A stretch of DNA of 64,000 nt from an uncultured Oscillospiraceae bacterium. Its GTDB lineage: Bacteria; Bacillota; Clostridia; Oscillospirales; Oscillospiraceae. Position 1 is the stretch's first letter, and each line of letters begins with the position of its first letter. Made by a program: the position numbers and the translations under genes. The stretch is from the NCBI GenBank assembly GCA_947631865.1, contig CANRNF010000001.1, positions 1 through 64,000 on the forward strand, in the 5' to 3' direction. Shown piece by piece: positions 1 through 64,000 of this stretch. The notes under the pieces were generated by a model. It had not been told where the DNA came from, did no database searches, and was given only the letters and a program-made list of their open reading frames with translations.

Positions 1-1
1 C

Positions 2-346
2 ACCGTGAAGGGCGGGAAGATCAGCTTTGGCGACAACGCCATCGACCTCACTAAGAAGCTGGGGGGCAAGGCCGCCCGGTACGAGGGCAAGGAGGTCGTC
101 TTCGGCTTCCGGCCCGAGTCCATCGAGCTGGGCGCGGTGGACGGCGCCTACCAGTTCCAGGCCATGGTGGAGCTCACCGAGATGCTGGGCGACAACACCA
201 ACATCTATATCACCGCCGGCGAGGAGAAAGCCATTTTGAAGGTGGATCCCCACGACACGCCGGCCATCGACGAGAAGATCACCTTCTCCGTCCCTGTGGA
301 GAACGTCTATGTGTTCGATGGGGAGACGGAACTGGTCATCAAATAA
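2..346 (+). CDS. ABC transporter ATP-binding protein, C-terminal TOBE region (partial, truncated by window edge)
   Basis: FGFRPESIELG...VPVENVYVFDGETELVI resembles the C-terminus of UgpC/MsmK-type sugar ABC ATPases; runs off left edge. Confidence 0.75.
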   Translation, partial: TVKGGKISFGDNAIDLTKKLGGKAARYEGKEVVFGFRPESIELGAVDGAYQFQAMVELTEMLGDNTNIYITAGEEKAILKVDPHDTPAIDEKITFSVPVENVYVFDGETELVIK

Positions 347-358
347 GGAGGAATATCT

Positions 359-1201
359 ATGGACATCCGCTATTCTGCCAGCCCCAACGACGTGAAGCGG
401 TATACCACCGAGGAGCTGCGCAAGGAATTTCTCATCACCGATCTTTACGAGCCCGACACCGTGAAGGCCACCTACTCCCATGTGGACCGCATGGTGGTCA
501 TGGGCATCATGCCCGTGCACGAGGAGGTGCCCATCGACAAGGGCATCGACGTCTGGGCCAATTTCGGCACCAGTTACTTCTTTGAGCGCCGGGAGGCCGG
601 TATATTCGATCTGGGCGGCAAGGGCTACATCGTAGTGGATGGCACCCGCTACGATATGGGATACGAGGACTGCCTCTACATCACCAAGGGCGCCAAGACC
701 GTCTCCTTCGGGAGTGTGGACGCGGCCGAGCCCGCCAAGTTCTATCTGGCTTCCACGCCGGCCCACTGCAGCTATGAGACGAAGCTGCTGACCTACGAGA
801 AGGCCAACCACCGCCCCTGCGGCGAGGACGAGAATGCCAACAAGCGGGTCATCAACCAGTTCATCCACCCCGATGTGCTGCCCACCTGCCAGCTCTCCAT
901 GGGTCTTACCCAGCTGGCGCCGGGGAGCGTCTGGAACACCATGCCCAGCCACACCCATGAGCGCCGCATGGAGGTCTACACCTACTTTGAGATCCCCAAG
1001 GACCATGTGGTCATGCACTTCATGGGCCAGCCCCAGGAGACCCGCCACATCGTGATGCAGAACTTCGACGCGGTCATCTCTCCGTCCTGGTCCATCCACA
1101 GCGGCTGCGGCACCTCCAACTACACCTTCATCTGGGCCATGGGCGGCGAGAACCAGGCCTTTGACGATATGGACAACATCACTTCCACCGATCTGCGCTG
1201 A
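359..1201 (+). CDS. kduI: 5-dehydro-4-deoxy-D-glucuronate isomerase
   Basis: 280 aa, N-term MDIRYSASPNDVKRYTTEELRKEFLI typical of KduI; adjacent kduD. Confidence 0.92.
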   Translation: MDIRYSASPNDVKRYTTEELRKEFLITDLYEPDTVKATYSHVDRMVVMGIMPVHEEVPIDKGIDVWANFGTSYFFERREAGIFDLGGKGYIVVDGTRYDMGYEDCLYITKGAKTVSFGSVDAAEPAKFYLASTPAHCSYETKLLTYEKANHRPCGEDENANKRVINQFIHPDVLPTCQLSMGLTQLAPGSVWNTMPSHTHERRMEVYTYFEIPKDHVVMHFMGQPQETRHIVMQNFDAVISPSWSIHSGCGTSNYTFIWAMGGENQAFDDMDNITSTDLR

Positions 1202-1219
1202 GAGGAGAGTATCAACACT

Positions 1220-2020
1220 ATGGACATGATGAAACAGTTTTCTCTGGAGGGCAAGGTGGCCCTGGTCACCGGAGCGGCCTATGGCATCGGCTTCGCCATC
1301 GCCAAGGGCATGGCCAGCGCCGGCGCGAAGATCGTCTTCAACTGCCGCAGCCAGAGCAATATGGATAAGGCTCTCGCGGCCTACGCCGAGGAGGGCATCG
1401 ACGCCCACGGCTACATCGCCGACGTCACCGACGAGGCTCAAGTGGCCGATCTGGTGGCGAAGATCGAGGCCGATCTGGGCGGCGTGGACATCCTGGTGAA
1501 CAACGCCGGCATCATCAAGCGCATCCCCATGCTGGAGATGAGCGCCGAGGACTTCCGTCAGGTGGTGGATATCGACCTGACAGGCCCCTTCATCTGCGCC
1601 AAGGCCGTGATCCCCGGCATGATCAAGAAGGGTCATGGCAAGATCATCAATATCTGCTCTATGATGAGCGAGCTGGGCCGTGAGACCGTATCCGCCTACG
1701 CGGCGGCCAAGGGCGGCCTGAAGATGCTCACCCGGAACATCTGCTCCGAGTACGGCGAGGCCAACATCCAGTGCAATGGCATCGGCCCCGGCTACATCGC
1801 CACGCCTCAGACCGCGCCCCTGCGGGAGCGTCAGAGCGACGGCAGCCGTCATCCCTTCGACCAGTTCATCGTCTCCAAGACCCCTGCGGGCCGCTGGGGC
1901 GAGGCGGAGGACCTGATGGGTCCCGCCGTGTTCCTGGCCTCTGACGCCTCCAACTTTGTCAACGGCCACATCCTGTATGTGGACGGCGGCATCCTGGCCT
2001 ATATCGGCAAGCAGCCCTGA
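1220..2020 (+). CDS. kduD: SDR oxidoreductase, 2-deoxy-D-gluconate 3-dehydrogenase / gluconate 5-dehydrogenase
   Basis: SDR motifs TGAAYGIG, NNAG, YAAAKGG; paired with kduI. Confidence 0.85.
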   Translation: MDMMKQFSLEGKVALVTGAAYGIGFAIAKGMASAGAKIVFNCRSQSNMDKALAAYAEEGIDAHGYIADVTDEAQVADLVAKIEADLGGVDILVNNAGIIKRIPMLEMSAEDFRQVVDIDLTGPFICAKAVIPGMIKKGHGKIINICSMMSELGRETVSAYAAAKGGLKMLTRNICSEYGEANIQCNGIGPGYIATPQTAPLRERQSDGSRHPFDQFIVSKTPAGRWGEAEDLMGPAVFLASDASNFVNGHILYVDGGILAYIGKQP

Positions 2021-2023
2021 ACT

Positions 2024-2803
2024 ATGAAGACAGTATCCTTTCATGCCCTTGACGGCGTTGTAAGAGGATACATCCAGGAGGATTACGACACCCTCCAAGC
2101 CCACAAGGTCCGGCCGGCCCTGATCATCTGCCCGGGGGGCGCCTACGTATGGTGCTCCCCCCGGGAGGAGGACCCGCCGGCCTTCGCTTTTTTATCCATG
2201 GGCTATCAGGTGTTCATCCTGGAGTATTCCGGCGCGGAAAAAGCCGCGGATTACCGGCCCCTGCGGGAATTGGCTGACACGGTGCGCCAGGTGCGGGAAA
2301 ACGCCGCCCAGTGGCACATCGACCCGGACAAGATCGCCGTGATGGGCTTTTCCGCCGGGGGACACCTGGCGGCCAGCTTGGGCGCGTTCTGGAACGACCC
2401 CGAGGTGGGGCTGCCCGTAAGCGCGAGACCCGACGCGCTGGTGCTGTGCTATCCCGTGATCAGCACGAAGGAATTTGCCCACGAGGAGTCCGCCATGTGG
2501 GTGTCCGGAAAGGACCCCGCCATGCGGGAGAAGATGCACCTGCCCGACCGGGTGACGGCGGATTACCCGCCCACGTTCCTCTGGCACGGGGGCGAGGACG
2601 ACGCCGTCCCCCCGGAGAACAGCCTGATGCTGGCATGTGCCCTGAAAAAGCATGGGGTGCCCTTTGAGCTGCACCTGTTCGGCTCCGGCGCCCACGGCAT
2701 ATCCATGTGCAGCCAGGAGGTGGAGACGCCGGACGAGGCGTGCCGTCCCTGGGTGGGCCTGTGCCAGGCCTGGCTCAACAGACGATTCAACTATACGCCC
2801 TGA
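2024..2803 (+). CDS. alpha/beta hydrolase (acetyl-esterase-like)
   Basis: GFSAGGHLAAS nucleophile elbow, ICPGGAY, terminal GAHG. Confidence 0.8.
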   Translation: MKTVSFHALDGVVRGYIQEDYDTLQAHKVRPALIICPGGAYVWCSPREEDPPAFAFLSMGYQVFILEYSGAEKAADYRPLRELADTVRQVRENAAQWHIDPDKIAVMGFSAGGHLAASLGAFWNDPEVGLPVSARPDALVLCYPVISTKEFAHEESAMWVSGKDPAMREKMHLPDRVTADYPPTFLWHGGEDDAVPPENSLMLACALKKHGVPFELHLFGSGAHGISMCSQEVETPDEACRPWVGLCQAWLNRRFNYTP

Positions 2804-2817
2804 GGGGAGGAGCGAGC

Positions 2818-3675
2818 ATGATACAGTTCGGTATCCGATTGCACGACGTGAACGCCGCCCTGGGAGCGGAGGAGAAGACCATGGAGGCCCGGGCCAGAAA
2901 GGCTCGGGAGGAGGGCTTTTCCTGCGTCCACCTGGCCTTTTCCAAGGTGATAGATGGCGTGACCTTCGACGCCGCGGCCCTGACGGAGGGGCTGGGCATG
3001 TACACAAAGCGGGTGTTCACAAAAGAGGAGCTGGACGTGGCCGTGCTGGGCTGCTATCTCAATCTGGCCCACCCGGACCCGGAAAAGCTCAAGGGGATCC
3101 AGAGCCGGTACTACGGCCATCTGCGTGTGGCGTCCATCCTGGGCGCCGGCGTGGTGGGCACGGAGACCGGCGCGCCCAACGCCGAGTACAAGCTGGACGC
3201 CAATACCCACACCGACGAGGCCCTGGACAGCTTTATCCGGGGCCTGGCTCCGGTGGTGGAGTGTGCGGAGAGCTACGGCGTCACCATGGCCATCGAGCCG
3301 GTATGGAACCACATCGTCTATAACGCCGACCGGGCCGTGAAGGTCCTGAAGGCCATCGGAAGCCATAACCTGCGGATCATCCTGGACCCGGTGAACCTGC
3401 TGTACGCCGGCAACGCCGACGAAAAGGACTTAGTTTTTGCCGACGCCATCGACAAGCTGGGCGAGGATGTGGCCGTGGTGCACATTAAGGACTTCGTCCG
3501 GGAAGGCGATAAGCTGAAGAGCATCGCCGCCGGTACCGGTGAGATGGACTATGGGCGCATCCTGCGCTTTATAAAGGACCGCAAGCCCTTCATCCAGGCC
3601 ACCTTTGAGAACACCACCAACGACAACGCCGTGGCGGCCAGGACCTTCATCCAGAACGCCTACGACGCGCTCTGA
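2818..3675 (+). CDS. sugar phosphate isomerase/epimerase (xylose isomerase-like TIM barrel)
   Basis: ATG at 2818 after GGGAGG SD; AIEPVWNHIVYN, ILDPVNLL, VVHIKDF. Confidence 0.75.
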   Translation: MIQFGIRLHDVNAALGAEEKTMEARARKAREEGFSCVHLAFSKVIDGVTFDAAALTEGLGMYTKRVFTKEELDVAVLGCYLNLAHPDPEKLKGIQSRYYGHLRVASILGAGVVGTETGAPNAEYKLDANTHTDEALDSFIRGLAPVVECAESYGVTMAIEPVWNHIVYNADRAVKVLKAIGSHNLRIILDPVNLLYAGNADEKDLVFADAIDKLGEDVAVVHIKDFVREGDKLKSIAAGTGEMDYGRILRFIKDRKPFIQATFENTTNDNAVAARTFIQNAYDAL

Positions 3676-3731
3676 CGTGAGCAGTATCTTCCATACGGGA
3701 AGCGATAACGAATTTCTTCGGAGGACGACAC

Positions 3732-6635
3732 ATGGTTTTTCAGAAAGAACAGGCCAGGACCCAGACCTTGACGGCCAAGGAGCTCGTGGCAAAGCTTTTC
3801 GCCGAAGAGGGAAAGGGCGGCGCGCTGGATGGAGAGTTCCTGTCCGCGGACCGCTCCGCCGCGCTGGGCTTTTTGGGGTTGCCCTTTGAGGCGCCCATAT
3901 GCGCCTATCTCATGAACCGTCCCGCCACGGCCGCCTATATCGCTGGTTTCCCCGGCAGCCAGGCCTTTTGCGTGGAGGGCGAGCGGGTTCTGCATCTGAC
4001 CGAGGCGGGAAAGGAGCCCGCGCCGGCGGACGTGGCGGCGGAGGTGCTGGACGTGTACCGCCGCGTGCTGGCCAGCCCCGGCCAGCTCAACGACAAGGGC
4101 GAGCTGTTGCTGGACCTGAAGGCCTATCCTGTGGGACTGCACTATCCTGTGAACCTGCTGCTGGGAGACAGGACAGAGTATCCCCGGCCGCTGTATACCA
4201 CCCCCAAGAGCGCCCTGGACGGCCTGGGCCGTGGTTCCTTCCGGGCCTCCGGCGGCACCCAGGTGCTGGCCACCCGCTGCGTGCTCCAGCCGGAGGAGAA
4301 CGGGGAGCCCGCCAACCGCCAGTTCTATCTCGTTGAAAACGGCAGGCAGATATTCTGCTCCTTCGACGTGGAGGATAATGTGGTCTCCGCCCAGTGCCTG
4401 CACAGCCAGAACCGGAGCGTCATCACCTATGAGACCGGGTGCGGCCTCACGGTCCGGCGGACCATCTTCCTGCTGCCTCAGGAGGACGGCATGCCCTCGG
4501 CGGTGGAGGACCAGCGGGTGGAGATCGAGAACCGTTCAGGCCGGGACCGGACGATGAAGATCATCATGACCGGCATGTTCGGCATCACCGACCCAGTCAC
4601 CACCGCAAACGACATCGTCTACGCCAACATCGTGGCCGAGAGCGAGGTGTGGTACAGGAACGGCAGGCCCGCCGCCATGACGCTGCACCACAAGCCCAAC
4701 GGCTGCCGGGTGGAGAAGCGCTTCGCGGCGCTGCTGTGCGGCGGCGAGGGCTTTGAGGAGTTCTGTACCAGCCAGCCCGATTTCATCGGCCGGGGCACCC
4801 TGGCCCATCCGGAGCTTGCCGCCCATCTGCCCAGCCGGTACAGCCGGAAGATGACGCCATTTTTCGCCATGGGCCGGACCTTCACCGTCAAGGCGGGGCA
4901 GAAGGCGGTCATCGACGAGTTCGTGGGCATGCAGGAGTCGGAGGGCGACGCGGCCCAGGAGCTGGACGGGGCTCTGGGGAAGCTGCTGGAGAAGTACGCC
5001 GACCCGGCAGCCCTGGAGCGGACGCTGGAGGGTGTGATCGCCTTCTGGGACCGCTATCCGGCCTATCTGGAGCCGGAGACGGGAGACGAGCGGCTGGACG
5101 TATATGTGCGGAGAAACCTGCCCTTCCAGGTGCTCTACCAGACCTATGTGTCCCGGGCCTTCGCCTGGACCCAAAAATCCTACCGGGAGACCGGCTTCCG
5201 GGAGATACAGGACATTTACGCGTCCATGTATTACCTCTGCGCCGATGGGAAGAGCGCCCTTGTCCGGGAGCTCATCTCCACCTGGGTGAAAAACGTGTTC
5301 CCTATGGGCTACGCCTACCATAACTTCACCTTCCGGGGCAAGGAGCCCGGCGACTGCTCAGACGACCAGCTGTGGCTCGTCCAGGCGGTGTACCGGTATG
5401 TGACCCTCACGGGCGACTATGATTTCCTGCGGGAGAAGTTCCCCGTGGCGGGGAATGGCCCGGAGCGCACCCTTTGGGAGACCATCATGGCCATATTGGA
5501 GTACAGCGGGGATATATCCGTGGGGACCCACGGGCTGCCGCTGCTGGACAAGGCGGACTGGAACGACACCCTGCGCCTGGACCGGGAGGTGCCGGACGGG
5601 CCGGAGAAGGAGCGGCGCTACCGCCGCCAGCTGGAGGAAAAGGGCCAGGCCTGGGGCGCGCGCTGGGACAACACCCTGTCAGAGAGCGTGATGAACGCCT
5701 GCCTTTTGAAGATCGCGGCCGACGAGGCGGCGGAGCTGGCAGGAGGCATCGGCCAGGAGGCCGACGGGAAAAAAGCGGCCGCTCTGGCGTTGCGGCTGGC
5801 GGAGAGCATGCAGAAAAACGCTTGGAAGAACGGCTACTTTGCCCGCTGCCTCATCAACGATGGCCGGCGCTATACCTACCTGGGCGCCCCCGGCGACGGA
5901 CTCAGCCTGGACCCGGATATCGACGGCAGCTATTACCTCAACTCCTACAGCTGGGCCATCCTGGCGAAGGTGGCCACGGAGGAGCAGATCGCTTCCATGC
6001 TGGACGCGGTGGAGACATATCTCAAGACCGACGCTGGATTGAAGCTGTGCACCCTTGTGAACTACGACCTTTTGGGCGTGAATACCAGCACGGCGTTCTA
6101 TTTCCCCGGCGACCGCGAGAACGGCGGCGTGTTCAAGCACGCGGCCATGATGGCCACGGTGGCGTCCCTGCAGGCGGCCAAGGAGGTACAGGACGAGACC
6201 CTGGCCCGGCGGCTGGCGGACCTTGCCTTCTTCATGATCGGCCGCACGGTGCCCTACGGGACCATGGACGATCCCTTCATCCTGAAGGGGAATCCCCGAT
6301 TCTGCACCCAGTACAACAACAGCGAGACCTGCGAGAATATCGGCCCCATGCTCTCCGGCACCGCCTCCTGGCTCACTCTGGCGGTGTACGAGTTCCTGGG
6401 CGTGGATGTGCGGAAGGACACCCTCCGTTTCTCCCCGGTGCTCCCGGAAGGCCGGGAGGAGGCGGCATACACCCTGCGTCTGGGGAACGGGACCGTCCAC
6501 GTGCATGTCGCCGGCGGCGAAGGACGCTTCCGGGCGGCTAAGGCCAGCGCCTACACCCTGGATGGCAAGCCCGTGGGAGCGGAGATACCCAGACCTGCGG
6601 ACGGCGGCGAGCACACCGTGGAGATCCGCCTGTAA
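3732..6635 (+). CDS. GH94-like glycoside phosphorylase (cellobiose/oligosaccharide phosphorylase type)
   Basis: 967 aa; DKADWNDTLRLD and long (alpha/alpha)6 type sequence, C-term DPFILKGNPRFCTQYNNSETCENIGPMLSGTASWL. Confidence 0.65.
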   Translation: MVFQKEQARTQTLTAKELVAKLFAEEGKGGALDGEFLSADRSAALGFLGLPFEAPICAYLMNRPATAAYIAGFPGSQAFCVEGERVLHLTEAGKEPAPADVAAEVLDVYRRVLASPGQLNDKGELLLDLKAYPVGLHYPVNLLLGDRTEYPRPLYTTPKSALDGLGRGSFRASGGTQVLATRCVLQPEENGEPANRQFYLVENGRQIFCSFDVEDNVVSAQCLHSQNRSVITYETGCGLTVRRTIFLLPQEDGMPSAVEDQRVEIENRSGRDRTMKIIMTGMFGITDPVTTANDIVYANIVAESEVWYRNGRPAAMTLHHKPNGCRVEKRFAALLCGGEGFEEFCTSQPDFIGRGTLAHPELAAHLPSRYSRKMTPFFAMGRTFTVKAGQKAVIDEFVGMQESEGDAAQELDGALGKLLEKYADPAALERTLEGVIAFWDRYPAYLEPETGDERLDVYVRRNLPFQVLYQTYVSRAFAWTQKSYRETGFREIQDIYASMYYLCADGKSALVRELISTWVKNVFPMGYAYHNFTFRGKEPGDCSDDQLWLVQAVYRYVTLTGDYDFLREKFPVAGNGPERTLWETIMAILEYSGDISVGTHGLPLLDKADWNDTLRLDREVPDGPEKERRYRRQLEEKGQAWGARWDNTLSESVMNACLLKIAADEAAELAGGIGQEADGKKAAALALRLAESMQKNAWKNGYFARCLINDGRRYTYLGAPGDGLSLDPDIDGSYYLNSYSWAILAKVATEEQIASMLDAVETYLKTDAGLKLCTLVNYDLLGVNTSTAFYFPGDRENGGVFKHAAMMATVASLQAAKEVQDETLARRLADLAFFMIGRTVPYGTMDDPFILKGNPRFCTQYNNSETCENIGPMLSGTASWLTLAVYEFLGVDVRKDTLRFSPVLPEGREEAAYTLRLGNGTVHVHVAGGEGRFRAAKASAYTLDGKPVGAEIPRPADGGEHTVEIRL

Positions 6636-6658
6636 GGCAAGAAAACAATGGAACAGGA

Positions 6659-6718
6659 CCCACTCTGTATGGCAGACGCCGTACAGAGTGGGCCACTTTA
6701 TTAATTTATTAATTTTTT
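6659..6718 (+). terminator. intrinsic terminator-like hairpin after catabolic operon
   Basis: CCCACTCTGTA-N12-TACAGAGTGGG perfect 11-bp stem followed by T-rich sequence ending in TTTTTT. Confidence 0.65.
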
Positions 6719-6795
6719 ATGGAAACCTGTAACGAATGGGTCCCCGCGCCGTCTAACCGGTGGCACCGATCAAGAATACAGAAAGGACCCGAGAT

Positions 6796-7710
6796 ATGCT
6801 GGAAGATTTCAAGATCACCACACCGCTGGTAAAGCTGAATGAGTTCGCCGGGAACGAGGCATATGTTAAGCTGGAGGGCAGCAACCTCTATGGCAGCGCC
6901 AAGGACCGCTGCGCCATCTATGTGCTGACGAAGCTTTTGGAGGAGGGGACTATCTCCCGCAATACGGAGATCGTGGAGAGCTCCTCCGGGAACATGGGCG
7001 TAGCCCTCGCGGCGGTGGGCGCAAGGATGGGCCTCAAGATCACCATCATGATCGACGAGTCCATCTCCGGGCTGAACGAGTTTCTCATCACCTCCTTTAG
7101 GGCCAACACCATCAAGATCACGGAGGCGGACGAGAACGGCAGTTACCTGAAGGCCCGGCTCCGCACCGTGAAGGAATATCTGGAAGGCCACGAGGACGTA
7201 TACTGGTTCAACCAGTACGGCAATCCCCTGGTCATCGAGGCCTACCGGGAGACGGTGGGTAAGGAGATCGCCCAGCAGATGCCCGACGCAGACTATGTGT
7301 TCGTGGCCATCTCCAGCGGCGGCACCATCGCGGGCATCTCCCAGGCCATGGAAAAATACGGCCACGGCATCAAGGTGGTGGCGGTGGACCTGGAAGGCTC
7401 CAAGATATTTGACCCCGAGACCAAGGCCATCAAGCACCTGACCGGCATCGGCTCCAGCATCCGCAGCGACAATGTGCAGCGAGCGGTGTTCGACGACCAC
7501 ATCGTCATCGACGAGCCCAGCTCCATCCAGGCCCTTTACGATATGCTCCGGAAGGAGCAGCTGTTTTTGGGCGGCTCCTCCGGCTGCGTGGTGGCCGGAG
7601 CCCGCAAATACCTGGTGGACCACAACATGACGGGCAAGAAGGTCGTTCTGGTGTCCCACGATCGGGGCGACAGGTACTACAACAACCTCTACAGCAAGTA
7701 TTTTGGCTGA
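6796..7710 (+). CDS. sbnA: SbnA-like PLP-dependent synthase (N-(2-amino-2-carboxyethyl)-L-glutamate synthase)
   Basis: ATG at 6796; cysteine-synthase fold motifs KDRCAIY, ESSSGNMGVALA, SSGGTIAGIS; followed by sbnB-like gene. Confidence 0.8.
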   Translation: MLEDFKITTPLVKLNEFAGNEAYVKLEGSNLYGSAKDRCAIYVLTKLLEEGTISRNTEIVESSSGNMGVALAAVGARMGLKITIMIDESISGLNEFLITSFRANTIKITEADENGSYLKARLRTVKEYLEGHEDVYWFNQYGNPLVIEAYRETVGKEIAQQMPDADYVFVAISSGGTIAGISQAMEKYGHGIKVVAVDLEGSKIFDPETKAIKHLTGIGSSIRSDNVQRAVFDDHIVIDEPSSIQALYDMLRKEQLFLGGSSGCVVAGARKYLVDHNMTGKKVVLVSHDRGDRYYNNLYSKYFG

Positions 7711-7729
7711 ATGGAAAGGATAGAAGAAA

Positions 7730-8725
7730 ATGTCTGAGAACGTCCTGGTATTGGGCAACGCCCAGGTGAAGAGCATCCTGTCCGGCAGGGAGGACGAGGT
7801 CATCGAGATCGTCAAGCAGGCCTATATCCTGCACCATGAGGGGCAGTCCTCGCTGCCGCACTCGGTGTTCCTGCGCTTTCCCGGCAACGACACGGATAGG
7901 ATCATTGGGCTGCCCGCGTATTTGGGGGGAGAATATGGCGTGGCCGGCATGAAGTGGGTGTCCTCCTTCCCGGGGAACATCCAAAAAGGTGTGGAGCGGG
8001 CCAGCGCGGCCGTGTTCCTGAACGATATGGCCACGGGCCGTGTCCGGGCCATCCTGGAGGGTTCCCTCATCAGCGCCCAGCGCACCGCCGCCAGCGCGGC
8101 TCTGGCGGGGAAGTGCCTGCACGGCAATGCCGACGAGACGAAGGCGGGGCTCGTGGGCTGCGGCGTCATCAACGGCCAGATCCTCCACTTTCTGCGGACG
8201 GAGTTCCCCAAGCTGGAGAAGGTGTATCTCTATGACCTGTCCGGCGAGCGGATGGACCAGTTCATCGCCAACAATCCCTATGAGGGCCTGAGCTATGAAA
8301 AGTGCGGCGATATCGAGAGCCTGTTTGCCGCGGCGAAGCTGGTATCCTTCGCCACCACGGCGGGCACGCCCTATATCAAGCACTTGGACGCCCTCACGGC
8401 GGAGCACACGGTCCTGGGCATCTCTCTGCGGGATCTTGACCCGGACATCATCGCCAGCAGCCATAACATCGTGGACGACTTGGACCATGTGTGCCGGGAG
8501 AAGACCTCCATCCACCTGACCTACCAAAAGCTGGGCAACACGGACTTTGTGGCCGGCAACATCGCCGACGCGGTGAAGGGGACTGTCCCGCCCCGGGCGG
8601 CTGGCAAGCCCTCAGTTTACAGCCCCTTTGGTCTGGGCGTGCTGGACGTGGCCCTGGCCCAATATGTGGCGGAGAAGGCTAAGGACGAGGGTGTGGGCAC
8701 CGTCATCGAGAACTTCCAGCCCTGA
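7730..8725 (+). CDS. sbnB: SbnB-like ornithine cyclodeaminase-family dehydrogenase (2,3-diaminopropionate biosynthesis)
   Basis: SLPHSVFLRFP, IGLPAYLGG, RTAASAALAGKCL, VGCGVINGQIL motifs; immediately downstream of sbnA-like gene. Confidence 0.8.
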   Translation: MSENVLVLGNAQVKSILSGREDEVIEIVKQAYILHHEGQSSLPHSVFLRFPGNDTDRIIGLPAYLGGEYGVAGMKWVSSFPGNIQKGVERASAAVFLNDMATGRVRAILEGSLISAQRTAASAALAGKCLHGNADETKAGLVGCGVINGQILHFLRTEFPKLEKVYLYDLSGERMDQFIANNPYEGLSYEKCGDIESLFAAAKLVSFATTAGTPYIKHLDALTAEHTVLGISLRDLDPDIIASSHNIVDDLDHVCREKTSIHLTYQKLGNTDFVAGNIADAVKGTVPPRAAGKPSVYSPFGLGVLDVALAQYVAEKAKDEGVGTVIENFQP

Positions 8726-8803
8726 TAGGCGGGGATATAGGTACATATTCGGCCGGCCGGGATCATAGGATGTACAAACATCGAACCCGGAGGTCATGAA
8801 AGG

Positions 8804-9002
8804 TTGAACAAACTGAAAACCGTACTGAAGAGACACCGCAAGTATCTGGGGCCGGCCGCCCTGGTGCTTGCGGTGGCGGCTATATTCTGGGTGGTGAACA
8901 GTCCCAGCATCGTGGGCGTCTCCGCCGCCAGCAAGGAGCTGCCGATCTACTGCGTCAAGCGGGACAATAAAGCAGTGTCCCTTACCTTTGACGCCGCCTG
9001 GG
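8804..9002 (+). pseudogene. polysaccharide deacetylase, 5' fragment (anchor plus TFDAAWG), interrupted by mobile element
   Basis: AVSLTFDAAWG then abrupt loss of homology; continuation WGNEDTQTLIDILTKYDVRATFFLVG found at 26529. Confidence 0.85.
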
Positions 9003-9022
9003 GTGATGTAAGAGTGCGGCAA
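9003..9022. repeat. left terminal inverted repeat of element
   Basis: GTGATGTAAGAGTGCGGCAA. Confidence 0.8.
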
Positions 9023-9138
9023 AAGCGCGATACAGGAATGCGACAATGTTAATGCTGTGAAAAACCAATGAGAGAAAGAATCGCCAAACCCGCCTCCAGC
9101 AAGCGTTTGCGCGATTCTTCCAAGGCTGAATCTCGTAA

Positions 9139-9177
9139 AAACTGCGCCGTCGGGATTGTTACCCGATGGCGCAGTTT
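9139..9177 (-). terminator. terminator hairpin for the minus-strand gene 9356-11056
   Basis: AAACTGCGCCGTCGGG / CCCGATGGCGCAGTTT 16-bp stem with one wobble; minus-strand run TTTTT follows. Confidence 0.6.
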
Positions 9178-9355
9178 CTGCACATGCCAAAAGTATTCGT
9201 ATTATGTAAGAGTGTTGCAGATAGGTCTGCGTGATTTGGCGGGATAATCACGGACAAATCTCGTAAAAGCTGCGACGTGGAAATCATGGCGAGTTTAAGA
9301 CTGTTTGGGTCCAGACATTACGTTGTGTCAACTAGGTATATGTGTTTCTGGTGGC

Positions 9356-11056
9356 CTATTCAGAGAGAAGCTGAATGGGCTGGGAAGGGTTCCACTGGGG
9401 ACAGGCCAGAGGATAAGATTTGCACACTTGCCTGACAGATGCGTTTTCCGGAGTGCAGTGGCAATGGATGGCGTGATCTTTGTCTCGCAGAAAACCGGAT
9501 TTCAATAGGTGTTCTAGACATCCCAGTGGAACGCCAGGACGGTCTGTATGAAAGTGCTGGTAAAATTGGTTTGACTCCAGATGCTGAACGCCATCTTCCG
9601 TTCTGAAAAGATCCAGAAAGTCCTGAGAGATCACTGCCGGATTAAAATACAATAGCTGCTCGATCAGTTCTGTTGGCGAGATATTAGGAGCATGATGACT
9701 GACCTCCCGGAAGAGGCGCTCTGCAAAACTTTCTGCGGCTCTCTTATGAACGGACAGAATGCCTTCCCAATTCGTCGGCAGCTGCGGGTCAAACTCCTGG
9801 TCATCCGCAGCGTTTCTCATAAGGGTAAGAAACTCGGCAGATGTCAAATAGTCGGCGGTGGCGAAGAAATTGTTACCAAGCAACTGATGATGCATTTGTT
9901 GGAATTGGTGAAGAAGCGGCATAAAGGAATATTCCTTGTCAAATAAATGCCTGTGCAGCAACATCGTAGCATGTGAGAGGTCATCACTTCTTATATTCTC
10001 AAACCGCCCTTCATCGGCCGACATGGTATAGTAAAGGTTCAGCGCGGCCATGTGCAGTAGCAGCTCAGAATTGGACATGTTTGAATCAGCAGCGAAGTGA
10101 TCGACGGCAGCCAGAACAAAGGCTTCTTTTGAATCAAACTCATTCAATATGGTGGTCGATCCACTGCGCAGACGGTCCCAGACATCCCGGAAAGTCACAT
10201 GGTCATAAGCGGAAACCAGCTTTAACTCGTCTGTGTGGATATCCCACTGAAAAAAGATGTCCAGAAGCCTGCTGGCACCAGATGTTCCAAAGCGGGTCTG
10301 CATGATATGCTTGCTCTCACGGATCAGATTCTGGTAATCCGCCTGTACTGACTCTTGGCTGCGCATCCTTTTCACGCGTTCTTTGAGACGATCAACCTGG
10401 CTGGAGGAGATACAATAGGCTTCTACAAGGTGCTTACGCTTGATCCCGCAAAGATAGCACGTCAGCACAGAGGCAGTGAGCCGCAATGTCATTCCGCTGT
10501 TCTCGTAGCTTTCCATACCAACTATCCGCTCGTCACCAAACAGTCGCCTGCAGTCTCTTTTTGTGCATTGAACTCTTACACGTCTAATGTATAGAGAGGT
10601 CGGCTTGCCGCAGAGCCGGATATCACTTAACCGGGCATGGCTGTCTCTTTCAGAGGAGAAATAAACAGGGCTCGAACAGTGTGGACACTGTTTTGGAATG
10701 GATGTTCGGTCGGGTGAGTAGAACAACTCAATGCTAATATCATACAGAAACAGGTCATCGCGTAGATCACAATTATACCAATAGCCCAATTCTCTTCGTG
10801 TACCATGTCTTTCGTGGTTGGTCAAGCATTCGTGACAGAGATTAACATGTTTACGGCAGATGTCCTGTGTTGCCTTTGTATCACTTTCTGAAAGAATGTC
10901 AAATGGGAGCTTCTTATAGGGCTGAAGGAAGTCGACAAGATTGTCGCATTCTTCTGCAAAGTCATATTGATGAGGGAAAGGCGGCCTGACGGAAATATAG
11001 TTAACAGAGACTGGATAGCAGGAGCAAAGCTTCATATATCTCTCAGTATTATTCAT
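9356..11056 (-). CDS. uncharacterised zinc-ribbon protein, possibly transposition-associated (weakly ISL3-zinc-finger-like)
   Basis: 566 aa; CPHCSS...LFGKP-like segment LCGKPTSLYIRRVRVQCTKRDCRRLFGDER and N-terminal CRKHVNLCHEC; no clear DDE triad by eye. Confidence 0.45.
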   Translation of the reverse strand: MNNTERYMKLCSCYPVSVNYISVRPPFPHQYDFAEECDNLVDFLQPYKKLPFDILSESDTKATQDICRKHVNLCHECLTNHERHGTRRELGYWYNCDLRDDLFLYDISIELFYSPDRTSIPKQCPHCSSPVYFSSERDSHARLSDIRLCGKPTSLYIRRVRVQCTKRDCRRLFGDERIVGMESYENSGMTLRLTASVLTCYLCGIKRKHLVEAYCISSSQVDRLKERVKRMRSQESVQADYQNLIRESKHIMQTRFGTSGASRLLDIFFQWDIHTDELKLVSAYDHVTFRDVWDRLRSGSTTILNEFDSKEAFVLAAVDHFAADSNMSNSELLLHMAALNLYYTMSADEGRFENIRSDDLSHATMLLHRHLFDKEYSFMPLLHQFQQMHHQLLGNNFFATADYLTSAEFLTLMRNAADDQEFDPQLPTNWEGILSVHKRAAESFAERLFREVSHHAPNISPTELIEQLLYFNPAVISQDFLDLFRTEDGVQHLESNQFYQHFHTDRPGVPLGCLEHLLKSGFLRDKDHAIHCHCTPENASVRQVCKSYPLACPQWNPSQPIQLLSE

Positions 11057-11178
11057 GCTGACCTCCCGGAAGACATGTATCTGCTATATATCTATCTTAT
11101 CGCACTTTTGCGTGTATTGCAAATGTTGTGAACGAGCCTGACGCGCAAACGCAACTTCTAAGCTGAAATGGTAGTAAA

Positions 11179-13035
11179 ATGCAGCCATCAAAGCGAAGGG
11201 GGGAAGACTGTATGCAGAAAAAGGCTGCTTTACAGCAAATTAAGGCCAGAAAGACACGGGTCAGACAGCTGAGAAAAACAGATGATGTGGATGCATTTCT
11301 CCACTATATATACAATAGCGATGGCTTGGTCACTGAGGTGTGGGGGTATGGTGTTATCCATGGGACAAGGGATCGTGCGGATGGGGCAAGAAACCACAGG
11401 CGTAAGGTGACTGGTCAAAGCATAAAGGATGCAGAAGCATTTGTAGAGAACGCTATCATAGATGACTGGAATAGGACTCAGCCGGGCAATCAGGAGTCTG
11501 AGGAGGAGTCCTTTGAAACGATTCTGAAAAGGGTCGTAAAAGAACATAATGATGAGATACGTTTTCTGGCGAGACAAAACTTTGGTTGGTCGGAAGGCAC
11601 AATACAAATTAGTATTTCCTTTTTGACATATACCGTTTCTAAGTACATCAAGGACCGCTGGACAAATATGGCCGATGTCGTTGAGGATATTGTTAACAAG
11701 TCAATGACTCATGGAAATAGTAATGGTGAACGGGATAAAGTGTGTTTGGATATTCAAAATAAGCTGAAAAGAACAAAGAAGCTATTTTCACTGATACAAA
11801 ATGAATATGGTGTATTAGAAGAGTATAGCTTGAACTTTCCGGTCATATCTTTTGGCCAGGTCGCTCAGCGAGAGCAAGTAAAGTCCGTGAAAAAGACGGT
11901 ACGAAGCACATACCTTTATGCTCTATGGGAATTGGCCCTGCGGGGAGTGGCTCTTGCCTTTGGCGCGGCGATGATGTATTTCTGCGGGCTGCGAACTGGT
12001 GAGGCAGTCGCGCCTTTAATTGGTGATATTGAGATCAGTGCCGATGGAAGATATGCACTCTATCTTGCCCGAAGCCAAGTGAAAAGGGGAAAGCGGACGG
12101 AATACATGAAAACAGAACAATCTTATCGCTTGGTCATACTGCCTTATGGTATGGTGCGTTTTGTTCAACTCCGCATAAAGCAATTGCGGGAAAATGGATA
12201 CAGTGATGCAGATATCGCAAGGATACCACTGGTTTCTTTTGGGGATGAAAAGGAGGTATTCGTGAAAGAGAGTCTTTTATCAGGATTTGTAAGAGCACTG
12301 CTTGCCCTGTGCGGTGGACCAAAGGAGACTGCTCTTAAAGAGGCCGGCATGGCGGAGAAGGAAGATCTAAAATGTATCGGGGAAGAAAACACCAATGCCT
12401 ATATACAACGTAGGGATTTTGCATCTCGGAGTATAAATGACTGCGGCATCACACCTGCAGAAACTGACTATCTTTTGGGGCATAAGTCAACAGAAGTAGG
12501 GTATGAAACGGTCTTGGCGAAAAAAGGGACGGAGCAGTGGTGCGCTTCCATAGCAGGACGGTTGGAACGATATGTGACCTGCCCGGAGTTTTCATTGAGC
12601 CCAGCAGTAGTCCCAGTAAAGATGAAGCCAGGGCAAGAAATAGACCTTCAGGGCGGGGCGGAGTATATCTTCCAGGCGGAAGAAGACTGCGTGGTCGATT
12701 TAGCGGCGTATAACATGGAAGCAAACGATTCCATGTATATGTCGACTGAAGGTGGTCTCTCAGAAGCTGAGCTTAGGTGTGGCACGAAGCTGGAAGATCA
12801 AAAAAGTCGGCCATATCGAATGACATCATTCGGTGTACAGCCCTCTGAAGGGGAAATGGAAAAATGCAAAGAAAAAGGAAAAGAGATAGCTGAATCTGTG
12901 ATGAAAGGAAGTGCTTTTGATAAGTGGGTAAAGAATGTAAAGACTACACCATACGATGGGAAAATGACGATACTGGAAAGTGCAAAGGGAAAGGGAGCGT
13001 CTGTATCGGAGCAGTTACTTTTCGCTTCAGCGTAA
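11179..13035 (+). CDS. large tyrosine recombinase-like protein 1
   Basis: 618 aa; YFCGLRTGEAVAPL (Arg box), QRRDFASRSINDCGI...LLGHKSTEVGYE (partial HxxR..GH..Y box). Confidence 0.6.
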   Translation: MQPSKRRGEDCMQKKAALQQIKARKTRVRQLRKTDDVDAFLHYIYNSDGLVTEVWGYGVIHGTRDRADGARNHRRKVTGQSIKDAEAFVENAIIDDWNRTQPGNQESEEESFETILKRVVKEHNDEIRFLARQNFGWSEGTIQISISFLTYTVSKYIKDRWTNMADVVEDIVNKSMTHGNSNGERDKVCLDIQNKLKRTKKLFSLIQNEYGVLEEYSLNFPVISFGQVAQREQVKSVKKTVRSTYLYALWELALRGVALAFGAAMMYFCGLRTGEAVAPLIGDIEISADGRYALYLARSQVKRGKRTEYMKTEQSYRLVILPYGMVRFVQLRIKQLRENGYSDADIARIPLVSFGDEKEVFVKESLLSGFVRALLALCGGPKETALKEAGMAEKEDLKCIGEENTNAYIQRRDFASRSINDCGITPAETDYLLGHKSTEVGYETVLAKKGTEQWCASIAGRLERYVTCPEFSLSPAVVPVKMKPGQEIDLQGGAEYIFQAEEDCVVDLAAYNMEANDSMYMSTEGGLSEAELRCGTKLEDQKSRPYRMTSFGVQPSEGEMEKCKEKGKEIAESVMKGSAFDKWVKNVKTTPYDGKMTILESAKGKGASVSEQLLFASA

Positions 13036-14576
13036 GTAAGACCAGTACACAGGGGTATCTCTATCGTGTGCATATGTCAGTTATTTCGCCTATGGATGGC
13101 AGGGTGTTGATGGTAGATGGGGAGCGCAGACAGAATATTCTGAAGAATCTTTCAGCAAAAAAACGAGCCAAGGCCAAAAAGGGCATGAGGATTTCAGAAC
13201 TTACTGCATGTACTGAATTCTATTTGAATACCGATGACGAAAAGGAAATAAAGCAAAAAATAAACGAAAAGGCGCTGGAATTAAACGGAACATACTGCCG
13301 GGAGATAAACAGAGCGTTGGATATGCCTGCTAATAGAGACCTTACCACTGCAGAAGCTTTTCAATCAAGAGGGGAGAAGTTTATTGCAGACATAACTAGA
13401 AATTGCTCCCCTGAAAGAAGCAGAACGCAGCTTCTTCGGCTGGAGAGGCTCTGCTGTGAGCTTTCGTATAAAGAGATGTCAAACATAACAGCTGAAGACA
13501 TTCGTTCTCTGCTAAAGAAGGTGACGGGTAACGATAAGACCAAAAGGCAAAAGCTAACTTTGCTTGGGCGCTTCTGGAATTACTGTCTGAAAGAAAAGCT
13601 GACCAGTGGGATAAACCCAGTGGAAAGCTTTCAAAGCGACTACCCCGGGATGTTGCGTGGAAAGCGCAGAGCAGCGGTAGCAGAGAACAAAGTGGGCAGT
13701 TTAGAGTCGGAGCAGCGTGAGAAATTATACCACCATGTTGAACAGCACTTGGATGATGGGCGAGCGATCTCAATTTGCCTCCTTAGTGGGGGCTATATCG
13801 CACCAAGTATACAAGTCGGGCTCACATGGAGAGATGTTGAGTTTAGGGACGGGTCAAACGGATCAGATGTGCGCGTGCATATAAAGAATGAGCAGATTCT
13901 GGGCGCAACGCATGATTTTACTAGGCCGCTGTTCCGCCAGGAAGGGCATTTGTTGATAATGCGCTATACAATGCTTCAAAAAGTCTACGGCGAGGCATTG
14001 AGGGATATGCCCGTAGTGTCAGTTAAAGGCGAACCTAAAGAACCAGCGAAAGCAAAAGAACTGACGGCATACATCAGAGATGCACTCCTACGTGCTGGCG
14101 TGCGTAATTCTTTGCTTGCACCATCCACGAATCCCAACCCACGGATTGGAATGGGCACGCAGCTATTGCAGCAGGATTATCGGAAACGGTTACTGGAATG
14201 CGGGTTGGAAACGGATCAGGGCCTTCAAGATTTCTTACTGATGCAGCGGATCAGAAGCGTGACCGCTGATTATTACCGCAGCTTCACCTCTGAGGAAGGA
14301 CAGCGATATATACGGTGCAAGCTGGATAGGTGGGTCGATCCGACGCAAAGAATAGTAGAGAAAACTGAAGAGCCGGAAATACATTTGGAGGGGGAGAGCA
14401 AGAGTGTTAAGATGTTTCCTGCGGGCGTGGCATGCTGTAATCAACTTGATGGACAAATCAAGCTGAAAAAGGGACAGAGGATCGTGTTGCGATCAGAGGC
14501 AGGCATATCTGGGCAGCTACAAATCATGCGTGCCGATGCCACGCCGGCTCCCCTTCATGTGATCGAAGTCTATTAG
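12924..14576 (+). CDS. large tyrosine recombinase-like protein 2, apparently catalytically degenerate (start uncertain; overlaps previous gene)
   Basis: N-terminal SAM-like region (LRLERLCCELSYKEMSNITAEDIRSLL) and degenerate C-terminal box LLSGGYIAPSIQVGLTWRDV, LQQDYRKRLLECGLETDQ. Confidence 0.5.
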   Translation: MGKECKDYTIRWENDDTGKCKGKGSVCIGAVTFRFSVSKTSTQGYLYRVHMSVISPMDGRVLMVDGERRQNILKNLSAKKRAKAKKGMRISELTACTEFYLNTDDEKEIKQKINEKALELNGTYCREINRALDMPANRDLTTAEAFQSRGEKFIADITRNCSPERSRTQLLRLERLCCELSYKEMSNITAEDIRSLLKKVTGNDKTKRQKLTLLGRFWNYCLKEKLTSGINPVESFQSDYPGMLRGKRRAAVAENKVGSLESEQREKLYHHVEQHLDDGRAISICLLSGGYIAPSIQVGLTWRDVEFRDGSNGSDVRVHIKNEQILGATHDFTRPLFRQEGHLLIMRYTMLQKVYGEALRDMPVVSVKGEPKEPAKAKELTAYIRDALLRAGVRNSLLAPSTNPNPRIGMGTQLLQQDYRKRLLECGLETDQGLQDFLLMQRIRSVTADYYRSFTSEEGQRYIRCKLDRWVDPTQRIVEKTEEPEIHLEGESKSVKMFPAGVACCNQLDGQIKLKKGQRIVLRSEAGISGQLQIMRADATPAPLHVIEVY

Positions 14577-14699
14577 GATAATTATTGGCCATGCCGTGGC
14601 TACGATGTTAAGCAGGGCCCGAAACGCTTACCGCATTTCGGACCCTACTATTTGTATGTGCCTTTTATTTCCGGGCAAATGAGGATACGCTATGTGGTC

Positions 14700-15050
14700 T
14701 CATGTGATGCGATCCTGCTCCCGGTCCTTTGCCTGCCGGATCAAAACGCGTAGAATCTCCATGATCTGGAGTTTGTCATTGGGTGAGAGTGAGTCCAGTT
14801 CCTGTGCCAAGGATGAGATCGGGTAGTTCGTTGACTTGTCTATTACGTCACAGAAGATGGCATCGGCTGTAACACCCAAAGTGTTGATGATAGTTACCAG
14901 GTTATCCAGCCGGGGAAAGGATTCACCCCGCTCGACGCGGGCGATGTAATTCACAGTAAGCCCTGTCATCTCAGCAAACTGTTCCTGTGTCAGCCCAAGT
15001 TTTGATCGATACTCCCGCACTCTGGCGCCTGGCCCTACGTCTTTTATCAT
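14700..15050 (-). CDS. XRE-family HTH transcriptional regulator
   Basis: VREYRSKLGLTQEQFAEMTGLTVNYIARVERGESFPRLDNLVTI. Confidence 0.85.
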   Translation of the reverse strand: MIKDVGPGARVREYRSKLGLTQEQFAEMTGLTVNYIARVERGESFPRLDNLVTIINTLGVTADAIFCDVIDKSTNYPISSLAQELDSLSPNDKLQIMEILRVLIRQAKDREQDRIT

Positions 15051-15277
15051 GCGTATCTCCTCCCTCTATACCGTTTGGAGATAGTATATGCGGAAAAAGC
15101 AGGTTGAAAAAGTGATGAAAAGGGATAGAAATATCCCGATTCGTGTGCTATAATATACTTCGTAGTTTCATGCTATATGCTATGAAGTATGGGAAAACGA
15201 GTAAAATATCCAGAAAATGGTGCTTGATATGCTTTATTGGCCCCTTTTGGGTAGAATAGCCGGGAGGAGGTCTTATT

Positions 15278-16114
15278 ATGCTGATAAGCAAGGAATCGAT
15301 AACGTCATTTTGTATGTATCTGCATGAGCGGGAATGCAGTGAGGCGACGGTCAGCAAATACTTACACGATGTAGAGCAGCTGAGATCGTTCTGCGGCGGG
15401 AGCGTGGAAGATAAGAGCGCGCTCATTACCTTTAAGCGGGATCTGCAGAGGCGGGGATATGCTGCCAGCAGCGTCAATTCTATGCTGGCGGCGGTGAACC
15501 GGTTTCTGGAGTTTGCCGGGCACCCGGAGTGGAAGTTGCGCTTTCTGAAGGTACAGCGGACGACATTCTCGGACGGAAAGAGGGAACTGTCACAGCGGGA
15601 CTATGAAAAACTGCTTCAAGCAGCCAAGGCCAGAGGAAACGAACGTCTGGCCATGCTAGTACAGACGATCTGTGCCACAGGCATCCGGGTCAGCGAGGTG
15701 CGAGCCATCACGGTGGAGAGCCTGCGGCGCGGTCAAGCAGAGATCCGCAACAAGGGACGGATACGAGTGATCCTGATACCCAGAAAGCTGTGCAGGACCT
15801 TGGAGAACTACTGCAGGAAACGGAGGATCCGCAGCGGTCAGGTATTTGTGACGCGGACCGGTAAGCCACTGGACAGGAGCAACATCTGGAAGAGTATGAA
15901 GCGGCTGGCGGTTCTGGCGAGAGTGGAAGTAGAGAAGGTGTTTCCTCACAACCTGCGGCACCTGTTCGCACGGACGTATTACAAAGCATACAAGGATATC
16001 GTTCGGCTGGCAGACATCCTGGGACATGCCAGCATCGACACCACCCGTATCTACACGAACCGCACAGGAACGGAACAGCAGCGGCAGATCGAACGCCTGC
16101 CGCTGCTGATGTAA
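15278..16114 (+). CDS. XerC/D-like tyrosine recombinase A (putative invertase of adjacent switch 1)
   Basis: 278 aa with intact ATGIRVSE, HNLRHLFAR, LGHASIDTTRIYT motifs; ends 15 nt before inverted repeat. Confidence 0.85.
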   Translation: MLISKESITSFCMYLHERECSEATVSKYLHDVEQLRSFCGGSVEDKSALITFKRDLQRRGYAASSVNSMLAAVNRFLEFAGHPEWKLRFLKVQRTTFSDGKRELSQRDYEKLLQAAKARGNERLAMLVQTICATGIRVSEVRAITVESLRRGQAEIRNKGRIRVILIPRKLCRTLENYCRKRRIRSGQVFVTRTGKPLDRSNIWKSMKRLAVLARVEVEKVFPHNLRHLFARTYYKAYKDIVRLADILGHASIDTTRIYTNRTGTEQQRQIERLPLLM

Positions 16115-16185
16115 ACGAATAATTTAGTAACCACATAATCGGTATTATGTAGTCGAAGAATAACGATATATCAAATTACGCACAA

Positions 16186-16214
16186 ATTATAGCGAATAGA
16201 AGTGCTATTGTCAA
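16186..16214 (-). promoter_or_regulatory. sigma-A-type promoter inside switch 1, pointing away from the adhesin
   Basis: Minus strand TTGACA (16214-16209) - 17 nt - TATAAT (16191-16186). Confidence 0.8.
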
Positions 16215-16348
16215 CCCTACATACCCCCCCCCGCAGCATCTGGAAGTGACAAATTTGTGCATTTTACCAAGGAAATGAGCACACTGAAACAAGGGTGCTC
16301 AAATCGGCTATGCCCAGAGTGATAAAGATTTGTGCATATGCCGACGAG

Positions 16349-16393
16349 CCGGCCCCTCATTTGCCCTCATGGTGAATGAGTGGCCGGTTTTTT
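16349..16393 (+). terminator. intrinsic terminator inside switch 1
   Basis: CCGGCC..CTCATT - loop - AATGAG.GGCCGG followed by TTTTTT. Confidence 0.75.
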
Positions 16394-16544
16394 GCATCCT
16401 TCAGCGCCATTTATAACTACATAATACCGATTATGTGGTGAAGCGAGAGAAGCGCGGCGCAGCGGTCAAAAGGGATAGAGAGACTGCGCAGGCTGTGCCC
16501 GCTGCCTTTATTGATGGTAACCAGTTGAGAAGGGGAGACAAAGC

Positions 16545-19500
16545 ATGAAAAAGAGCAGGAAAGCATTTAGGACGCTGGCGCTTGTCTTGTGCCTTGCCAT
16601 TGCGCTGGGATTGATCTCCGGCATGACCTTGAAGGAAAGCGAGACGGGGTCTCCAGAGCCTTCCCAGAGCGCCATGCCCCAGGAGGCGTCGCCTGAGATG
16701 GACGACACGCCGGCCGCCGGTGATCCACTGGCGGGAGAGCAGACGGAAGACGGCGCGCCCATGGGCGAACCGGAGACTACGAACGAACCGGAAACCTCCG
16801 AGGAGCCGGAAGTCACCGAGGGGCCGGAAATCACCGACGAACCGGAAGCCACGGACGAGCCGGAGACCACCGAAGAGCCGGAAGCCACCGACGAACCGGT
16901 GGCCACCGACGAACCGGAAACCACGGATGAACCGGAAACCACCGAGGAACCGGAAACCACTGACGAGCCGCAGGTCACCAAGGAGCAGCGCTATGTCTGC
17001 ACCGGCGACGGCGTGACTGTCAGCGCGGCGGTGGCCCCGGAAAGCGGCATCCCGGCGGACGCCGAGCTCCACGCGGACAAGGTGGCCGAGGGCACCGACG
17101 CCTACACCCAGGCCTATGATGCCCTGTGGCAGACCTTGGGCCTGACCGAGGGCGACGAGCTGTACTTCCTGCCCTATGACGTGTACTTCACCGCCAACGG
17201 CGAGAAGATCGAGCCGGCTGCCGGCCTGGTGACCGTGAGCATGCAGTTCCCCGTTGACCCCTTCGCGGCTCTGCTGAGCGAGGGGGAGGACGACACGGCG
17301 GACGGCTCGCTCTCCCAGCCCGGCATAGACGGCCCCAGCATCGACGAACCCGACGCGGGCGAGCCGGAGGCGGCTCCGGAGCGGGTGACGGAACAGTTCA
17401 TGGTACATATCCTGGACGACGGCGCCGTGGAGAAGTTGGCCGCGCAGACGGCGGAGGACGGCACGGTGACATTCGCCGTGGGTTCGTTCTCTGTGATGGG
17501 CCCTGCCTTGGTACGGCGCACAGTCGGCCAGGAGCAGGAGGTCTATGTTCCCGTGGCTCCGGAGGGGCTGTCGGGCGCTACCTCGGCGGGGACCATCGAG
17601 GCCGCGCTGGAGAATCTGGCCAACGGCGGCGTCATCTGCCTGACCCAGGACGTGGCCCTGAATGAAGCGGTCATCTACGGCAAGGCCGTGACGGTCAAGT
17701 CCTATGGCGGGGAAGCTCATACCGTGACCAAGTCCGGCGAGGCGGAGAACATGTTCGTCCTCACCAACGGCGCGTCTCTGACGCTGGGGGACGTGACCGT
17801 AGACGGCGGGGATAACACCCTGGGCCGGACCGTGACCGCCACCGGCGGCTCGACACTTACCCTGAACCCGGGCGCGGCGCTGGTGAACAACAAGTCTTAC
17901 GGCGCGGTGTATCTGGACGGCTCCATTATTGATATCAATGGCGGCGCGATCAGTGGCAACGCCACGACGACAGATGAGACGACGGTAGCCACGAAAACAT
18001 ATGGCACCGGGACCCGCTTCGCCTATAACGAAGCAAATGCCGGCAAGCAGGGCCTTGGCGGCGCTGTCCTCATGGTGAACAGTTCCGCCTTTATTATGAC
18101 CGCCGGCGAGATCAGCGGTAACAGCGCCATCTGCGGCGGCGGCGTTTACGCTTACGATTCTGCCGTGTCGGTAACCGGCGGTACGTTCTCCGAGAATACG
18201 GCAGGCACAGCCACAGACGGCCAGGCCTACGGCGGGGCGCTCCACGTGGACGGCGCGGCCTCCACTCAGGTCACTATCGGCGGCAGCGCCCAGTTCACGG
18301 GCAACAGCGCCCAGCGCGGCGGCGCTTTCAGCACCGGTATCGACGCGGATACGGTCGCCCTGACAATAACGGGCGGCTCCTTTACGGGCAACACTGCGAT
18401 GGCCTATGGGTCCATCGCCTTCATCTCTTCCAAGAACTCCGCCATCGACATCAGCGGCGCTGTGTTCAGCGGCAACAGCGCGGCCAAAGAGGGCGGCATC
18501 TATAAGGCGGCAAACGCTGCGAAGGAGCCGAATGGGAACGGCAGATTCACGATCAGCGGCGGGACACAGTTCATCAATAATACTGCGAATAAAGGCCCCT
18601 GCGTCTACGTCACAAAGGACAACGCGGATGCCATCAAAGAATTCCTTGTGGACGGCGTGACCTTCAGCGGCAACAAAGCCACCGACAACGCGGGCGTCAT
18701 ACAGTATAACGTTCCCAACTCCAAGTTCACAGTCAAAAACAGCACGTTTGAGAACAACAGCAGCAACAATAACGGCGGCTGCTTCTATGCGGCGGTGGAC
18801 GCCCAGGGCACGACGTTCACCTTTGAGAGCAGCACCTTCACCGGGAACTACGCCAAGAACCAGGGCGGCGTGTGGCGCGGCTTCCCGCCCCAGAGCCAGT
18901 TCTTTTTCAATGACTGCACCTTTACCAACAACACAGCTGAGCTGGGCGACGGCGGCTGCCTCTACTTCCCCGGTGACGGCGAGAACTCCAACATCACCAT
19001 CGACGGCGGCACCTTCTCCGGCAACACCTCCGGCGCTTCCGGCGGCGCGTTCCGTGCCAACCTGAACGGCGGCACGGTGACGGTCACCGGCAGCGCGAAG
19101 TTCACCGGCAACGTCGCCGATGTGAACGCCGGCGCGTTCTCCGTCCGCCGGAAGGGCGAGGGCTATTACGGCACGGTGCAGCTCCAGTCCTGCATCGTGG
19201 ACGGCAACTGGTGCAACAGCGACTACTCCCGGTACACCGAGGCCGACCTGGAGTCGACCAAGCACTACAACACCGGCGGCATCTATATCGGCGAGAACAT
19301 CACCTGCTATATGCAGGACGCCCTGATCACCGGCAACTACGTCGAGAGCGGCTTCACCGGCTCCACCGTGGGCAGCGGCATCGCCCTGTGCCCCAACGCC
19401 CAGGTGTTCCTGTACCCGGAGCACGGGGCCACCATCTACGGCAACGGCAGCAGCGGCATGGACATCCTGGCCGTGCCCTATGACTCGGTCATCCATCACG

Positions 19501-22500
19501 AGACGCCTGCCAAGCTCTACGTCAGCGACACGACCCCCGACGGCCGGGATTACAACTGGACCGACCTGTCCGGCGGCGACGCCCGCACCGGCAGCTATGA
19601 CTGGACCAACATCCGCAATGGCATCGCCACGGCGGCCCTCGGCCCCGGCGGCGGCGAGGACAATCTGAATCCCGTGGGCTTCCGGGCCAATATCGACAAC
19701 GCCGGCATCGCGACCGTGGCGAACGGCCCCAGCGGCGGCGACTACGCCGTGCAGATCACCAACAACATCGCGACGATCGCTGCGTACGGCGCCGGCGGCG
19801 TGATGGTCAACGGCACGGTCGTCGCGGGCAAGTTAGATGTCAGCGTGCAGAAGAGTGTCATGGTCCAGGGCGTGGGCGTGAGTCAGGCAACGCAGGATAA
19901 GTATAAAAAGGAAACGGAGTATAAGTTCCGGCTCAACATTATTGATGATGATGACCAAAGCGGCGCTAATCTTAGTAGCTCGCTGAGCCTCACATACAAA
20001 GTAGGAGGAAAAGAAAGTACGCTGTCCCTCACCAAGCAGAAACTTAGTTCCGATAGTGAATATGGGTCATACACAGGCCTCGTCAGCGACGAGTTCTCGG
20101 TAACGGGCGAGGGCACGGTGACATTTGACCCAGTCGAGAAAAGCAAAGTCTGGACAAAGGACGGGGCGGATTATAGGTTCCTGCTGGAGGAGACCACGAC
20201 CGGCGGAGCTGATATAGTCGGTATCAGCGGCAAGAACGAGGATATTACAGAGGGTACGACCACCTTCTCCTTCACCGTCACCAACACCTTCCAGTTCGGT
20301 TCGCTGAAAGTGAGCAAGACGGTGGCCGCCGGCGGCGAGCCGGACAAAGAATGGACCTTCAATATCACGCTGACACCGCCCGATGAAGGCGAAGTCAACT
20401 TGGAAGGAACTTACCCCTGCACGATCCATAAGGACGATACTGATCAGCCCGGCACTGTGACGGTCGATGCTGATGGCGTGGTCACGCTCGATGGCGGTGA
20501 TATCACCCTTGGGCACGAGGACTACATCACCATCTACGAGCTGCCCATCGGCACGAAGTACAGCGTGGAAGAGGTCGGGGCCAATACGGGCAACTATACG
20601 TCGAGTGCCTCCGAAGGAAAAATAGAGGGAAATATCACAAATACGGCCACTGTTGAGGCCAAGTTTACGAATACGCCCAGCGGAAACGGAAACCTGAAGG
20701 TCTCCAAGACCGTGGCCGGCCCCCAGGGCGACACCACGAAAGCCTGGGAGTTCGAGATCACGCTGACGAAGGGCGGCGCCGGGGTCAACCAACAGTTCAG
20801 TTACGAGGGCACCGTGGAAGAGCATGAGGGAGACAGCCTGGAAAACGGCCAGATCAGCTTTGATACTGCCGGCAAGGCGAAGGTGTACCTCAAGGACGGC
20901 CAGTCCATCACCATCAATGGCATCTCCGCCGGTACGGAATACACCGTCACCGAGACCGAGGACAATATGGGCAACTACGGGACGGTTTCCGAAGGCGACA
21001 CCGGGACCATCATCATGGACCAAAAGGCAGAGGCCGCGTTCACCAACACCCGCAAGACCGGCGAACTGTCCGTCAGCAAGACGGTGATTGGCCCAGGCGA
21101 CAACGCGAATAAGGAATTTACCTTCACCGTGACGCTGGATGATGCGCCCATCAACGGCACCTTCGGCGACATGCAATTCACCAACGGCGTGGCCACCGTT
21201 ACCCTCAAGGGCGGCGAGACAAAGACCGCCACCGGTCTGCCCGCCGGCGTGACCTACACCGTCACCGAGACGACGGACGACAACTATACCACCACCCAGT
21301 CCAGCTTCACCGGCGCCATCCCCACCGACGGCACCACCGCCAAGGCCGAGTTCACCAACACCCGCAAGACCGGCGGCCTGACCGTGAAAAAGACCGTGGA
21401 CGGCCCCGGCGATAAAAGGAAGAACTGGAACTTCACCGTGACGCTGGATGACAAGACTATCACCGGTACATTCGGCCAGATGCAGTTCAACAGCGGCGTG
21501 GCCACCTTCACCCTCACGGACAACGAGGAGAAGACTGCCGCCGGCCTGCCCGCCGGCGTGGGTTACACCGTCACCGAGACGGAAGAAAACCATCCCCCCT
21601 ACGTCACGCAAAAAACAGGCGACAGCGGCACGATCCCAGCAGATTCAAACGCATCTGCCACGTTCACCAACATATTCAAGACCGGGAACTTGGCGATCAC
21701 CAAGACCCTGGCAGGCGAACAAGGGGTACTTGATACGGGGACAGATTGGGAGTTCGAGATCACCCTGAAAGCGCCTGACGGCGTCGAGCTGCAAGACAAC
21801 GAATACGATTACTCGATCGATCGGACAGGCGGCGCTGGACAGGAAACTGACAAATTGAAGCTCGTTGAAGGAACAGAAGAAAAGAAAACAGCCAAGCTCC
21901 AAGATGGTAATAATGTCAAGCTTAAGGGCGGCGAGAAGATCACCATCACCGGACTGCCTGCCGGCACGACCTATGAAGTGACCGAGACTAAGGCAAACGA
22001 GAACGGTTACCAGATGGATTCCACCGACGCGAAAGGCACTATCCCTGTCGATGCCACGGTAACGGCTGCGTTCACCAACACCAAGCCCGCGCCGGACACC
22101 GGAAACCTGAAGATCAGCAAGACCGTCACCGGCGCCGGCGATCCGGCGAAGGAGTGGCACTTCACCGTGACGCTTACGCCTCCTGCCGACGGAACGCTGA
22201 GCGATAATTATCCGTACACGGGATCGAAGAATGGCACTCTCCAATTCACGAAAACGCTGCCAGACGGGCCTTGGGTGTCCGAAAAGTTCACGCTGAAGCA
22301 CAACGAGAGCATCACCATCACCGGCCTGCCCGCCGGCACGACCTATGAAGTGACCGAGGAAGAGGCCAACGCGGACGGCTATGATACCACCGACAGCGGC
22401 AATACGTCCGACAAGATCGTGAAAGACACGACCCCCGAGGTGAAGTTCACCAACTATTTGGCCCCGCCGACTCCGGTCACCGGCGCTCTGCGGGTCACCA

Positions 22501-23255
22501 AGACCGTCTCTGGCGATCTGGGCGACAAGACGAAGGTCTGGACCTTCACCATCACCCTGGCCGATGGTTCGGGCGTGGTCAACGACTCGTTCCCTTACGA
22601 GGGCACCGTGACGGATCGAACTGATGACAGTGTGGAAGATGGCAAGGTCACCTTCACTGATGGCGAGGCAACGGTGCATCTCACGCACGGTCAGTCCATC
22701 ACGATCACCGGCCTGCCTGCGGGCGCGACCTATGAGGTGACCGAGACCGAAGCCGACACGGACGGCTATACCACCACGTACACCGGCCAGACCGGCGCCA
22801 TTCCCGCCGACGGCACAGCGGAAGCGAAGGTGGACAATTACAAGCCCGCACCCCCTGAGCCCGACGATACGCCGGAGCCCGACGACACCCCGGAGCCCAG
22901 CGGTACGCCGGAGCCCAGCAGCTCGCCGGAGCCCAGCGCCACACCGGAACCCAGCGCCACACCGGAACCCAGCGCCACACCGGAACCCAGCGCCACACCG
23001 GAGCCCAGCGCCACACCGTGGCCCAGCACTTCACCGTGGCCCAGCGGCTCGCCTGGACCCAGCGGCACTCCGGGACCTACCCTGCCGCCGGGGACGACCT
23101 CTGAACCGTTCTACACGCCTGTTCCCACCGAGCCTGTCGCGCCCGCTACGGGGGACGGTATATCCCCCATGCCTTGGGCGCTGCTGGCGACCCTATGCGC
23201 CACCGGCCTGGTGGCCCTGACGACGCGGCGCAGAAGAAAGCCGCATGACCGGTAA
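16545..23255 (+). CDS. large cell-surface adhesin: signal peptide, E/P/T repeats, beta-helix domain, multiple Cna-B-type repeats, proline-rich stalk, C-terminal sorting-signal-like end
   Basis: MKKSRKAFRTLALVLCLAIALGLISG; GNSA..GGA beta-helix repeats; seven (S/T)KTV.G...KEWTFTVTL...ITGLPAGTTYEVTETEA units; PEPSATPEPSATPEPS; APATGDG-TM-RRRRK. Confidence 0.9.
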   Translation: MKKSRKAFRTLALVLCLAIALGLISGMTLKESETGSPEPSQSAMPQEASPEMDDTPAAGDPLAGEQTEDGAPMGEPETTNEPETSEEPEVTEGPEITDEPEATDEPETTEEPEATDEPVATDEPETTDEPETTEEPETTDEPQVTKEQRYVCTGDGVTVSAAVAPESGIPADAELHADKVAEGTDAYTQAYDALWQTLGLTEGDELYFLPYDVYFTANGEKIEPAAGLVTVSMQFPVDPFAALLSEGEDDTADGSLSQPGIDGPSIDEPDAGEPEAAPERVTEQFMVHILDDGAVEKLAAQTAEDGTVTFAVGSFSVMGPALVRRTVGQEQEVYVPVAPEGLSGATSAGTIEAALENLANGGVICLTQDVALNEAVIYGKAVTVKSYGGEAHTVTKSGEAENMFVLTNGASLTLGDVTVDGGDNTLGRTVTATGGSTLTLNPGAALVNNKSYGAVYLDGSIIDINGGAISGNATTTDETTVATKTYGTGTRFAYNEANAGKQGLGGAVLMVNSSAFIMTAGEISGNSAICGGGVYAYDSAVSVTGGTFSENTAGTATDGQAYGGALHVDGAASTQVTIGGSAQFTGNSAQRGGAFSTGIDADTVALTITGGSFTGNTAMAYGSIAFISSKNSAIDISGAVFSGNSAAKEGGIYKAANAAKEPNGNGRFTISGGTQFINNTANKGPCVYVTKDNADAIKEFLVDGVTFSGNKATDNAGVIQYNVPNSKFTVKNSTFENNSSNNNGGCFYAAVDAQGTTFTFESSTFTGNYAKNQGGVWRGFPPQSQFFFNDCTFTNNTAELGDGGCLYFPGDGENSNITIDGGTFSGNTSGASGGAFRANLNGGTVTVTGSAKFTGNVADVNAGAFSVRRKGEGYYGTVQLQSCIVDGNWCNSDYSRYTEADLESTKHYNTGGIYIGENITCYMQDALITGNYVESGFTGSTVGSGIALCPNAQVFLYPEHGATIYGNGSSGMDILAVPYDSVIHHETPAKLYVSDTTPDGRDYNWTDLSGGDARTGSYDWTNIRNGIATAALGPGGGEDNLNPVGFRANIDNAGIATVANGPSGGDYAVQITNNIATIAAYGAGGVMVNGTVVAGKLDVSVQKSVMVQGVGVSQATQDKYKKETEYKFRLNIIDDDDQSGANLSSSLSLTYKVGGKESTLSLTKQKLSSDSEYGSYTGLVSDEFSVTGEGTVTFDPVEKSKVWTKDGADYRFLLEETTTGGADIVGISGKNEDITEGTTTFSFTVTNTFQFGSLKVSKTVAAGGEPDKEWTFNITLTPPDEGEVNLEGTYPCTIHKDDTDQPGTVTVDADGVVTLDGGDITLGHEDYITIYELPIGTKYSVEEVGANTGNYTSSASEGKIEGNITNTATVEAKFTNTPSGNGNLKVSKTVAGPQGDTTKAWEFEITLTKGGAGVNQQFSYEGTVEEHEGDSLENGQISFDTAGKAKVYLKDGQSITINGISAGTEYTVTETEDNMGNYGTVSEGDTGTIIMDQKAEAAFTNTRKTGELSVSKTVIGPGDNANKEFTFTVTLDDAPINGTFGDMQFTNGVATVTLKGGETKTATGLPAGVTYTVTETTDDNYTTTQSSFTGAIPTDGTTAKAEFTNTRKTGGLTVKKTVDGPGDKRKNWNFTVTLDDKTITGTFGQMQFNSGVATFTLTDNEEKTAAGLPAGVGYTVTETEENHPPYVTQKTGDSGTIPADSNASATFTNIFKTGNLAITKTLAGEQGVLDTGTDWEFEITLKAPDGVELQDNEYDYSIDRTGGAGQETDKLKLVEGTEEKKTAKLQDGNNVKLKGGEKITITGLPAGTTYEVTETKANENGYQMDSTDAKGTIPVDATVTAAFTNTKPAPDTGNLKISKTVTGAGDPAKEWHFTVTLTPPADGTLSDNYPYTGSKNGTLQFTKTLPDGPWVSEKFTLKHNESITITGLPAGTTYEVTEEEANADGYDTTDSGNTSDKIVKDTTPEVKFTNYLAPPTPVTGALRVTKTVSGDLGDKTKVWTFTITLADGSGVVNDSFPYEGTVTDRTDDSVEDGKVTFTDGEATVHLTHGQSITITGLPAGATYEVTETEADTDGYTTTYTGQTGAIPADGTAEAKVDNYKPAPPEPDDTPEPDDTPEPSGTPEPSSSPEPSATPEPSATPEPSATPEPSATPEPSATPWPSTSPWPSGSPGPSGTPGPTLPPGTTSEPFYTPVPTEPVAPATGDGISPMPWALLATLCATGLVALTTRRRRKPHDR
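16756..16977 (+). repeat. E/P/T-rich short tandem coding repeats (EPETTDEPE...)
   Basis: repeated GAACCGGAAACCACC-type units. Confidence 0.8.
20293..22835 (+). repeat. about seven Cna-B-like domain repeats
   Basis: recurring LKVSKTVAG..K.W.F.ITL ... GLPAGTTYEVTE ... FTNT. Confidence 0.85.
22852..23090 (+). repeat. PEPSATPEPS/DTPEPSGTPEPS tandem repeats (wall-spanning stalk)
   Basis: CCGGARCCCAGCGCCACA 18-bp units. Confidence 0.85.
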
Positions 23256-23262
23256 AGACCCC

Positions 23263-23291
23263 AGAGCCGCAGGAGTTTCTCCTGCGGCTCT
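23263..23291 (+). terminator. terminator hairpin downstream of adhesin
   Basis: AGAGCCGCAGGAG-TTT-CTCCTGCGGCTCT perfect 13-bp stem. Confidence 0.65.
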
Positions 23292-23301
23292 ATATTTACC
23301 C

Positions 23302-23907
23302 TCATAAAAGCGGACAGTAGAAAAGAAGTCCCCCTGTTGTAGGAGAATGGCTACAACAGGGGGTAAGGGATATGACCCCGCGATCCTGTAAATGCGGGAG
23401 GAGGAAGCGACTGGGAAAGCCAAAAGCAGACATGGGCCCTGCAAGCCATCCAACAATGCCGGGATAGCTGCAACATGACATGTCAAAGCCGGCAGTGGGG
23501 TCATCCGCGCAGGCCTCGTTGACGCCGTTGGCGAAAGGGGTGCCGGCCAGCTTGTCCCGCTCCAGCCGTGCGACGTATGCCTCGCCGTCACGGCCGAGTT
23601 TGTCGTTGATCTTCATCCGCTTCTCCATGCGCTTTCGCACAGAAGGGTCTCGTTTGGGCCGGGGAGGAAGATCAGGCAGCACGGCCGCAAAGCGGTCATG
23701 GGCCAGGTCGTCAATGCTCAGTTTGAAGAACGCCGCCAGCCGACGCGCACAGCCGATGCTCATGTTGCGGCGGCCGAGTTCGAACTGGCAGACCTGGTTG
23801 GCGCTGAGGCCGACCGCGCTGGCGACGGCCTGCTGGGTCAAGCCCAGGTAAGTGCGCAGATACCGGGCGAGGCTGAAGGGATTGGTGCGCTTTCTTTTGC
23901 GTTTCAT
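23302..23907 (-). CDS. XRE-family HTH regulator with C-terminal region apparently diverged/frameshifted
   Basis: SLARYLRTYLGLTQQAVASAVGLSANQVCQFELGRRNMSIGCARRLAAFF; downstream GEAYVARLERDKLAGTPFANGVNEACADDPTAGFDM then low-complexity tail. Confidence 0.7.
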   Translation of the reverse strand: MKRKRKRTNPFSLARYLRTYLGLTQQAVASAVGLSANQVCQFELGRRNMSIGCARRLAAFFKLSIDDLAHDRFAAVLPDLPPRPKRDPSVRKRMEKRMKINDKLGRDGEAYVARLERDKLAGTPFANGVNEACADDPTAGFDMSCCSYPGIVGWLAGPMSAFGFPSRFLLPHLQDRGVISLTPCCSHSPTTGGLLFYCPLL

Positions 23908-23930
23908 ATCTATACCTTTCTATTCTATCT

Positions 23931-25514
23931 TTAGAATGTTGTACTATCTGTGTTTTCAAAAAGCACGTTTAGCTCGTCGGAAAACAGATAGGTTATTTCA
24001 ATATGCTTGTCCTCAAAAACGCGGATGCTTTTGACGGTCTGAGCAAGCGTTGCTCGGTCGAGCGTTTCCAGTTCGCCGCGGCGGACAAGCTGTTCTACCC
24101 ATGAGTGCTCCAGAACTTCATCGGGCCGTTCTTGCTTCTCGGCCTTGGCGATCTGGGCCTCAAGGTCACTTTCCTGCCGGTCATAATCTGCCTTGTAACG
24201 CATAAACTCTTCGCGGCTGAGAAGCTTGTCCCGGTAATCCTCATAGGTGCTTTGCTTCAGATGACGGATACGGGCAAGAGCGCCTTGGAGCCGGGCCAGC
24301 TCGTTCTCTCGGTGGGATGCGACAGGGGAGGAGGCTCGCTGCTCCTCAGACAGAGCTTTGAGGTCAGTAACGGCGCGGATAACACGGTTTATGTCATTTA
24401 GGATGATTTCAGAGAGAGTGTCCTCTCTGATATAGTGAGGAGAGCAGACAGATGTTCCATAGCGATGGTAAGACCCACAGGAGTATGTCACACGTCCGTT
24501 CCAGGTGGTCTTACACATGGAGCGGCCGCAGTCTCCGCAGGTGAGGAGCCCTGCGTACATACTCACATTTCCCTCGAAATCAATGGGACGGGCGTTGGCG
24601 CTTATCTGTGCCTGGACGGTATCCCACAACTCCCGGGAGATGATGGGCTCATGCATCCCCTCAACGACGATCCAATCCTTCTCCGGGGCGGCCTTTGCTT
24701 TCGCGTGCATACCGGGGCGGACATACCGGCCAGATACGACTGTGCCTATATAGACCTGGCTTCGCAGGATGCGATGGACGGTGGCATATGTCCAGTATCT
24801 GGTGGAGTCCAGTTTGTGATTGTTGGTGTACCGCTCGCCCATGAGGCGCTTGTACTCGCTGGGGCATGGGATATGCTCGTCGTTCAAAGTCTTGGCGATG
24901 CGTATCTGGCCGATCCCAGCGGCGGCCATTGTGAAGATACGCCTCACGACCTGGGATGCCACCGGGTCAATAATAAGATGGTTCTTCTTGTCGGGGTCTT
25001 TCAGATAACCATAGGAGGCAAAAGCCCCGACGAATTCACCCCGTCGCTGCTTGGTGGTGAAGGAACTGCGGACTTTGGAGGAGATGTCCTTGGCGTACTG
25101 GGTGTTGAAGACGTTTTTCAGCGGCAGGAGCATATCGTAGGGGCCCTGGAGGCTGTCCACGGCGTCGTTGACCGCGATGAAGCGGACATCCCGAGAGGGG
25201 AACCACCGTTCCAGATAATAGCCCATGTCGATGTAGTCCCGGCCGAAGCGGGAAAGGTCTTTTACGACCACACAGTCGATCCTGCCAGCGTTGATGTCCT
25301 CAAGCATCCGCTTAAAGGCCGGCCGGTCAAAATTGGTGCCGGTGAAACCGTCGTCCACATAGTCATCGGTGAGGACCAGCTCCGTATGCCGGCCGCAGTA
25401 GTCCTCTATCAAACGGAGCTGGTTTCCGATGCTGTCACTTTCCAGCTTGTCCCCATCCTCACGGGACAAGCGGGCGTAGCGGGCGACCTTGTATTTTTCT
25501 TTTGTGTATGTCAT
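23931..25514 (-). CDS. large serine recombinase (resolvase + recombinase + zinc ribbon)
   Basis: ARYARLSREDGDKLESDSIGNQ, VVKDLSRFGRDY, CGDCGRSMCK; 527 aa. Confidence 0.92.
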   Translation of the reverse strand: MTYTKEKYKVARYARLSREDGDKLESDSIGNQLRLIEDYCGRHTELVLTDDYVDDGFTGTNFDRPAFKRMLEDINAGRIDCVVVKDLSRFGRDYIDMGYYLERWFPSRDVRFIAVNDAVDSLQGPYDMLLPLKNVFNTQYAKDISSKVRSSFTTKQRRGEFVGAFASYGYLKDPDKKNHLIIDPVASQVVRRIFTMAAAGIGQIRIAKTLNDEHIPCPSEYKRLMGERYTNNHKLDSTRYWTYATVHRILRSQVYIGTVVSGRYVRPGMHAKAKAAPEKDWIVVEGMHEPIISRELWDTVQAQISANARPIDFEGNVSMYAGLLTCGDCGRSMCKTTWNGRVTYSCGSYHRYGTSVCSPHYIREDTLSEIILNDINRVIRAVTDLKALSEEQRASSPVASHRENELARLQGALARIRHLKQSTYEDYRDKLLSREEFMRYKADYDRQESDLEAQIAKAEKQERPDEVLEHSWVEQLVRRGELETLDRATLAQTVKSIRVFEDKHIEITYLFSDELNVLFENTDSTTF

Positions 25515-25525
25515 TGCGCGTGTCC

Positions 25526-25663
25526 TCAGGCCGCGGTATGTACCTTGATGAGGTCGGCGGCTACCTGTTCCGCCGTGCGCTTTCCGTCAAAGAGACGAAC
25601 GATGCGGTAGGGGGGGACGGGCAGCTTGCGAGAGGAGGGGGCGCTGGTTTTGTCCGTATTCAT
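25526..25663 (-). CDS. small protein co-oriented with serine recombinase (transposon-associated small ORF)
   Basis: MNTDKTSAPSSRKLPVPPYRIVRLFDGKRTAEQVAADLIKVHTAA; directly upstream of recombinase. Confidence 0.5.
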   Translation of the reverse strand: MNTDKTSAPSSRKLPVPPYRIVRLFDGKRTAEQVAADLIKVHTAA

Positions 25664-25817
25664 TCTTGACCTCCATAATAAGAATTCTTGTTCATTGTTA
25701 TGAAGGTACGCCGGCAAACATACCTGGGTAAGCTTGAGACGGGCGGGCTTCTGACCATGGTAGGAGTCATAAACTGGCGGCATAGCATGTTCTCACACTC
25801 CTTATTAAATTAATAAG

Positions 25818-25853
25818 AAAACACCGTGCAGGTAGAAACCCTACACGGTGCCT
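25818..25853 (-). terminator. terminator-like hairpin on minus strand
   Basis: CACCGTG...CACGGTG stem with minus-strand TTTTCTT tail. Confidence 0.5.
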
Positions 25854-26122
25854 GTGAGAATACATGCACTGCCTAGCCGCGCTGCCGCGCTTGTAATACC
25901 ATGTCGTGCGGTTCCGGTGCATGCCGGGAGCACGACCGGTATCCTGCGGTATAACAGCGCGGAGCGTCTGTTATACCATCGCTCTCTTGCGAAAACACGA
26001 AAGTGCTGGTATAATACAAGATGCGGTGCGACGTAAGTCGTTGTGTAGGTGATGAGACCACCTGTGCAGGCGTGAAGGGGTTGCCGCCCCTTCATGCTGC
26101 CGTTTGTTTTCTTTATGTGCTG

Positions 26123-26151
26123 ATTATATCATATACGCATGCGTATGTCAA
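26123..26151 (-). promoter_or_regulatory. consensus promoter reading left toward the serine recombinase operon
   Basis: minus strand TTGACA (26151-26146) - 17 nt - TATAAT (26128-26123). Confidence 0.75.
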
Positions 26152-26172
26152 GAGAAAAATACGCCTGCGTAT
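26133..26172. promoter_or_regulatory. paired palindromic operators
   Basis: ATACGCATGCGTAT (26133-26146) and ATACGCCTGCGTAT (26159-26172), 26-bp centre spacing, overlapping the leftward promoter. Confidence 0.65.
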
Positions 26173-26181
26173 AATTTTTTC

Positions 26182-26210
26182 TTGAATAATTCTTCCTAAT
26201 AGGGTATTAT
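26182..26210 (+). promoter_or_regulatory. rightward promoter of RHH gene
   Basis: TTGAAT - 17 nt - TATTAT. Confidence 0.5.
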
Positions 26211-26233
26211 ATGGTTGAAAGTAGGTGTTTTCA

Positions 26234-26425
26234 GTGGCTCGTACCGAATCAGTTGACCGTGCAATACGGAAGTATGATGCAGAAAAGGTCGATAAAATCA
26301 TGTTCCGGGTCCCTAAAGGCAAGAAGGAAATCATCAATTCGCACGCCGCGGAGATGGGCGAGTCTATGGCTTCTTTCTTGAACCGAGCCATTGATGAAAC
26401 AATGGAAAGGGACAAGACGAAGTAG
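26234..26425 (+). CDS. small Arc/CopG-like ribbon-helix-helix protein
   Basis: VARTESVDRAIRKYDAEKVDKIMFRVPKGKKEIINSHAAEMGESMASFLNRAIDETMERDK. Confidence 0.75.
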   Translation: MARTESVDRAIRKYDAEKVDKIMFRVPKGKKEIINSHAAEMGESMASFLNRAIDETMERDKTK

Positions 26426-26508
26426 TCTGTCTGGCATATCGTCACGGCATTTGCGTGGTGCATGGAGCCAATACGACGTGGCAAAACCCGCAAATGCCCT
26501 GTTTGCAG

Positions 26509-26528
26509 TTGCCGCACTCGCACATCAC
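26509..26528. repeat. right terminal inverted repeat of element
   Basis: TTGCCGCACTCGCACATCAC = reverse complement GTGATGTGCGAGTGCGGCAA. Confidence 0.8.
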
Positions 26529-27106
26529 CCTGGGGCAACGAGGACACCCAGACCCTCATCGACATCCTGACAAAGTACGACGTGCGGGCCACGTTCTTTC
26601 TGGTGGGCCAGTGGGTGGACAAATACCCTGAGAGCGTGAAGGCTCTTTCCGACGCAGGCATGGAGATAGGCAACCACTCGGATACCCATCCCCATATGGC
26701 AAAGCTGTCCGAAAAGCAGATCATCGACGAGGTGAGCCTTGCCAGCGGCAAGATCGAGGCCATCACAGGAACACCGGTGAGCCTGTTCCGCTGTCCCTAT
26801 GGGGAATATGACGATGAGGTGATCACCACCGTCCGCAACATGGGCGTCCAGCCCATCCAGTGGGACGTGGATTCCCTGGACTGGAAGGACCTGAGCGCGG
26901 ACGATATCTACAAGCGGGTCACCTCCAGAGTGACGGACGGGAGCATCATTCTGTTCCACAACGCCGCCAAGCATACCCCGGAGGCCCTGGCGGGGATCAT
27001 TGAGTACCTGCTCCAGGAGGGATACGAGATCGTGCCGGTGTCGGAGCTTCTTCTGACAGGGGAGTATGATATCGACAACACCGGGCGCATGACGCCAAAG
27101 GCGTGA
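26529..27106 (+). pseudogene. polysaccharide deacetylase, 3' fragment
   Basis: RATFFLVGQWVD, IGNHSDTHPHM, FRCPYGEYDD, IILFHNAAKHT; N-terminal part lies at 8804-9002. Confidence 0.85.
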
Positions 27107-27110
27107 CGAT

Positions 27111-27148
27111 GCCGGCCCCGCGCAAAAAAGGCGTGGGGCCGGCTTTTT
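27111..27148 (+). terminator. intrinsic terminator
   Basis: GCCGGCCCCGCGC...GCGTGGGGCCGGC followed by TTTTT. Confidence 0.75.
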
Positions 27149-27224
27149 CAGCGATGATGAGGTGAGGGGACATATCCGGAAAGCCCTCCTTTCGTGTAAA
27201 ATGGGTGAAAGGAGGGAATAGATA

Positions 27225-28064
27225 ATGTTTCTCATAGAAAGAGCAGAGATGGATAGGTTCCGGGCGTACCTGCAGGAGCGGGAGTGCAGCGGCGCGACGG
27301 TAGCCAAGTATATGCGCGATGTGGGGCAACTGGCGGCGTTCTGCGCCGGGCGTGTTGAAGATAAGGGCACGCTCATCGCGTTCAAGGAGGTGCTACAGGC
27401 GAAAGGGTACGCCGCGGCCAGCGTCAATTCCATGCTGGCGGCGGTGAACTGCTATCTGGCCTTCGCTGGGCACCTTGAGTGGAAGCTGCGGTATCTGAAG
27501 GTGCAGAGGACGAACTTTGCATCCAAGGAGAAGGAGCTGACGCAGACGGAGTACCGCCGCCTGGTGGAAGCGGCGGAAGCGAAGGGAGAAAGCCGCCTGG
27601 CTATGCTGGTGCAGACGATCTGTGCCACCGGTATCCGGGTAAGCGAGGTGCGGGCCATTACGGTGGAGAGTCTCCTGTCCGGGCAGGCGGAGATACGGAA
27701 CAAGGGGCGTATCCGGGTGATCCTGCTGCCAAAAAAGCTGTGCGGGGTATTGTTGAAATACTGCCGGAAAAGAGGCATTTCTCAGGGCCAGGTATTCGTG
27801 ACCAGAAACGGACGTCCCATGGACCGGAGCAACATATGGAAGATGATGAAGCGGCTGGGAGAGATGGCGAAAGTGAGCGCGGCGAAGGTGTTTCCCCATA
27901 ACCTGCGGCATCTGTTTGCCCGAACCTATTACAAGACCTATAAGGACATCGTGCGTCTGGCGGACATCCTCGGTCACGCCAGTGTGGATACCACGCGTAT
28001 CTATACCATTCGGACGGGAAAAGAACAGCAGCGGCAGATAGAACGTCTGCCGCTGCTGCTATAG
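27225..28064 (+). CDS. XerC/D-like tyrosine recombinase B (paralogue of 15278-16114; putative invertase of switch 2)
   Basis: 279 aa, same motifs ATGIRVSEVRAITVESL, HNLRHLFARTYYKTYKDIVRLADILGHASVDTTRIYT. Confidence 0.87.
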   Translation: MFLIERAEMDRFRAYLQERECSGATVAKYMRDVGQLAAFCAGRVEDKGTLIAFKEVLQAKGYAAASVNSMLAAVNCYLAFAGHLEWKLRYLKVQRTNFASKEKELTQTEYRRLVEAAEAKGESRLAMLVQTICATGIRVSEVRAITVESLLSGQAEIRNKGRIRVILLPKKLCGVLLKYCRKRGISQGQVFVTRNGRPMDRSNIWKMMKRLGEMAKVSAAKVFPHNLRHLFARTYYKTYKDIVRLADILGHASVDTTRIYTIRTGKEQQRQIERLPLLL

Positions 28065-28103
28065 AAACAGCGTGACCACATAATGTTCATTATGTGGTAA
28101 AAC

Positions 28104-28138
28104 AAAAAAATGCCCCTGCATCAAGCGATGCAGAGGCA
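28104..28138 (-). terminator. minus-strand terminator inside switch 2
   Basis: minus strand TGCCTCTGCATC-GCTT-GATGCAGGGGCA followed by TTTTTTT. Confidence 0.75.
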
Positions 28139-28272
28139 GTACGGAAGATTTGGGCGTGAGTTATTATAGGCACAAATGATCACAGTTGTGCCTATACATC
28201 AATATATAGTTACAATTTAGTTAAAACCACGGCTAATCTGGTGGTTTCAAGCATTTGGAAAGACTCATTTAG

Positions 28273-28301
28273 TTGACAATAAGTTCGAAACAATGTATAA
28301 T
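28273..28301 (+). promoter_or_regulatory. sigma-A-type promoter inside switch 2 facing the EPS locus
   Basis: TTGACA (28273-28278) - 17 nt - TATAAT (28296-28301). Confidence 0.85.
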
Positions 28302-28376
28302 TCCTTGGAACATATGTAAGTGTTCTATTTTGGCGTGACCACATAATGAACATTATGTGGTGAAGGGGGCCGGCGC

Positions 28377-30731
28377 GTGGGCATCGAGCTGTATCCGCAC
28401 AACGAAAAAGCCTATCGCGCAATGCGAAAAATGCTGAACAAGAAGGGGCTCGCCGCCGTGGTCCATCCCACGGGGACGGGCAAGTCCTTTATTGCTTTTA
28501 AGCTGTGCGAGGACGAGCCGGACAAGACTGTCTGCTGGCTGTCTCCTTCGGAGTATATCTTCAAGACTCAGATAGAGAACCTGAAGCGCGCCTCCGGCTA
28601 TGAGCCGCGGAACATCAAGTTCTACACCTACGCCAAGCTCATGATGATGAGCGATGCGGAGATGGCGGAGATCCGGCCGGATATCATCATATATGACGAA
28701 TTCCATCGAGCCGGCGCGGAGATGTGGTCGGCGGGAGTTGAACGGCTGAGGAAGATGTATCCGCTGGTTCCGGTCTTGGGGCTGTCGGCTACCGCGGTGC
28801 GCTACCTGGACAGCAACCGGGACATGTCCGAGGAGATCTTCTCGGGCCATGTGGCATCTGAAATGACGTTGGGCGAAGCCATCGTCCGGGGCATCCTGCC
28901 CGCGCCCAAGTATGTGACCACCGTGTTCCGGTATCAGAACCAGCTGACCCAGCTGGAAGAGCGGGTGGAACGAGTCCGGGGCGCAGGCGTGAAGGACGCC
29001 AATGAGCGGTACCTGGAGGCGCTGCGGCGGGCCCTGGAGCAGGCGGATGGATTGGATACCGTCTTTGCCCGGCATATGGCCAATAGAAGGGGAAAATACA
29101 TCCTCTTCTGTTCGGACTATGACCACATCCAGGAACTGCGCGCTTACACCCATGATTGGTTTTCCGGAGTGAACCAAAATATCCATACCTACCTGGCCTA
29201 TTCGGCGGACCCGGACACAAGCAAAGAGTTTGCCGCCTTCAAGGCGGACGACAGCGACGCGCTGAAGCTGCTGTACTGCATCAACATGCTCAACGAGGGG
29301 GTGCACGTGAAGGGCATCTCCGGCGTTGTCCTGTTCCGGCCCACGGTGAGCCCCATCGTGTATAAACAGCAGATCGGGCGGGCGCTCACGGCGGGCGACA
29401 GCGCAACGCCCCTTATCATCGATGTGGTGAACAACTTCGAGGGACTATGCAGCATCGACTCCATCAAAGAGGAGATGCAGCTTGCTGTACAGCAGTTTTA
29501 CAGCGAGGGACGAAGCGATGAGATCGTGACGGACCGGTTTGAGGTCATCGAACAGGTCAAGGACTGCCGGGAGCTGTTCGAGAGGCTGGAGAGGAGCCTC
29601 GCCAGCAGCTGGGAGCAGTACTTCCAGGCGGCCAGTATATTTGCCGCAGAGAACGGCCATCTGCGGGTACCGAAGAATTTTCAGACGAAGGAAGGTCTGC
29701 ACCTGGGGGCATGGATCGTCACCCAGCGGGCCATCCGTGCAAAGGGGAGCGGACTGACGGATTCCCAGATCGCCCGGCTGGACGGTATCGGCATGATATG
29801 GGACAACCGGCTGGAATCTGCCTGGAACCGCGGGGTCGCCCATTGCAAGGAATATGCCCGAGAGCACGGCGACCTGGAGGTACCTGTGCGGTATGTCTCT
29901 CCGGACGGGTACAAGCTGGGGGCATTCATCAACCGGATGCGCCGGTGGTATGCCAACGGGGAGAAGCAGGCGGTGCTCACGCCGGAGCGCGTGGCGGAGC
30001 TGGAGGCGCTGGGGATGCGCTGGAGCGCCGTGAACCTGAAGTGGGAGCGCAATTACCTGCAGGCCGCGGAGTATTACCGGGAACACGGCGATCTTCTGGT
30101 GCCGCAGGGTTATAAAACAGCGGATGGCTACGCCCTTGGGGAGTGGATAAGACGGCTGCGGAAAAGCTACCGCGCCGGGACACTGACCCAAGAGCAGATA
30201 GAGCGTCTGGAGGCCATTGGCATGTTTTGGGGCAGCCGGCGTTCCGAGTCCTGGGAGACCAATTACCGCGAGGCGGAGAAATACTACGAAGCCCACGGGG
30301 ACCTGGACCTGACGGCAGGGTACTACACAGAGGACGGTTTTGCTCTGGGCAAGTGGGTGGTGGAACTTCGGCGTCAGCGCAAACAGGGAAGTTCCAGTCT
30401 TACTCCGGAGCGGATCGCCCGGCTGGACGCCATTGGGATGATATGGGACAAGCTCTCCTCCTGGGAATACCGGTATGAACTGTGCCAGAGGTACCTGGAG
30501 GAAAACCACGGCATGACCATCCCGAGGGATTACAAGACGGCGGATGGGATCTGGCTGGGCACATGGCTGTACCGGCAGAGGCGGCTCGCGGAAGGACATC
30601 CCTCACAGATGAGCGAAGAACGCCGACAGAAGATACTGAAGCTGGAAGTCTATGGACCGGATGCAGGGATAGGCAGAAGGACAAAGAGATATAAGCTGGC
30701 TGATGCGGTCGACCGGGCAGGACCTGTCTGA
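28377..30731 (+). CDS. SF2 DEAD/DEAH-like helicase with repeated helicase-associated (HA) domains
   Basis: HPTGTGKSF, IIIYDEFHRAG, GLSATAVR, QQIGRAL; C-terminal repeats of the form W...G.L..PR.Y.T.DG..LG.W....R......L...RI..LD.IGM.W. Confidence 0.85.
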   Translation: MGIELYPHNEKAYRAMRKMLNKKGLAAVVHPTGTGKSFIAFKLCEDEPDKTVCWLSPSEYIFKTQIENLKRASGYEPRNIKFYTYAKLMMMSDAEMAEIRPDIIIYDEFHRAGAEMWSAGVERLRKMYPLVPVLGLSATAVRYLDSNRDMSEEIFSGHVASEMTLGEAIVRGILPAPKYVTTVFRYQNQLTQLEERVERVRGAGVKDANERYLEALRRALEQADGLDTVFARHMANRRGKYILFCSDYDHIQELRAYTHDWFSGVNQNIHTYLAYSADPDTSKEFAAFKADDSDALKLLYCINMLNEGVHVKGISGVVLFRPTVSPIVYKQQIGRALTAGDSATPLIIDVVNNFEGLCSIDSIKEEMQLAVQQFYSEGRSDEIVTDRFEVIEQVKDCRELFERLERSLASSWEQYFQAASIFAAENGHLRVPKNFQTKEGLHLGAWIVTQRAIRAKGSGLTDSQIARLDGIGMIWDNRLESAWNRGVAHCKEYAREHGDLEVPVRYVSPDGYKLGAFINRMRRWYANGEKQAVLTPERVAELEALGMRWSAVNLKWERNYLQAAEYYREHGDLLVPQGYKTADGYALGEWIRRLRKSYRAGTLTQEQIERLEAIGMFWGSRRSESWETNYREAEKYYEAHGDLDLTAGYYTEDGFALGKWVVELRRQRKQGSSSLTPERIARLDAIGMIWDKLSSWEYRYELCQRYLEENHGMTIPRDYKTADGIWLGTWLYRQRRLAEGHPSQMSEERRQKILKLEVYGPDAGIGRRTKRYKLADAVDRAGPV

Positions 30732-30799
30732 GCGTTGGGCAGATGCAGAAGTATGCACCGACGGCAGGTAGAAGATAAACGGAAGGAATACACGACGAC

Positions 30800-32020
30800 A
30801 TGACAGAGAAAGAGAGATTCGGCAAGATCGCGGTAGCGGGCATCGGGTATGTAGGACTGAGCATGGCGGTGCTGCTGTCGCGGGAGCACGAGGTGGCGGC
30901 CACGTGTCAGCATCAGGCGAAAGCAGACATGCTGAACAAGGAAAAGCGGTCCCCCATCCGTGACCCGGAGATCGAGGAATTCCTGGCGACGAAGGACCTG
31001 CACCTCACAGTGACCACAGACGGGAAGGAAGCCTATACGGGCGCGGACCTGGTGATCGTGGCGACGCCCACCAACTATGACCCTCACAAGCACTATTTCG
31101 ATACCTCCGCGGTGGAGGATGTGGTGGCCCAGGTGATGGAATACGCCCCGGACGCCATCATCGTCATCAAGAGCACCATCCCCGTGGGATATACCAAGAG
31201 CCTGCGGGAGAAGACGGGATGTAAGAATATCCTATTCAGCCCGGAGTTTCTGCGGGAGAGCCGGGCGCTGTACGACAACCTCTATCCCCGGCGGATCATC
31301 GTGGGGACGGATATGGAGGACGATCGCCTTGTGAAAGCGGCGGAGGCATTCGGCGCGCTTCTGAAGGGCGCCGCCCTGCGGGAGGATGTGCCCGTGCTGA
31401 CCATGGGTTTCACGGAGGCGGAGGCGGTAAAGCTGTTCGCCAATACATATCTGGCCATGCGTGTGAGCTTTTTCAACGAGCTGGACACCTACGCGGAGCT
31501 GAACGGTCTGAACGCCCGTGAGATCATCGACGGGGTGTGCTTGGATTACCGCATCGGGGACGGGTACAACAACCCAAGCTTTGGCTATGGCGGGTACTGC
31601 TTCCCGAAGGATACGAAGCAGTTGCTTGCAAACTGCGCGGACGTGCCCCAGCGGCTGATCCGGGCTGTGGTGGAGACCAACGAGGTGCGCAAGGAGCATA
31701 TCGCCTCCCAGGTGATGAAGCGTCTGGCGGGGAAGAGCGCGCCTGTGGTGGGTGTGTACCGTCTGACCATGAAGTCCAACTCCGACAACTTCCGGGAGAG
31801 CGCCATCCAGGGCGTGATGAAGTACCTGGCGGACCAGGGCGTGAAGATCGTGATATACGAGCCCACGCTCAGCGGCGGGGATTTCAACGGTTATCCGGTG
31901 AACAACGACCTGTCGGCGTTCATGGATACATGCGATGTGATCATCGCGAACCGTTATGACGAGGAGCTGGCGCCGGCGGCGGACAAGCTGTACACGCGGG
32001 ACCAGTTCCATCGGGATTGA
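30800..32020 (+). CDS. nucleotide-sugar dehydrogenase (UDP-glucose 6-dehydrogenase type)
   Basis: [43 protein letters not shown]. Confidence 0.88.
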
Positions 32021-32033
32021 GGGTAATGCAGGA

Positions 32034-32975
32034 ATGAAGATATTGGTGACAGGCGGCGCGGGTTTCCTGGGTTCCAACCTGTGCGGGAGGCTTGTAAGGG
32101 ACCAGGGAAACTACGTGTACTGCCTGGATAACATGCAGACCGGGCGGATGGAGAACATCCGGGAGCTGATGGACAAGCCCAACTTCCAGTTCATAGAGCA
32201 CGACATCGTGGAGCCGATAGAGCTGAAAGTGGACCAGATCTACAACGCGGCGTGCCCGGCCAGCCCTCCCGCCTACCAGGCGGACCCGGTGCACACGCTG
32301 AAGACCAGCGTGTTCGGGATGCTGAACATGCTGGAGCTGGCGAGAAAGAATGACGCCACGGTTTTGCAGTTCTCCACATCGGAGGTATACGGGGACGCCC
32401 AGGTGCACCCCCAGCCGGAGACGTACTGGGGGAACGTGAATCCGGACGGGATACGCAGCTGCTACGACGAGGGGAAGCGAGCGGCGGAGACGCTGTGCTT
32501 CGACTACCACCGCGAGTATGGTGTGAAGGTCAAGGTGATCCGCATCTTCAATACATACGGCCCGAAGATGGACCCCAAGGACGGGCGTGTGATCAGCAAC
32601 TTCGTGAACCAGGCGCTGCGGGGCGAGGACCTGACGGTGTACGGCGACGGGAAGCAGACGCGGAGCTTCTGTTACGTGGACGACCTGATCGAGGGCATCT
32701 ACCGGATGATGAACAGCACTGACGAGGTAACAGGTCCGGTGAACCTGGGCAACCCTGGGGAGTTCACGATGCTGGAGCTGGCGGAGGAAGTGCTGCGGCA
32801 GACGGGGAGCCGATCGAAGCTGGTGCACAAGGAGCTTCCGAAGGACGACCCAAAGCAGCGGCGGCCGGACATCACGAAAGCCAAACAATTGCTTGGCTGG
32901 GAGCCGAAGGTGGCTCTGCGGGAGGGCCTGGCGAAGACGATAGAGTACTACAGAGGGCTCATGGGTAGGGCCTGA
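32034..32975 (+). CDS. UDP-glucuronate decarboxylase-like NAD-dependent epimerase/dehydratase
   Basis: [48 protein letters not shown]. Confidence 0.85.
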
Positions 32976-32992
32976 GTTGGGAGAGAGCGAGC

Positions 32993-34435
32993 TTGGACGC
33001 GGAGAACAGGACGACGGCGGCGGTGACGGAAGCTCCGGTGAAGGTAACGGAGCTTACCGGCAACACCAGCCGTACATACAAGTTCATAAAGCGCGCGTTC
33101 GATATCGTCGTGTCGGCGGTCGGACTCATAGTGACCTCGCCAGTTCTCCTGGTCGCGATGCTTGCTATCGTATTAGAGGACGGTTCACCTCCCTTTTTCT
33201 TCCAACCGCGCATCGGAAAGGATTGTAAACCATTCTGGATGGTGAAGCTGCGGAGCATGCGGCCGGACGCGGAGCAGGTGTTGGCGCGGCTGTCTGAGGC
33301 AGAGAAAGAGGAGTTTTCCCAGAATTTCAAGCTGAAGAACGACCCGCGGATAACGAAGGTCGGGCACTTCATCCGCAAGACGAGCATAGACGAGCTGCCG
33401 CAGCTCTGGAATGTATTGACAGGTGACATGAGTCTGGTAGGGCCCCGGCCGCCGCTGCTGGTGGAGGAAGAAGCATACGGAGAGCATTTAGCGAAGGTGA
33501 TGTCTGTCCGGCCAGGGATCACTGGTTACTGGCAGGTCCATGGCCGGAGCGAAATAGATTTCAGCGAGCGCATCGAGCTGAACGAATACTACATAGATAA
33601 CTGCAGCTTGTGGCTGGACCTGAAGATATTGGTTGCGACGGTCGGAGTCGTGGTCCACGGGGGGGGGAGCATACTAAAAGGTTCTGTCCGCAGGACAGGA
33701 ACAAAGCGTGTTTCTTTCAAGCTTCCCCGGATATTGAAAGCGGCGCTGTACTTCCCTCTGCTGTTGGCAGTGCCGACAGCGGGAACGGGCGCGGAGACAA
33801 AGGCAGAACCACAGAAGACGGAGCCGGGCGCAGGCTATCGCTTCGTCAAGCGTATGTTCGACATCGTGGCGTCGGCGATCGCGCTTATCGTTTTGTCTCC
33901 GTTGCTTCTTGTTGTCTCCCTTCTCATCGTATTGGATGATCCGAAGGGAGCGCCCATCTTCACGCAGACGAGGGTGGGCAAGGATGGGAAGGAATTCCGG
34001 TTTTATAAGTTCCGGTCCATGGTAGTGGATGCTGAGGAGCGCCTGGATGAACTGATGGGCCAGAATGAGATGGACGGGCCGGTATTCAAGATCAAGGACG
34101 ACCCTCGAATCACGCGAATGGGAAAATTCATCCGTAAGACGAGCATAGATGAGCTCCCGCAGCTTTGGAACGTGCTTCGGGGCGATATGAGCATCGTGGG
34201 ACCCCGGCCGCCGGTGCCGCGGGAGGTAGCGCAGTACAGCGATTACCAGCGGCAGAGGCTGAGCGTGACGCCGGGACTGACCTGCTACTGGCAGGTGCGG
34301 AAGGACCGAAATCTGTGCAGTTTTGACGAGTGGGTGGAGATGGACCTGCAGTACATACGGGAGAGAAGCATAGGCACCGATCTGAAGATCATCTTCAAGA
34401 CCTTTGGCGCCGTTCTGGGTATGAACGGAGAGTAG
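32993..34435 (+). CDS. tandem two-domain phosphoglycosyl transferase (two bacterial sugar transferase domains fused in frame through a G9 tract)
   Basis: two copies of KR.FDIV.S...L....P, KLRSM/KFRSM, IRKTSIDELPQLWNVL.GDMS.VGPRPP. Confidence 0.88.
   Translation: MDAENRTTAAVTEAPVKVTELTGNTSRTYKFIKRAFDIVVSAVGLIVTSPVLLVAMLAIVLEDGSPPFFFQPRIGKDCKPFWMVKLRSMRPDAEQVLARLSEAEKEEFSQNFKLKNDPRITKVGHFIRKTSIDELPQLWNVLTGDMSLVGPRPPLLVEEEAYGEHLAKVMSVRPGITGYWQVHGRSEIDFSERIELNEYYIDNCSLWLDLKILVATVGVVVHGGGSILKGSVRRTGTKRVSFKLPRILKAALYFPLLLAVPTAGTGAETKAEPQKTEPGAGYRFVKRMFDIVASAIALIVLSPLLLVVSLLIVLDDPKGAPIFTQTRVGKDGKEFRFYKFRSMVVDAEERLDELMGQNEMDGPVFKIKDDPRITRMGKFIRKTSIDELPQLWNVLRGDMSIVGPRPPVPREVAQYSDYQRQRLSVTPGLTCYWQVRKDRNLCSFDEWVEMDLQYIRERSIGTDLKIIFKTFGAVLGMNGE
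33659..33667 (+). repeat. poly-G tract G9 (between the two PGT domains)
   Basis: CCAC-GGGGGGGGG-AGCATACTAA. Confidence 0.95.
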
Positions 34436-34458
34436 GGAAAGGAAACACAGCAGGAGAC

Positions 34459-35424
34459 ATGGCAATTCTGGTGACAGGCGGAGCCGGATACATCGGCTCC
34501 CATGTGAACAAGCTTCTGGCCCATGAGGGCTATGAGACGGTGGTGTTCGACAACATGATATACGGCCACCGGGAGGCGGTGAAGTGGGGGACGCTGATCG
34601 AGGGGGATTTGAAGAACATCGGCCAGATCGAGGCGGTGTTCGAGAGGTATCCCATCGAGGCGGTGTTCCACTTTGCGGCCTATGCCTATGTGGGGGAGTC
34701 GGTGGCGGAGCCGGAGAAATATTACTACAACAACATCGGCTGCACGCTGAATCTGTTAAAGGTGATGCGCCGTCATGGCTGCGACAAGATCATCTTCTCG
34801 TCCAGCTGCGCGACCTACGGCGAGCCGGAAAAGACGCCTATCACGGAGGACATGCCCCAGGACCCCATCAACCCATACGGGTTCACGAAGTACGCAGTGG
34901 AGCGGATATTCAGGGACTACGAGAGAGCGTATGGGCTCAAATATGTGGTGCTGCGTTACTTCAACGCGGCGGGAGCGGACCCGGAGGGAGAGATAGGGGA
35001 AGCCCACGACCCGGAGACGCATATCATCCCGCTGATCCTGGATGCGGCCAGCGGGAAGCGACCCAACGTGAAGGTGTTCGGTACGGACTATCCGACGCGG
35101 GACGGGAGCTGCATCCGGGACTACATACATGTGAGCGACCTGGCGGCGGCACACCTGCTGGCGCTGCGGCACCTGGAGGCGGGGAAGGAGAGCCAGTTTC
35201 TGAACCTTGGGAACACGAAGGGGACGAGCGTGCTGGAGCTGATAGAGGCGGCGAAGCGGGTGACGGAGAGAGATATCCCGGTAGTGCTGTCTGAGCGGCG
35301 GCCGGGAGACCCGGCGATCCTGGTAGGCAGCAGCGAGAAGGCGAAGCGCGTCCTGGGCTGGGAGCCCATGTATGGAGATATAGACACCATCGTGCGGCAC
35401 GCCTGGGCCTGGCACGAGCGGTGA
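34459..35424 (+). CDS. galE: UDP-glucose 4-epimerase
   Basis: [55 protein letters not shown]. Confidence 0.92.
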   Translation: MAILVTGGAGYIGSHVNKLLAHEGYETVVFDNMIYGHREAVKWGTLIEGDLKNIGQIEAVFERYPIEAVFHFAAYAYVGESVAEPEKYYYNNIGCTLNLLKVMRRHGCDKIIFSSSCATYGEPEKTPITEDMPQDPINPYGFTKYAVERIFRDYERAYGLKYVVLRYFNAAGADPEGEIGEAHDPETHIIPLILDAASGKRPNVKVFGTDYPTRDGSCIRDYIHVSDLAAAHLLALRHLEAGKESQFLNLGNTKGTSVLELIEAAKRVTERDIPVVLSERRPGDPAILVGSSEKAKRVLGWEPMYGDIDTIVRHAWAWHER

Positions 35425-35462
35425 CAAAGATTGAAAATCAACAAAGAAATGAGGGAAGAAAT

Positions 35463-36360
35463 ATGGTGAGGCGGGCCCTTCGGTACATCGACAGAGTCGG
35501 AGAAAAATATGAATTATCTGCGCGTTTGTTGACGGCTGTCAAAAAGACGGGAATACCGGGAAAAGTCAGAGCACATCTCTATCTTTCAGAGGGCAAGCGT
35601 CAGAGAAAGCATCCGACAGAGGAGATGCTGAAAAGCCAGCTGTTCTTCCGGGAGAATCGTCAGCGGGCAGAGAACATCTTGGAAATGCTGGCGGATGAAA
35701 AGTCAAAAAAAGTGTGGGGGGGGGGTAATCCGTTACCGCACTATGAGGGATCCATTCCCGCGTGAGCTATGTGACCTGGGTAATTGTTATTTCGTGGACG
35801 ATATTATTCAGATAGAAAATAATGAGGTTTTTATAGATGCGGGTGCCTATGTTGGCGACACGATCAATGAACTCAAGTCCCTGGCCGGACAAAGAAATGT
35901 AAGACTGAAAAGAGTCGTTTCCTTTGAGCCGGAGGAGATCAATTTTTCTATGCTTGAACAGACCCACGGGAATGACCCCGATGTTGTGCTCCATAAGAAG
36001 GGGCTCTCGGATAAGGACGCGGAGGTAAAGTTCTCTGGCTCCGGCGCGGGGGCGAAGATCACAGACAGCGGAGCGGACGGCGCGACGATATCTGTAGTCC
36101 GGCTGGACAGTCTGCCGGAGTGTCAGGACGCTACGTGGATCAAGATGGATATTGAGGGCGCGGAACTGCCTGCCTTGAAGGGTGCGGAGGGGATCATTCG
36201 GAGAAATCGTCCAAAGCTGACGATCTGCATTTATCACAGCGATGAAGATATGCTCCAAATTGCGGAGTACATACATGAACTTGTGCCAGGCTACAGGCTG
36301 TATGTCAGACATCATTCACTTGTGCCCCTGTTTGAGACGGTCATATACGCTGTCCCCTAA
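35463..36360 (+). pseudogene. FkbM-family methyltransferase 1, frameshifted at G10 tract (phase-variable OFF state)
   Basis: 5' frame ...DEKSKKVWGGG; 3' frame ...VIRYRTMRDPFPRELCDLGNCYFVDD...VFIDAGAYVGDTI; frames join if tract is G9 or G12. Confidence 0.85.
35716..35725 (+). repeat. poly-G tract G10 in fkbM-like gene 1
   Basis: GTGT-GGGGGGGGGG-TAATCC. Confidence 0.95.
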
Positions 36361-36405
36361 TGCGCCTGGACCTGGCACGAGAAGAGAGTTTTGAGGAATG
36401 AAAGT

Positions 36406-37662
36406 ATGAGCGAGCCAATTCGTGTTGCGCATATCATTGGCAAGGTGAGGAATGGCGGCGTTGAATCAGTCGTCATGAATTATTACCGGCACATTGACCG
36501 AACAAAGATACAGTTTGACTTTCTGATAGATTCTGATTTTTCCGATGATGTATTTCGTACCAGTCCGCTGAAAGAGGCAGAGGAACTCGGCGGCCGGGTC
36601 TATATCATTCCACCGTACCAGGATCTACCCAGGTATCTTTCAGAACTAATCAAGGTCTTTCGCAGAGAGCAATATCAGATCGCTCATTCACATCTCAATA
36701 CGTTAAGCGTTTTTCCGCTCTACGCGGCAAAAAAAGCCGGGGTTCCTATCCGCATTGCACACAGCCATTCTACTGCGGTAAAAGGGGAGCATGTGAAAAG
36801 CATGATTAAGTATAGTCTACGCCCGTTTGCAAAGGTGTTCGCCACGAATTATGCGGCGTGCTCAACATATGCAGGGGAATGGCTGTTCGGCAAAAAAGCG
36901 TTGGAACGGGGAGAAGTCAAAATCTTTACAAATGCCATTGATCTAAAACAGTTCAGATATGATGAAAAAGTGCGGGAAGAAACAAGAAATGAACTGGGGG
37001 TCCAGGACAGGTTCGTGATCGGCAATGTGGGCCGGTTCTGCTACCAGAAGAATCAGAGATTCTCTCTTGATGTATTTTCCGAGGTGTGTAAGAGAAACCC
37101 AAAAGCAGTCCTATTGTTCATTGGGGATGGAAAAGACCGCAAAATAATCGAAGAAGAATCAAGAAAAATACAGAAGGGACAAGTTGTCTTTCTTGGGAGC
37201 AGGGATGACGTTGGGAGGTTATACCCGGCAATGGACGTTTTTTTGTTTCCCACCAGGTATGAAGGACTGGGGCTGGCGGCGGTCGAGGCGCAGATGTGTG
37301 GGGTAAAAACGGTCGTTTCCCAGGCAGTACCATCTGAGGCGAGAATATCTCCCTCAACGATCGTTATGGATCTGTGTGCCGGGGCATCTGCTTGGGCTGA
37401 CGCTGTCACTTCTCCTTGCGTTGTCGAAGCGGTGCCGCAGGAGATACGCGAAGAATATGATATTTCCTTCCAGGCAGAGGAAATGGTCGATTACTATGAG
37501 AGGCTTTTGGCGGCGAGACAGTGTGAAATGACGACACAGAAGACTCAAAAAACCATCCGGGGGGGGGTACAACTCCTAACTGAAAACAGGGGAAATGCCC
37601 CTGTTATATACATCACAGCTATTCCGGCGCTCTGTGCAGCCTCTGAAATGAAGGCGGCGTGA
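36406..37662 (+). CDS. glycosyltransferase family 4 with G9 tract near 3' end
   Basis: HIIGKVRNGGVESVVMNYYRH, VGRFCYQKNQ, PTRYEGLGLAAVEAQMCG. Confidence 0.88.
   Translation: MSEPIRVAHIIGKVRNGGVESVVMNYYRHIDRTKIQFDFLIDSDFSDDVFRTSPLKEAEELGGRVYIIPPYQDLPRYLSELIKVFRREQYQIAHSHLNTLSVFPLYAAKKAGVPIRIAHSHSTAVKGEHVKSMIKYSLRPFAKVFATNYAACSTYAGEWLFGKKALERGEVKIFTNAIDLKQFRYDEKVREETRNELGVQDRFVIGNVGRFCYQKNQRFSLDVFSEVCKRNPKAVLLFIGDGKDRKIIEEESRKIQKGQVVFLGSRDDVGRLYPAMDVFLFPTRYEGLGLAAVEAQMCGVKTVVSQAVPSEARISPSTIVMDLCAGASAWADAVTSPCVVEAVPQEIREEYDISFQAEEMVDYYERLLAARQCEMTTQKTQKTIRGGVQLLTENRGNAPVIYITAIPALCAASEMKAA
37559..37567 (+). repeat. poly-G tract G9 in GT4 3' end
   Basis: ATCC-GGGGGGGGG-TACAACTCCTAA. Confidence 0.95.
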
Positions 37663-38676
37663 ATGGGACAGGCTGCTGAAAATGAGAGCAGGGCCGGGAT
37701 ACAAGTTGTATATGCCTGCGATGATAACTATGCCATGCTGGCGGGTATCTCCATCGCGTCGCTGCTGGAGCGTTGCAGAAGAGATACTGAACTGACTGTC
37801 TATGTGCTGTGCTGTGAGGTTTCGGAGGAGAATATGGCCCGGCTGCGAGCAGTTGGGGATAGATGTCGGCAGAGGCTCGTTTTGCTCGATGCCAGCGATG
37901 TTATCCGAGAGTTGAGCAAGCAGTATATTGACGTACAACGATGGAGCCTGGCGGCGTATGCGAGATTGCTGACACCAGAGCTTTTGCCGGATTTGGGAAA
38001 GATATTGTATTTGGACTGCGACACGCTGGTCACCGACGATATTACAGAGTTATGGGATACACCGCTGGCAAAAGCGAGCTGCGCCGCTGTATCGGAACCA
38101 GTCAGTGCACTGCATAAGAGAAATGTGGGTCTTGCAAAGGACGAGCCATATTATAACTCCGGGGTCATGCTGATAGACCTGGACAAGTGGCGGGATGAGG
38201 ATATCATTCCCCGGTTCGCAGAGTGCATCCGACGTCATAACGGGCTGGTGCCCTATGTGGACCAGGGGTGTGTCAATGAGGTATGCCGGGGGGAAATTAT
38301 CACATTACCAGTACGGTATAACGTGCATACGCTGCTGTATGACTTTACGGATGAGGAAACGGCGGTTTACCGGCGGGACGCAGGTGTATATGCCAAGGAA
38401 GAGATAGAAACCGCAAAAAAACACCCAGTGGTCGTACATTTCACAAGCTCATTTCTCTCCCGGCGGCCATGGATCGAAGGAAGCGGTCACCCCTATACGA
38501 AGGAATGGGAGTGCGTTCAAGCAAAGACGCCCTGGGCGGATACGCCGAAGCGCCCTTATCATCCCGATATGGCAAGACGGTCATTGAATATGTTTTACCG
38601 GCATGCCCCGCGAAAACTGGGATTGTTTGCGGCGATGTTGGTCAATTCCTATATAAGACCGCTGATGAAACGATAA
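37663..38676 (+). CDS. glycosyltransferase family 8
   Basis: IQVVYACDDNYAMLAGISIASLL, KILYLDCDTLVTDDI, YYNSGVMLIDL, YVDQGCVN; starts at TGAATG stop/start junction. Confidence 0.9.
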   Translation: MGQAAENESRAGIQVVYACDDNYAMLAGISIASLLERCRRDTELTVYVLCCEVSEENMARLRAVGDRCRQRLVLLDASDVIRELSKQYIDVQRWSLAAYARLLTPELLPDLGKILYLDCDTLVTDDITELWDTPLAKASCAAVSEPVSALHKRNVGLAKDEPYYNSGVMLIDLDKWRDEDIIPRFAECIRRHNGLVPYVDQGCVNEVCRGEIITLPVRYNVHTLLYDFTDEETAVYRRDAGVYAKEEIETAKKHPVVVHFTSSFLSRRPWIEGSGHPYTKEWECVQAKTPWADTPKRPYHPDMARRSLNMFYRHAPRKLGLFAAMLVNSYIRPLMKR

Positions 38677-38686
38677 AACAAAGTAG

Positions 38687-39550
38687 TTGATATGGTGGGA
38701 AAAGACAAAAGAAAACAACCTGAGGGAAGCGAGGAATCCAGTTGTGCAAGTGACCTATAAGGAATTAAAAGCAACTTTCCCGGATGAGAAAAAGGCGATC
38801 GAATCCCTTTATGGGCGAATTTTTCCGGTCAGGAAAATATCATATTTAGTGACGATACCCTTGCTTAGGATGGATGTTACGCCCTTTGCGGTTTCTGTCA
38901 GTTCCATCGCAGTTGCTATGGCGGCATGCCTTATGCTCTCGCTGCCATTGGCATGGGCGCGCGTGACAGGCATCGTGCTGGCGGTATTGTGGCATATTCT
39001 CGACTGTGTCGATGGCAATATCGCAAGGTATACGAAAAAGGCCTCCAGAATGGGCGAGGCTGTTGACGCAATATGCGGTTACTTTATCCTATCATTTCTT
39101 TGCATGGCCCTGGGGATCGCCAGCTACAATATCGGTGAAAATTATCTGGGGATTTCGCCGCATTGGTTCTTGATTTTCGGTGGTGTTGCGTCTGTTTCTG
39201 TCACCTTGTCCAGGCTGATTCATCAAAAATATGCCTTTCAGGCAAAAATGGCTGAGGATGAGATGAAAATTTATATTGAAAAGGGTGAGCATCGGTACTC
39301 GTTGACCGGTTTTCACAAGCTCCGCGGCTTCATTGACGCCAACATGGGACCGGTGGGGATCCCCATGTTCGTTCTATGGCTGAGCCCATTTTTCAATCTT
39401 TATCATATTTTGGCGGTCTACTATTGTGCTTTTAATGTCCTCTCACTCGTCGTGCTTACATACTATTATTTGCGTCAGTGTAAAAAAACAGATGCCTTGT
39501 TGAACGCTGCCCGTGAGAAAGTGGTCGCTGATACGAAAGAGAACAAATGA
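38687..39550 (+). CDS. CDP-alcohol phosphatidyltransferase family protein
   Basis: DCVDGNIARYTKKASRMGEAVDAICGYF; multiple TM segments. Confidence 0.82.
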   Translation: MIWWEKTKENNLREARNPVVQVTYKELKATFPDEKKAIESLYGRIFPVRKISYLVTIPLLRMDVTPFAVSVSSIAVAMAACLMLSLPLAWARVTGIVLAVLWHILDCVDGNIARYTKKASRMGEAVDAICGYFILSFLCMALGIASYNIGENYLGISPHWFLIFGGVASVSVTLSRLIHQKYAFQAKMAEDEMKIYIEKGEHRYSLTGFHKLRGFIDANMGPVGIPMFVLWLSPFFNLYHILAVYYCAFNVLSLVVLTYYYLRQCKKTDALLNAAREKVVADTKENK

Positions 39551-40266
39551 ACGTTGCAATTATTTTTGCTGGCGGTACGGGGCAAAGGATGAACTCCCGC
39601 ACTATTCCAAAACAGTTTTTGGAACTGCACGGCAAACCGATCCTGGTGTATACGCTGGAGCAATTTCAAAAGCATCGGCAGATCGACGGCATTATCGTGG
39701 TATGCCTCGAAGAATGGATAGATCACTGCAAGAGTCTGGTCGAGCAGTACGGTCTGACGAAGGTCGCCGCGATCACGCCCGGGGGTGAAACGGGACAATT
39801 GTCCATCTACCACGGGCTCCACAAGGCGGCGGAGTTATATCCGAAGCGGAGCGTCGTGCTCATCCATGACGGCGTACGGCCGCTGATCGACAGCGAAACA
39901 ATCTCCAGGGTCATCGCTTGTGTTCAGGCCCATGGGACTGCGATCACGGTCATGCCCGTGGTGGAGACCGTCATCATGGAGGGGGAGGACGGCGTGATCA
40001 AAAGCGTTGTTGACAGGTGTCTGTGCCGGACGGCAAAGGCACCGCAGGGGTTTTATCTGGGGGATATACTTGCCGCACATGAAAAAGCGCTTGAGGAGGG
40101 GCAGACCGATCTTGTGGATTCCGCTACACTGATGTGGCGGTATGGCTATACGCTCCACACAGTAGAAGGAAAAAGAGAGAATATCAAGATCACGACCCCG
40201 ATGGATTTTTACATTTTCCGCGCGCTCACAGACGCTCAGGAGAATTTGCAGGTTTTTGGCTTGTAG
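39547..40266 (+). CDS. IspD/TarI-family cytidylyltransferase
   Basis: VAIIFAGGTGQRMNSRTIPKQFLELHGKPILVYTLE, VLIHDGVRPL; ATGA overlap with CDP-alcohol transferase. Confidence 0.85.
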   Translation: MNVAIIFAGGTGQRMNSRTIPKQFLELHGKPILVYTLEQFQKHRQIDGIIVVCLEEWIDHCKSLVEQYGLTKVAAITPGGETGQLSIYHGLHKAAELYPKRSVVLIHDGVRPLIDSETISRVIACVQAHGTAITVMPVVETVIMEGEDGVIKSVVDRCLCRTAKAPQGFYLGDILAAHEKALEEGQTDLVDSATLMWRYGYTLHTVEGKRENIKITTPMDFYIFRALTDAQENLQVFGL

Positions 40267-40276
40267 AGGGGGATAC

Positions 40277-41350
40277 ATGGAAAATGAACTGAAGCAGGTG
40301 GAACGCGACGCCTTATCCATATGCGAAGCGGCGTTCATCCCATGGGAGGCGCTCCGTGGCCGGCGTATCCTTGTTACAGGCGCGACGGGCCTGATCGGCC
40401 ATACGCTCATATATGCGCTCGCGGCGGCAAATCTGCGGAAGGGGCTCGGCCTAACGATCCTTGCGTTGGTCCGCGACGAGGCGCGGGCAAGACAGCGTTT
40501 CGAGAGCCTTGAGGGGAAAGAAGCGCTGGAGTTTGTATGTGGAACGGTGGAAGAACTGCCGCGGATCGACGGGCCGGTCCATTATATCGTCCATGGGGCC
40601 AGCCAGACTTCCAGCAAGATGTTCGTCGAGCGCCCTGTTGAGACCATCATCACGGCGCTGCGCGGGACAGAAAATCTGCTTGAGCTGGCCAGGGAAAAAA
40701 AGACAGAGGGGTTCGTTTATCTTTCCAGCATGGAGGTCTATGGCTTCCCTGAAAAGGGACGTAAAGTCACGGAAGATGACATCGGCGCCCTCTCGCCGCT
40801 GGATATGCGCAACAGTTACCCGATCAGCAAAGTGCAATGTGAGAGCCTTTGCTGTGCATATGCCAGGGAATACGGTGTGCCGGCGAAGGTGCTGCGTCTG
40901 ACACAGACCTTTGGCCCGGGCGTAAACTACGTGGACCAGCGCATCTTTGCGCAGATCGGCCGCTGTGTCATGGAGAAGCGGGACATCGTTCTGCGCACCC
41001 GCGGCGAGACGGAGCGCAGCTATCTCTACACGGCGGACGCAGCGACAGCCATTCTTGCGGTCCTTCTCTTGGGCCAGCCGGGCAGCGCTTACAACGCCGC
41101 GGACGAGAGCACATACTGCTCCATCGCGGACATGGCCCGGCGTATTGCCGAGAAGAACGGTATCAGGGTGCGGTTTGAATTGGCGGATGAGAAGGCGCTG
41201 GGCTACCCAAAGACGCTGTATATGGACCTGGATACCGGGCGGCTGAGAGGCCTCGGATGGGCTCCGGGGGGGGGTTCAGCTATGAGCCTTGAGGATATGT
41301 ATGAAAACATGATGTTTTCTTGGAAAGAACATGGAGTTTTCCATGGGTGA
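40277..41350 (+). CDS. NAD-dependent epimerase/dehydratase (SDR), G9 tract near 3' end
   Basis: RRILVTGATGLIGHTLIYAL, YLSSMEVYGFPE, NSYPISKVQCE. Confidence 0.85.
   Translation: MENELKQVERDALSICEAAFIPWEALRGRRILVTGATGLIGHTLIYALAAANLRKGLGLTILALVRDEARARQRFESLEGKEALEFVCGTVEELPRIDGPVHYIVHGASQTSSKMFVERPVETIITALRGTENLLELAREKKTEGFVYLSSMEVYGFPEKGRKVTEDDIGALSPLDMRNSYPISKVQCESLCCAYAREYGVPAKVLRLTQTFGPGVNYVDQRIFAQIGRCVMEKRDIVLRTRGETERSYLYTADAATAILAVLLLGQPGSAYNAADESTYCSIADMARRIAEKNGIRVRFELADEKALGYPKTLYMDLDTGRLRGLGWAPGGGSAMSLEDMYENMMFSWKEHGVFHG
41266..41274 (+). repeat. poly-G tract G9 in SDR gene
   Basis: GCTCC-GGGGGGGGG-TTCAGC. Confidence 0.95.
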
Positions 41351-41372
41351 TGTGTAGGAGGACTTGGGCAGG

Positions 41373-42614
41373 ATGATAGTATGTAGGCCGCGCATATTGT
41401 TAAAGAAGCTGCTCGTTTGTTTGTGTGTCATATCGTTTAGTTCAATCGTGGAATTTAAATTATGCAGAGGCATGGAACGGCTCGCTTTTATTGATTATGC
41501 GATAAGGGGCGGTTCAGTATTGGCAACCATTGGTGTCCTCTTTTTTATTATTTTCTCTCTTTTGAGTAAACGGTACAAGATTTCGCCGACCTGCTTGCTG
41601 ATCATAATGATGTATGGTTTCTTTATTCTTAACTCGTTATTCCGTGGGTATTCTCTTGCTAAACGTGGAACGCTGGCGAATTTTGTAATGGCTTTGTTGT
41701 TTGACTATATATTGTATAGAAAGGATAGCGACTCATTCAGAGCAATGCTGAATACACTGAATGTGTTGGCCTTTATTAATTGCATTACGATCATAATTTA
41801 TTATCCACAGAGAGGTATGCCATTTTATGCAAATAGCTACCAGAGCGACTGGCATTATTTTTTGGGATATGACAACGGTCATATTATTACGTTGTTTCCA
41901 ATAATTTGTTTTAACTCGATGATTTATATGAGGACAAGACAAAAGATTTACCTTGTCCCAATCATCATCTCCTTGATTGGCGTCATTATTACCACATCTG
42001 CCACGACAATTCTTATGCTTGCAATGATTCTATGCATTTATTATGTACACAAATATTCACCATTTATCAGAAAAATAATTTTGAATAGGTGGGTGATAGT
42101 ATTTTCACTGCTTTTAGCATTTTTATTCTTTTTTTTGATGAATGGTTTTACAGCAGTTTCTGACGTGCTTATGCGTTTGTTTGGTAAGGACATTGCTACA
42201 TCAGGGAGGGCCAGGCTTTTTCCGATTGCGCTTTCGTATATACGAAAAAGCTGGCTCATTGGGTATGGATATTCTGTTTCTGACTCATGGATCGGCGGCT
42301 ATAACTCGCCACACAATGTGTTCTTTAACTTTCTATTGACAGGCGGAATAGTTGGATTGATCTGGTATCTATCGATTATTTTAATGGTACTGCGTGAAGG
42401 AAGAAAAAGCATCTATGAGCATAGAGAATTCAGAATATTGTTTAGCGGCATTATTGCTTATGTCGCGGCCTCATTTGCTGAAGGTTATGACACTTATGTC
42501 ACATTTTATTTGTTTTGGTGTGTCTGCCTGGCACTGAAAAACTGGAAATCTATGAATGTGATCCTTGAACAGTATAATAGACGAAGAATGACTTTGATAA
42601 GAGAGCGGAGATAA
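41373..42614 (+). CDS. O-antigen ligase/polymerase (Wzy-like) membrane protein
   Basis: multi-TM, GRARLFPIALSYIRKSWLIGYGYSVSDSWIGGYNSPHNVFFNFLLTGGIVGLIWY. Confidence 0.8.
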   Translation: MIVCRPRILLKKLLVCLCVISFSSIVEFKLCRGMERLAFIDYAIRGGSVLATIGVLFFIIFSLLSKRYKISPTCLLIIMMYGFFILNSLFRGYSLAKRGTLANFVMALLFDYILYRKDSDSFRAMLNTLNVLAFINCITIIIYYPQRGMPFYANSYQSDWHYFLGYDNGHIITLFPIICFNSMIYMRTRQKIYLVPIIISLIGVIITTSATTILMLAMILCIYYVHKYSPFIRKIILNRWVIVFSLLLAFLFFFLMNGFTAVSDVLMRLFGKDIATSGRARLFPIALSYIRKSWLIGYGYSVSDSWIGGYNSPHNVFFNFLLTGGIVGLIWYLSIILMVLREGRKSIYEHREFRILFSGIIAYVAASFAEGYDTYVTFYLFWCVCLALKNWKSMNVILEQYNRRRMTLIRERR

Positions 42615-42616
42615 AT

Positions 42617-43699
42617 ATGCGTTATCTGATATACAGCGCATCAGGGATCGGAGATTTTTTTATAGCGCTGCCATGCGCGGAGGCGATACGTCGGGCAGAC
42701 CCAAAAGCGGAGATTGTGTTTTATTCCTGCAGCGCTCCTGCGAGGGTCGCAACACAGCAGGAGCTGCTTCCCTTGCAGCGGGCGGTGGACAAGGTCGTCT
42801 ATTATTCAATTAAAGAGCCTCTGCATACGCTGTCTTTTATCCTCAGGCTGGGACATAAAACATTCGATTATGCGTTTGTTGTATATAGAACTTATGCAGC
42901 AAAGATATATACGCCATGGGCGGCAAGGATCGCGAATTGGGTGGGAAAGAAAAGTGTGGGGATCAAGGTCCCCGGGAATTCTGCAATACATTTTGATATT
43001 GAAGTACCTGCGAGCCATTCTCTTCGCAAGGAGTATAATGGGCTGCTGAACGCGGTAGGGATCGAACCGTTACAAAGCTCGCATGGGATATTGCCTGAGT
43101 CGTCGTTGTATCCATATCTGAAAACGCTGAGTCTTTGCAAAACGACCGGGAAGCGCTATGTCGGGCTGTGCGTCGGCGCGGGAAGCGTTACACGAAAGGT
43201 GAATGGGAAGATCATTTGCAACGACTCCAAGAACTGGCCCTATCAGAGATGGGTCGAACTGGCCCGGCGCCTTTTGTGGGCGAATTATGAAGTCATTTTA
43301 CTGGGCGGAAAAAAAGAGCGGCAGGAGATGGACGCGCAAGGCATATGTATGCCGCAGGGGGCGATCGACTTGGTCGGGAGCACAGGACTCAAGGAGAGCA
43401 TCGCCGCGACCAGCGTATGCAGCCTTGTTGTATGCGGCGATACCGGCCTGATGCACGCGGCCGATGCCGCCGGCACCCCTGTGCTGGTGCTGCTCGGGTG
43501 CTCAGCGCCAAATGTGATGCCTGATGATCCGTACAATAGCTATATCATCTCTGATGAACCGTGCTGTCCTTGTGACTTTTACTCCGATGAAGCGCTTTAC
43601 TGCAAGGACAAAAAATGTATGGCGTATATCACGGTAGAAATGGTGTACGATCGGATCATGAAAATGCTCGGCACAGAGGAAGGCAGGGAGAACATATGA
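42617..43699 (+). CDS. glycosyltransferase family 9 (heptosyltransferase-like)
   Basis: SASGIGDFFIALPCAEAIRRADP, VGLCVGAGS..., VCGDTGLMHAADAAGTPVLVLLG. Confidence 0.85.
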   Translation: MRYLIYSASGIGDFFIALPCAEAIRRADPKAEIVFYSCSAPARVATQQELLPLQRAVDKVVYYSIKEPLHTLSFILRLGHKTFDYAFVVYRTYAAKIYTPWAARIANWVGKKSVGIKVPGNSAIHFDIEVPASHSLRKEYNGLLNAVGIEPLQSSHGILPESSLYPYLKTLSLCKTTGKRYVGLCVGAGSVTRKVNGKIICNDSKNWPYQRWVELARRLLWANYEVILLGGKKERQEMDAQGICMPQGAIDLVGSTGLKESIAATSVCSLVVCGDTGLMHAADAAGTPVLVLLGCSAPNVMPDDPYNSYIISDEPCCPCDFYSDEALYCKDKKCMAYITVEMVYDRIMKMLGTEEGRENI

Positions 43700-44784
43700 A
43701 CAAGATCAGCGTCATCATACCTGTCTACAAGGTGGAGAAGTATCTGCGCCAGTGCCTGGACAGCGTTATCGGCCAGACCTATGAGAACCTGGAGATCATC
43801 GTCATCGACGACGGTTCGCCTGACAACTGCGGGGCGATATGCGACGAGTATACGAAGGACACACGTGTCCAGGTCATCCACAAGCAAAACGGGGGACTGA
43901 GCGCCGCGCGCAACGATGGCATCGCCCGCGCCACCGGGGACTGGATTACATTCGTGGACTCGGATGACTGGCTGGACCCTGACTACTACGCCGGCTTCAT
44001 GGCTGAGCTGGCCGGGCCGGAGGTGGACATCCTCTGCGCCGCCGGCGCGGTCTATGAGTATGGAGACCGCCGGGTGCTCATGCGCAGCATCCCAGACCCG
44101 GGCGTGTTCTCCGGCAGGGCGGAAATGGATATGATGATGGCCAGGACGCTCACCAACAAGTATGATATGGAGGGCCCAAAGCGCGCCAAGCTGTTCGGCG
44201 CGCCCTGGGATAAGCTCTACAGGATGAGATTGATCCGCGCTCATTCGCTGCGGTTTGACACTTCCCTCAGCCCGGGCGAAGATATTCTTTTCAACTTCTG
44301 CGCCTTTGACTGTGCGTGTGCCGCCCAGGGCTGCACAGTGACCGGGTACCATTATCGCAGAACGATGTCAAGTTCGGCTACGCACCGGTTCAACCCCGAT
44401 TCTTCAAAGATACAGTATTCTTACATTGAGAAGCTGCACGCGCATATGCAGACCCGTGAAGAGGCTCCTGTCATCACCGACGCGATGGACGCGATGGCGA
44501 TCGCCACCTTTTCGTGGCTGCTTCGCTGCTATTATTTCCATCCGGATAACCAGAAAGGATATCGTCAAGTGGCAAAAGAGGTCAAGATGCTCAAGAAACA
44601 AGAATATATGCGTGAGGGGTATTCTGACCACCGGAATCCCTGGCTGACAAAGAAACAAGTGTTTCTGGTGAAACTGATGCGTCTGCCATGGATCTGGCCC
44701 CTGAAGATCGCTACCCGCGTCCAGGCGAGCGAATGGATGCAGCGGGCAAGCGTGTCCGGGGACAGACTGCGTTGCAATGCTTAA
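43696..44784 (+). CDS. glycosyltransferase family 2 (copy 1)
   Basis: MNKISVIIPVYKVEKYLRQCLDSVIGQTYENLEIIVIDDGSPDNCG. Confidence 0.92.
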   Translation: MNKISVIIPVYKVEKYLRQCLDSVIGQTYENLEIIVIDDGSPDNCGAICDEYTKDTRVQVIHKQNGGLSAARNDGIARATGDWITFVDSDDWLDPDYYAGFMAELAGPEVDILCAAGAVYEYGDRRVLMRSIPDPGVFSGRAEMDMMMARTLTNKYDMEGPKRAKLFGAPWDKLYRMRLIRAHSLRFDTSLSPGEDILFNFCAFDCACAAQGCTVTGYHYRRTMSSSATHRFNPDSSKIQYSYIEKLHAHMQTREEAPVITDAMDAMAIATFSWLLRCYYFHPDNQKGYRQVAKEVKMLKKQEYMREGYSDHRNPWLTKKQVFLVKLMRLPWIWPLKIATRVQASEWMQRASVSGDRLRCNA

Positions 44785-44795
44785 GGAGAAGAAAT

Positions 44796-45848
44796 GTGAA
44801 CAAGATCAGCGTCATCATACCCGTATACAAGGTGGAGCCATATCTGAGGCAATGCTTGGACAGCGTTGTCGGGCAGACCTATAAAAACCTGGAGATCATC
44901 GTCATCGACGACGGCTCGCCGGACGGCTGCGGGGCGATATGCGACGAGTACGCCCGGAAAGACGCCCGCGTTCAGGTCATCCACAAGGAAAACGAGGGTC
45001 TATGTGCCGCGCGGAACGACGGCGTTGCCCGGGCCACCGGGGATTGGATCGCGTTCGTAGATTCGGATGATTGGTGCGAGCCGGATATGTATGAGCAGGC
45101 CGTGAACGCTCTGGTGGACGGCGTGGATATACTCATGTTCAGTTCTTTTACTAATACCGGCGATAAGCAGACAGTTGTTCCGGCTTTTGCCCAAGAGTTT
45201 ACGACGGATGACGCTGAGCTGATCAAACACATGCAGGTGGCGACGATCAACAAGTATTATACGCCGCTGGAATCCAGCTTCGCCCCGGGGTGCCCGTGGA
45301 ACCGCCTTTTTCGGGCGGAGCTTATTCACGATCACGCCATCACTTACCCAGCCGGGGTGCGGGCGGGAGAGGATGGCATTTTCAACCTGCGTGTATTTCA
45401 ATTTACAAAAAAGATAAAATTCATCGATGTCCCGCTGTACCACTATCGCTACAACGAAAACTCGATCACCAACAAATACACACCTGACCGGCCTGAGATC
45501 GACCATCGCTTGTTTGAGGAGTTGTTCTCTATTGGACAGGAGTATGGGCTGTCCGAGGAGTATTTTCAGGCGCTCAACAATATGATCGTCGATTATACGG
45601 CCCAATGCGGGCAGAGATGCTTCTTCCATCCCCGGGCCGAGGGCAGCCTGACCCAAAAACTCAAAAGGGCGAATGAGGTCCTGCATTCGGAGCCTGTCTA
45701 CCACGCGCTGGATGTGGCGGACAGAAGCAAGCTGGGCAAGAAGGCAAAGGTGCTCACACTGAGCCGGCATCACAACGTACTGATCCTGTACGCGGTGACG
45801 CGGGCCGCACAGATACTGAAATACAACAGGTTAGGGCGCAAAGCATAG
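44796..45848 (+). CDS. glycosyltransferase family 2 (copy 2, GTG start)
   Basis: NKISVIIPVYKVEPYLRQCLDSVVGQTYKNLEIIVIDDGSPDGCG; 5' end close duplicate of copy 1. Confidence 0.9.
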   Translation: MNKISVIIPVYKVEPYLRQCLDSVVGQTYKNLEIIVIDDGSPDGCGAICDEYARKDARVQVIHKENEGLCAARNDGVARATGDWIAFVDSDDWCEPDMYEQAVNALVDGVDILMFSSFTNTGDKQTVVPAFAQEFTTDDAELIKHMQVATINKYYTPLESSFAPGCPWNRLFRAELIHDHAITYPAGVRAGEDGIFNLRVFQFTKKIKFIDVPLYHYRYNENSITNKYTPDRPEIDHRLFEELFSIGQEYGLSEEYFQALNNMIVDYTAQCGQRCFFHPRAEGSLTQKLKRANEVLHSEPVYHALDVADRSKLGKKAKVLTLSRHHNVLILYAVTRAAQILKYNRLGRKA

Positions 45849-45851
45849 ATC

Positions 45852-47321
45852 ATGGACAGAAGCGGAAGATCGGGATCCCTTCTTCAAAACTACATATTCA
45901 ATTCTCTCAAAACGTTCTCGGGCCTGCTTTTCCCGCTTATCACGTTCACCTATTCCGCCCGTATCCTCGGGCAGGAGGGGATAGGCCAGGTCAACTTCGC
46001 CAAGTCGATCGTCTCCTACTTTACGATGCTCGCGATGCTGGGCATGAGCCAGTACGGCACGCGGGAGGCGGCAAAGATCCGCGACGACCGGGCGGCGCTG
46101 AGCCAGTATGCCCGGGAGATGCTGCTGATCAACGGCTGCACGACAGCCGCCGCCTATGTGCTGCTGGCTGTGGCCGCGGTGTCGATCCCGAAGCTGGGAG
46201 ACTATAAGCTGCTGCTGGTAGTGTGCTGCCCGGCCGTGCTGCTGCAGGGCATGGGCATGGAGTGGCTCTATCAGGCGCTGGAGGAATACCGATACATCGC
46301 CGTGCGCTCCATGCTCTTTCAGGCTGTGGCGCTGGCGGCGATGTTCGTTTTTGTCCGGCGGCCGGAGGATGTGATCCCTTATGCGTTCATCAATATGTGT
46401 GCGACCTCCGGTTCCTATCTGTTGAATTTTTGGAACGCGCGCAAGTATGTGGATCTGCGTCCGGCGGGCCGTCTGCAAATAAAAAAGCATTTACGGCCGC
46501 TGATCTGGCTTTTCGCGATGAGCGTTTCCATCGAGCTGTACACAGTTCTTGACAGCACCATGCTTGGGTTTCTTCAAAACGACGCAGCTGTCGGACGGTA
46601 TACCGCTGCGGTCAAGGTGAACAGGATCGTCAATTCGCTCATCACCGCCGTGGGCGTCATCCTGATCCCGCGCCTTTCCTATTACATAGGCCACAGCGAG
46701 ATGGATAAGGTCAGACTGCTGGTGAAAAAGGCTTATAACTACGTTTTTCTCCTCTCCGTCCCCGCCGCTCTGGGCCTTTTCATGCTCAGCGACGAGATCA
46801 TCCGCCTGTTCAGCGGAAGCGGCTTCGCCTCTGCCGGCCTGACGATGCGGCTGCTTACGCCCATCGTGCTGGTGATCCCCTTCAGCGTCGTGACGAACAC
46901 CCAGACATTCGTACCGATGGGAAAGGAAAAACTTATCCTGATCTCCACGCTGACAGGCGCGGTCACCAATTTCACCTGTAATCTGCTGCTGATCCCGCGC
47001 TTCGCGGAAAACGGCGCAGCAGTCGCGACCGTAGTGGCAGAGACATGTGTTGCAGGCGTCTGCTTTTTCAACGCCGCAAGATATTTCCCCATGGCCGAGA
47101 TCTTCCGGGGGCATTGGCAGTATTGGCTCGCGGCCCTGCCCATTTTACCTATCGGGGTGCTGCTGAGGGGCTGCCTGACGAATGACATCGTGCGTGTGGC
47201 CACAACGGTCGCGCTGTCGGCGGGGTGTTATTTTGCGGCCCTCGCCTGCCTGAAAAACGAGTACTTTATGGAAGCGCTGGGCAAGGTGCGGGACTGGCTG
47301 GAGAAAAAACGCCGGAAGTGA
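45852..47321 (+). CDS. Wzx-type flippase / polysaccharide transporter
   Basis: LLQNYIFNSLKTFSGLLFPLITFTYSARILGQEGIGQVNFAKSIVSYF; 12-14 TM pattern. Confidence 0.88.
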   Translation: MDRSGRSGSLLQNYIFNSLKTFSGLLFPLITFTYSARILGQEGIGQVNFAKSIVSYFTMLAMLGMSQYGTREAAKIRDDRAALSQYAREMLLINGCTTAAAYVLLAVAAVSIPKLGDYKLLLVVCCPAVLLQGMGMEWLYQALEEYRYIAVRSMLFQAVALAAMFVFVRRPEDVIPYAFINMCATSGSYLLNFWNARKYVDLRPAGRLQIKKHLRPLIWLFAMSVSIELYTVLDSTMLGFLQNDAAVGRYTAAVKVNRIVNSLITAVGVILIPRLSYYIGHSEMDKVRLLVKKAYNYVFLLSVPAALGLFMLSDEIIRLFSGSGFASAGLTMRLLTPIVLVIPFSVVTNTQTFVPMGKEKLILISTLTGAVTNFTCNLLLIPRFAENGAAVATVVAETCVAGVCFFNAARYFPMAEIFRGHWQYWLAALPILPIGVLLRGCLTNDIVRVATTVALSAGCYFAALACLKNEYFMEALGKVRDWLEKKRRK

Positions 47322-47349
47322 CCCTTGATATTGAAACAGGAGAACCAAA

Positions 47350-48471
47350 ATGAAGTTTGACTACCTTATCGTGGGCGCCGGATTATTCGGTGCGGTATTC
47401 GCCGAGCGGGCGAAGAGCGCCGGGAAGAAGTGCCTGGTCATCGACCGGAGGGACCATATAGCCGGAAACGTGTATACATATGGGCAGGCCGGTATCAACG
47501 TGCACAAATACGGTCCCCATATCTTCCATACCAATGATACCGAGGTGTGGGAGTACGCGAGCCGGTTCACGAAGTTTTATAACTTTAAGCTGGGGACCAT
47601 CGCCAACTACAAGGGGGAGATCTACTCCCTGCCCTTCAATATGTATACCTTCAACCGGATGTGGGGCGTGCTGACGCCGGAGGAGGCAGAAGCGAAGATC
47701 GCTGCCCAGCGGGAGGCCGCCGGTATCACCGAGCCGAAAAACCTGGAGGAGCAGGCCATCTCCCTGGTGGGGACGGATATCTACGAGAAACTGATAAAGG
47801 GCTACACGGAAAAGCAGTGGGGCCGGCCGTGCAAAGAACTGCCAGCGTTCATCATCAAGCGGCTGCCGGTGCGGTTCACCTACGACAACAACTACTTCAA
47901 CGCCCTGTACCAGGGCATCCCAGTGGGCGGCTATACCCAGATGGTGGCCAATATGCTGGAGGGCATAGAGGTGCGTCTGGGCGTGGACTACCTGGAGCAC
48001 AAGGCGGAGCTGGACGCCCTTGCGGAGAAGGTGGTGTACACCGGACCCATTGACGCCTACTTTGGCTATAGGCTTGGCGCGTTGGAATACCGCTCTGTGC
48101 GGTTCGAGGTGGAAGAACTGGACAAGCCCAGCTACCAAGGCAACGCTATAGTGAACTACACGGACCGGGACACGCCGTACACGCGGATCATCGAGCACAA
48201 GTGGTTCGAACAGGGAAGCGGCGATGCGGGAAAGACGGTGATCAGCCGGGAGTACAGCGCGGAGTGGAAACCTGGGGACGAGCCCTATTATCCGGTAAAC
48301 GACGAGAAGAACGGGGCGCTGTATCAGAAGTACAAGGACCTGGCGGAGCAGGAGCCTAACGTACTCTTCGGCGGCCGTCTGGGAGAGTATAAATACTACG
48401 ACATGGACCAGGTCATCCGCGCCGCGCTGAAACAGTGGGAAAACAGCCGCGTCCCTGCGGGCACAGAGTAA
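47350..48471 (+). CDS. glf: UDP-galactopyranose mutase
   Basis: FDYLIVGAGLFGAVFAERAKSAGKKCLVIDRRDHIAGNVYT; KQWGRPCKELPAFIIKRLPVRFTYDNNYF. Confidence 0.95.
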   Translation: MKFDYLIVGAGLFGAVFAERAKSAGKKCLVIDRRDHIAGNVYTYGQAGINVHKYGPHIFHTNDTEVWEYASRFTKFYNFKLGTIANYKGEIYSLPFNMYTFNRMWGVLTPEEAEAKIAAQREAAGITEPKNLEEQAISLVGTDIYEKLIKGYTEKQWGRPCKELPAFIIKRLPVRFTYDNNYFNALYQGIPVGGYTQMVANMLEGIEVRLGVDYLEHKAELDALAEKVVYTGPIDAYFGYRLGALEYRSVRFEVEELDKPSYQGNAIVNYTDRDTPYTRIIEHKWFEQGSGDAGKTVISREYSAEWKPGDEPYYPVNDEKNGALYQKYKDLAEQEPNVLFGGRLGEYKYYDMDQVIRAALKQWENSRVPAGTE

Positions 48472-48494
48472 ACGAAAAAGGAGAGATACGAGAG

Positions 48495-49413
48495 ATGGGC
48501 ATGGAAAAAATATCTGCTTTATATGAGAAAAAGAAGGCTGTATTCATTGGGTACTGTAAAGAGCATAAAGTGCTGATGAAGGCGATGACGCCTGTACGAT
48601 CCTTGTGGCAGAAGATCGGGTTTGGGCGTTATTTGCATGATATCAATCCAGAGACCAGGAAGATGGAGCAGGATAAGCATGAGAGATATCTTCGCTCAGA
48701 CGATCAGCACAAGGAAGAGATCAACAGGCTCTTTGATATGCTGGAGGATGATCTGTCCCGTTATACACTGGAGAAGGTGTTGGCTTATCGCCAGTCGTGG
48801 GACAAAACCGTGCTGACGGATATTATTTCATACCCTCCCTATTTTCAGAAAGATATCTTTGGCCCGGTAAAGGACGAGGTGTTTGTGGATGGAGGAGCGT
48901 ATATTGGCGATACCATCGAAAGCTTCGTAAATGAGTTCGGGGGGGTACAAAAAAATATATGCTTGGGAACCTGATACCGCAAATCTGGTTGCGTTAAGAA
49001 AGAATACCCGCAAATACAGCGATATCGTCTGTGTTCCATATGGTCTTTGGAGCGGGAGGACCACGCTGTGCTTTTCATCAAGAGGCTATAGGGTGTCTGA
49101 GATATCCATGGTCGTTGAAGGGGGCGGTGCGGACACAGATATGATAGAGGTGGACAGCATCGACAATGTCTGCCGTAGTGATAAAGTGACCTTTATTAAA
49201 ATGGATATCGAGGGAAGCGAACAGGCTGCCCTGGAGGGAGCCATTGACGTGATCAAACGGGACAAGCCCCGCCTGGCGATCTGCATCTACCATAAGCCGG
49301 AGGATCTGTTTGAGATACCATTTTGGATCAAGGAAACAGTACCGGAGTATAAACTGTATATGCGGCATCACAGCGATTTTATCGCGGATACAGTGATCTA
49401 TGCGACTGTATAG
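48495..49413 (+). pseudogene. FkbM-family methyltransferase 2, frameshifted at G7 tract (OFF state)
   Basis: 5' frame ...VFVDGGAYIGDTIESFVNEFGG; 3' frame ...YKKIYAWEPDTANLVALRKN...IKMDIEGSEQAALEGA; frames join at G6 or G9. Confidence 0.85.
48939..48945 (+). repeat. poly-G tract G7 in fkbM-like gene 2
   Basis: GAGTTC-GGGGGGG-TACAAAAAAA. Confidence 0.95.
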
Positions 49414-49455
49414 ACTCGCAATGGCGGCGCAAGGATAAGGCGCCGATGAAGGAGT

Positions 49456-50907
49456 ATGGATATGAATCTGTTAAACCGGATACATAAAAAGAGTATACTT
49501 GTCATCGGCGATGTGATGCTGGATACCTATTACACCGGCGAGGTCAGACGCATATCGCCGGAGGCGCCGGTTCCGGTGTTCCGGAAGCTGGCGGAGCGGA
49601 GCGTGCCGGGGGGCGCGGCCAATGTTGCGGCGAACCTGGCGGCGGCGAACCAGTCTGTGAGCATCCTCTCCGTGATCGGAGAGGACGCGGCGGGGGCGCA
49701 ACTCGTGACCCGGCTTTCCCGGACAGGGATCGATACCGCGATGCTTGTCCCTCTGAAGGAGTGCACGACGGAAAAGGTACGGTTCATCGCCGAGAACAAC
49801 CAGCAGGTCATGCGTCTGGACAACGAGGTCATTGATGAGATCGACAATGAGACCCGTGACAGATTGCTTGGAATTCTTAGAGAACGAGTCGATGCTTTCG
49901 ATACTATCGTTATTTCTGACTATGGAAAAGGACTGCTGACGGAGTCATTCACTCAGGGAGTTATTCGGCTTGCGAAAAAGCACGGGAAACGCACGCTTAT
50001 AGATGTAAAGGGGAATAATGCGGCCAAGTACGCCGGGGCGTTTCTTATAAAACCAAATATGTCGGAACTGCGGGACATGACAGGCCTGCCAGCAAAAACG
50101 GATGAGCAGATCGTGTCTGCATCCATCGTGCTGCAGGAGACCTGCGATGCCCAATACATACTCACCACATGTGGCGGTCGCGGCATGGTACTGGTTGGGG
50201 GGAAGCAGCCTGTCTTCGTGGCGGCTGACGATCACGAGGTCTTTGACGTCACGGGCGCAGGAGATACGGCGCTCGCCTATCTGGCGGCAGCTCTCGCCAA
50301 CGGTTTTTCTGTGCGCAAAGCCGTGGAAGTGTCAAATCACGCAGCAGGCCTCCAGGTCACGAAGGTCGGTACTGCGGCCATAGGGCTGCGGGAGGTCAGT
50401 GAGGCCATGTCAGGGGCCGGGGAGGACATGGTAAACAAGATGCTGGACAGGCGATCTGCGGCGAGACTTCGGGAACTGGCAACGGAGAAAAGGATCGTGT
50501 TCACCAACGGCTGCTTCGATATCCTCCATGTAGGGCATATCCGCTATCTGCGCCAGGCGGCGGCCCTGGGGGACATGCTGGTGGTAGGCCTGAACAGCGA
50601 CGCGTCTGTGCGAAGGCTGAAGGGCGAGGGGCGGCCGGTCAACTCCGAGAACGACCGAGCGGAACTTCTGGCGTCGCTGGAGTTTGTGGACTATATAGTG
50701 GTCTTTGAGGAGGACACGCCCTATGAGCTCATCAAACAGATCCAGCCCGATGTTCTGGTGAAGGGCGGGGATTACGCCCCAGAGGATGTCGTGGGCAGGG
50801 ACATCGTGGAGGCCCGGGGCGGAAAGCTGGTTCTGATAGATTTTGTGGAAGGCAAGTCCACAACCGGGATCATCCATCGGATAAGGAGTGGGGAAGAGGA
50901 TGAATGA
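49456..50907 (+). CDS. hldE: bifunctional heptose-7-phosphate kinase / heptose-1-phosphate adenylyltransferase
   Basis: PfkB kinase domain ([32 protein letters not shown]) fused to [17 protein letters not shown] nucleotidyltransferase. Confidence 0.92.
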
Positions 50908-51481
50908 GTTGATCTGTGAGAGGCTTCGTGACAGCATTGATCTGAAAAGGAGCCTTTTGCAGGATAATGTCCTGCTGGGGACTGTATCCGCGCTGGCGGA
51001 CGAGATCGTGAAGTGTTTGAAAAAAGGCGGGAAGCTTGTTCTGTGCGGCAATGGTGGATCTGCCTCTGACGCGATGCATTTTGCCGGGGAGATAGTGGGT
51101 CGGTTCCAGAAGGAGCGGGAGCCATGGCCGGCAGTGGTACTGAACGCGGACGTGGCGGCGATGACGTCCATAGCCAACGATTACGGCTATGATGAGGTGT
51201 TTGCCCGGCAGGCAATGGGATGTCTAAGAGCTGGCGACGTCTTTATCGGGATCAGTACCAGCGGGAACTCGGAAAATGTGCGCCGGGCCGCGGTGGAAGC
51301 CAGGGATAAGGGCGCCGTGACCGCGGCGCTTCTTGGCCGGGACGGAGGAAAGATCGGGAAGTTCGTGGATCATCCGATCATAGTGCGCAGCGATGTGACG
51401 GCCAGGGTGCAGGAGTGTCATATCACGCTGATCCATATCCTCTGCGAGCTGGTGGAAAGCGAGATGGCAAGCCATGAATAG
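50900..51481 (+). CDS. gmhA: sedoheptulose-7-phosphate isomerase
   Basis: [24 protein letters not shown] domain. Confidence 0.9.
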
Positions 51482-51926
51482 GGCTGCATTTTTCGATCGG
51501 GACGGGACCATCAATGTGGATATCGGGTATCTGCATAGGCCGGAGGACGTTGCATTCATTGAGGGCGTGCCGGAACTGATCCGTAAGTACAACGATGAAG
51601 GCTATCTTGTAATAGTGATCACCAACCAGTCTGGTATCGCCCGGGGAATGTTTACGGAAGAGGACATGCACCGGGTCCATACGGCCATGAACGAGCGGCT
51701 GCAAAAGGAATACGGCGCGCATATCGATGCATTTTATTTCTGTCCCCATTTGCCAGAGATCACAGGAGAGTGTGAGTGCCGGAAACCAAAGCCAGGGCTT
51801 TTTTTACGGGCGATAAAAGATAATGATATCGATCCTGCGCAAAGTGTGTCCTATGGCGATTCGGAGCGCGACGAGATCGCCTCCAATGCTGCAGGGATCA
51901 GGAGATTTCGGTATATCCATGGTTAA
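51474..51926 (+). CDS. gmhB: D-glycero-D-manno-heptose-1,7-bisphosphate phosphatase
   Basis: AAFFDRDGTINVDIGYLHRPED, ITNQSGIARG, CECRKPKPG. Confidence 0.88.
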   Translation: MNRAAFFDRDGTINVDIGYLHRPEDVAFIEGVPELIRKYNDEGYLVIVITNQSGIARGMFTEEDMHRVHTAMNERLQKEYGAHIDAFYFCPHLPEITGECECRKPKPGLFLRAIKDNDIDPAQSVSYGDSERDEIASNAAGIRRFRYIHG

Positions 51927-52041
51927 ATGCATATATTTATCTTTCCGTTCCACCGTTGATACATACATTATGTGGTTTATGTTACTGTGGCAGACTCGAG
52001 TTATCCGAGTCTGCCCGCTTTGCGGCTAGCAAGGCAAAGAA

Positions 52042-52137
52042 ATGATCCAGACAGAATACCGCCGTTTGGTGGAGGTGGCCGAGGCAGAGGGAGACAGGCG
52101 CCTGGTCATGCTGGTGCAGACGATCTGCGCCACCGGT
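52042..52137 (+). pseudogene. fragment of a third switch-type tyrosine recombinase
   Basis: MIQTEYRRLVEVAEAEGDRRLVMLVQTICATG matches LTQTEYRRLVEAAEAKGESRLAMLVQTICATG of recombinase B. Confidence 0.85.
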
Positions 52138-52254
52138 AGTACTCTCCCAGCCGGGGAGAATCCCGCGTGAGCGGAGCGTTTTGAAGTGGATCTGTCATGA
52201 AAGAACTGGAATATAGATCCATCGTTTGCAAGGGACGAAAATGCACGCCAGGAC

Positions 52255-52283
52255 TTGACAAGAAGGCGGCTGGGGGGTAAAAT
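52255..52283 (+). promoter_or_regulatory. promoter with G6 tract in the -35/-10 spacer, upstream of acylation operon
   Basis: TTGACA (52255-52260) - 17 nt ending GGGGGG - TAAAAT (52278-52283). Confidence 0.6.
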
Positions 52284-52334
52284 CGACCAAGATTCGATTA
52301 AAATAGGTCATTGTACGTATTTTAGTTAAGATGA

Positions 52335-53366
52335 ATGAAGGATCATACTATTATGGCTAGAGGGCTGAGATCTATACTTGTTAAATCACTGGCATTTGTT
52401 ATTCCTTTGATCGTTTGTTCGATCCTTACTAACATACTCATGACAAAAGATCCAATGCGCTATTTTGATGGAGAATACCCATGGTATCGGGAGAACGGGG
52501 AATACGCGGAAGGGCACGAGGATTATTGTCGTGTGCTGATAATGGGAGATTCTGTCTCAAAATCAGCGTGGCTACCCTCAGAACTGTCAGAAGATACATA
52601 TAATTTCGCTATTGGCGGCGCATCACCCATAGAGGAGTATTACTGCCTGAGTGAATATCTGCAGAATAATGATGCGCCGGAGTATCTGCTTTATTCGCAA
52701 ATGCCGAGCCACTTTATAGATGCAGAGTGTTTCTGGACCAGAGGCGTTTACTTTCATAGGATCGGTATGCCTCAGGTTTTAGATGTCTACAAGACGATTA
52801 AGAGTATTACAGGGGAAGTCGGTGAATCATTCAGCATAAAAAGAATTCTCGATATTCCTCTATACTATTCGTACTCACCTATCTATTATACTTCTGCTGT
52901 GCTCAAGGGAACGATCGCGGGCAGAGAGCAGACAAATAGAACAGCTTATCAGGATGTTATCGAGAACAAGGGACATATGTATTTTGGATCAAATAATGGT
53001 CAGAAGATCTGCGCATTTTCGATCGTTGACGGTGAGCACTTTCAGTGTGATGCATTGATCGATATCTATTTCAGAAGAATAATTGAACTCTGTGAAGATC
53101 ATGATATCAAATTTGTCTACCAAAGCTGTCCATTGTCAGAGATAACATATTCCGATATAGACAACATGATCATTCGTGAATATAACGCTTACATGGAAGC
53201 GCTGAAGGAGTCGTATCCTAATGCAGAGATCAATGCTGAGCTTTTTTACTACAGTGATGATCTGTTTAATGATGATGCTCATCTGTCTGAAGCAGGCGCT
53301 ACCAGGTTTTCTCGTGAAATGTGTGATAAATATGCCTATATATTTTGTGAGGAGTCCGACGCATGA
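52335..53366 (+). CDS. membrane-anchored SGNH/DltD-like protein
   Basis: N-terminal TM; VLIMGDSVSKSAWLP (GDS block) and DDAHLSEAGATRFS (D..H block). Confidence 0.6.
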   Translation: MKDHTIMARGLRSILVKSLAFVIPLIVCSILTNILMTKDPMRYFDGEYPWYRENGEYAEGHEDYCRVLIMGDSVSKSAWLPSELSEDTYNFAIGGASPIEEYYCLSEYLQNNDAPEYLLYSQMPSHFIDAECFWTRGVYFHRIGMPQVLDVYKTIKSITGEVGESFSIKRILDIPLYYSYSPIYYTSAVLKGTIAGREQTNRTAYQDVIENKGHMYFGSNNGQKICAFSIVDGEHFQCDALIDIYFRRIIELCEDHDIKFVYQSCPLSEITYSDIDNMIIREYNAYMEALKESYPNAEINAELFYYSDDLFNDDAHLSEAGATRFSREMCDKYAYIFCEESDA

Positions 53367-55150
53367 AAGAGTTAGAATATCCCTTTGACGCGGAATACAT
53401 ACTGAGTAAGAAAAAGAAGATCCGCCGGGAAATTCTATCGGGGGGGGGTATATATTCCCTTGTCGATAAGAAGATTGCCATCCTGGGCGGGTCTACCACC
53501 AGCGACATCAAGCTGATCCTGGAGCTCTTCCTGCTCAATTACGGTATTCGGCCCACGTTTTATGAGTCGGAGTACAACCAGTATTATCAGGATGCCATGT
53601 TCCCCAACGCCGAACTGGAGGCGTTTGCGCCGGACGTCATCTATATCCACACCAGCAACCGGAATGTGACCACTTACCCCCAGGTGGCGGACAGCGCCGA
53701 GACGGTGGATAGGCTCATCCAGACCGAGGTGGACAAGTTCACGGGCATGTGGGACCGACTGGCCTCGGTGTATCATTGCCCAATCATCCAGAACAATTTT
53801 GAAATGCCCTTGTATCGCCTCATGGGCAACCGGGACGCATACGACATTCATGGCGCCGTGAACTTTCTGACGCGGCTGAACATGAAGTTCTATGATTACG
53901 CCCAGACCCATGAGAATTTCTATATCTGCGACATCAATTATATATCTGCTGACTACGGCCTGAAGGAATGGTCGAAGCCGTTCTATTGGCATATGTACAA
54001 GTATGCCCTGAACGTCTCCGCCATTCCTTATTTGTCGTTCAATGTGGCGAATATCATCAAGTCCATTTTCGGCAAGAACAAGAAGGGTTTCGTGCTGGAC
54101 TTGGACAACACCCTCTGGGGCGGTGTCATAGGGGACGACGGCGTGGACAATATCGTGCTGGGGCCGGAGGAGTCCGAGGGGCAGGCCTATTCGGAGTTCC
54201 AGCGGTATATCAAGGCTCACCAGCAGCTGGGGGTGTTGCTGAACATCGACTCCAAGAACGACCATGAAAACGCCATCGCCGGTATCAAGCACGGTGACAG
54301 CGCCTTTACGGAGGACGACTTCATCTGCATCAAGGCCAACTGGGATCCCAAGGATCGGAACTTCGCCGCCATCGCCAAGGAGCTGAACTTGCTGCCGGAG
54401 AGCCTGGTGTTCATTGACGACAACCCAGCGGAGCGGCACATCGTCACCGAGCAGCTCAAGGGCGTGCAGGCGCCGGCCATCGGGGACGTGACAGAGTACA
54501 TCCAGAACATTGACCGGTCCGGGTTCTTTGAGGTGACGACCCTGTCCAAGGACGACCTGAAGCGCAACGAGATGTACCGGGAGAACGTGCAGAGGGCCCA
54601 GCTGGAGGCCAGCTTCGCGGACTACAACGAGTATCTGCTGAGCCTTGACATGACTGCGGTCATTAAGCCCTTCGAGCCGGTCTACATGGCCCGGATCGCC
54701 CAGCTGAGCAATAAATCCAACCAGTTCAACCTGACGACCCGGCGCTATACGCAGGCGGAGATAGAGGAAACAGCGGCGGACCCGAACTACATCACACTGT
54801 ATGGCAAGCTGACGGACCGGTTCGGTGACAACGGTGTGGTGTCGGTGGTGATCGGCCATGTGATGGGCGAAGAGTGCCACGTGGACCTGTGGATCATGAG
54901 CTGCCGTGTGCTGAAGCGGGATATGGAGTTCGCCATGATGGACGCGCTGGTGCATGCCTGCCAGGCCCGGGGCGTGAAGAAGATCGTGGGCCACTACTAT
55001 CCCACCGCCAAAAACGGCATGGTACGGGAATTCTATGGCGTTCAGGGATTCACAAAGGTATCTGAGGACGACAAGGGCAACACAGACTGGGAGTTTGCAG
55101 TCACCAACGAATATGAGAACAAAAACAACGTCATTAAAGTAGAAGCATAA
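53363..55150 (+). CDS. FkbH-like HAD-IIIC family protein (G9 tract near 5' end, in frame)
   Basis: FVLDLDNTLWGGVIGDDG, LLNIDSKND, VFIDDNPAER, IAQLSNKSNQFNLTTRRY. Confidence 0.92.
   Translation: MKELEYPFDAEYILSKKKKIRREILSGGGIYSLVDKKIAILGGSTTSDIKLILELFLLNYGIRPTFYESEYNQYYQDAMFPNAELEAFAPDVIYIHTSNRNVTTYPQVADSAETVDRLIQTEVDKFTGMWDRLASVYHCPIIQNNFEMPLYRLMGNRDAYDIHGAVNFLTRLNMKFYDYAQTHENFYICDINYISADYGLKEWSKPFYWHMYKYALNVSAIPYLSFNVANIIKSIFGKNKKGFVLDLDNTLWGGVIGDDGVDNIVLGPEESEGQAYSEFQRYIKAHQQLGVLLNIDSKNDHENAIAGIKHGDSAFTEDDFICIKANWDPKDRNFAAIAKELNLLPESLVFIDDNPAERHIVTEQLKGVQAPAIGDVTEYIQNIDRSGFFEVTTLSKDDLKRNEMYRENVQRAQLEASFADYNEYLLSLDMTAVIKPFEPVYMARIAQLSNKSNQFNLTTRRYTQAEIEETAADPNYITLYGKLTDRFGDNGVVSVVIGHVMGEECHVDLWIMSCRVLKRDMEFAMMDALVHACQARGVKKIVGHYYPTAKNGMVREFYGVQGFTKVSEDDKGNTDWEFAVTNEYENKNNVIKVEA
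53440..53448 (+). repeat. poly-G tract G9 in fkbH-like gene
   Basis: CTATC-GGGGGGGGG-TATATATTCC. Confidence 0.95.
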
Positions 55151-55163
55151 GGAGGAAAAGACG

Positions 55164-55409
55164 ATGACCAGGGCGGAAGTTTATGAAAAGCTGAACAAGG
55201 TGTTCCAGGATGTGTTCGACGACGAGACCATCACAGTGCATGATGAGACCACCTCGGAGGACATTGAGGACTGGGACAGCCTGGAGCACATCAATCTGGT
55301 GGTGGCCGTGGAGAATGAGTTTGATGTCGACTTCAACATGGGCGAGGTCAACAAGATGAAAAACGTAGGTGAGATGGTGGACATCATCCTTCAGCGGGCC
55401 GAGGGATGA
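55164..55409 (+). CDS. acyl carrier protein
   Basis: 81 aa, SEDIEDWDSLEHINLVVAVENEF phosphopantetheine site. Confidence 0.92.
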   Translation: MTRAEVYEKLNKVFQDVFDDETITVHDETTSEDIEDWDSLEHINLVVAVENEFDVDFNMGEVNKMKNVGEMVDIILQRAEG

Positions 55410-55822
55410 ACCACTATACCTTTAATGATCTATATGTGGGCCAGCGGGAGGAGTTCTCCGTTACCGTAACGGAAAACATGCTCTCGTCGTTCCGTGCTGT
55501 CACCGGGGATGTGAACCCGCTGCACACGGACGACGCCTTTGCGCAGGCGTATAACTATCCCCAGCACGTGGTGTACGGATTGCTGACGACGTCCTTTCTG
55601 AGCACGCTGACAGGGGTTTATCTGCCGGGAGAGCGGTGCCTCATCCAGTCTGTGGAGGTAAAATTTCCTAAACCCGTATTTGTGGGAGATGAGCTTCTCG
55701 TCGTCGGTACGGTGGCTGAGCTGCACGAATCTGTGCGCCAGCTCGTGCTGAAAGTCGAGATTATGCGGCGGGGGGTAAGAGTTCTTAAAGGAACGATGCG
55801 ACTGGGGGTGCTGGAGGGATGA
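55406..55822 (+). CDS. MaoC-like hotdog dehydratase
   Basis: FRAVTGDVNPLHTDDAFAQ, YGLLTTSFLS. Confidence 0.85.
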   Translation: MNHYTFNDLYVGQREEFSVTVTENMLSSFRAVTGDVNPLHTDDAFAQAYNYPQHVVYGLLTTSFLSTLTGVYLPGERCLIQSVEVKFPKPVFVGDELLVVGTVAELHESVRQLVLKVEIMRRGVRVLKGTMRLGVLEG

Positions 55823-56556
55823 GAGATAGAAAGGTGCTTCTTGTCACTGGCGCGTCTTCTGACGTGGGCAGCAAGCTGATCCGAAGGATAGCCGGGAACT
55901 ATGAGATCATTCTGGCCCACTATTGCCATGACAAAGACCGGCTGGAGGCCATGCGAGCAGAACTGGGGGACAAGCTCATTCTTCTGCGGGCGGATTTCAC
56001 CGACCTGCAAAGTGTGGCCGCCATGGTGGACCGGATCGACGCGCTGGGCTGTGTGCCGGACCATATCGTGCATCTGCCGGCACAGCGGGTGCGGCCGGAG
56101 CGGTTCCATAAGACGGCGGTGGAGCAGTATACCGACGGCTTTACCACCGCTGTGGCGTCTATCGTTGTGATCCTGAAGCATTTTCTGCCGAAAATGAGCA
56201 AGCATAAATACGGCAAGGTCGTCTTTATGCTCACATCCTTCACGCTGAATGCGCCGCCCAAATATCAGGCGCCGTATATCACGGCGAAGTATGCCCTGCT
56301 GGGGCTGATGCGTGACTTGGCCCGAGAATACGCAGACAAACACATCATGGTCAACGGGGTGTCACCGGATATGATGGAGACAAAGTTCCTCGCTGACACG
56401 CCGGAGCTGGTCATCCAGCAGAACGCCGCCAACAACCCTATGGGCCGTAATCTTGTGGTGGAGGACGTGCTCCCCACCTTTGAGTACATTCTCTCCGATG
56501 GCGCCGACCTGGTGACAGGACAGAACATTGGCGTTACGGGGGGTGTAATTAGATGA
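55819..56556 (+). CDS. SDR family oxidoreductase (FabG-like)
   Basis: VTGASSDVGSKLI, YITAKYALLGLMRDLAREYA, VTGGVIR. Confidence 0.85.
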   Translation: MRDRKVLLVTGASSDVGSKLIRRIAGNYEIILAHYCHDKDRLEAMRAELGDKLILLRADFTDLQSVAAMVDRIDALGCVPDHIVHLPAQRVRPERFHKTAVEQYTDGFTTAVASIVVILKHFLPKMSKHKYGKVVFMLTSFTLNAPPKYQAPYITAKYALLGLMRDLAREYADKHIMVNGVSPDMMETKFLADTPELVIQQNAANNPMGRNLVVEDVLPTFEYILSDGADLVTGQNIGVTGGVIR

Positions 56557-56589
56557 CCCAATTTTTTGTGAAATAGGAAATCTTGTCTA

Positions 56590-58119
56590 ATGGAGATCAC
56601 ATCATTCTTATTTTTCGCGATGGTAGGCGTGAGCCTGCTGATCTACTGGTATATGCCGGCACGGCATCAGTGGAAGCTGCTGCTGGCGGACAGTCTAATT
56701 TTCTATTTTGCCAACGCGGTGTGGTATACATTCCTGTATACATGTGTCAGCATCGCAAGTGTGTATGGGGCGACGAAGTACTTTGTAAGGCAGATCGACG
56801 CGAAAGCAAAAAAACGTGTGCTGGTACTGACCGTGCTGCTGAATGCCGGCATACTTGTTGTGCTGAAGTACACCAACTTTGCTATACATACGTTCAACTT
56901 CCTTGGTGAACGCATCCTGCACGTTCAGGGCATCAGCGATGTGGCTTGGCTGGCGCCGCTGGCGATCAGCTTTTATATGCTCCAGCTGCTGTCCTACCTG
57001 CTGGACTGCTATTGGGGCGTAGCGGAGCCTTTTGACCATGTGTTGCATGTAGCACTGTATACCGTTTATTTTCCTCTGATGACCAGCGGCCCCATCTGCA
57101 GGTTCGACGATATGGGAAAGGCTCTTTTTGAGGAACATCGATTTGATTATGACCGAGTGAAATTCGGCCTGATCCGGATAGCCTGGGGACTTTTTAAGAA
57201 GCTTGCCATATCCAACCGGGCAGCTGTGATCGTGAACGGGATGTGGGCTGCGCCGGCGACGTCACAAGGCATCTGCGTATGGATCGCTGTGGCGGTCTTC
57301 GTAGTACAGTTGTATACGGACTTCTCAGGTGTAATGGATATCGCGCTGGGTGTATCGAACTGCTTTGGCATCACCCTGCCGGAGAACTTCCGCTCGCCGT
57401 TTTTCTCCCGTAATGTGCAGGAATTCTGGCGCCGGTGGCATATCACGCTGGGCACTTGGCTGCGGGATTACATCATGAACCCGGTCCTGCGCTCCAAGCC
57501 GCTGCGTAAACTGGGTGCTGCGTGCAAGGAGAAGTTCGGCAAGAAAGCTGGAAAGCGGATACCGACCTATGCCGGTATGCTCGTTCTGTGGCTGGCGACG
57601 GGCCTCTGGCATGAGGGCAGTTGGCGCTTCATTGTGGGCATGGGGCTGTGGTTCTGGTTCGTGATCGTGTCCGGACAGCTCCTGGAGCCGATATTCAAGA
57701 GGGCAAAGACGGCGCTGCACATCCGGGAGGAGAGCTGGTGGTGGCACGCATTCCAGTCCATTCGTACCATCGCGCTGTGGATGGTCAGCCTGCTGTTCTT
57801 CCGGGCTGAGTCCCTGCCGGATTCTCTGACACGGCTGGCTGCCAGTCTGCATATCCAGCTGGACCTGGTGCTTTTTCGGGAGATCAAAGGGGCAGTGAAG
57901 TTTACCGATCTTGGAGGCATAGGAGGCCTGGCTGTGATGGTGCTGTGCTTTTTGGCTGTTCTGGCCGTCGACTACTTGGCGTACAGGGGCGTCAACGTTC
58001 AGGAGAAGCTGGCAGGCCTGAAATGGCCCTACCGCTGGGCGGCATACTACGCCATCGTTCTGGTAGTGTTTTTCTCGCTCAATATCGCCGGACAGGAATC
58101 ACTCTACGCGCAGTTTTAA
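56590..58119 (+). CDS. MBOAT family O-acyltransferase
   Basis: FWRRWHITLGTWLRDYIMNPVL, ATGLWHEGSWRFIVGMGLWF. Confidence 0.92.
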   Translation: MEITSFLFFAMVGVSLLIYWYMPARHQWKLLLADSLIFYFANAVWYTFLYTCVSIASVYGATKYFVRQIDAKAKKRVLVLTVLLNAGILVVLKYTNFAIHTFNFLGERILHVQGISDVAWLAPLAISFYMLQLLSYLLDCYWGVAEPFDHVLHVALYTVYFPLMTSGPICRFDDMGKALFEEHRFDYDRVKFGLIRIAWGLFKKLAISNRAAVIVNGMWAAPATSQGICVWIAVAVFVVQLYTDFSGVMDIALGVSNCFGITLPENFRSPFFSRNVQEFWRRWHITLGTWLRDYIMNPVLRSKPLRKLGAACKEKFGKKAGKRIPTYAGMLVLWLATGLWHEGSWRFIVGMGLWFWFVIVSGQLLEPIFKRAKTALHIREESWWWHAFQSIRTIALWMVSLLFFRAESLPDSLTRLAASLHIQLDLVLFREIKGAVKFTDLGGIGGLAVMVLCFLAVLAVDYLAYRGVNVQEKLAGLKWPYRWAAYYAIVLVVFFSLNIAGQESLYAQF

Positions 58120-58208
58120 AGGAATATAGATTTTTTGGCCAAGGGACGTCCCTTGGTATGCTGTTGCGATGCAACAGCATAATGACCTTTAAAGTCAGGA
58201 AAGGGCCA

Positions 58209-59147
58209 ATGAACATACTTTCATTTTCCGGTTTTGTCCCGGCGCAGATATGCGACACGGTACGGTTCATCCAATACCGAGGCCAACGAAATATCCCCCA
58301 CTATTGCGGCTATGCGGCGGATTTCATAGCACAGGTGCTGGATGACCCGCAAGTCGACGGATGCGTCTTTCCCCGAACCTGTGACAGTTCGCGGGTGCTG
58401 GCGAGCTATCTTTCGGAGTGTGAGAAATTCGTCTACCGGCTCCACATTCCTGCCCGGCGGGATGAAGCAGCCATATCCTTCCTCTCTGAGAACATCCGTG
58501 GATATAAGGAAGCGGTTGAGTCGTATTACGACGTGAAGCTGGACGATATCCCAGCCAGGGCGAAACGCATAAATGAGCGCAACAGAGTTGTAGAGCGGCT
58601 GTATGCGGCGCTGCCGGAGCTGTCTTACAGCGCCTATCTTCATATGCTCCATGAACTTCTGCAAACTCCCCTGCGGGAGCAGACTGTTCCGGACAGCCTG
58701 CCCGGAGGCGCGGGTGGAAAGCCTGTGTATCTGGTGGGGTCCACTTTGTGCGCTGCTGACCTGCCGGCGCTGATCGAGGGGGCGGGCATGAATATCGTAG
58801 GCGACCGGATCACGGAGTCGAAGCGGCTGTTTTCTGCGCCGCCGGTGCCGCTGGAGGGAGATATCTACGAGGGGATCGCCACAAGTATTCTCCAGAACAA
58901 TGTCTCGCCCACCCAAAATGATTTCGCGTTCATTCTGCGGGAGGACATGGAGGAGATCCGGCGCAAAGGCGTGAAGGGCGTCATATTCGTCACACAGAAA
59001 TACTGTGAGCCGTATGATTATCTCTATTCTGTCTATAGAAAGGCGATGGACGAGATTTCTGTCCCGACGCTGAAGCTGACGCTCGCCGACTCTGCGGACA
59101 GCCGCCGGTTTGACGCCGCCATCGAGACGTTCGCGGATATCATATAA
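58209..59147 (+). CDS. 2-hydroxyacyl-CoA dehydratase family subunit
   Basis: DDPQVDGCVFPRTCDSSR, LVGSTLCAADLPALIEGAGMNIVGDRIT, VIFVTQKYCEPYDY. Confidence 0.85.
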   Translation: MNILSFSGFVPAQICDTVRFIQYRGQRNIPHYCGYAADFIAQVLDDPQVDGCVFPRTCDSSRVLASYLSECEKFVYRLHIPARRDEAAISFLSENIRGYKEAVESYYDVKLDDIPARAKRINERNRVVERLYAALPELSYSAYLHMLHELLQTPLREQTVPDSLPGGAGGKPVYLVGSTLCAADLPALIEGAGMNIVGDRITESKRLFSAPPVPLEGDIYEGIATSILQNNVSPTQNDFAFILREDMEEIRRKGVKGVIFVTQKYCEPYDYLYSVYRKAMDEISVPTLKLTLADSADSRRFDAAIETFADII

Positions 59148-59157
59148 GGAGGAGCCA

Positions 59158-60297
59158 ATGGGACTGTCATCTCTTCAACTTCAAGCAAAGCTGATGCGGG
59201 AATATTACCGGGACTTCTCCAAGTACGCCAAAGGAAAACCACCGGCGAAGAAAACCGCTTGGGTGACGGCGTTTACGCCGGTGGAGATATTGGAAGCGCT
59301 GGATATCCAGTATATCTATCCGGAGAGTTACGCCGCGGTGATCGCGGCCAGCGGGAGAGAGCAGACTCTTCTGAAGGAGAGCGAGCTGCAGGCGCTCTGC
59401 CGGGACTGCTGCTCCTATGCATGTTGCATCGAGGGCAGCTTGGCGCTGGAGAGCGCGCCCCGGGGCATGCCGCCGAGGCCGGATGTGCTCATTGCCACCA
59501 ACAACCAGTGCAATACGCTACCCAACTGGTGGAACATCCTTGCCAGGCGTTATGGCGTGCCGCTGATCGTAGTGGACTATCCTGGAGAGACTGCGGACCG
59601 GCAGTCGGCGTATGGATATGTGACGGCTCAGCATATGGATCTGATCAAGCGAATGGAGCAGCTGAGCGGGAATGAGTTGGATGATAGCCGGCTGGCGGAG
59701 CTTATCGAACAGAGCCGTACCAGCGTGGCGGCCTGGGAACGGGTGAGAAAACTGCTGGCTGCCAGAGAGATCGAACCAACGCTGCTGTTTGACGGTATAT
59801 CTTTCCTGATCACTTCCCGGTGCAAGCCGGAGACGGCCGAACTCTATGAGGCCATGTATGATGAATTCTCCCAGTTGCCTCCGGCAAACAAAAGCAGGAA
59901 AGGGATATACTGGCTCGGGTATCCGCTTTGGTATCATGAAAAACGCTATCTGCCTGAGATTTTGGATGGCTGCCGTATCTGTGGGTCCAATTATATCTCC
60001 TGGTGGAGTCTGGACTACGCAGGGGACACGGCTATGGAACAGCTCTTCTCCGCGTATAACTATACGTTCCTGAACCTGGCCCAGAGCACGAAGGACGCCC
60101 GCCTTGGGGAGGATATCCGCCGTTCCGGAGCGGCGGGAGCCGTGACGCTGCACAATAAGAGCTGCAAATGCGATTTTGTCTCCGCCCGCAACATCGCTAT
60201 CCCGCAGGCCGAGCTGGAGATCGACATGATCGACAGGACGTTTCTGGACCTAGGCCAGGCGAAGCGGCAGATGGATGTCCTGCTGGAGAATCTATGA
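59158..60297 (+). CDS. 2-hydroxyacyl-CoA dehydratase family subunit
   Basis: PVEILEALDIQYIYPESYAA, LCRDCCSYACC, LIATNNQCNTLPNWWNILAR. Confidence 0.85.
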   Translation: MGLSSLQLQAKLMREYYRDFSKYAKGKPPAKKTAWVTAFTPVEILEALDIQYIYPESYAAVIAASGREQTLLKESELQALCRDCCSYACCIEGSLALESAPRGMPPRPDVLIATNNQCNTLPNWWNILARRYGVPLIVVDYPGETADRQSAYGYVTAQHMDLIKRMEQLSGNELDDSRLAELIEQSRTSVAAWERVRKLLAAREIEPTLLFDGISFLITSRCKPETAELYEAMYDEFSQLPPANKSRKGIYWLGYPLWYHEKRYLPEILDGCRICGSNYISWWSLDYAGDTAMEQLFSAYNYTFLNLAQSTKDARLGEDIRRSGAAGAVTLHNKSCKCDFVSARNIAIPQAELEIDMIDRTFLDLGQAKRQMDVLLENL

Positions 60298-61040
60298 AAC
60301 GGATCGGCATCGATGTAGGCTCCACCTTTACTAAGTACTGCGTCATGGACGAGGCGGGGCAGGCGGAGCTGTTCACGGAGCGGACGCCAGTACGTCAGCG
60401 GGAGTATTTTGCCGTCAAGACGGCGGCCCTGCGGGCATCATATGGGGACTGTGCTGTCATGACGTGTGGCTATGGGAGGAAGAATATCGCCTACGACCGG
60501 ACGGTCACAGAGCTGACAGCACTGGCCGCCGGCGCGGGAAGCACGGTGCCTGAGGCGGACGCGGTGCTGGATATCGGAGGGCAGGACACAAAGCTCGTGT
60601 GCCAGAGGGACGGAAAGCTCCGGGCGTTTTTTGTCAATGACCGATGCGCTGCGGGATGTGGGCTGTTTCTCGGCAATGTACTGCGCCTGCTGGAACTGGA
60701 TTTCGCTGCGCTCGACCTGACGGACCAGGTCCCGCCAGCGCTGCGGCTGAGCTCGGTGTGCGCGGTGTTCGCCCAGAGCGAGATCGTGGAGCTGATCGCG
60801 GCCGGGACGGAGGAAATGGAGATCGTGCGTGCGGTCCTCGTTCAAATCCTGACCCAGGCTCGGGCGCTTCTGGGCAAGGTGGACTGTACGAACATGGTGC
60901 TGTCCGGCGGCCTGACCAGGATCCCAGGAATAGGCCCGTTTGCGGAAAAGGTCCTGCAACGACCGGTGATCATACCGGAAAGAGGTCCATATCTGTCCGC
61001 CGTAGGCTGCGCTCTGCTGGCGGACAACAGGGAGGCATAA
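60294..61040 (+). CDS. acyl-CoA dehydratase activase (BadF/BadG/HgdC-like ATPase)
   Basis: IGIDVGSTFTKYCVMDE, DIGGQDTKLV, FFVNDRCAAGCGLFL. Confidence 0.92.
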   Translation: MKRIGIDVGSTFTKYCVMDEAGQAELFTERTPVRQREYFAVKTAALRASYGDCAVMTCGYGRKNIAYDRTVTELTALAAGAGSTVPEADAVLDIGGQDTKLVCQRDGKLRAFFVNDRCAAGCGLFLGNVLRLLELDFAALDLTDQVPPALRLSSVCAVFAQSEIVELIAAGTEEMEIVRAVLVQILTQARALLGKVDCTNMVLSGGLTRIPGIGPFAEKVLQRPVIIPERGPYLSAVGCALLADNREA

Positions 61041-61045
61041 AGCAT

Positions 61046-61429
61046 ATGTATGAGATTCGGGAAGATAGGAAATACACCCGCACCCACCAGTGGGTGCAGG
61101 AGGAGAATGGACGGGTGCTGGTGGGCATAACGGACTACGCCCAGCGTGAGCTACGGGCGATCGTGTTCGTGGACCTGCCGGAAACAGGTGATCCTGTGAA
61201 GGCCGGAGAGCCCTTCGGTGAGGTGGAGTCGATGAAGGTGGTGGCAGAGGTGATCTCCCCGGTGAGCGGCACCGTGTGCCGGGTGAACGAGGAAGTGATG
61301 GACGACCCGTCCCTCATCAACGATGGACCGTATGACGCGTGGCTCATCGAGGCGGAGGATGTGACAGAGCGGATGGAGCTCCTGTCCCCAGCGGAATACC
61401 GGCGGAAGCTGGAGATGCCGGGCGGATGA
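61046..61429 (+). CDS. glycine cleavage H-like lipoyl protein
   Basis: YTRTHQWVQ, VFVDLPETGDPVKAGEPFGEVESMKVVAEVISPVSG, DGPYDAWLI. Confidence 0.88.
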   Translation: MYEIREDRKYTRTHQWVQEENGRVLVGITDYAQRELRAIVFVDLPETGDPVKAGEPFGEVESMKVVAEVISPVSGTVCRVNEEVMDDPSLINDGPYDAWLIEAEDVTERMELLSPAEYRRKLEMPGG

Positions 61430-62175
61430 CAACTTGGCTCGAAAGCCCGGAGCATGACCCCTATCGCAACCTGGCCGTTGAGAAACTGCTGCTGGACTGG
61501 TGTGACGCCGGACCGACCCTGTATCTGTGGCAGAACGAGCAGACGGTGGTGATCGGCCGGAATCAGGATGCGCAGCTGGAATGCCGGACGGACCTGTTGG
61601 AGAGCGAAGGCGGTCATCTGGCCCGCCGGCTGTCCGGCGGCGGCGCAGTGTATCACGATCTGGGAAATCTGAATTTCAGCTTTTTGGCTGCCGAACGGGA
61701 CTATGACGTGCCAAGACAGCTGGACGTTGTCTGCCGCGCTGTGGAGAGCTTTGGTCTGCGGGCGGTCTTCTCCGGCCGGAACGATTTAGAGATTGGCGGC
61801 CGGAAGTTTTCAGGGAATGCATTTTATGAGCGGGGCGGTCGGCACTGCCATCACGGGACGGTGCTGGTTGATGTGGACAGAAGCGCCATGGCACGATATC
61901 TCACTGTGCCTGAGGACAAGCTGGCCTCCAAGGGCGTTGCTTCCGTGCAGGCCCGGATCGTGAATCTGCGGGAGCTTTCGCCGGATGTCACTGTGGAAAG
62001 GATGAAAACGGCGCTGCTGGATGCCTTTGCGTTCGTATATGGAGGGTGGTGCCGGCAGTTGGATATATCCGTGCTGGACAAGGACGTTTTGGAGACTGCG
62101 GCCGCCCGGTTCTGCGATCCGGCATGGATATATGGCGGACGGTCAGTGTTACAGGAGGATAGATGTGAAATATGA
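61426..62175 (+). CDS. lplA: lipoate--protein ligase
   Basis: VVIGRNQDAQLEC, ARRLSGGGAVYHDLGNLNFSF, HGTVLVDVD. Confidence 0.9.
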   Translation: MTTWLESPEHDPYRNLAVEKLLLDWCDAGPTLYLWQNEQTVVIGRNQDAQLECRTDLLESEGGHLARRLSGGGAVYHDLGNLNFSFLAAERDYDVPRQLDVVCRAVESFGLRAVFSGRNDLEIGGRKFSGNAFYERGGRHCHHGTVLVDVDRSAMARYLTVPEDKLASKGVASVQARIVNLRELSPDVTVERMKTALLDAFAFVYGGWCRQLDISVLDKDVLETAAARFCDPAWIYGGRSVLQEDRCEI

Positions 62176-63532
62176 TCTCGTGGTCATAGGCGGAGGCCCC
62201 GGCGGGTATACCGCAGCTGCCCGGGCGGCGGAGCTGGGGATGATGACAGCCATAGTGGAGATGGATGCCCTGGGAGGCACATGCCTCAATCGAGGGTGCA
62301 TCCCCACGGCCTGTATGCTCCACGCTGGGGTTCTTTGCAGACGGACGCGGGAGAGCGGTCGGTTCGGGATCATGACCCAGGACGTGACACTGGACTATGG
62401 GCGGCTGCTGGCATACCGGAGCGAGACGGTCAGGACCATGGTGCAGGGCGTGGAGCAAATACTGGAACGAAACAGGATCGTGCGTTTCTCCGGGCGGGGG
62501 ACGCTCCTGCCGGGCCTGCGTGTACGCGTCACTGCGGACTGTGTCCAAACGGAGCTTGCAGCCGGCGCTGTTTTGCTGGCAACCGGCTCGGCAGCACGGG
62601 TGCCGGATATCCCCGGCATCGACCTGCCCGGCGTTACGGACAGCGAGGGCGCGCTGACGTGGGACAGCCTGCCGGAGAGCGTAACGGTCATCGGCGGCGG
62701 GGTGATCGGCGTGGAATATGCCCAGATCTTTGCGGATCTGGGGAGCCGCGTGACACTGCTGGGCACCCGGGACCGTCTGCTGCCATCCATGGATCGGGAG
62801 ATATCGCAGAATCTCAAAATGATCCTGAAAAAGCGCGGGGTAGATATACACACCGGTGTGACGGTCAGGCAGATCGGACGGGAGGGAGAGTCGCTGTGCT
62901 GCATATATGCGGAGAGGGACGCGGAAAAACAGGTCCTGTCTCAGCGGGTCCTCTATGCCGTGGGCCGTGTGCCGAAGACCGAGGGGCTCTTTGAGGGCGT
63001 GACTGTAAATATGGACAACGGTCGTATCCTGGTGGACAGTCATTTCATGACCGACCTGGAGGGCGTGTACGCAGTCGGTGACGCGGTGGGCGGTTCGACG
63101 GCCCATTTGGCGGCGGCCCAGGGGACTGCTGCGGCGGAGCGCATAGCGGGAAAGGCGTCCAGCATAGATGTGGATACGGTTCCTGACTGCATATATACCA
63201 ATCCAGAGATCGCCTCTGTCGGCCTCACGGAGCGACAGGCCAGAGAGGCTGGATATTCGGTCAAGGTCGGAAGGGGACTAACAGGCCGCAATGGCCGCTC
63301 TGCAGCATCGGGAGAGGAAAGGGGCTTTGTCAAGCTCGTAGCATCGGTGGACGACGGGACGATCCTGGGGGCACAGCTCATGTGTGCGTGCGCGGGAGAT
63401 ATGTTGGGGGAACTGGTCAGCGCCGTCTCCAACCATTTTACTGCGGGACAGCTCCTGCGGGCCATCCGACCGCATCCAACCTACAACGAGATACTACGTG
63501 ATGCGATCCAGGATCTGAATGAGAACGATTGA
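62165..63532 (+). CDS. lpdA: dihydrolipoyl dehydrogenase
   Basis: VVIGGGPGGYTAAARAAELGM, GGTCLNRGCIPT, VYAVGDAVGG, HPTYNEIL. Confidence 0.92.
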   Translation: MKYDLVVIGGGPGGYTAAARAAELGMMTAIVEMDALGGTCLNRGCIPTACMLHAGVLCRRTRESGRFGIMTQDVTLDYGRLLAYRSETVRTMVQGVEQILERNRIVRFSGRGTLLPGLRVRVTADCVQTELAAGAVLLATGSAARVPDIPGIDLPGVTDSEGALTWDSLPESVTVIGGGVIGVEYAQIFADLGSRVTLLGTRDRLLPSMDREISQNLKMILKKRGVDIHTGVTVRQIGREGESLCCIYAERDAEKQVLSQRVLYAVGRVPKTEGLFEGVTVNMDNGRILVDSHFMTDLEGVYAVGDAVGGSTAHLAAAQGTAAAERIAGKASSIDVDTVPDCIYTNPEIASVGLTERQAREAGYSVKVGRGLTGRNGRSAASGEERGFVKLVASVDDGTILGAQLMCACAGDMLGELVSAVSNHFTAGQLLRAIRPHPTYNEILRDAIQDLNEND

Positions 63533-63562
63533 CAGGTCCGAGGTCCTATGTATTCGCAGATA

Positions 63563-63599
63563 AAGTACCGGTGCGTCTCATATCAGGGCACCGGTACTT
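63563..63599 (+). terminator. hairpin at end of acylation/lipoyl gene run (weak T-tail)
   Basis: AAGTACCGGTGC-N13-GCACCGGTACTT perfect 12-bp stem. Confidence 0.45.
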
Positions 63600-63689
63600 G
63601 ATTATTCTCTGCAAAAAGGCAATAATAGGCTGATGCGCAGGACCTTTTCTCTGCGGAGCGGATATTTGCAGCATATGAGAGGGAATGAG

Positions 63690-63850
63690 ATGCGATACGA
63701 TTATCTGATCGTCGGCGCAGGCCTGTATGGCGCTGTACTTGCTGCCGTTCAACATGTACACCTTCACCGGGTGTGGGCGTGACGACGCCGGAGGAGGCCG
63801 AGGTAAAGATAGAGGAGCAGCGGCGTGTAGCTGGCATCACGGGGCCGAAC
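63690..63850 (+). pseudogene. degenerate second copy of UDP-galactopyranose mutase gene with internal deletion
   Basis: RYDYLIVGAGLYGAVL then jump to LPFNMYTF (another frame) and TPEEAEVKIEEQRRVAGITGPN. Confidence 0.8.
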
Positions 63851-64000
63851 TGGGCGTATAATATTGCCGCCGGACAGAGACGGCCGGCGGCAAGAGGAAG
63901 GTCAGGATACAGTGTTTGAGGAGAGGGTAGACACGGCGCGCGGACGGCTGTCCGCGGACTGGAAGTATACGGCAAGGACAAAGACAAGCGCCTTAGGAGT

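Follow-up and report, generated by a model that had tools for sequence, protein, structure and literature searches.

The E. coli dif site is built of two short arms around a spacer, CATAA - 6 bp - TTATG. The E. coli fimS invertible element is 314 bp long (PMC9993118). Among invertons, group 139 (invertase group 35) holds 33 members, 32 of them from Clostridia and nearly all near a tyrosine-type recombinase; members of this group have been seen flipping, and an Intestinimonas one differs in orientation between surface-attached and supernatant cultures (PMC11892184). For cwpV of C. difficile, an orientation-dependent terminator has been proposed, with the promoter outside the segment (PMC2784873). 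In C. difficile R20291, the repeats are mostly unrelated, the master recombinase RecV serves several of them, and only Cdi7 lies near a recombinase (PMC5903667). In Bacteroides fragilis, one master serine recombinase, Mpi, serves at least thirteen regions (PMC5903667).

Here, we analysed a 64,000-nucleotide stretch of DNA from an uncultured Oscillospiraceae bacterium, which as a whole is called the window. In it, a recombinase gene, a promoter-bearing segment between inverted repeats and a gene for a large surface protein follow one another. Together they very probably form a self-contained phase-variation module, in which the local recombinase would invert the segment and switch the adhesin-like gene.

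Anatomy of the predicted invertible segment

The features of this first module (window-a) are:

15278-16114, plus strand: tyrosine (Xer-like) recombinase, 278 aa (Pfam Phage_integrase, 7.5e-26, and a SAM-like N domain)
16130-16153, plus strand: left recombination site, ACCACATAAT-CGGT-ATTATGTAGT (repeat search, site family, centre covariation)
16154-16415, no strand: invertible segment, 262 bp, drawn OFF (repeat search, inverted homologues)
16186-16214, minus strand: consensus promoter TTGACA-N17-TATAAT, drawn pointing at the recombinase
16224-16232, minus strand: C9 tract (G9 on the promoter strand), immediately upstream of the -35 box
16276-16301, no strand: mid-cassette hairpin TGAGCAC...GTGCTCA (folding)
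16346-16393, plus strand: intrinsic terminator (folding), predicted in the OFF orientation to block read-through from recombinase to adhesin
16416-16439, minus strand: right recombination site, exact reverse complement of the left site
16545-23255, plus strand: 2236-aa repeat surface protein with signal peptide, DUF7601/DUF5979 stretches, stalk and sorting-type end

The original prediction placed perfect 24-bp inverted repeats around 262 bp, with a recombinase ending 15 nt before the left repeat and an adhesin starting about 105 nt past the right one. The repeat search recovered exactly this pair (100% complementary, 262 nt between), the longest in an 11.5-kb search, and the stop codon at 16112-16114 and the ATG at 16545 give the two spacings. 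Repeats included, the whole element spans 310 bp. The 64-kb window contains only two pairs of 24-nt inverted repeats, at 16130-16439 and 28075-28361, and in 20 shuffles of the window the longest inverted repeat was 16 nt or shorter. As in invertons generally, perfect or near-perfect inverted repeats surround an intergenic promoter.

The promoter was likewise borne out. On the minus strand, the -35 box TTGACA (16214-16209) and the -10 box TATAAT (16191-16186) match the sigma-70 consensus at 12/12 positions, and the match is kept at 12/12 in most ACCACATAAT-class cassettes. A promoter scan of 16440-16544 returned no promoter-like site on the plus strand. The plus-strand terminator expected close to the right repeat was missed by a simple terminator scan and detected by folding with shuffles; it has a folding energy of -30.1 kcal/mol (z = -6.5) and six terminal U, and none of 200 shuffles was equally stable. 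In many modules, a terminator of the same polarity stands at the equivalent place, built on an unrelated stem (GGCCGG, GACCCC, CCCCTGC, GCCCGAC), and only 1/200 shuffled cassettes scored a terminator at -10 kcal/mol or better. Therefore, the terminator is not accidental. In the comparison across modules, several cassettes lacked a recognisable terminator; most of these belong to the AGAAT-site class. Promoters throughout were called by consensus and terminators by folding. As drawn, the promoter would face away from the adhesin and the terminator would face the read-through, as had been proposed. The prediction that a flip puts the promoter about 160 nt from the ATG also held in silico, where TATAAT comes to lie at 16378-16383, 161 nt upstream and facing the start codon.

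Other elements lie inside the cassette. The C tract beside the promoter has 9 residues in C106, C96 and C115 (contigs of the source genome) and 10 in the homologous locus L014, and is interrupted in L009; its slippage could tune the promoter. The mid-cassette hairpin (z -4.3 to -4.8) has similar counterparts at the same place in homologues (L023, L072 and others; cassette positions ~140-170), with compensatory changes. This covariation is suggestive, but 16/500 and 66/500 shuffles score at least as high as observed, and we therefore claim no RNA structure. The 29-nt hairpin of L072 is the exact reverse complement of that of L023, although the cassettes around the two hairpins align without inversion. 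The octamer ATTTGTGC, possibly a regulator binding site, occurs three times in the cassette (16180-16187, 16253-16260 and 16328-16335), once inverted, beside the -10 box.

The recombinase has an intact catalytic set, R137 K159 H224 R227 H250 Y259. This R-K-H-R-H-Y set is retained across 33 aligned paralogues, one of which has its C-terminal part outside the aligned stretch. The protein is nearest to the XerA, XerC and XerD models, yet it stays under their NCBIfam equivalog cut-offs (113-145 bits versus 220-335), and it falls far below those of the fim-type invertases (25.4 bits versus 221 for NF007370, 20 versus 222 for NF007371). Its best matches among solved structures are XerC-like and XerD.

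The 2236-aa protein has a signal-peptide-like start, seven DUF7601/DUF5979 stretches (Pfam), a PSATPEP stalk and a sortase-signal-like C-terminus of APATG, a hydrophobic stretch and RRRR. These features make it a likely wall-anchored repeat protein. In addition, a pilus ancillary protein model matches it in part, below cut-off. By its sequence, it may serve in adhesion.

A family of modules with matched repeat centres

The source genome is a 3.0-Mb, 150-contig, 87%-complete and fragmented assembly. A module census, built from searches and retrieved stretches of genome, gave 12 loci with recombinase, cassette and target: window-a, window-b, C2, C14, C15, C39, C58, C108, C59, C96, C106 and C115. 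The C115 recombinase is truncated by the contig end and is still counted. Six of these loci fall into two groups of close copies, C39/C58/C108 and C96/C106/C115, which may be paralogues or assembled strain variants. Three further copies of the window-a cassette, 90% identical to it, lie elsewhere in the genome. The generalised site ACCACANAATNNNNATTNTGTGGT has 23 matches in the source genome, nearly all paired and adjoining paralogous recombinases, and the reversed control pattern has none. Some paralogues are broken or lack a site (the C23 region, C16).

The second module of the window consists of:

27225-28064, plus strand: window-b recombinase, 72-73% identical (ORF, recombinase comparison)
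28075-28361, plus strand: window-b invertible cassette, centre GTTC, drawn ON, with its promoter (28273-28301) facing the target
28377-30731, plus strand: window-b target, an HA-domain helicase heading a polysaccharide cluster (domain search)

Beyond the source genome, the site was found in 18/35 genomes of the genus, and in two more genera of the order exact site pairs adjoin a 48-52% identical recombinase. Relatives hold many further modules. Among named records, close recombinases occur mostly in 'Lapin' Oscillospiraceae metagenome-assembled genomes, a name that presumably refers to the rabbit gut. Viral contigs, scanned for exact matches to the site, had none.

The 4-nt centre of the repeats is identical within the pair in all 33 non-redundant modules, which together have 19 different centres. 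When partners were permuted (10,000 permutations), a mean of 2.3 and a maximum of 9 of the 33 matched. Positions 10-15 of the 24-nt site show 100% within-pair identity, against 82% and 85% just outside. Because the outer two of these six positions are near-invariant anyway, the overlap would comprise 4-6 bp. Across the 33 modules, the sites thus have the Xer/dif form, a 6-bp centre, the same in both partners, between two arms. Centres that match within a module and vary between modules are the signature of a recombination overlap, where strands exchange, and these naturally varied repeat pairs map the overlap without experiment. Window-a and its relative L013 have 98.9% identical recombinases and different centres, CGGT and CAGT, changed in both repeats together. 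L092 and L100 carry the cassette in opposite orientations; the variant of the inner arm has switched repeats and that of the outer arm has stayed, as predicted by strand exchange inside the centre.

Both cassette orientations are found between fixed flanks among homologous modules. The promoter points toward the target (ON) in window-b, L015, L018, C96/C106/C115, L085, L087, L090, L099 and L100, and away from it (OFF) in window-a, L013, L014, L016, L017, L019-L023, L071-L077 and others. These calls depend on consensus promoters; the orientation of L024 is uncertain, its promoter match being weak, and calls in the AGAAT-site class are less sure, since the promoter there matches at ~9/12. The best same-locus evidence comes from two cross-genome pairs with homology in both flanks. 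L087 (ON) and L017 (OFF) are 87% identical along 737 nt upstream and 77% identical along 1868 nt downstream; in L090 (ON) and L077 (OFF), the recombinases are 91% identical. Between window-b (ON) and L019 (OFF), 160 bp are inverted at 90.6% identity. The pairs from different genomes are diverged homologues and not strains of one species. Within the source genome, 261 bp are inverted at 90.8% between window-a (OFF) and C106, whose promoter faces its target (ON). ON and OFF states are scattered across the recombinase tree. The adhesin locus is in the OFF state in each of its three assembled copies (window-a, L013 and L014). Taken together, anatomy, comparative orientation and covariation of the repeat centres agree with the original prediction of an invertible promoter drawn OFF. 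'OFF' describes the state of the assembly and not of the population, because the drawn orientation is one consensus of a fragmented 150-contig assembly.

Two further candidates were rejected. L010 seemed to be L021 in inverted form, but the two are one contig, read on opposite strands. Site-bounded exchange of cassettes between loci was considered for invertible segments that are 100% identical within a genome and stand beside diverged genes (L019/L020, L075/L076, L095-L097); the identical tracts extend well beyond the sites, and gene conversion, recent duplication or short-read assembly mixing accounts better for them.

Judged by sequence, the targets of the modules have mostly surface functions. 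Homologous cassettes are followed by DUF7601/Cna_B and FIVAR repeat surface proteins, by LytR-CpsA-Psr (LCP) proteins, or by a sortase and then a large secreted protein. The commonest first gene after ACCACATAAT-class cassettes encodes a helicase with several HA domains (e.g. L071, L025, L019, L015, L017 and L087). Such helicases follow 5/12 of the source-genome cassettes (window-b, C2, C96, C106 and C115), and an additional one lies on C16, a contig without a site match. Two of them, in window-b and C2, head polysaccharide genes. The window-b cluster, from ~30.8 kb, encodes a UDP-sugar dehydrogenase, epimerases, a glycosyltransferase, an O-antigen-ligase-type protein and a flippase-like protein; the C2 cluster includes a FlaA1-like sugar-nucleotide dehydratase, judged by eye from sequence. 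A defence role for the HA helicase was considered and rejected, as PADLOC gave weak helicase-core matches only. In a Eubacteriaceae record (L024 1035-1571), a similar cassette is followed by a gene for a 178-aa protein, NusG/LoaP-like by eye and without Pfam match.

The surroundings of the modules were compared with those in a relative, G033. This otherwise collinear genome lacks a 5.4-kb region of the window (9203-14648), whose three long ORFs have no Pfam match. A large serine recombinase downstream of the adhesin (23931-25514, minus strand) is conserved in it (L105 14596-16176). Collinearity (98%) ends at 27123, ~100 nt before the window-b recombinase, and the two genomes therefore probably have different polysaccharide loci.

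Proposed mechanism and alternatives

We propose that the Xer-like recombinase binds both 24-bp sites, with arms ACCACATAA and TTATGTGGT around a TNNNNA centre, and that strand exchange inside the centre would invert the 262-bp segment. In the OFF orientation, the promoter would fire leftward over the left site, antisense into the 3' end of the recombinase gene, and the terminator would halt rightward read-through from the recombinase, leaving the adhesin-like gene silent. In the ON orientation, the promoter, 161 nt before the ATG, would transcribe the target with a leader of ~155 nt, and the U-run of the terminator would face the recombinase. Inversion in the source strain, a strong promoter and an ON/OFF effect on expression are what this arrangement of parts would predict.

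The promoter might instead mainly feed back on the recombinase, with antisense RNA in the OFF state biasing the flipping rate and control of the adhesin being just one part of its function. In OFF-drawn modules, nothing but the near site separates the promoter from the 3' end of the neighbouring recombinase gene, into which it points. However, the targets lie where the ON orientation would direct transcription and mostly have surface functions, and the antisense transcription is itself a prediction from sequence. As the main role of the promoter, feedback therefore seems rather unlikely, and it can be compatible with a phase-variation module.

A switch of the cwpV type, in which the ON transcript comes mainly from the recombinase promoter and the cassette presents or removes a terminator, appears improbable. 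It would explain why the terminator opposes read-through in the OFF orientation only and why unrelated stems replace it in other modules, and cwpV itself has been proposed to switch by an orientation-dependent terminator with its promoter outside the segment (PMC2784873). Here, on the other hand, the segment itself carries a 12/12 promoter, which most homologues retain, whereas the cwpV inversion region has none. Finally, a decayed or locked relic that no longer inverts and has kept its repeats through recent duplication is highly improbable: the three OFF copies of the adhesin locus and the broken or site-less paralogues would fit it, but the 24-bp repeats are perfect, the recombinase is intact, and both centres change in concert between loci with 99%-identical recombinases.

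Within the phase-variation reading, we tentatively suggest that the modules might form an insulated bank of switches. The paralogous recombinases would act on a common arm sequence, and the private 4-6 bp overlaps, of which the 12 source-genome modules have 8 different ones, would be the main barrier to crosstalk and allow independent variation; in the OFF orientation, antisense transcription would also damp the recombinases. If so, adhesins and polysaccharide loci would vary independently, leading to hundreds of surface states.

Comparison with known systems

Our literature search found no published family that combines dif-like sites, each pair with its private overlap, with an internal terminator and a separate recombinase for every switch, and a search with the site sequence returned unrelated papers only. 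The modules predict phase-variable surface molecules in an uncultured gut Oscillospiraceae lineage and would link HA-domain helicases to phase-variable polysaccharide loci. In addition, inverted ACCACANAAT-NNNN-ATTNTGTGGT pairs adjoining a tyrosine recombinase provide a DNA signature for finding such switches, and the varied repeat pairs are candidate orthogonal recombinase-site pairs.

Judged by published descriptions, the nearest group is inverton group 139 (PMC11892184). The XerC/XerD-dif system resembles the modules in recombinase fold and site shape, whereas the sites here have symmetric arms, inverted pairing and a variable centre, and the recombinases score below the Xer cut-offs. Like B. 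fragilis Mpi, the family comprises many genome-wide invertible promoters that would govern surface polysaccharides. Instead of a master serine invertase, however, a local tyrosine recombinase stands beside each switch. C. difficile cwpV/RecV shares the tyrosine recombinase, a cell-surface target in Clostridia and, for cwpV, the terminator logic. The cwpV promoter lies outside the segment; here it lies inside, and each switch has a recombinase beside it. With fimS and its recombinases FimB/FimE, the locus shares a promoter in a short invertible element, an adjoining tyrosine recombinase, a putative adhesion target and the on/off logic. Unlike fimS, it has dif-like repeats of 24 bp, a strong internal terminator and paralogous modules in the same genome, each switch with a local recombinase of its own, and its recombinase scores far under the fim invertase cut-offs. 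The locus is an inverton of the fimS-like kind, and Clostridia invertons with adjacent tyrosine recombinases have already been published.
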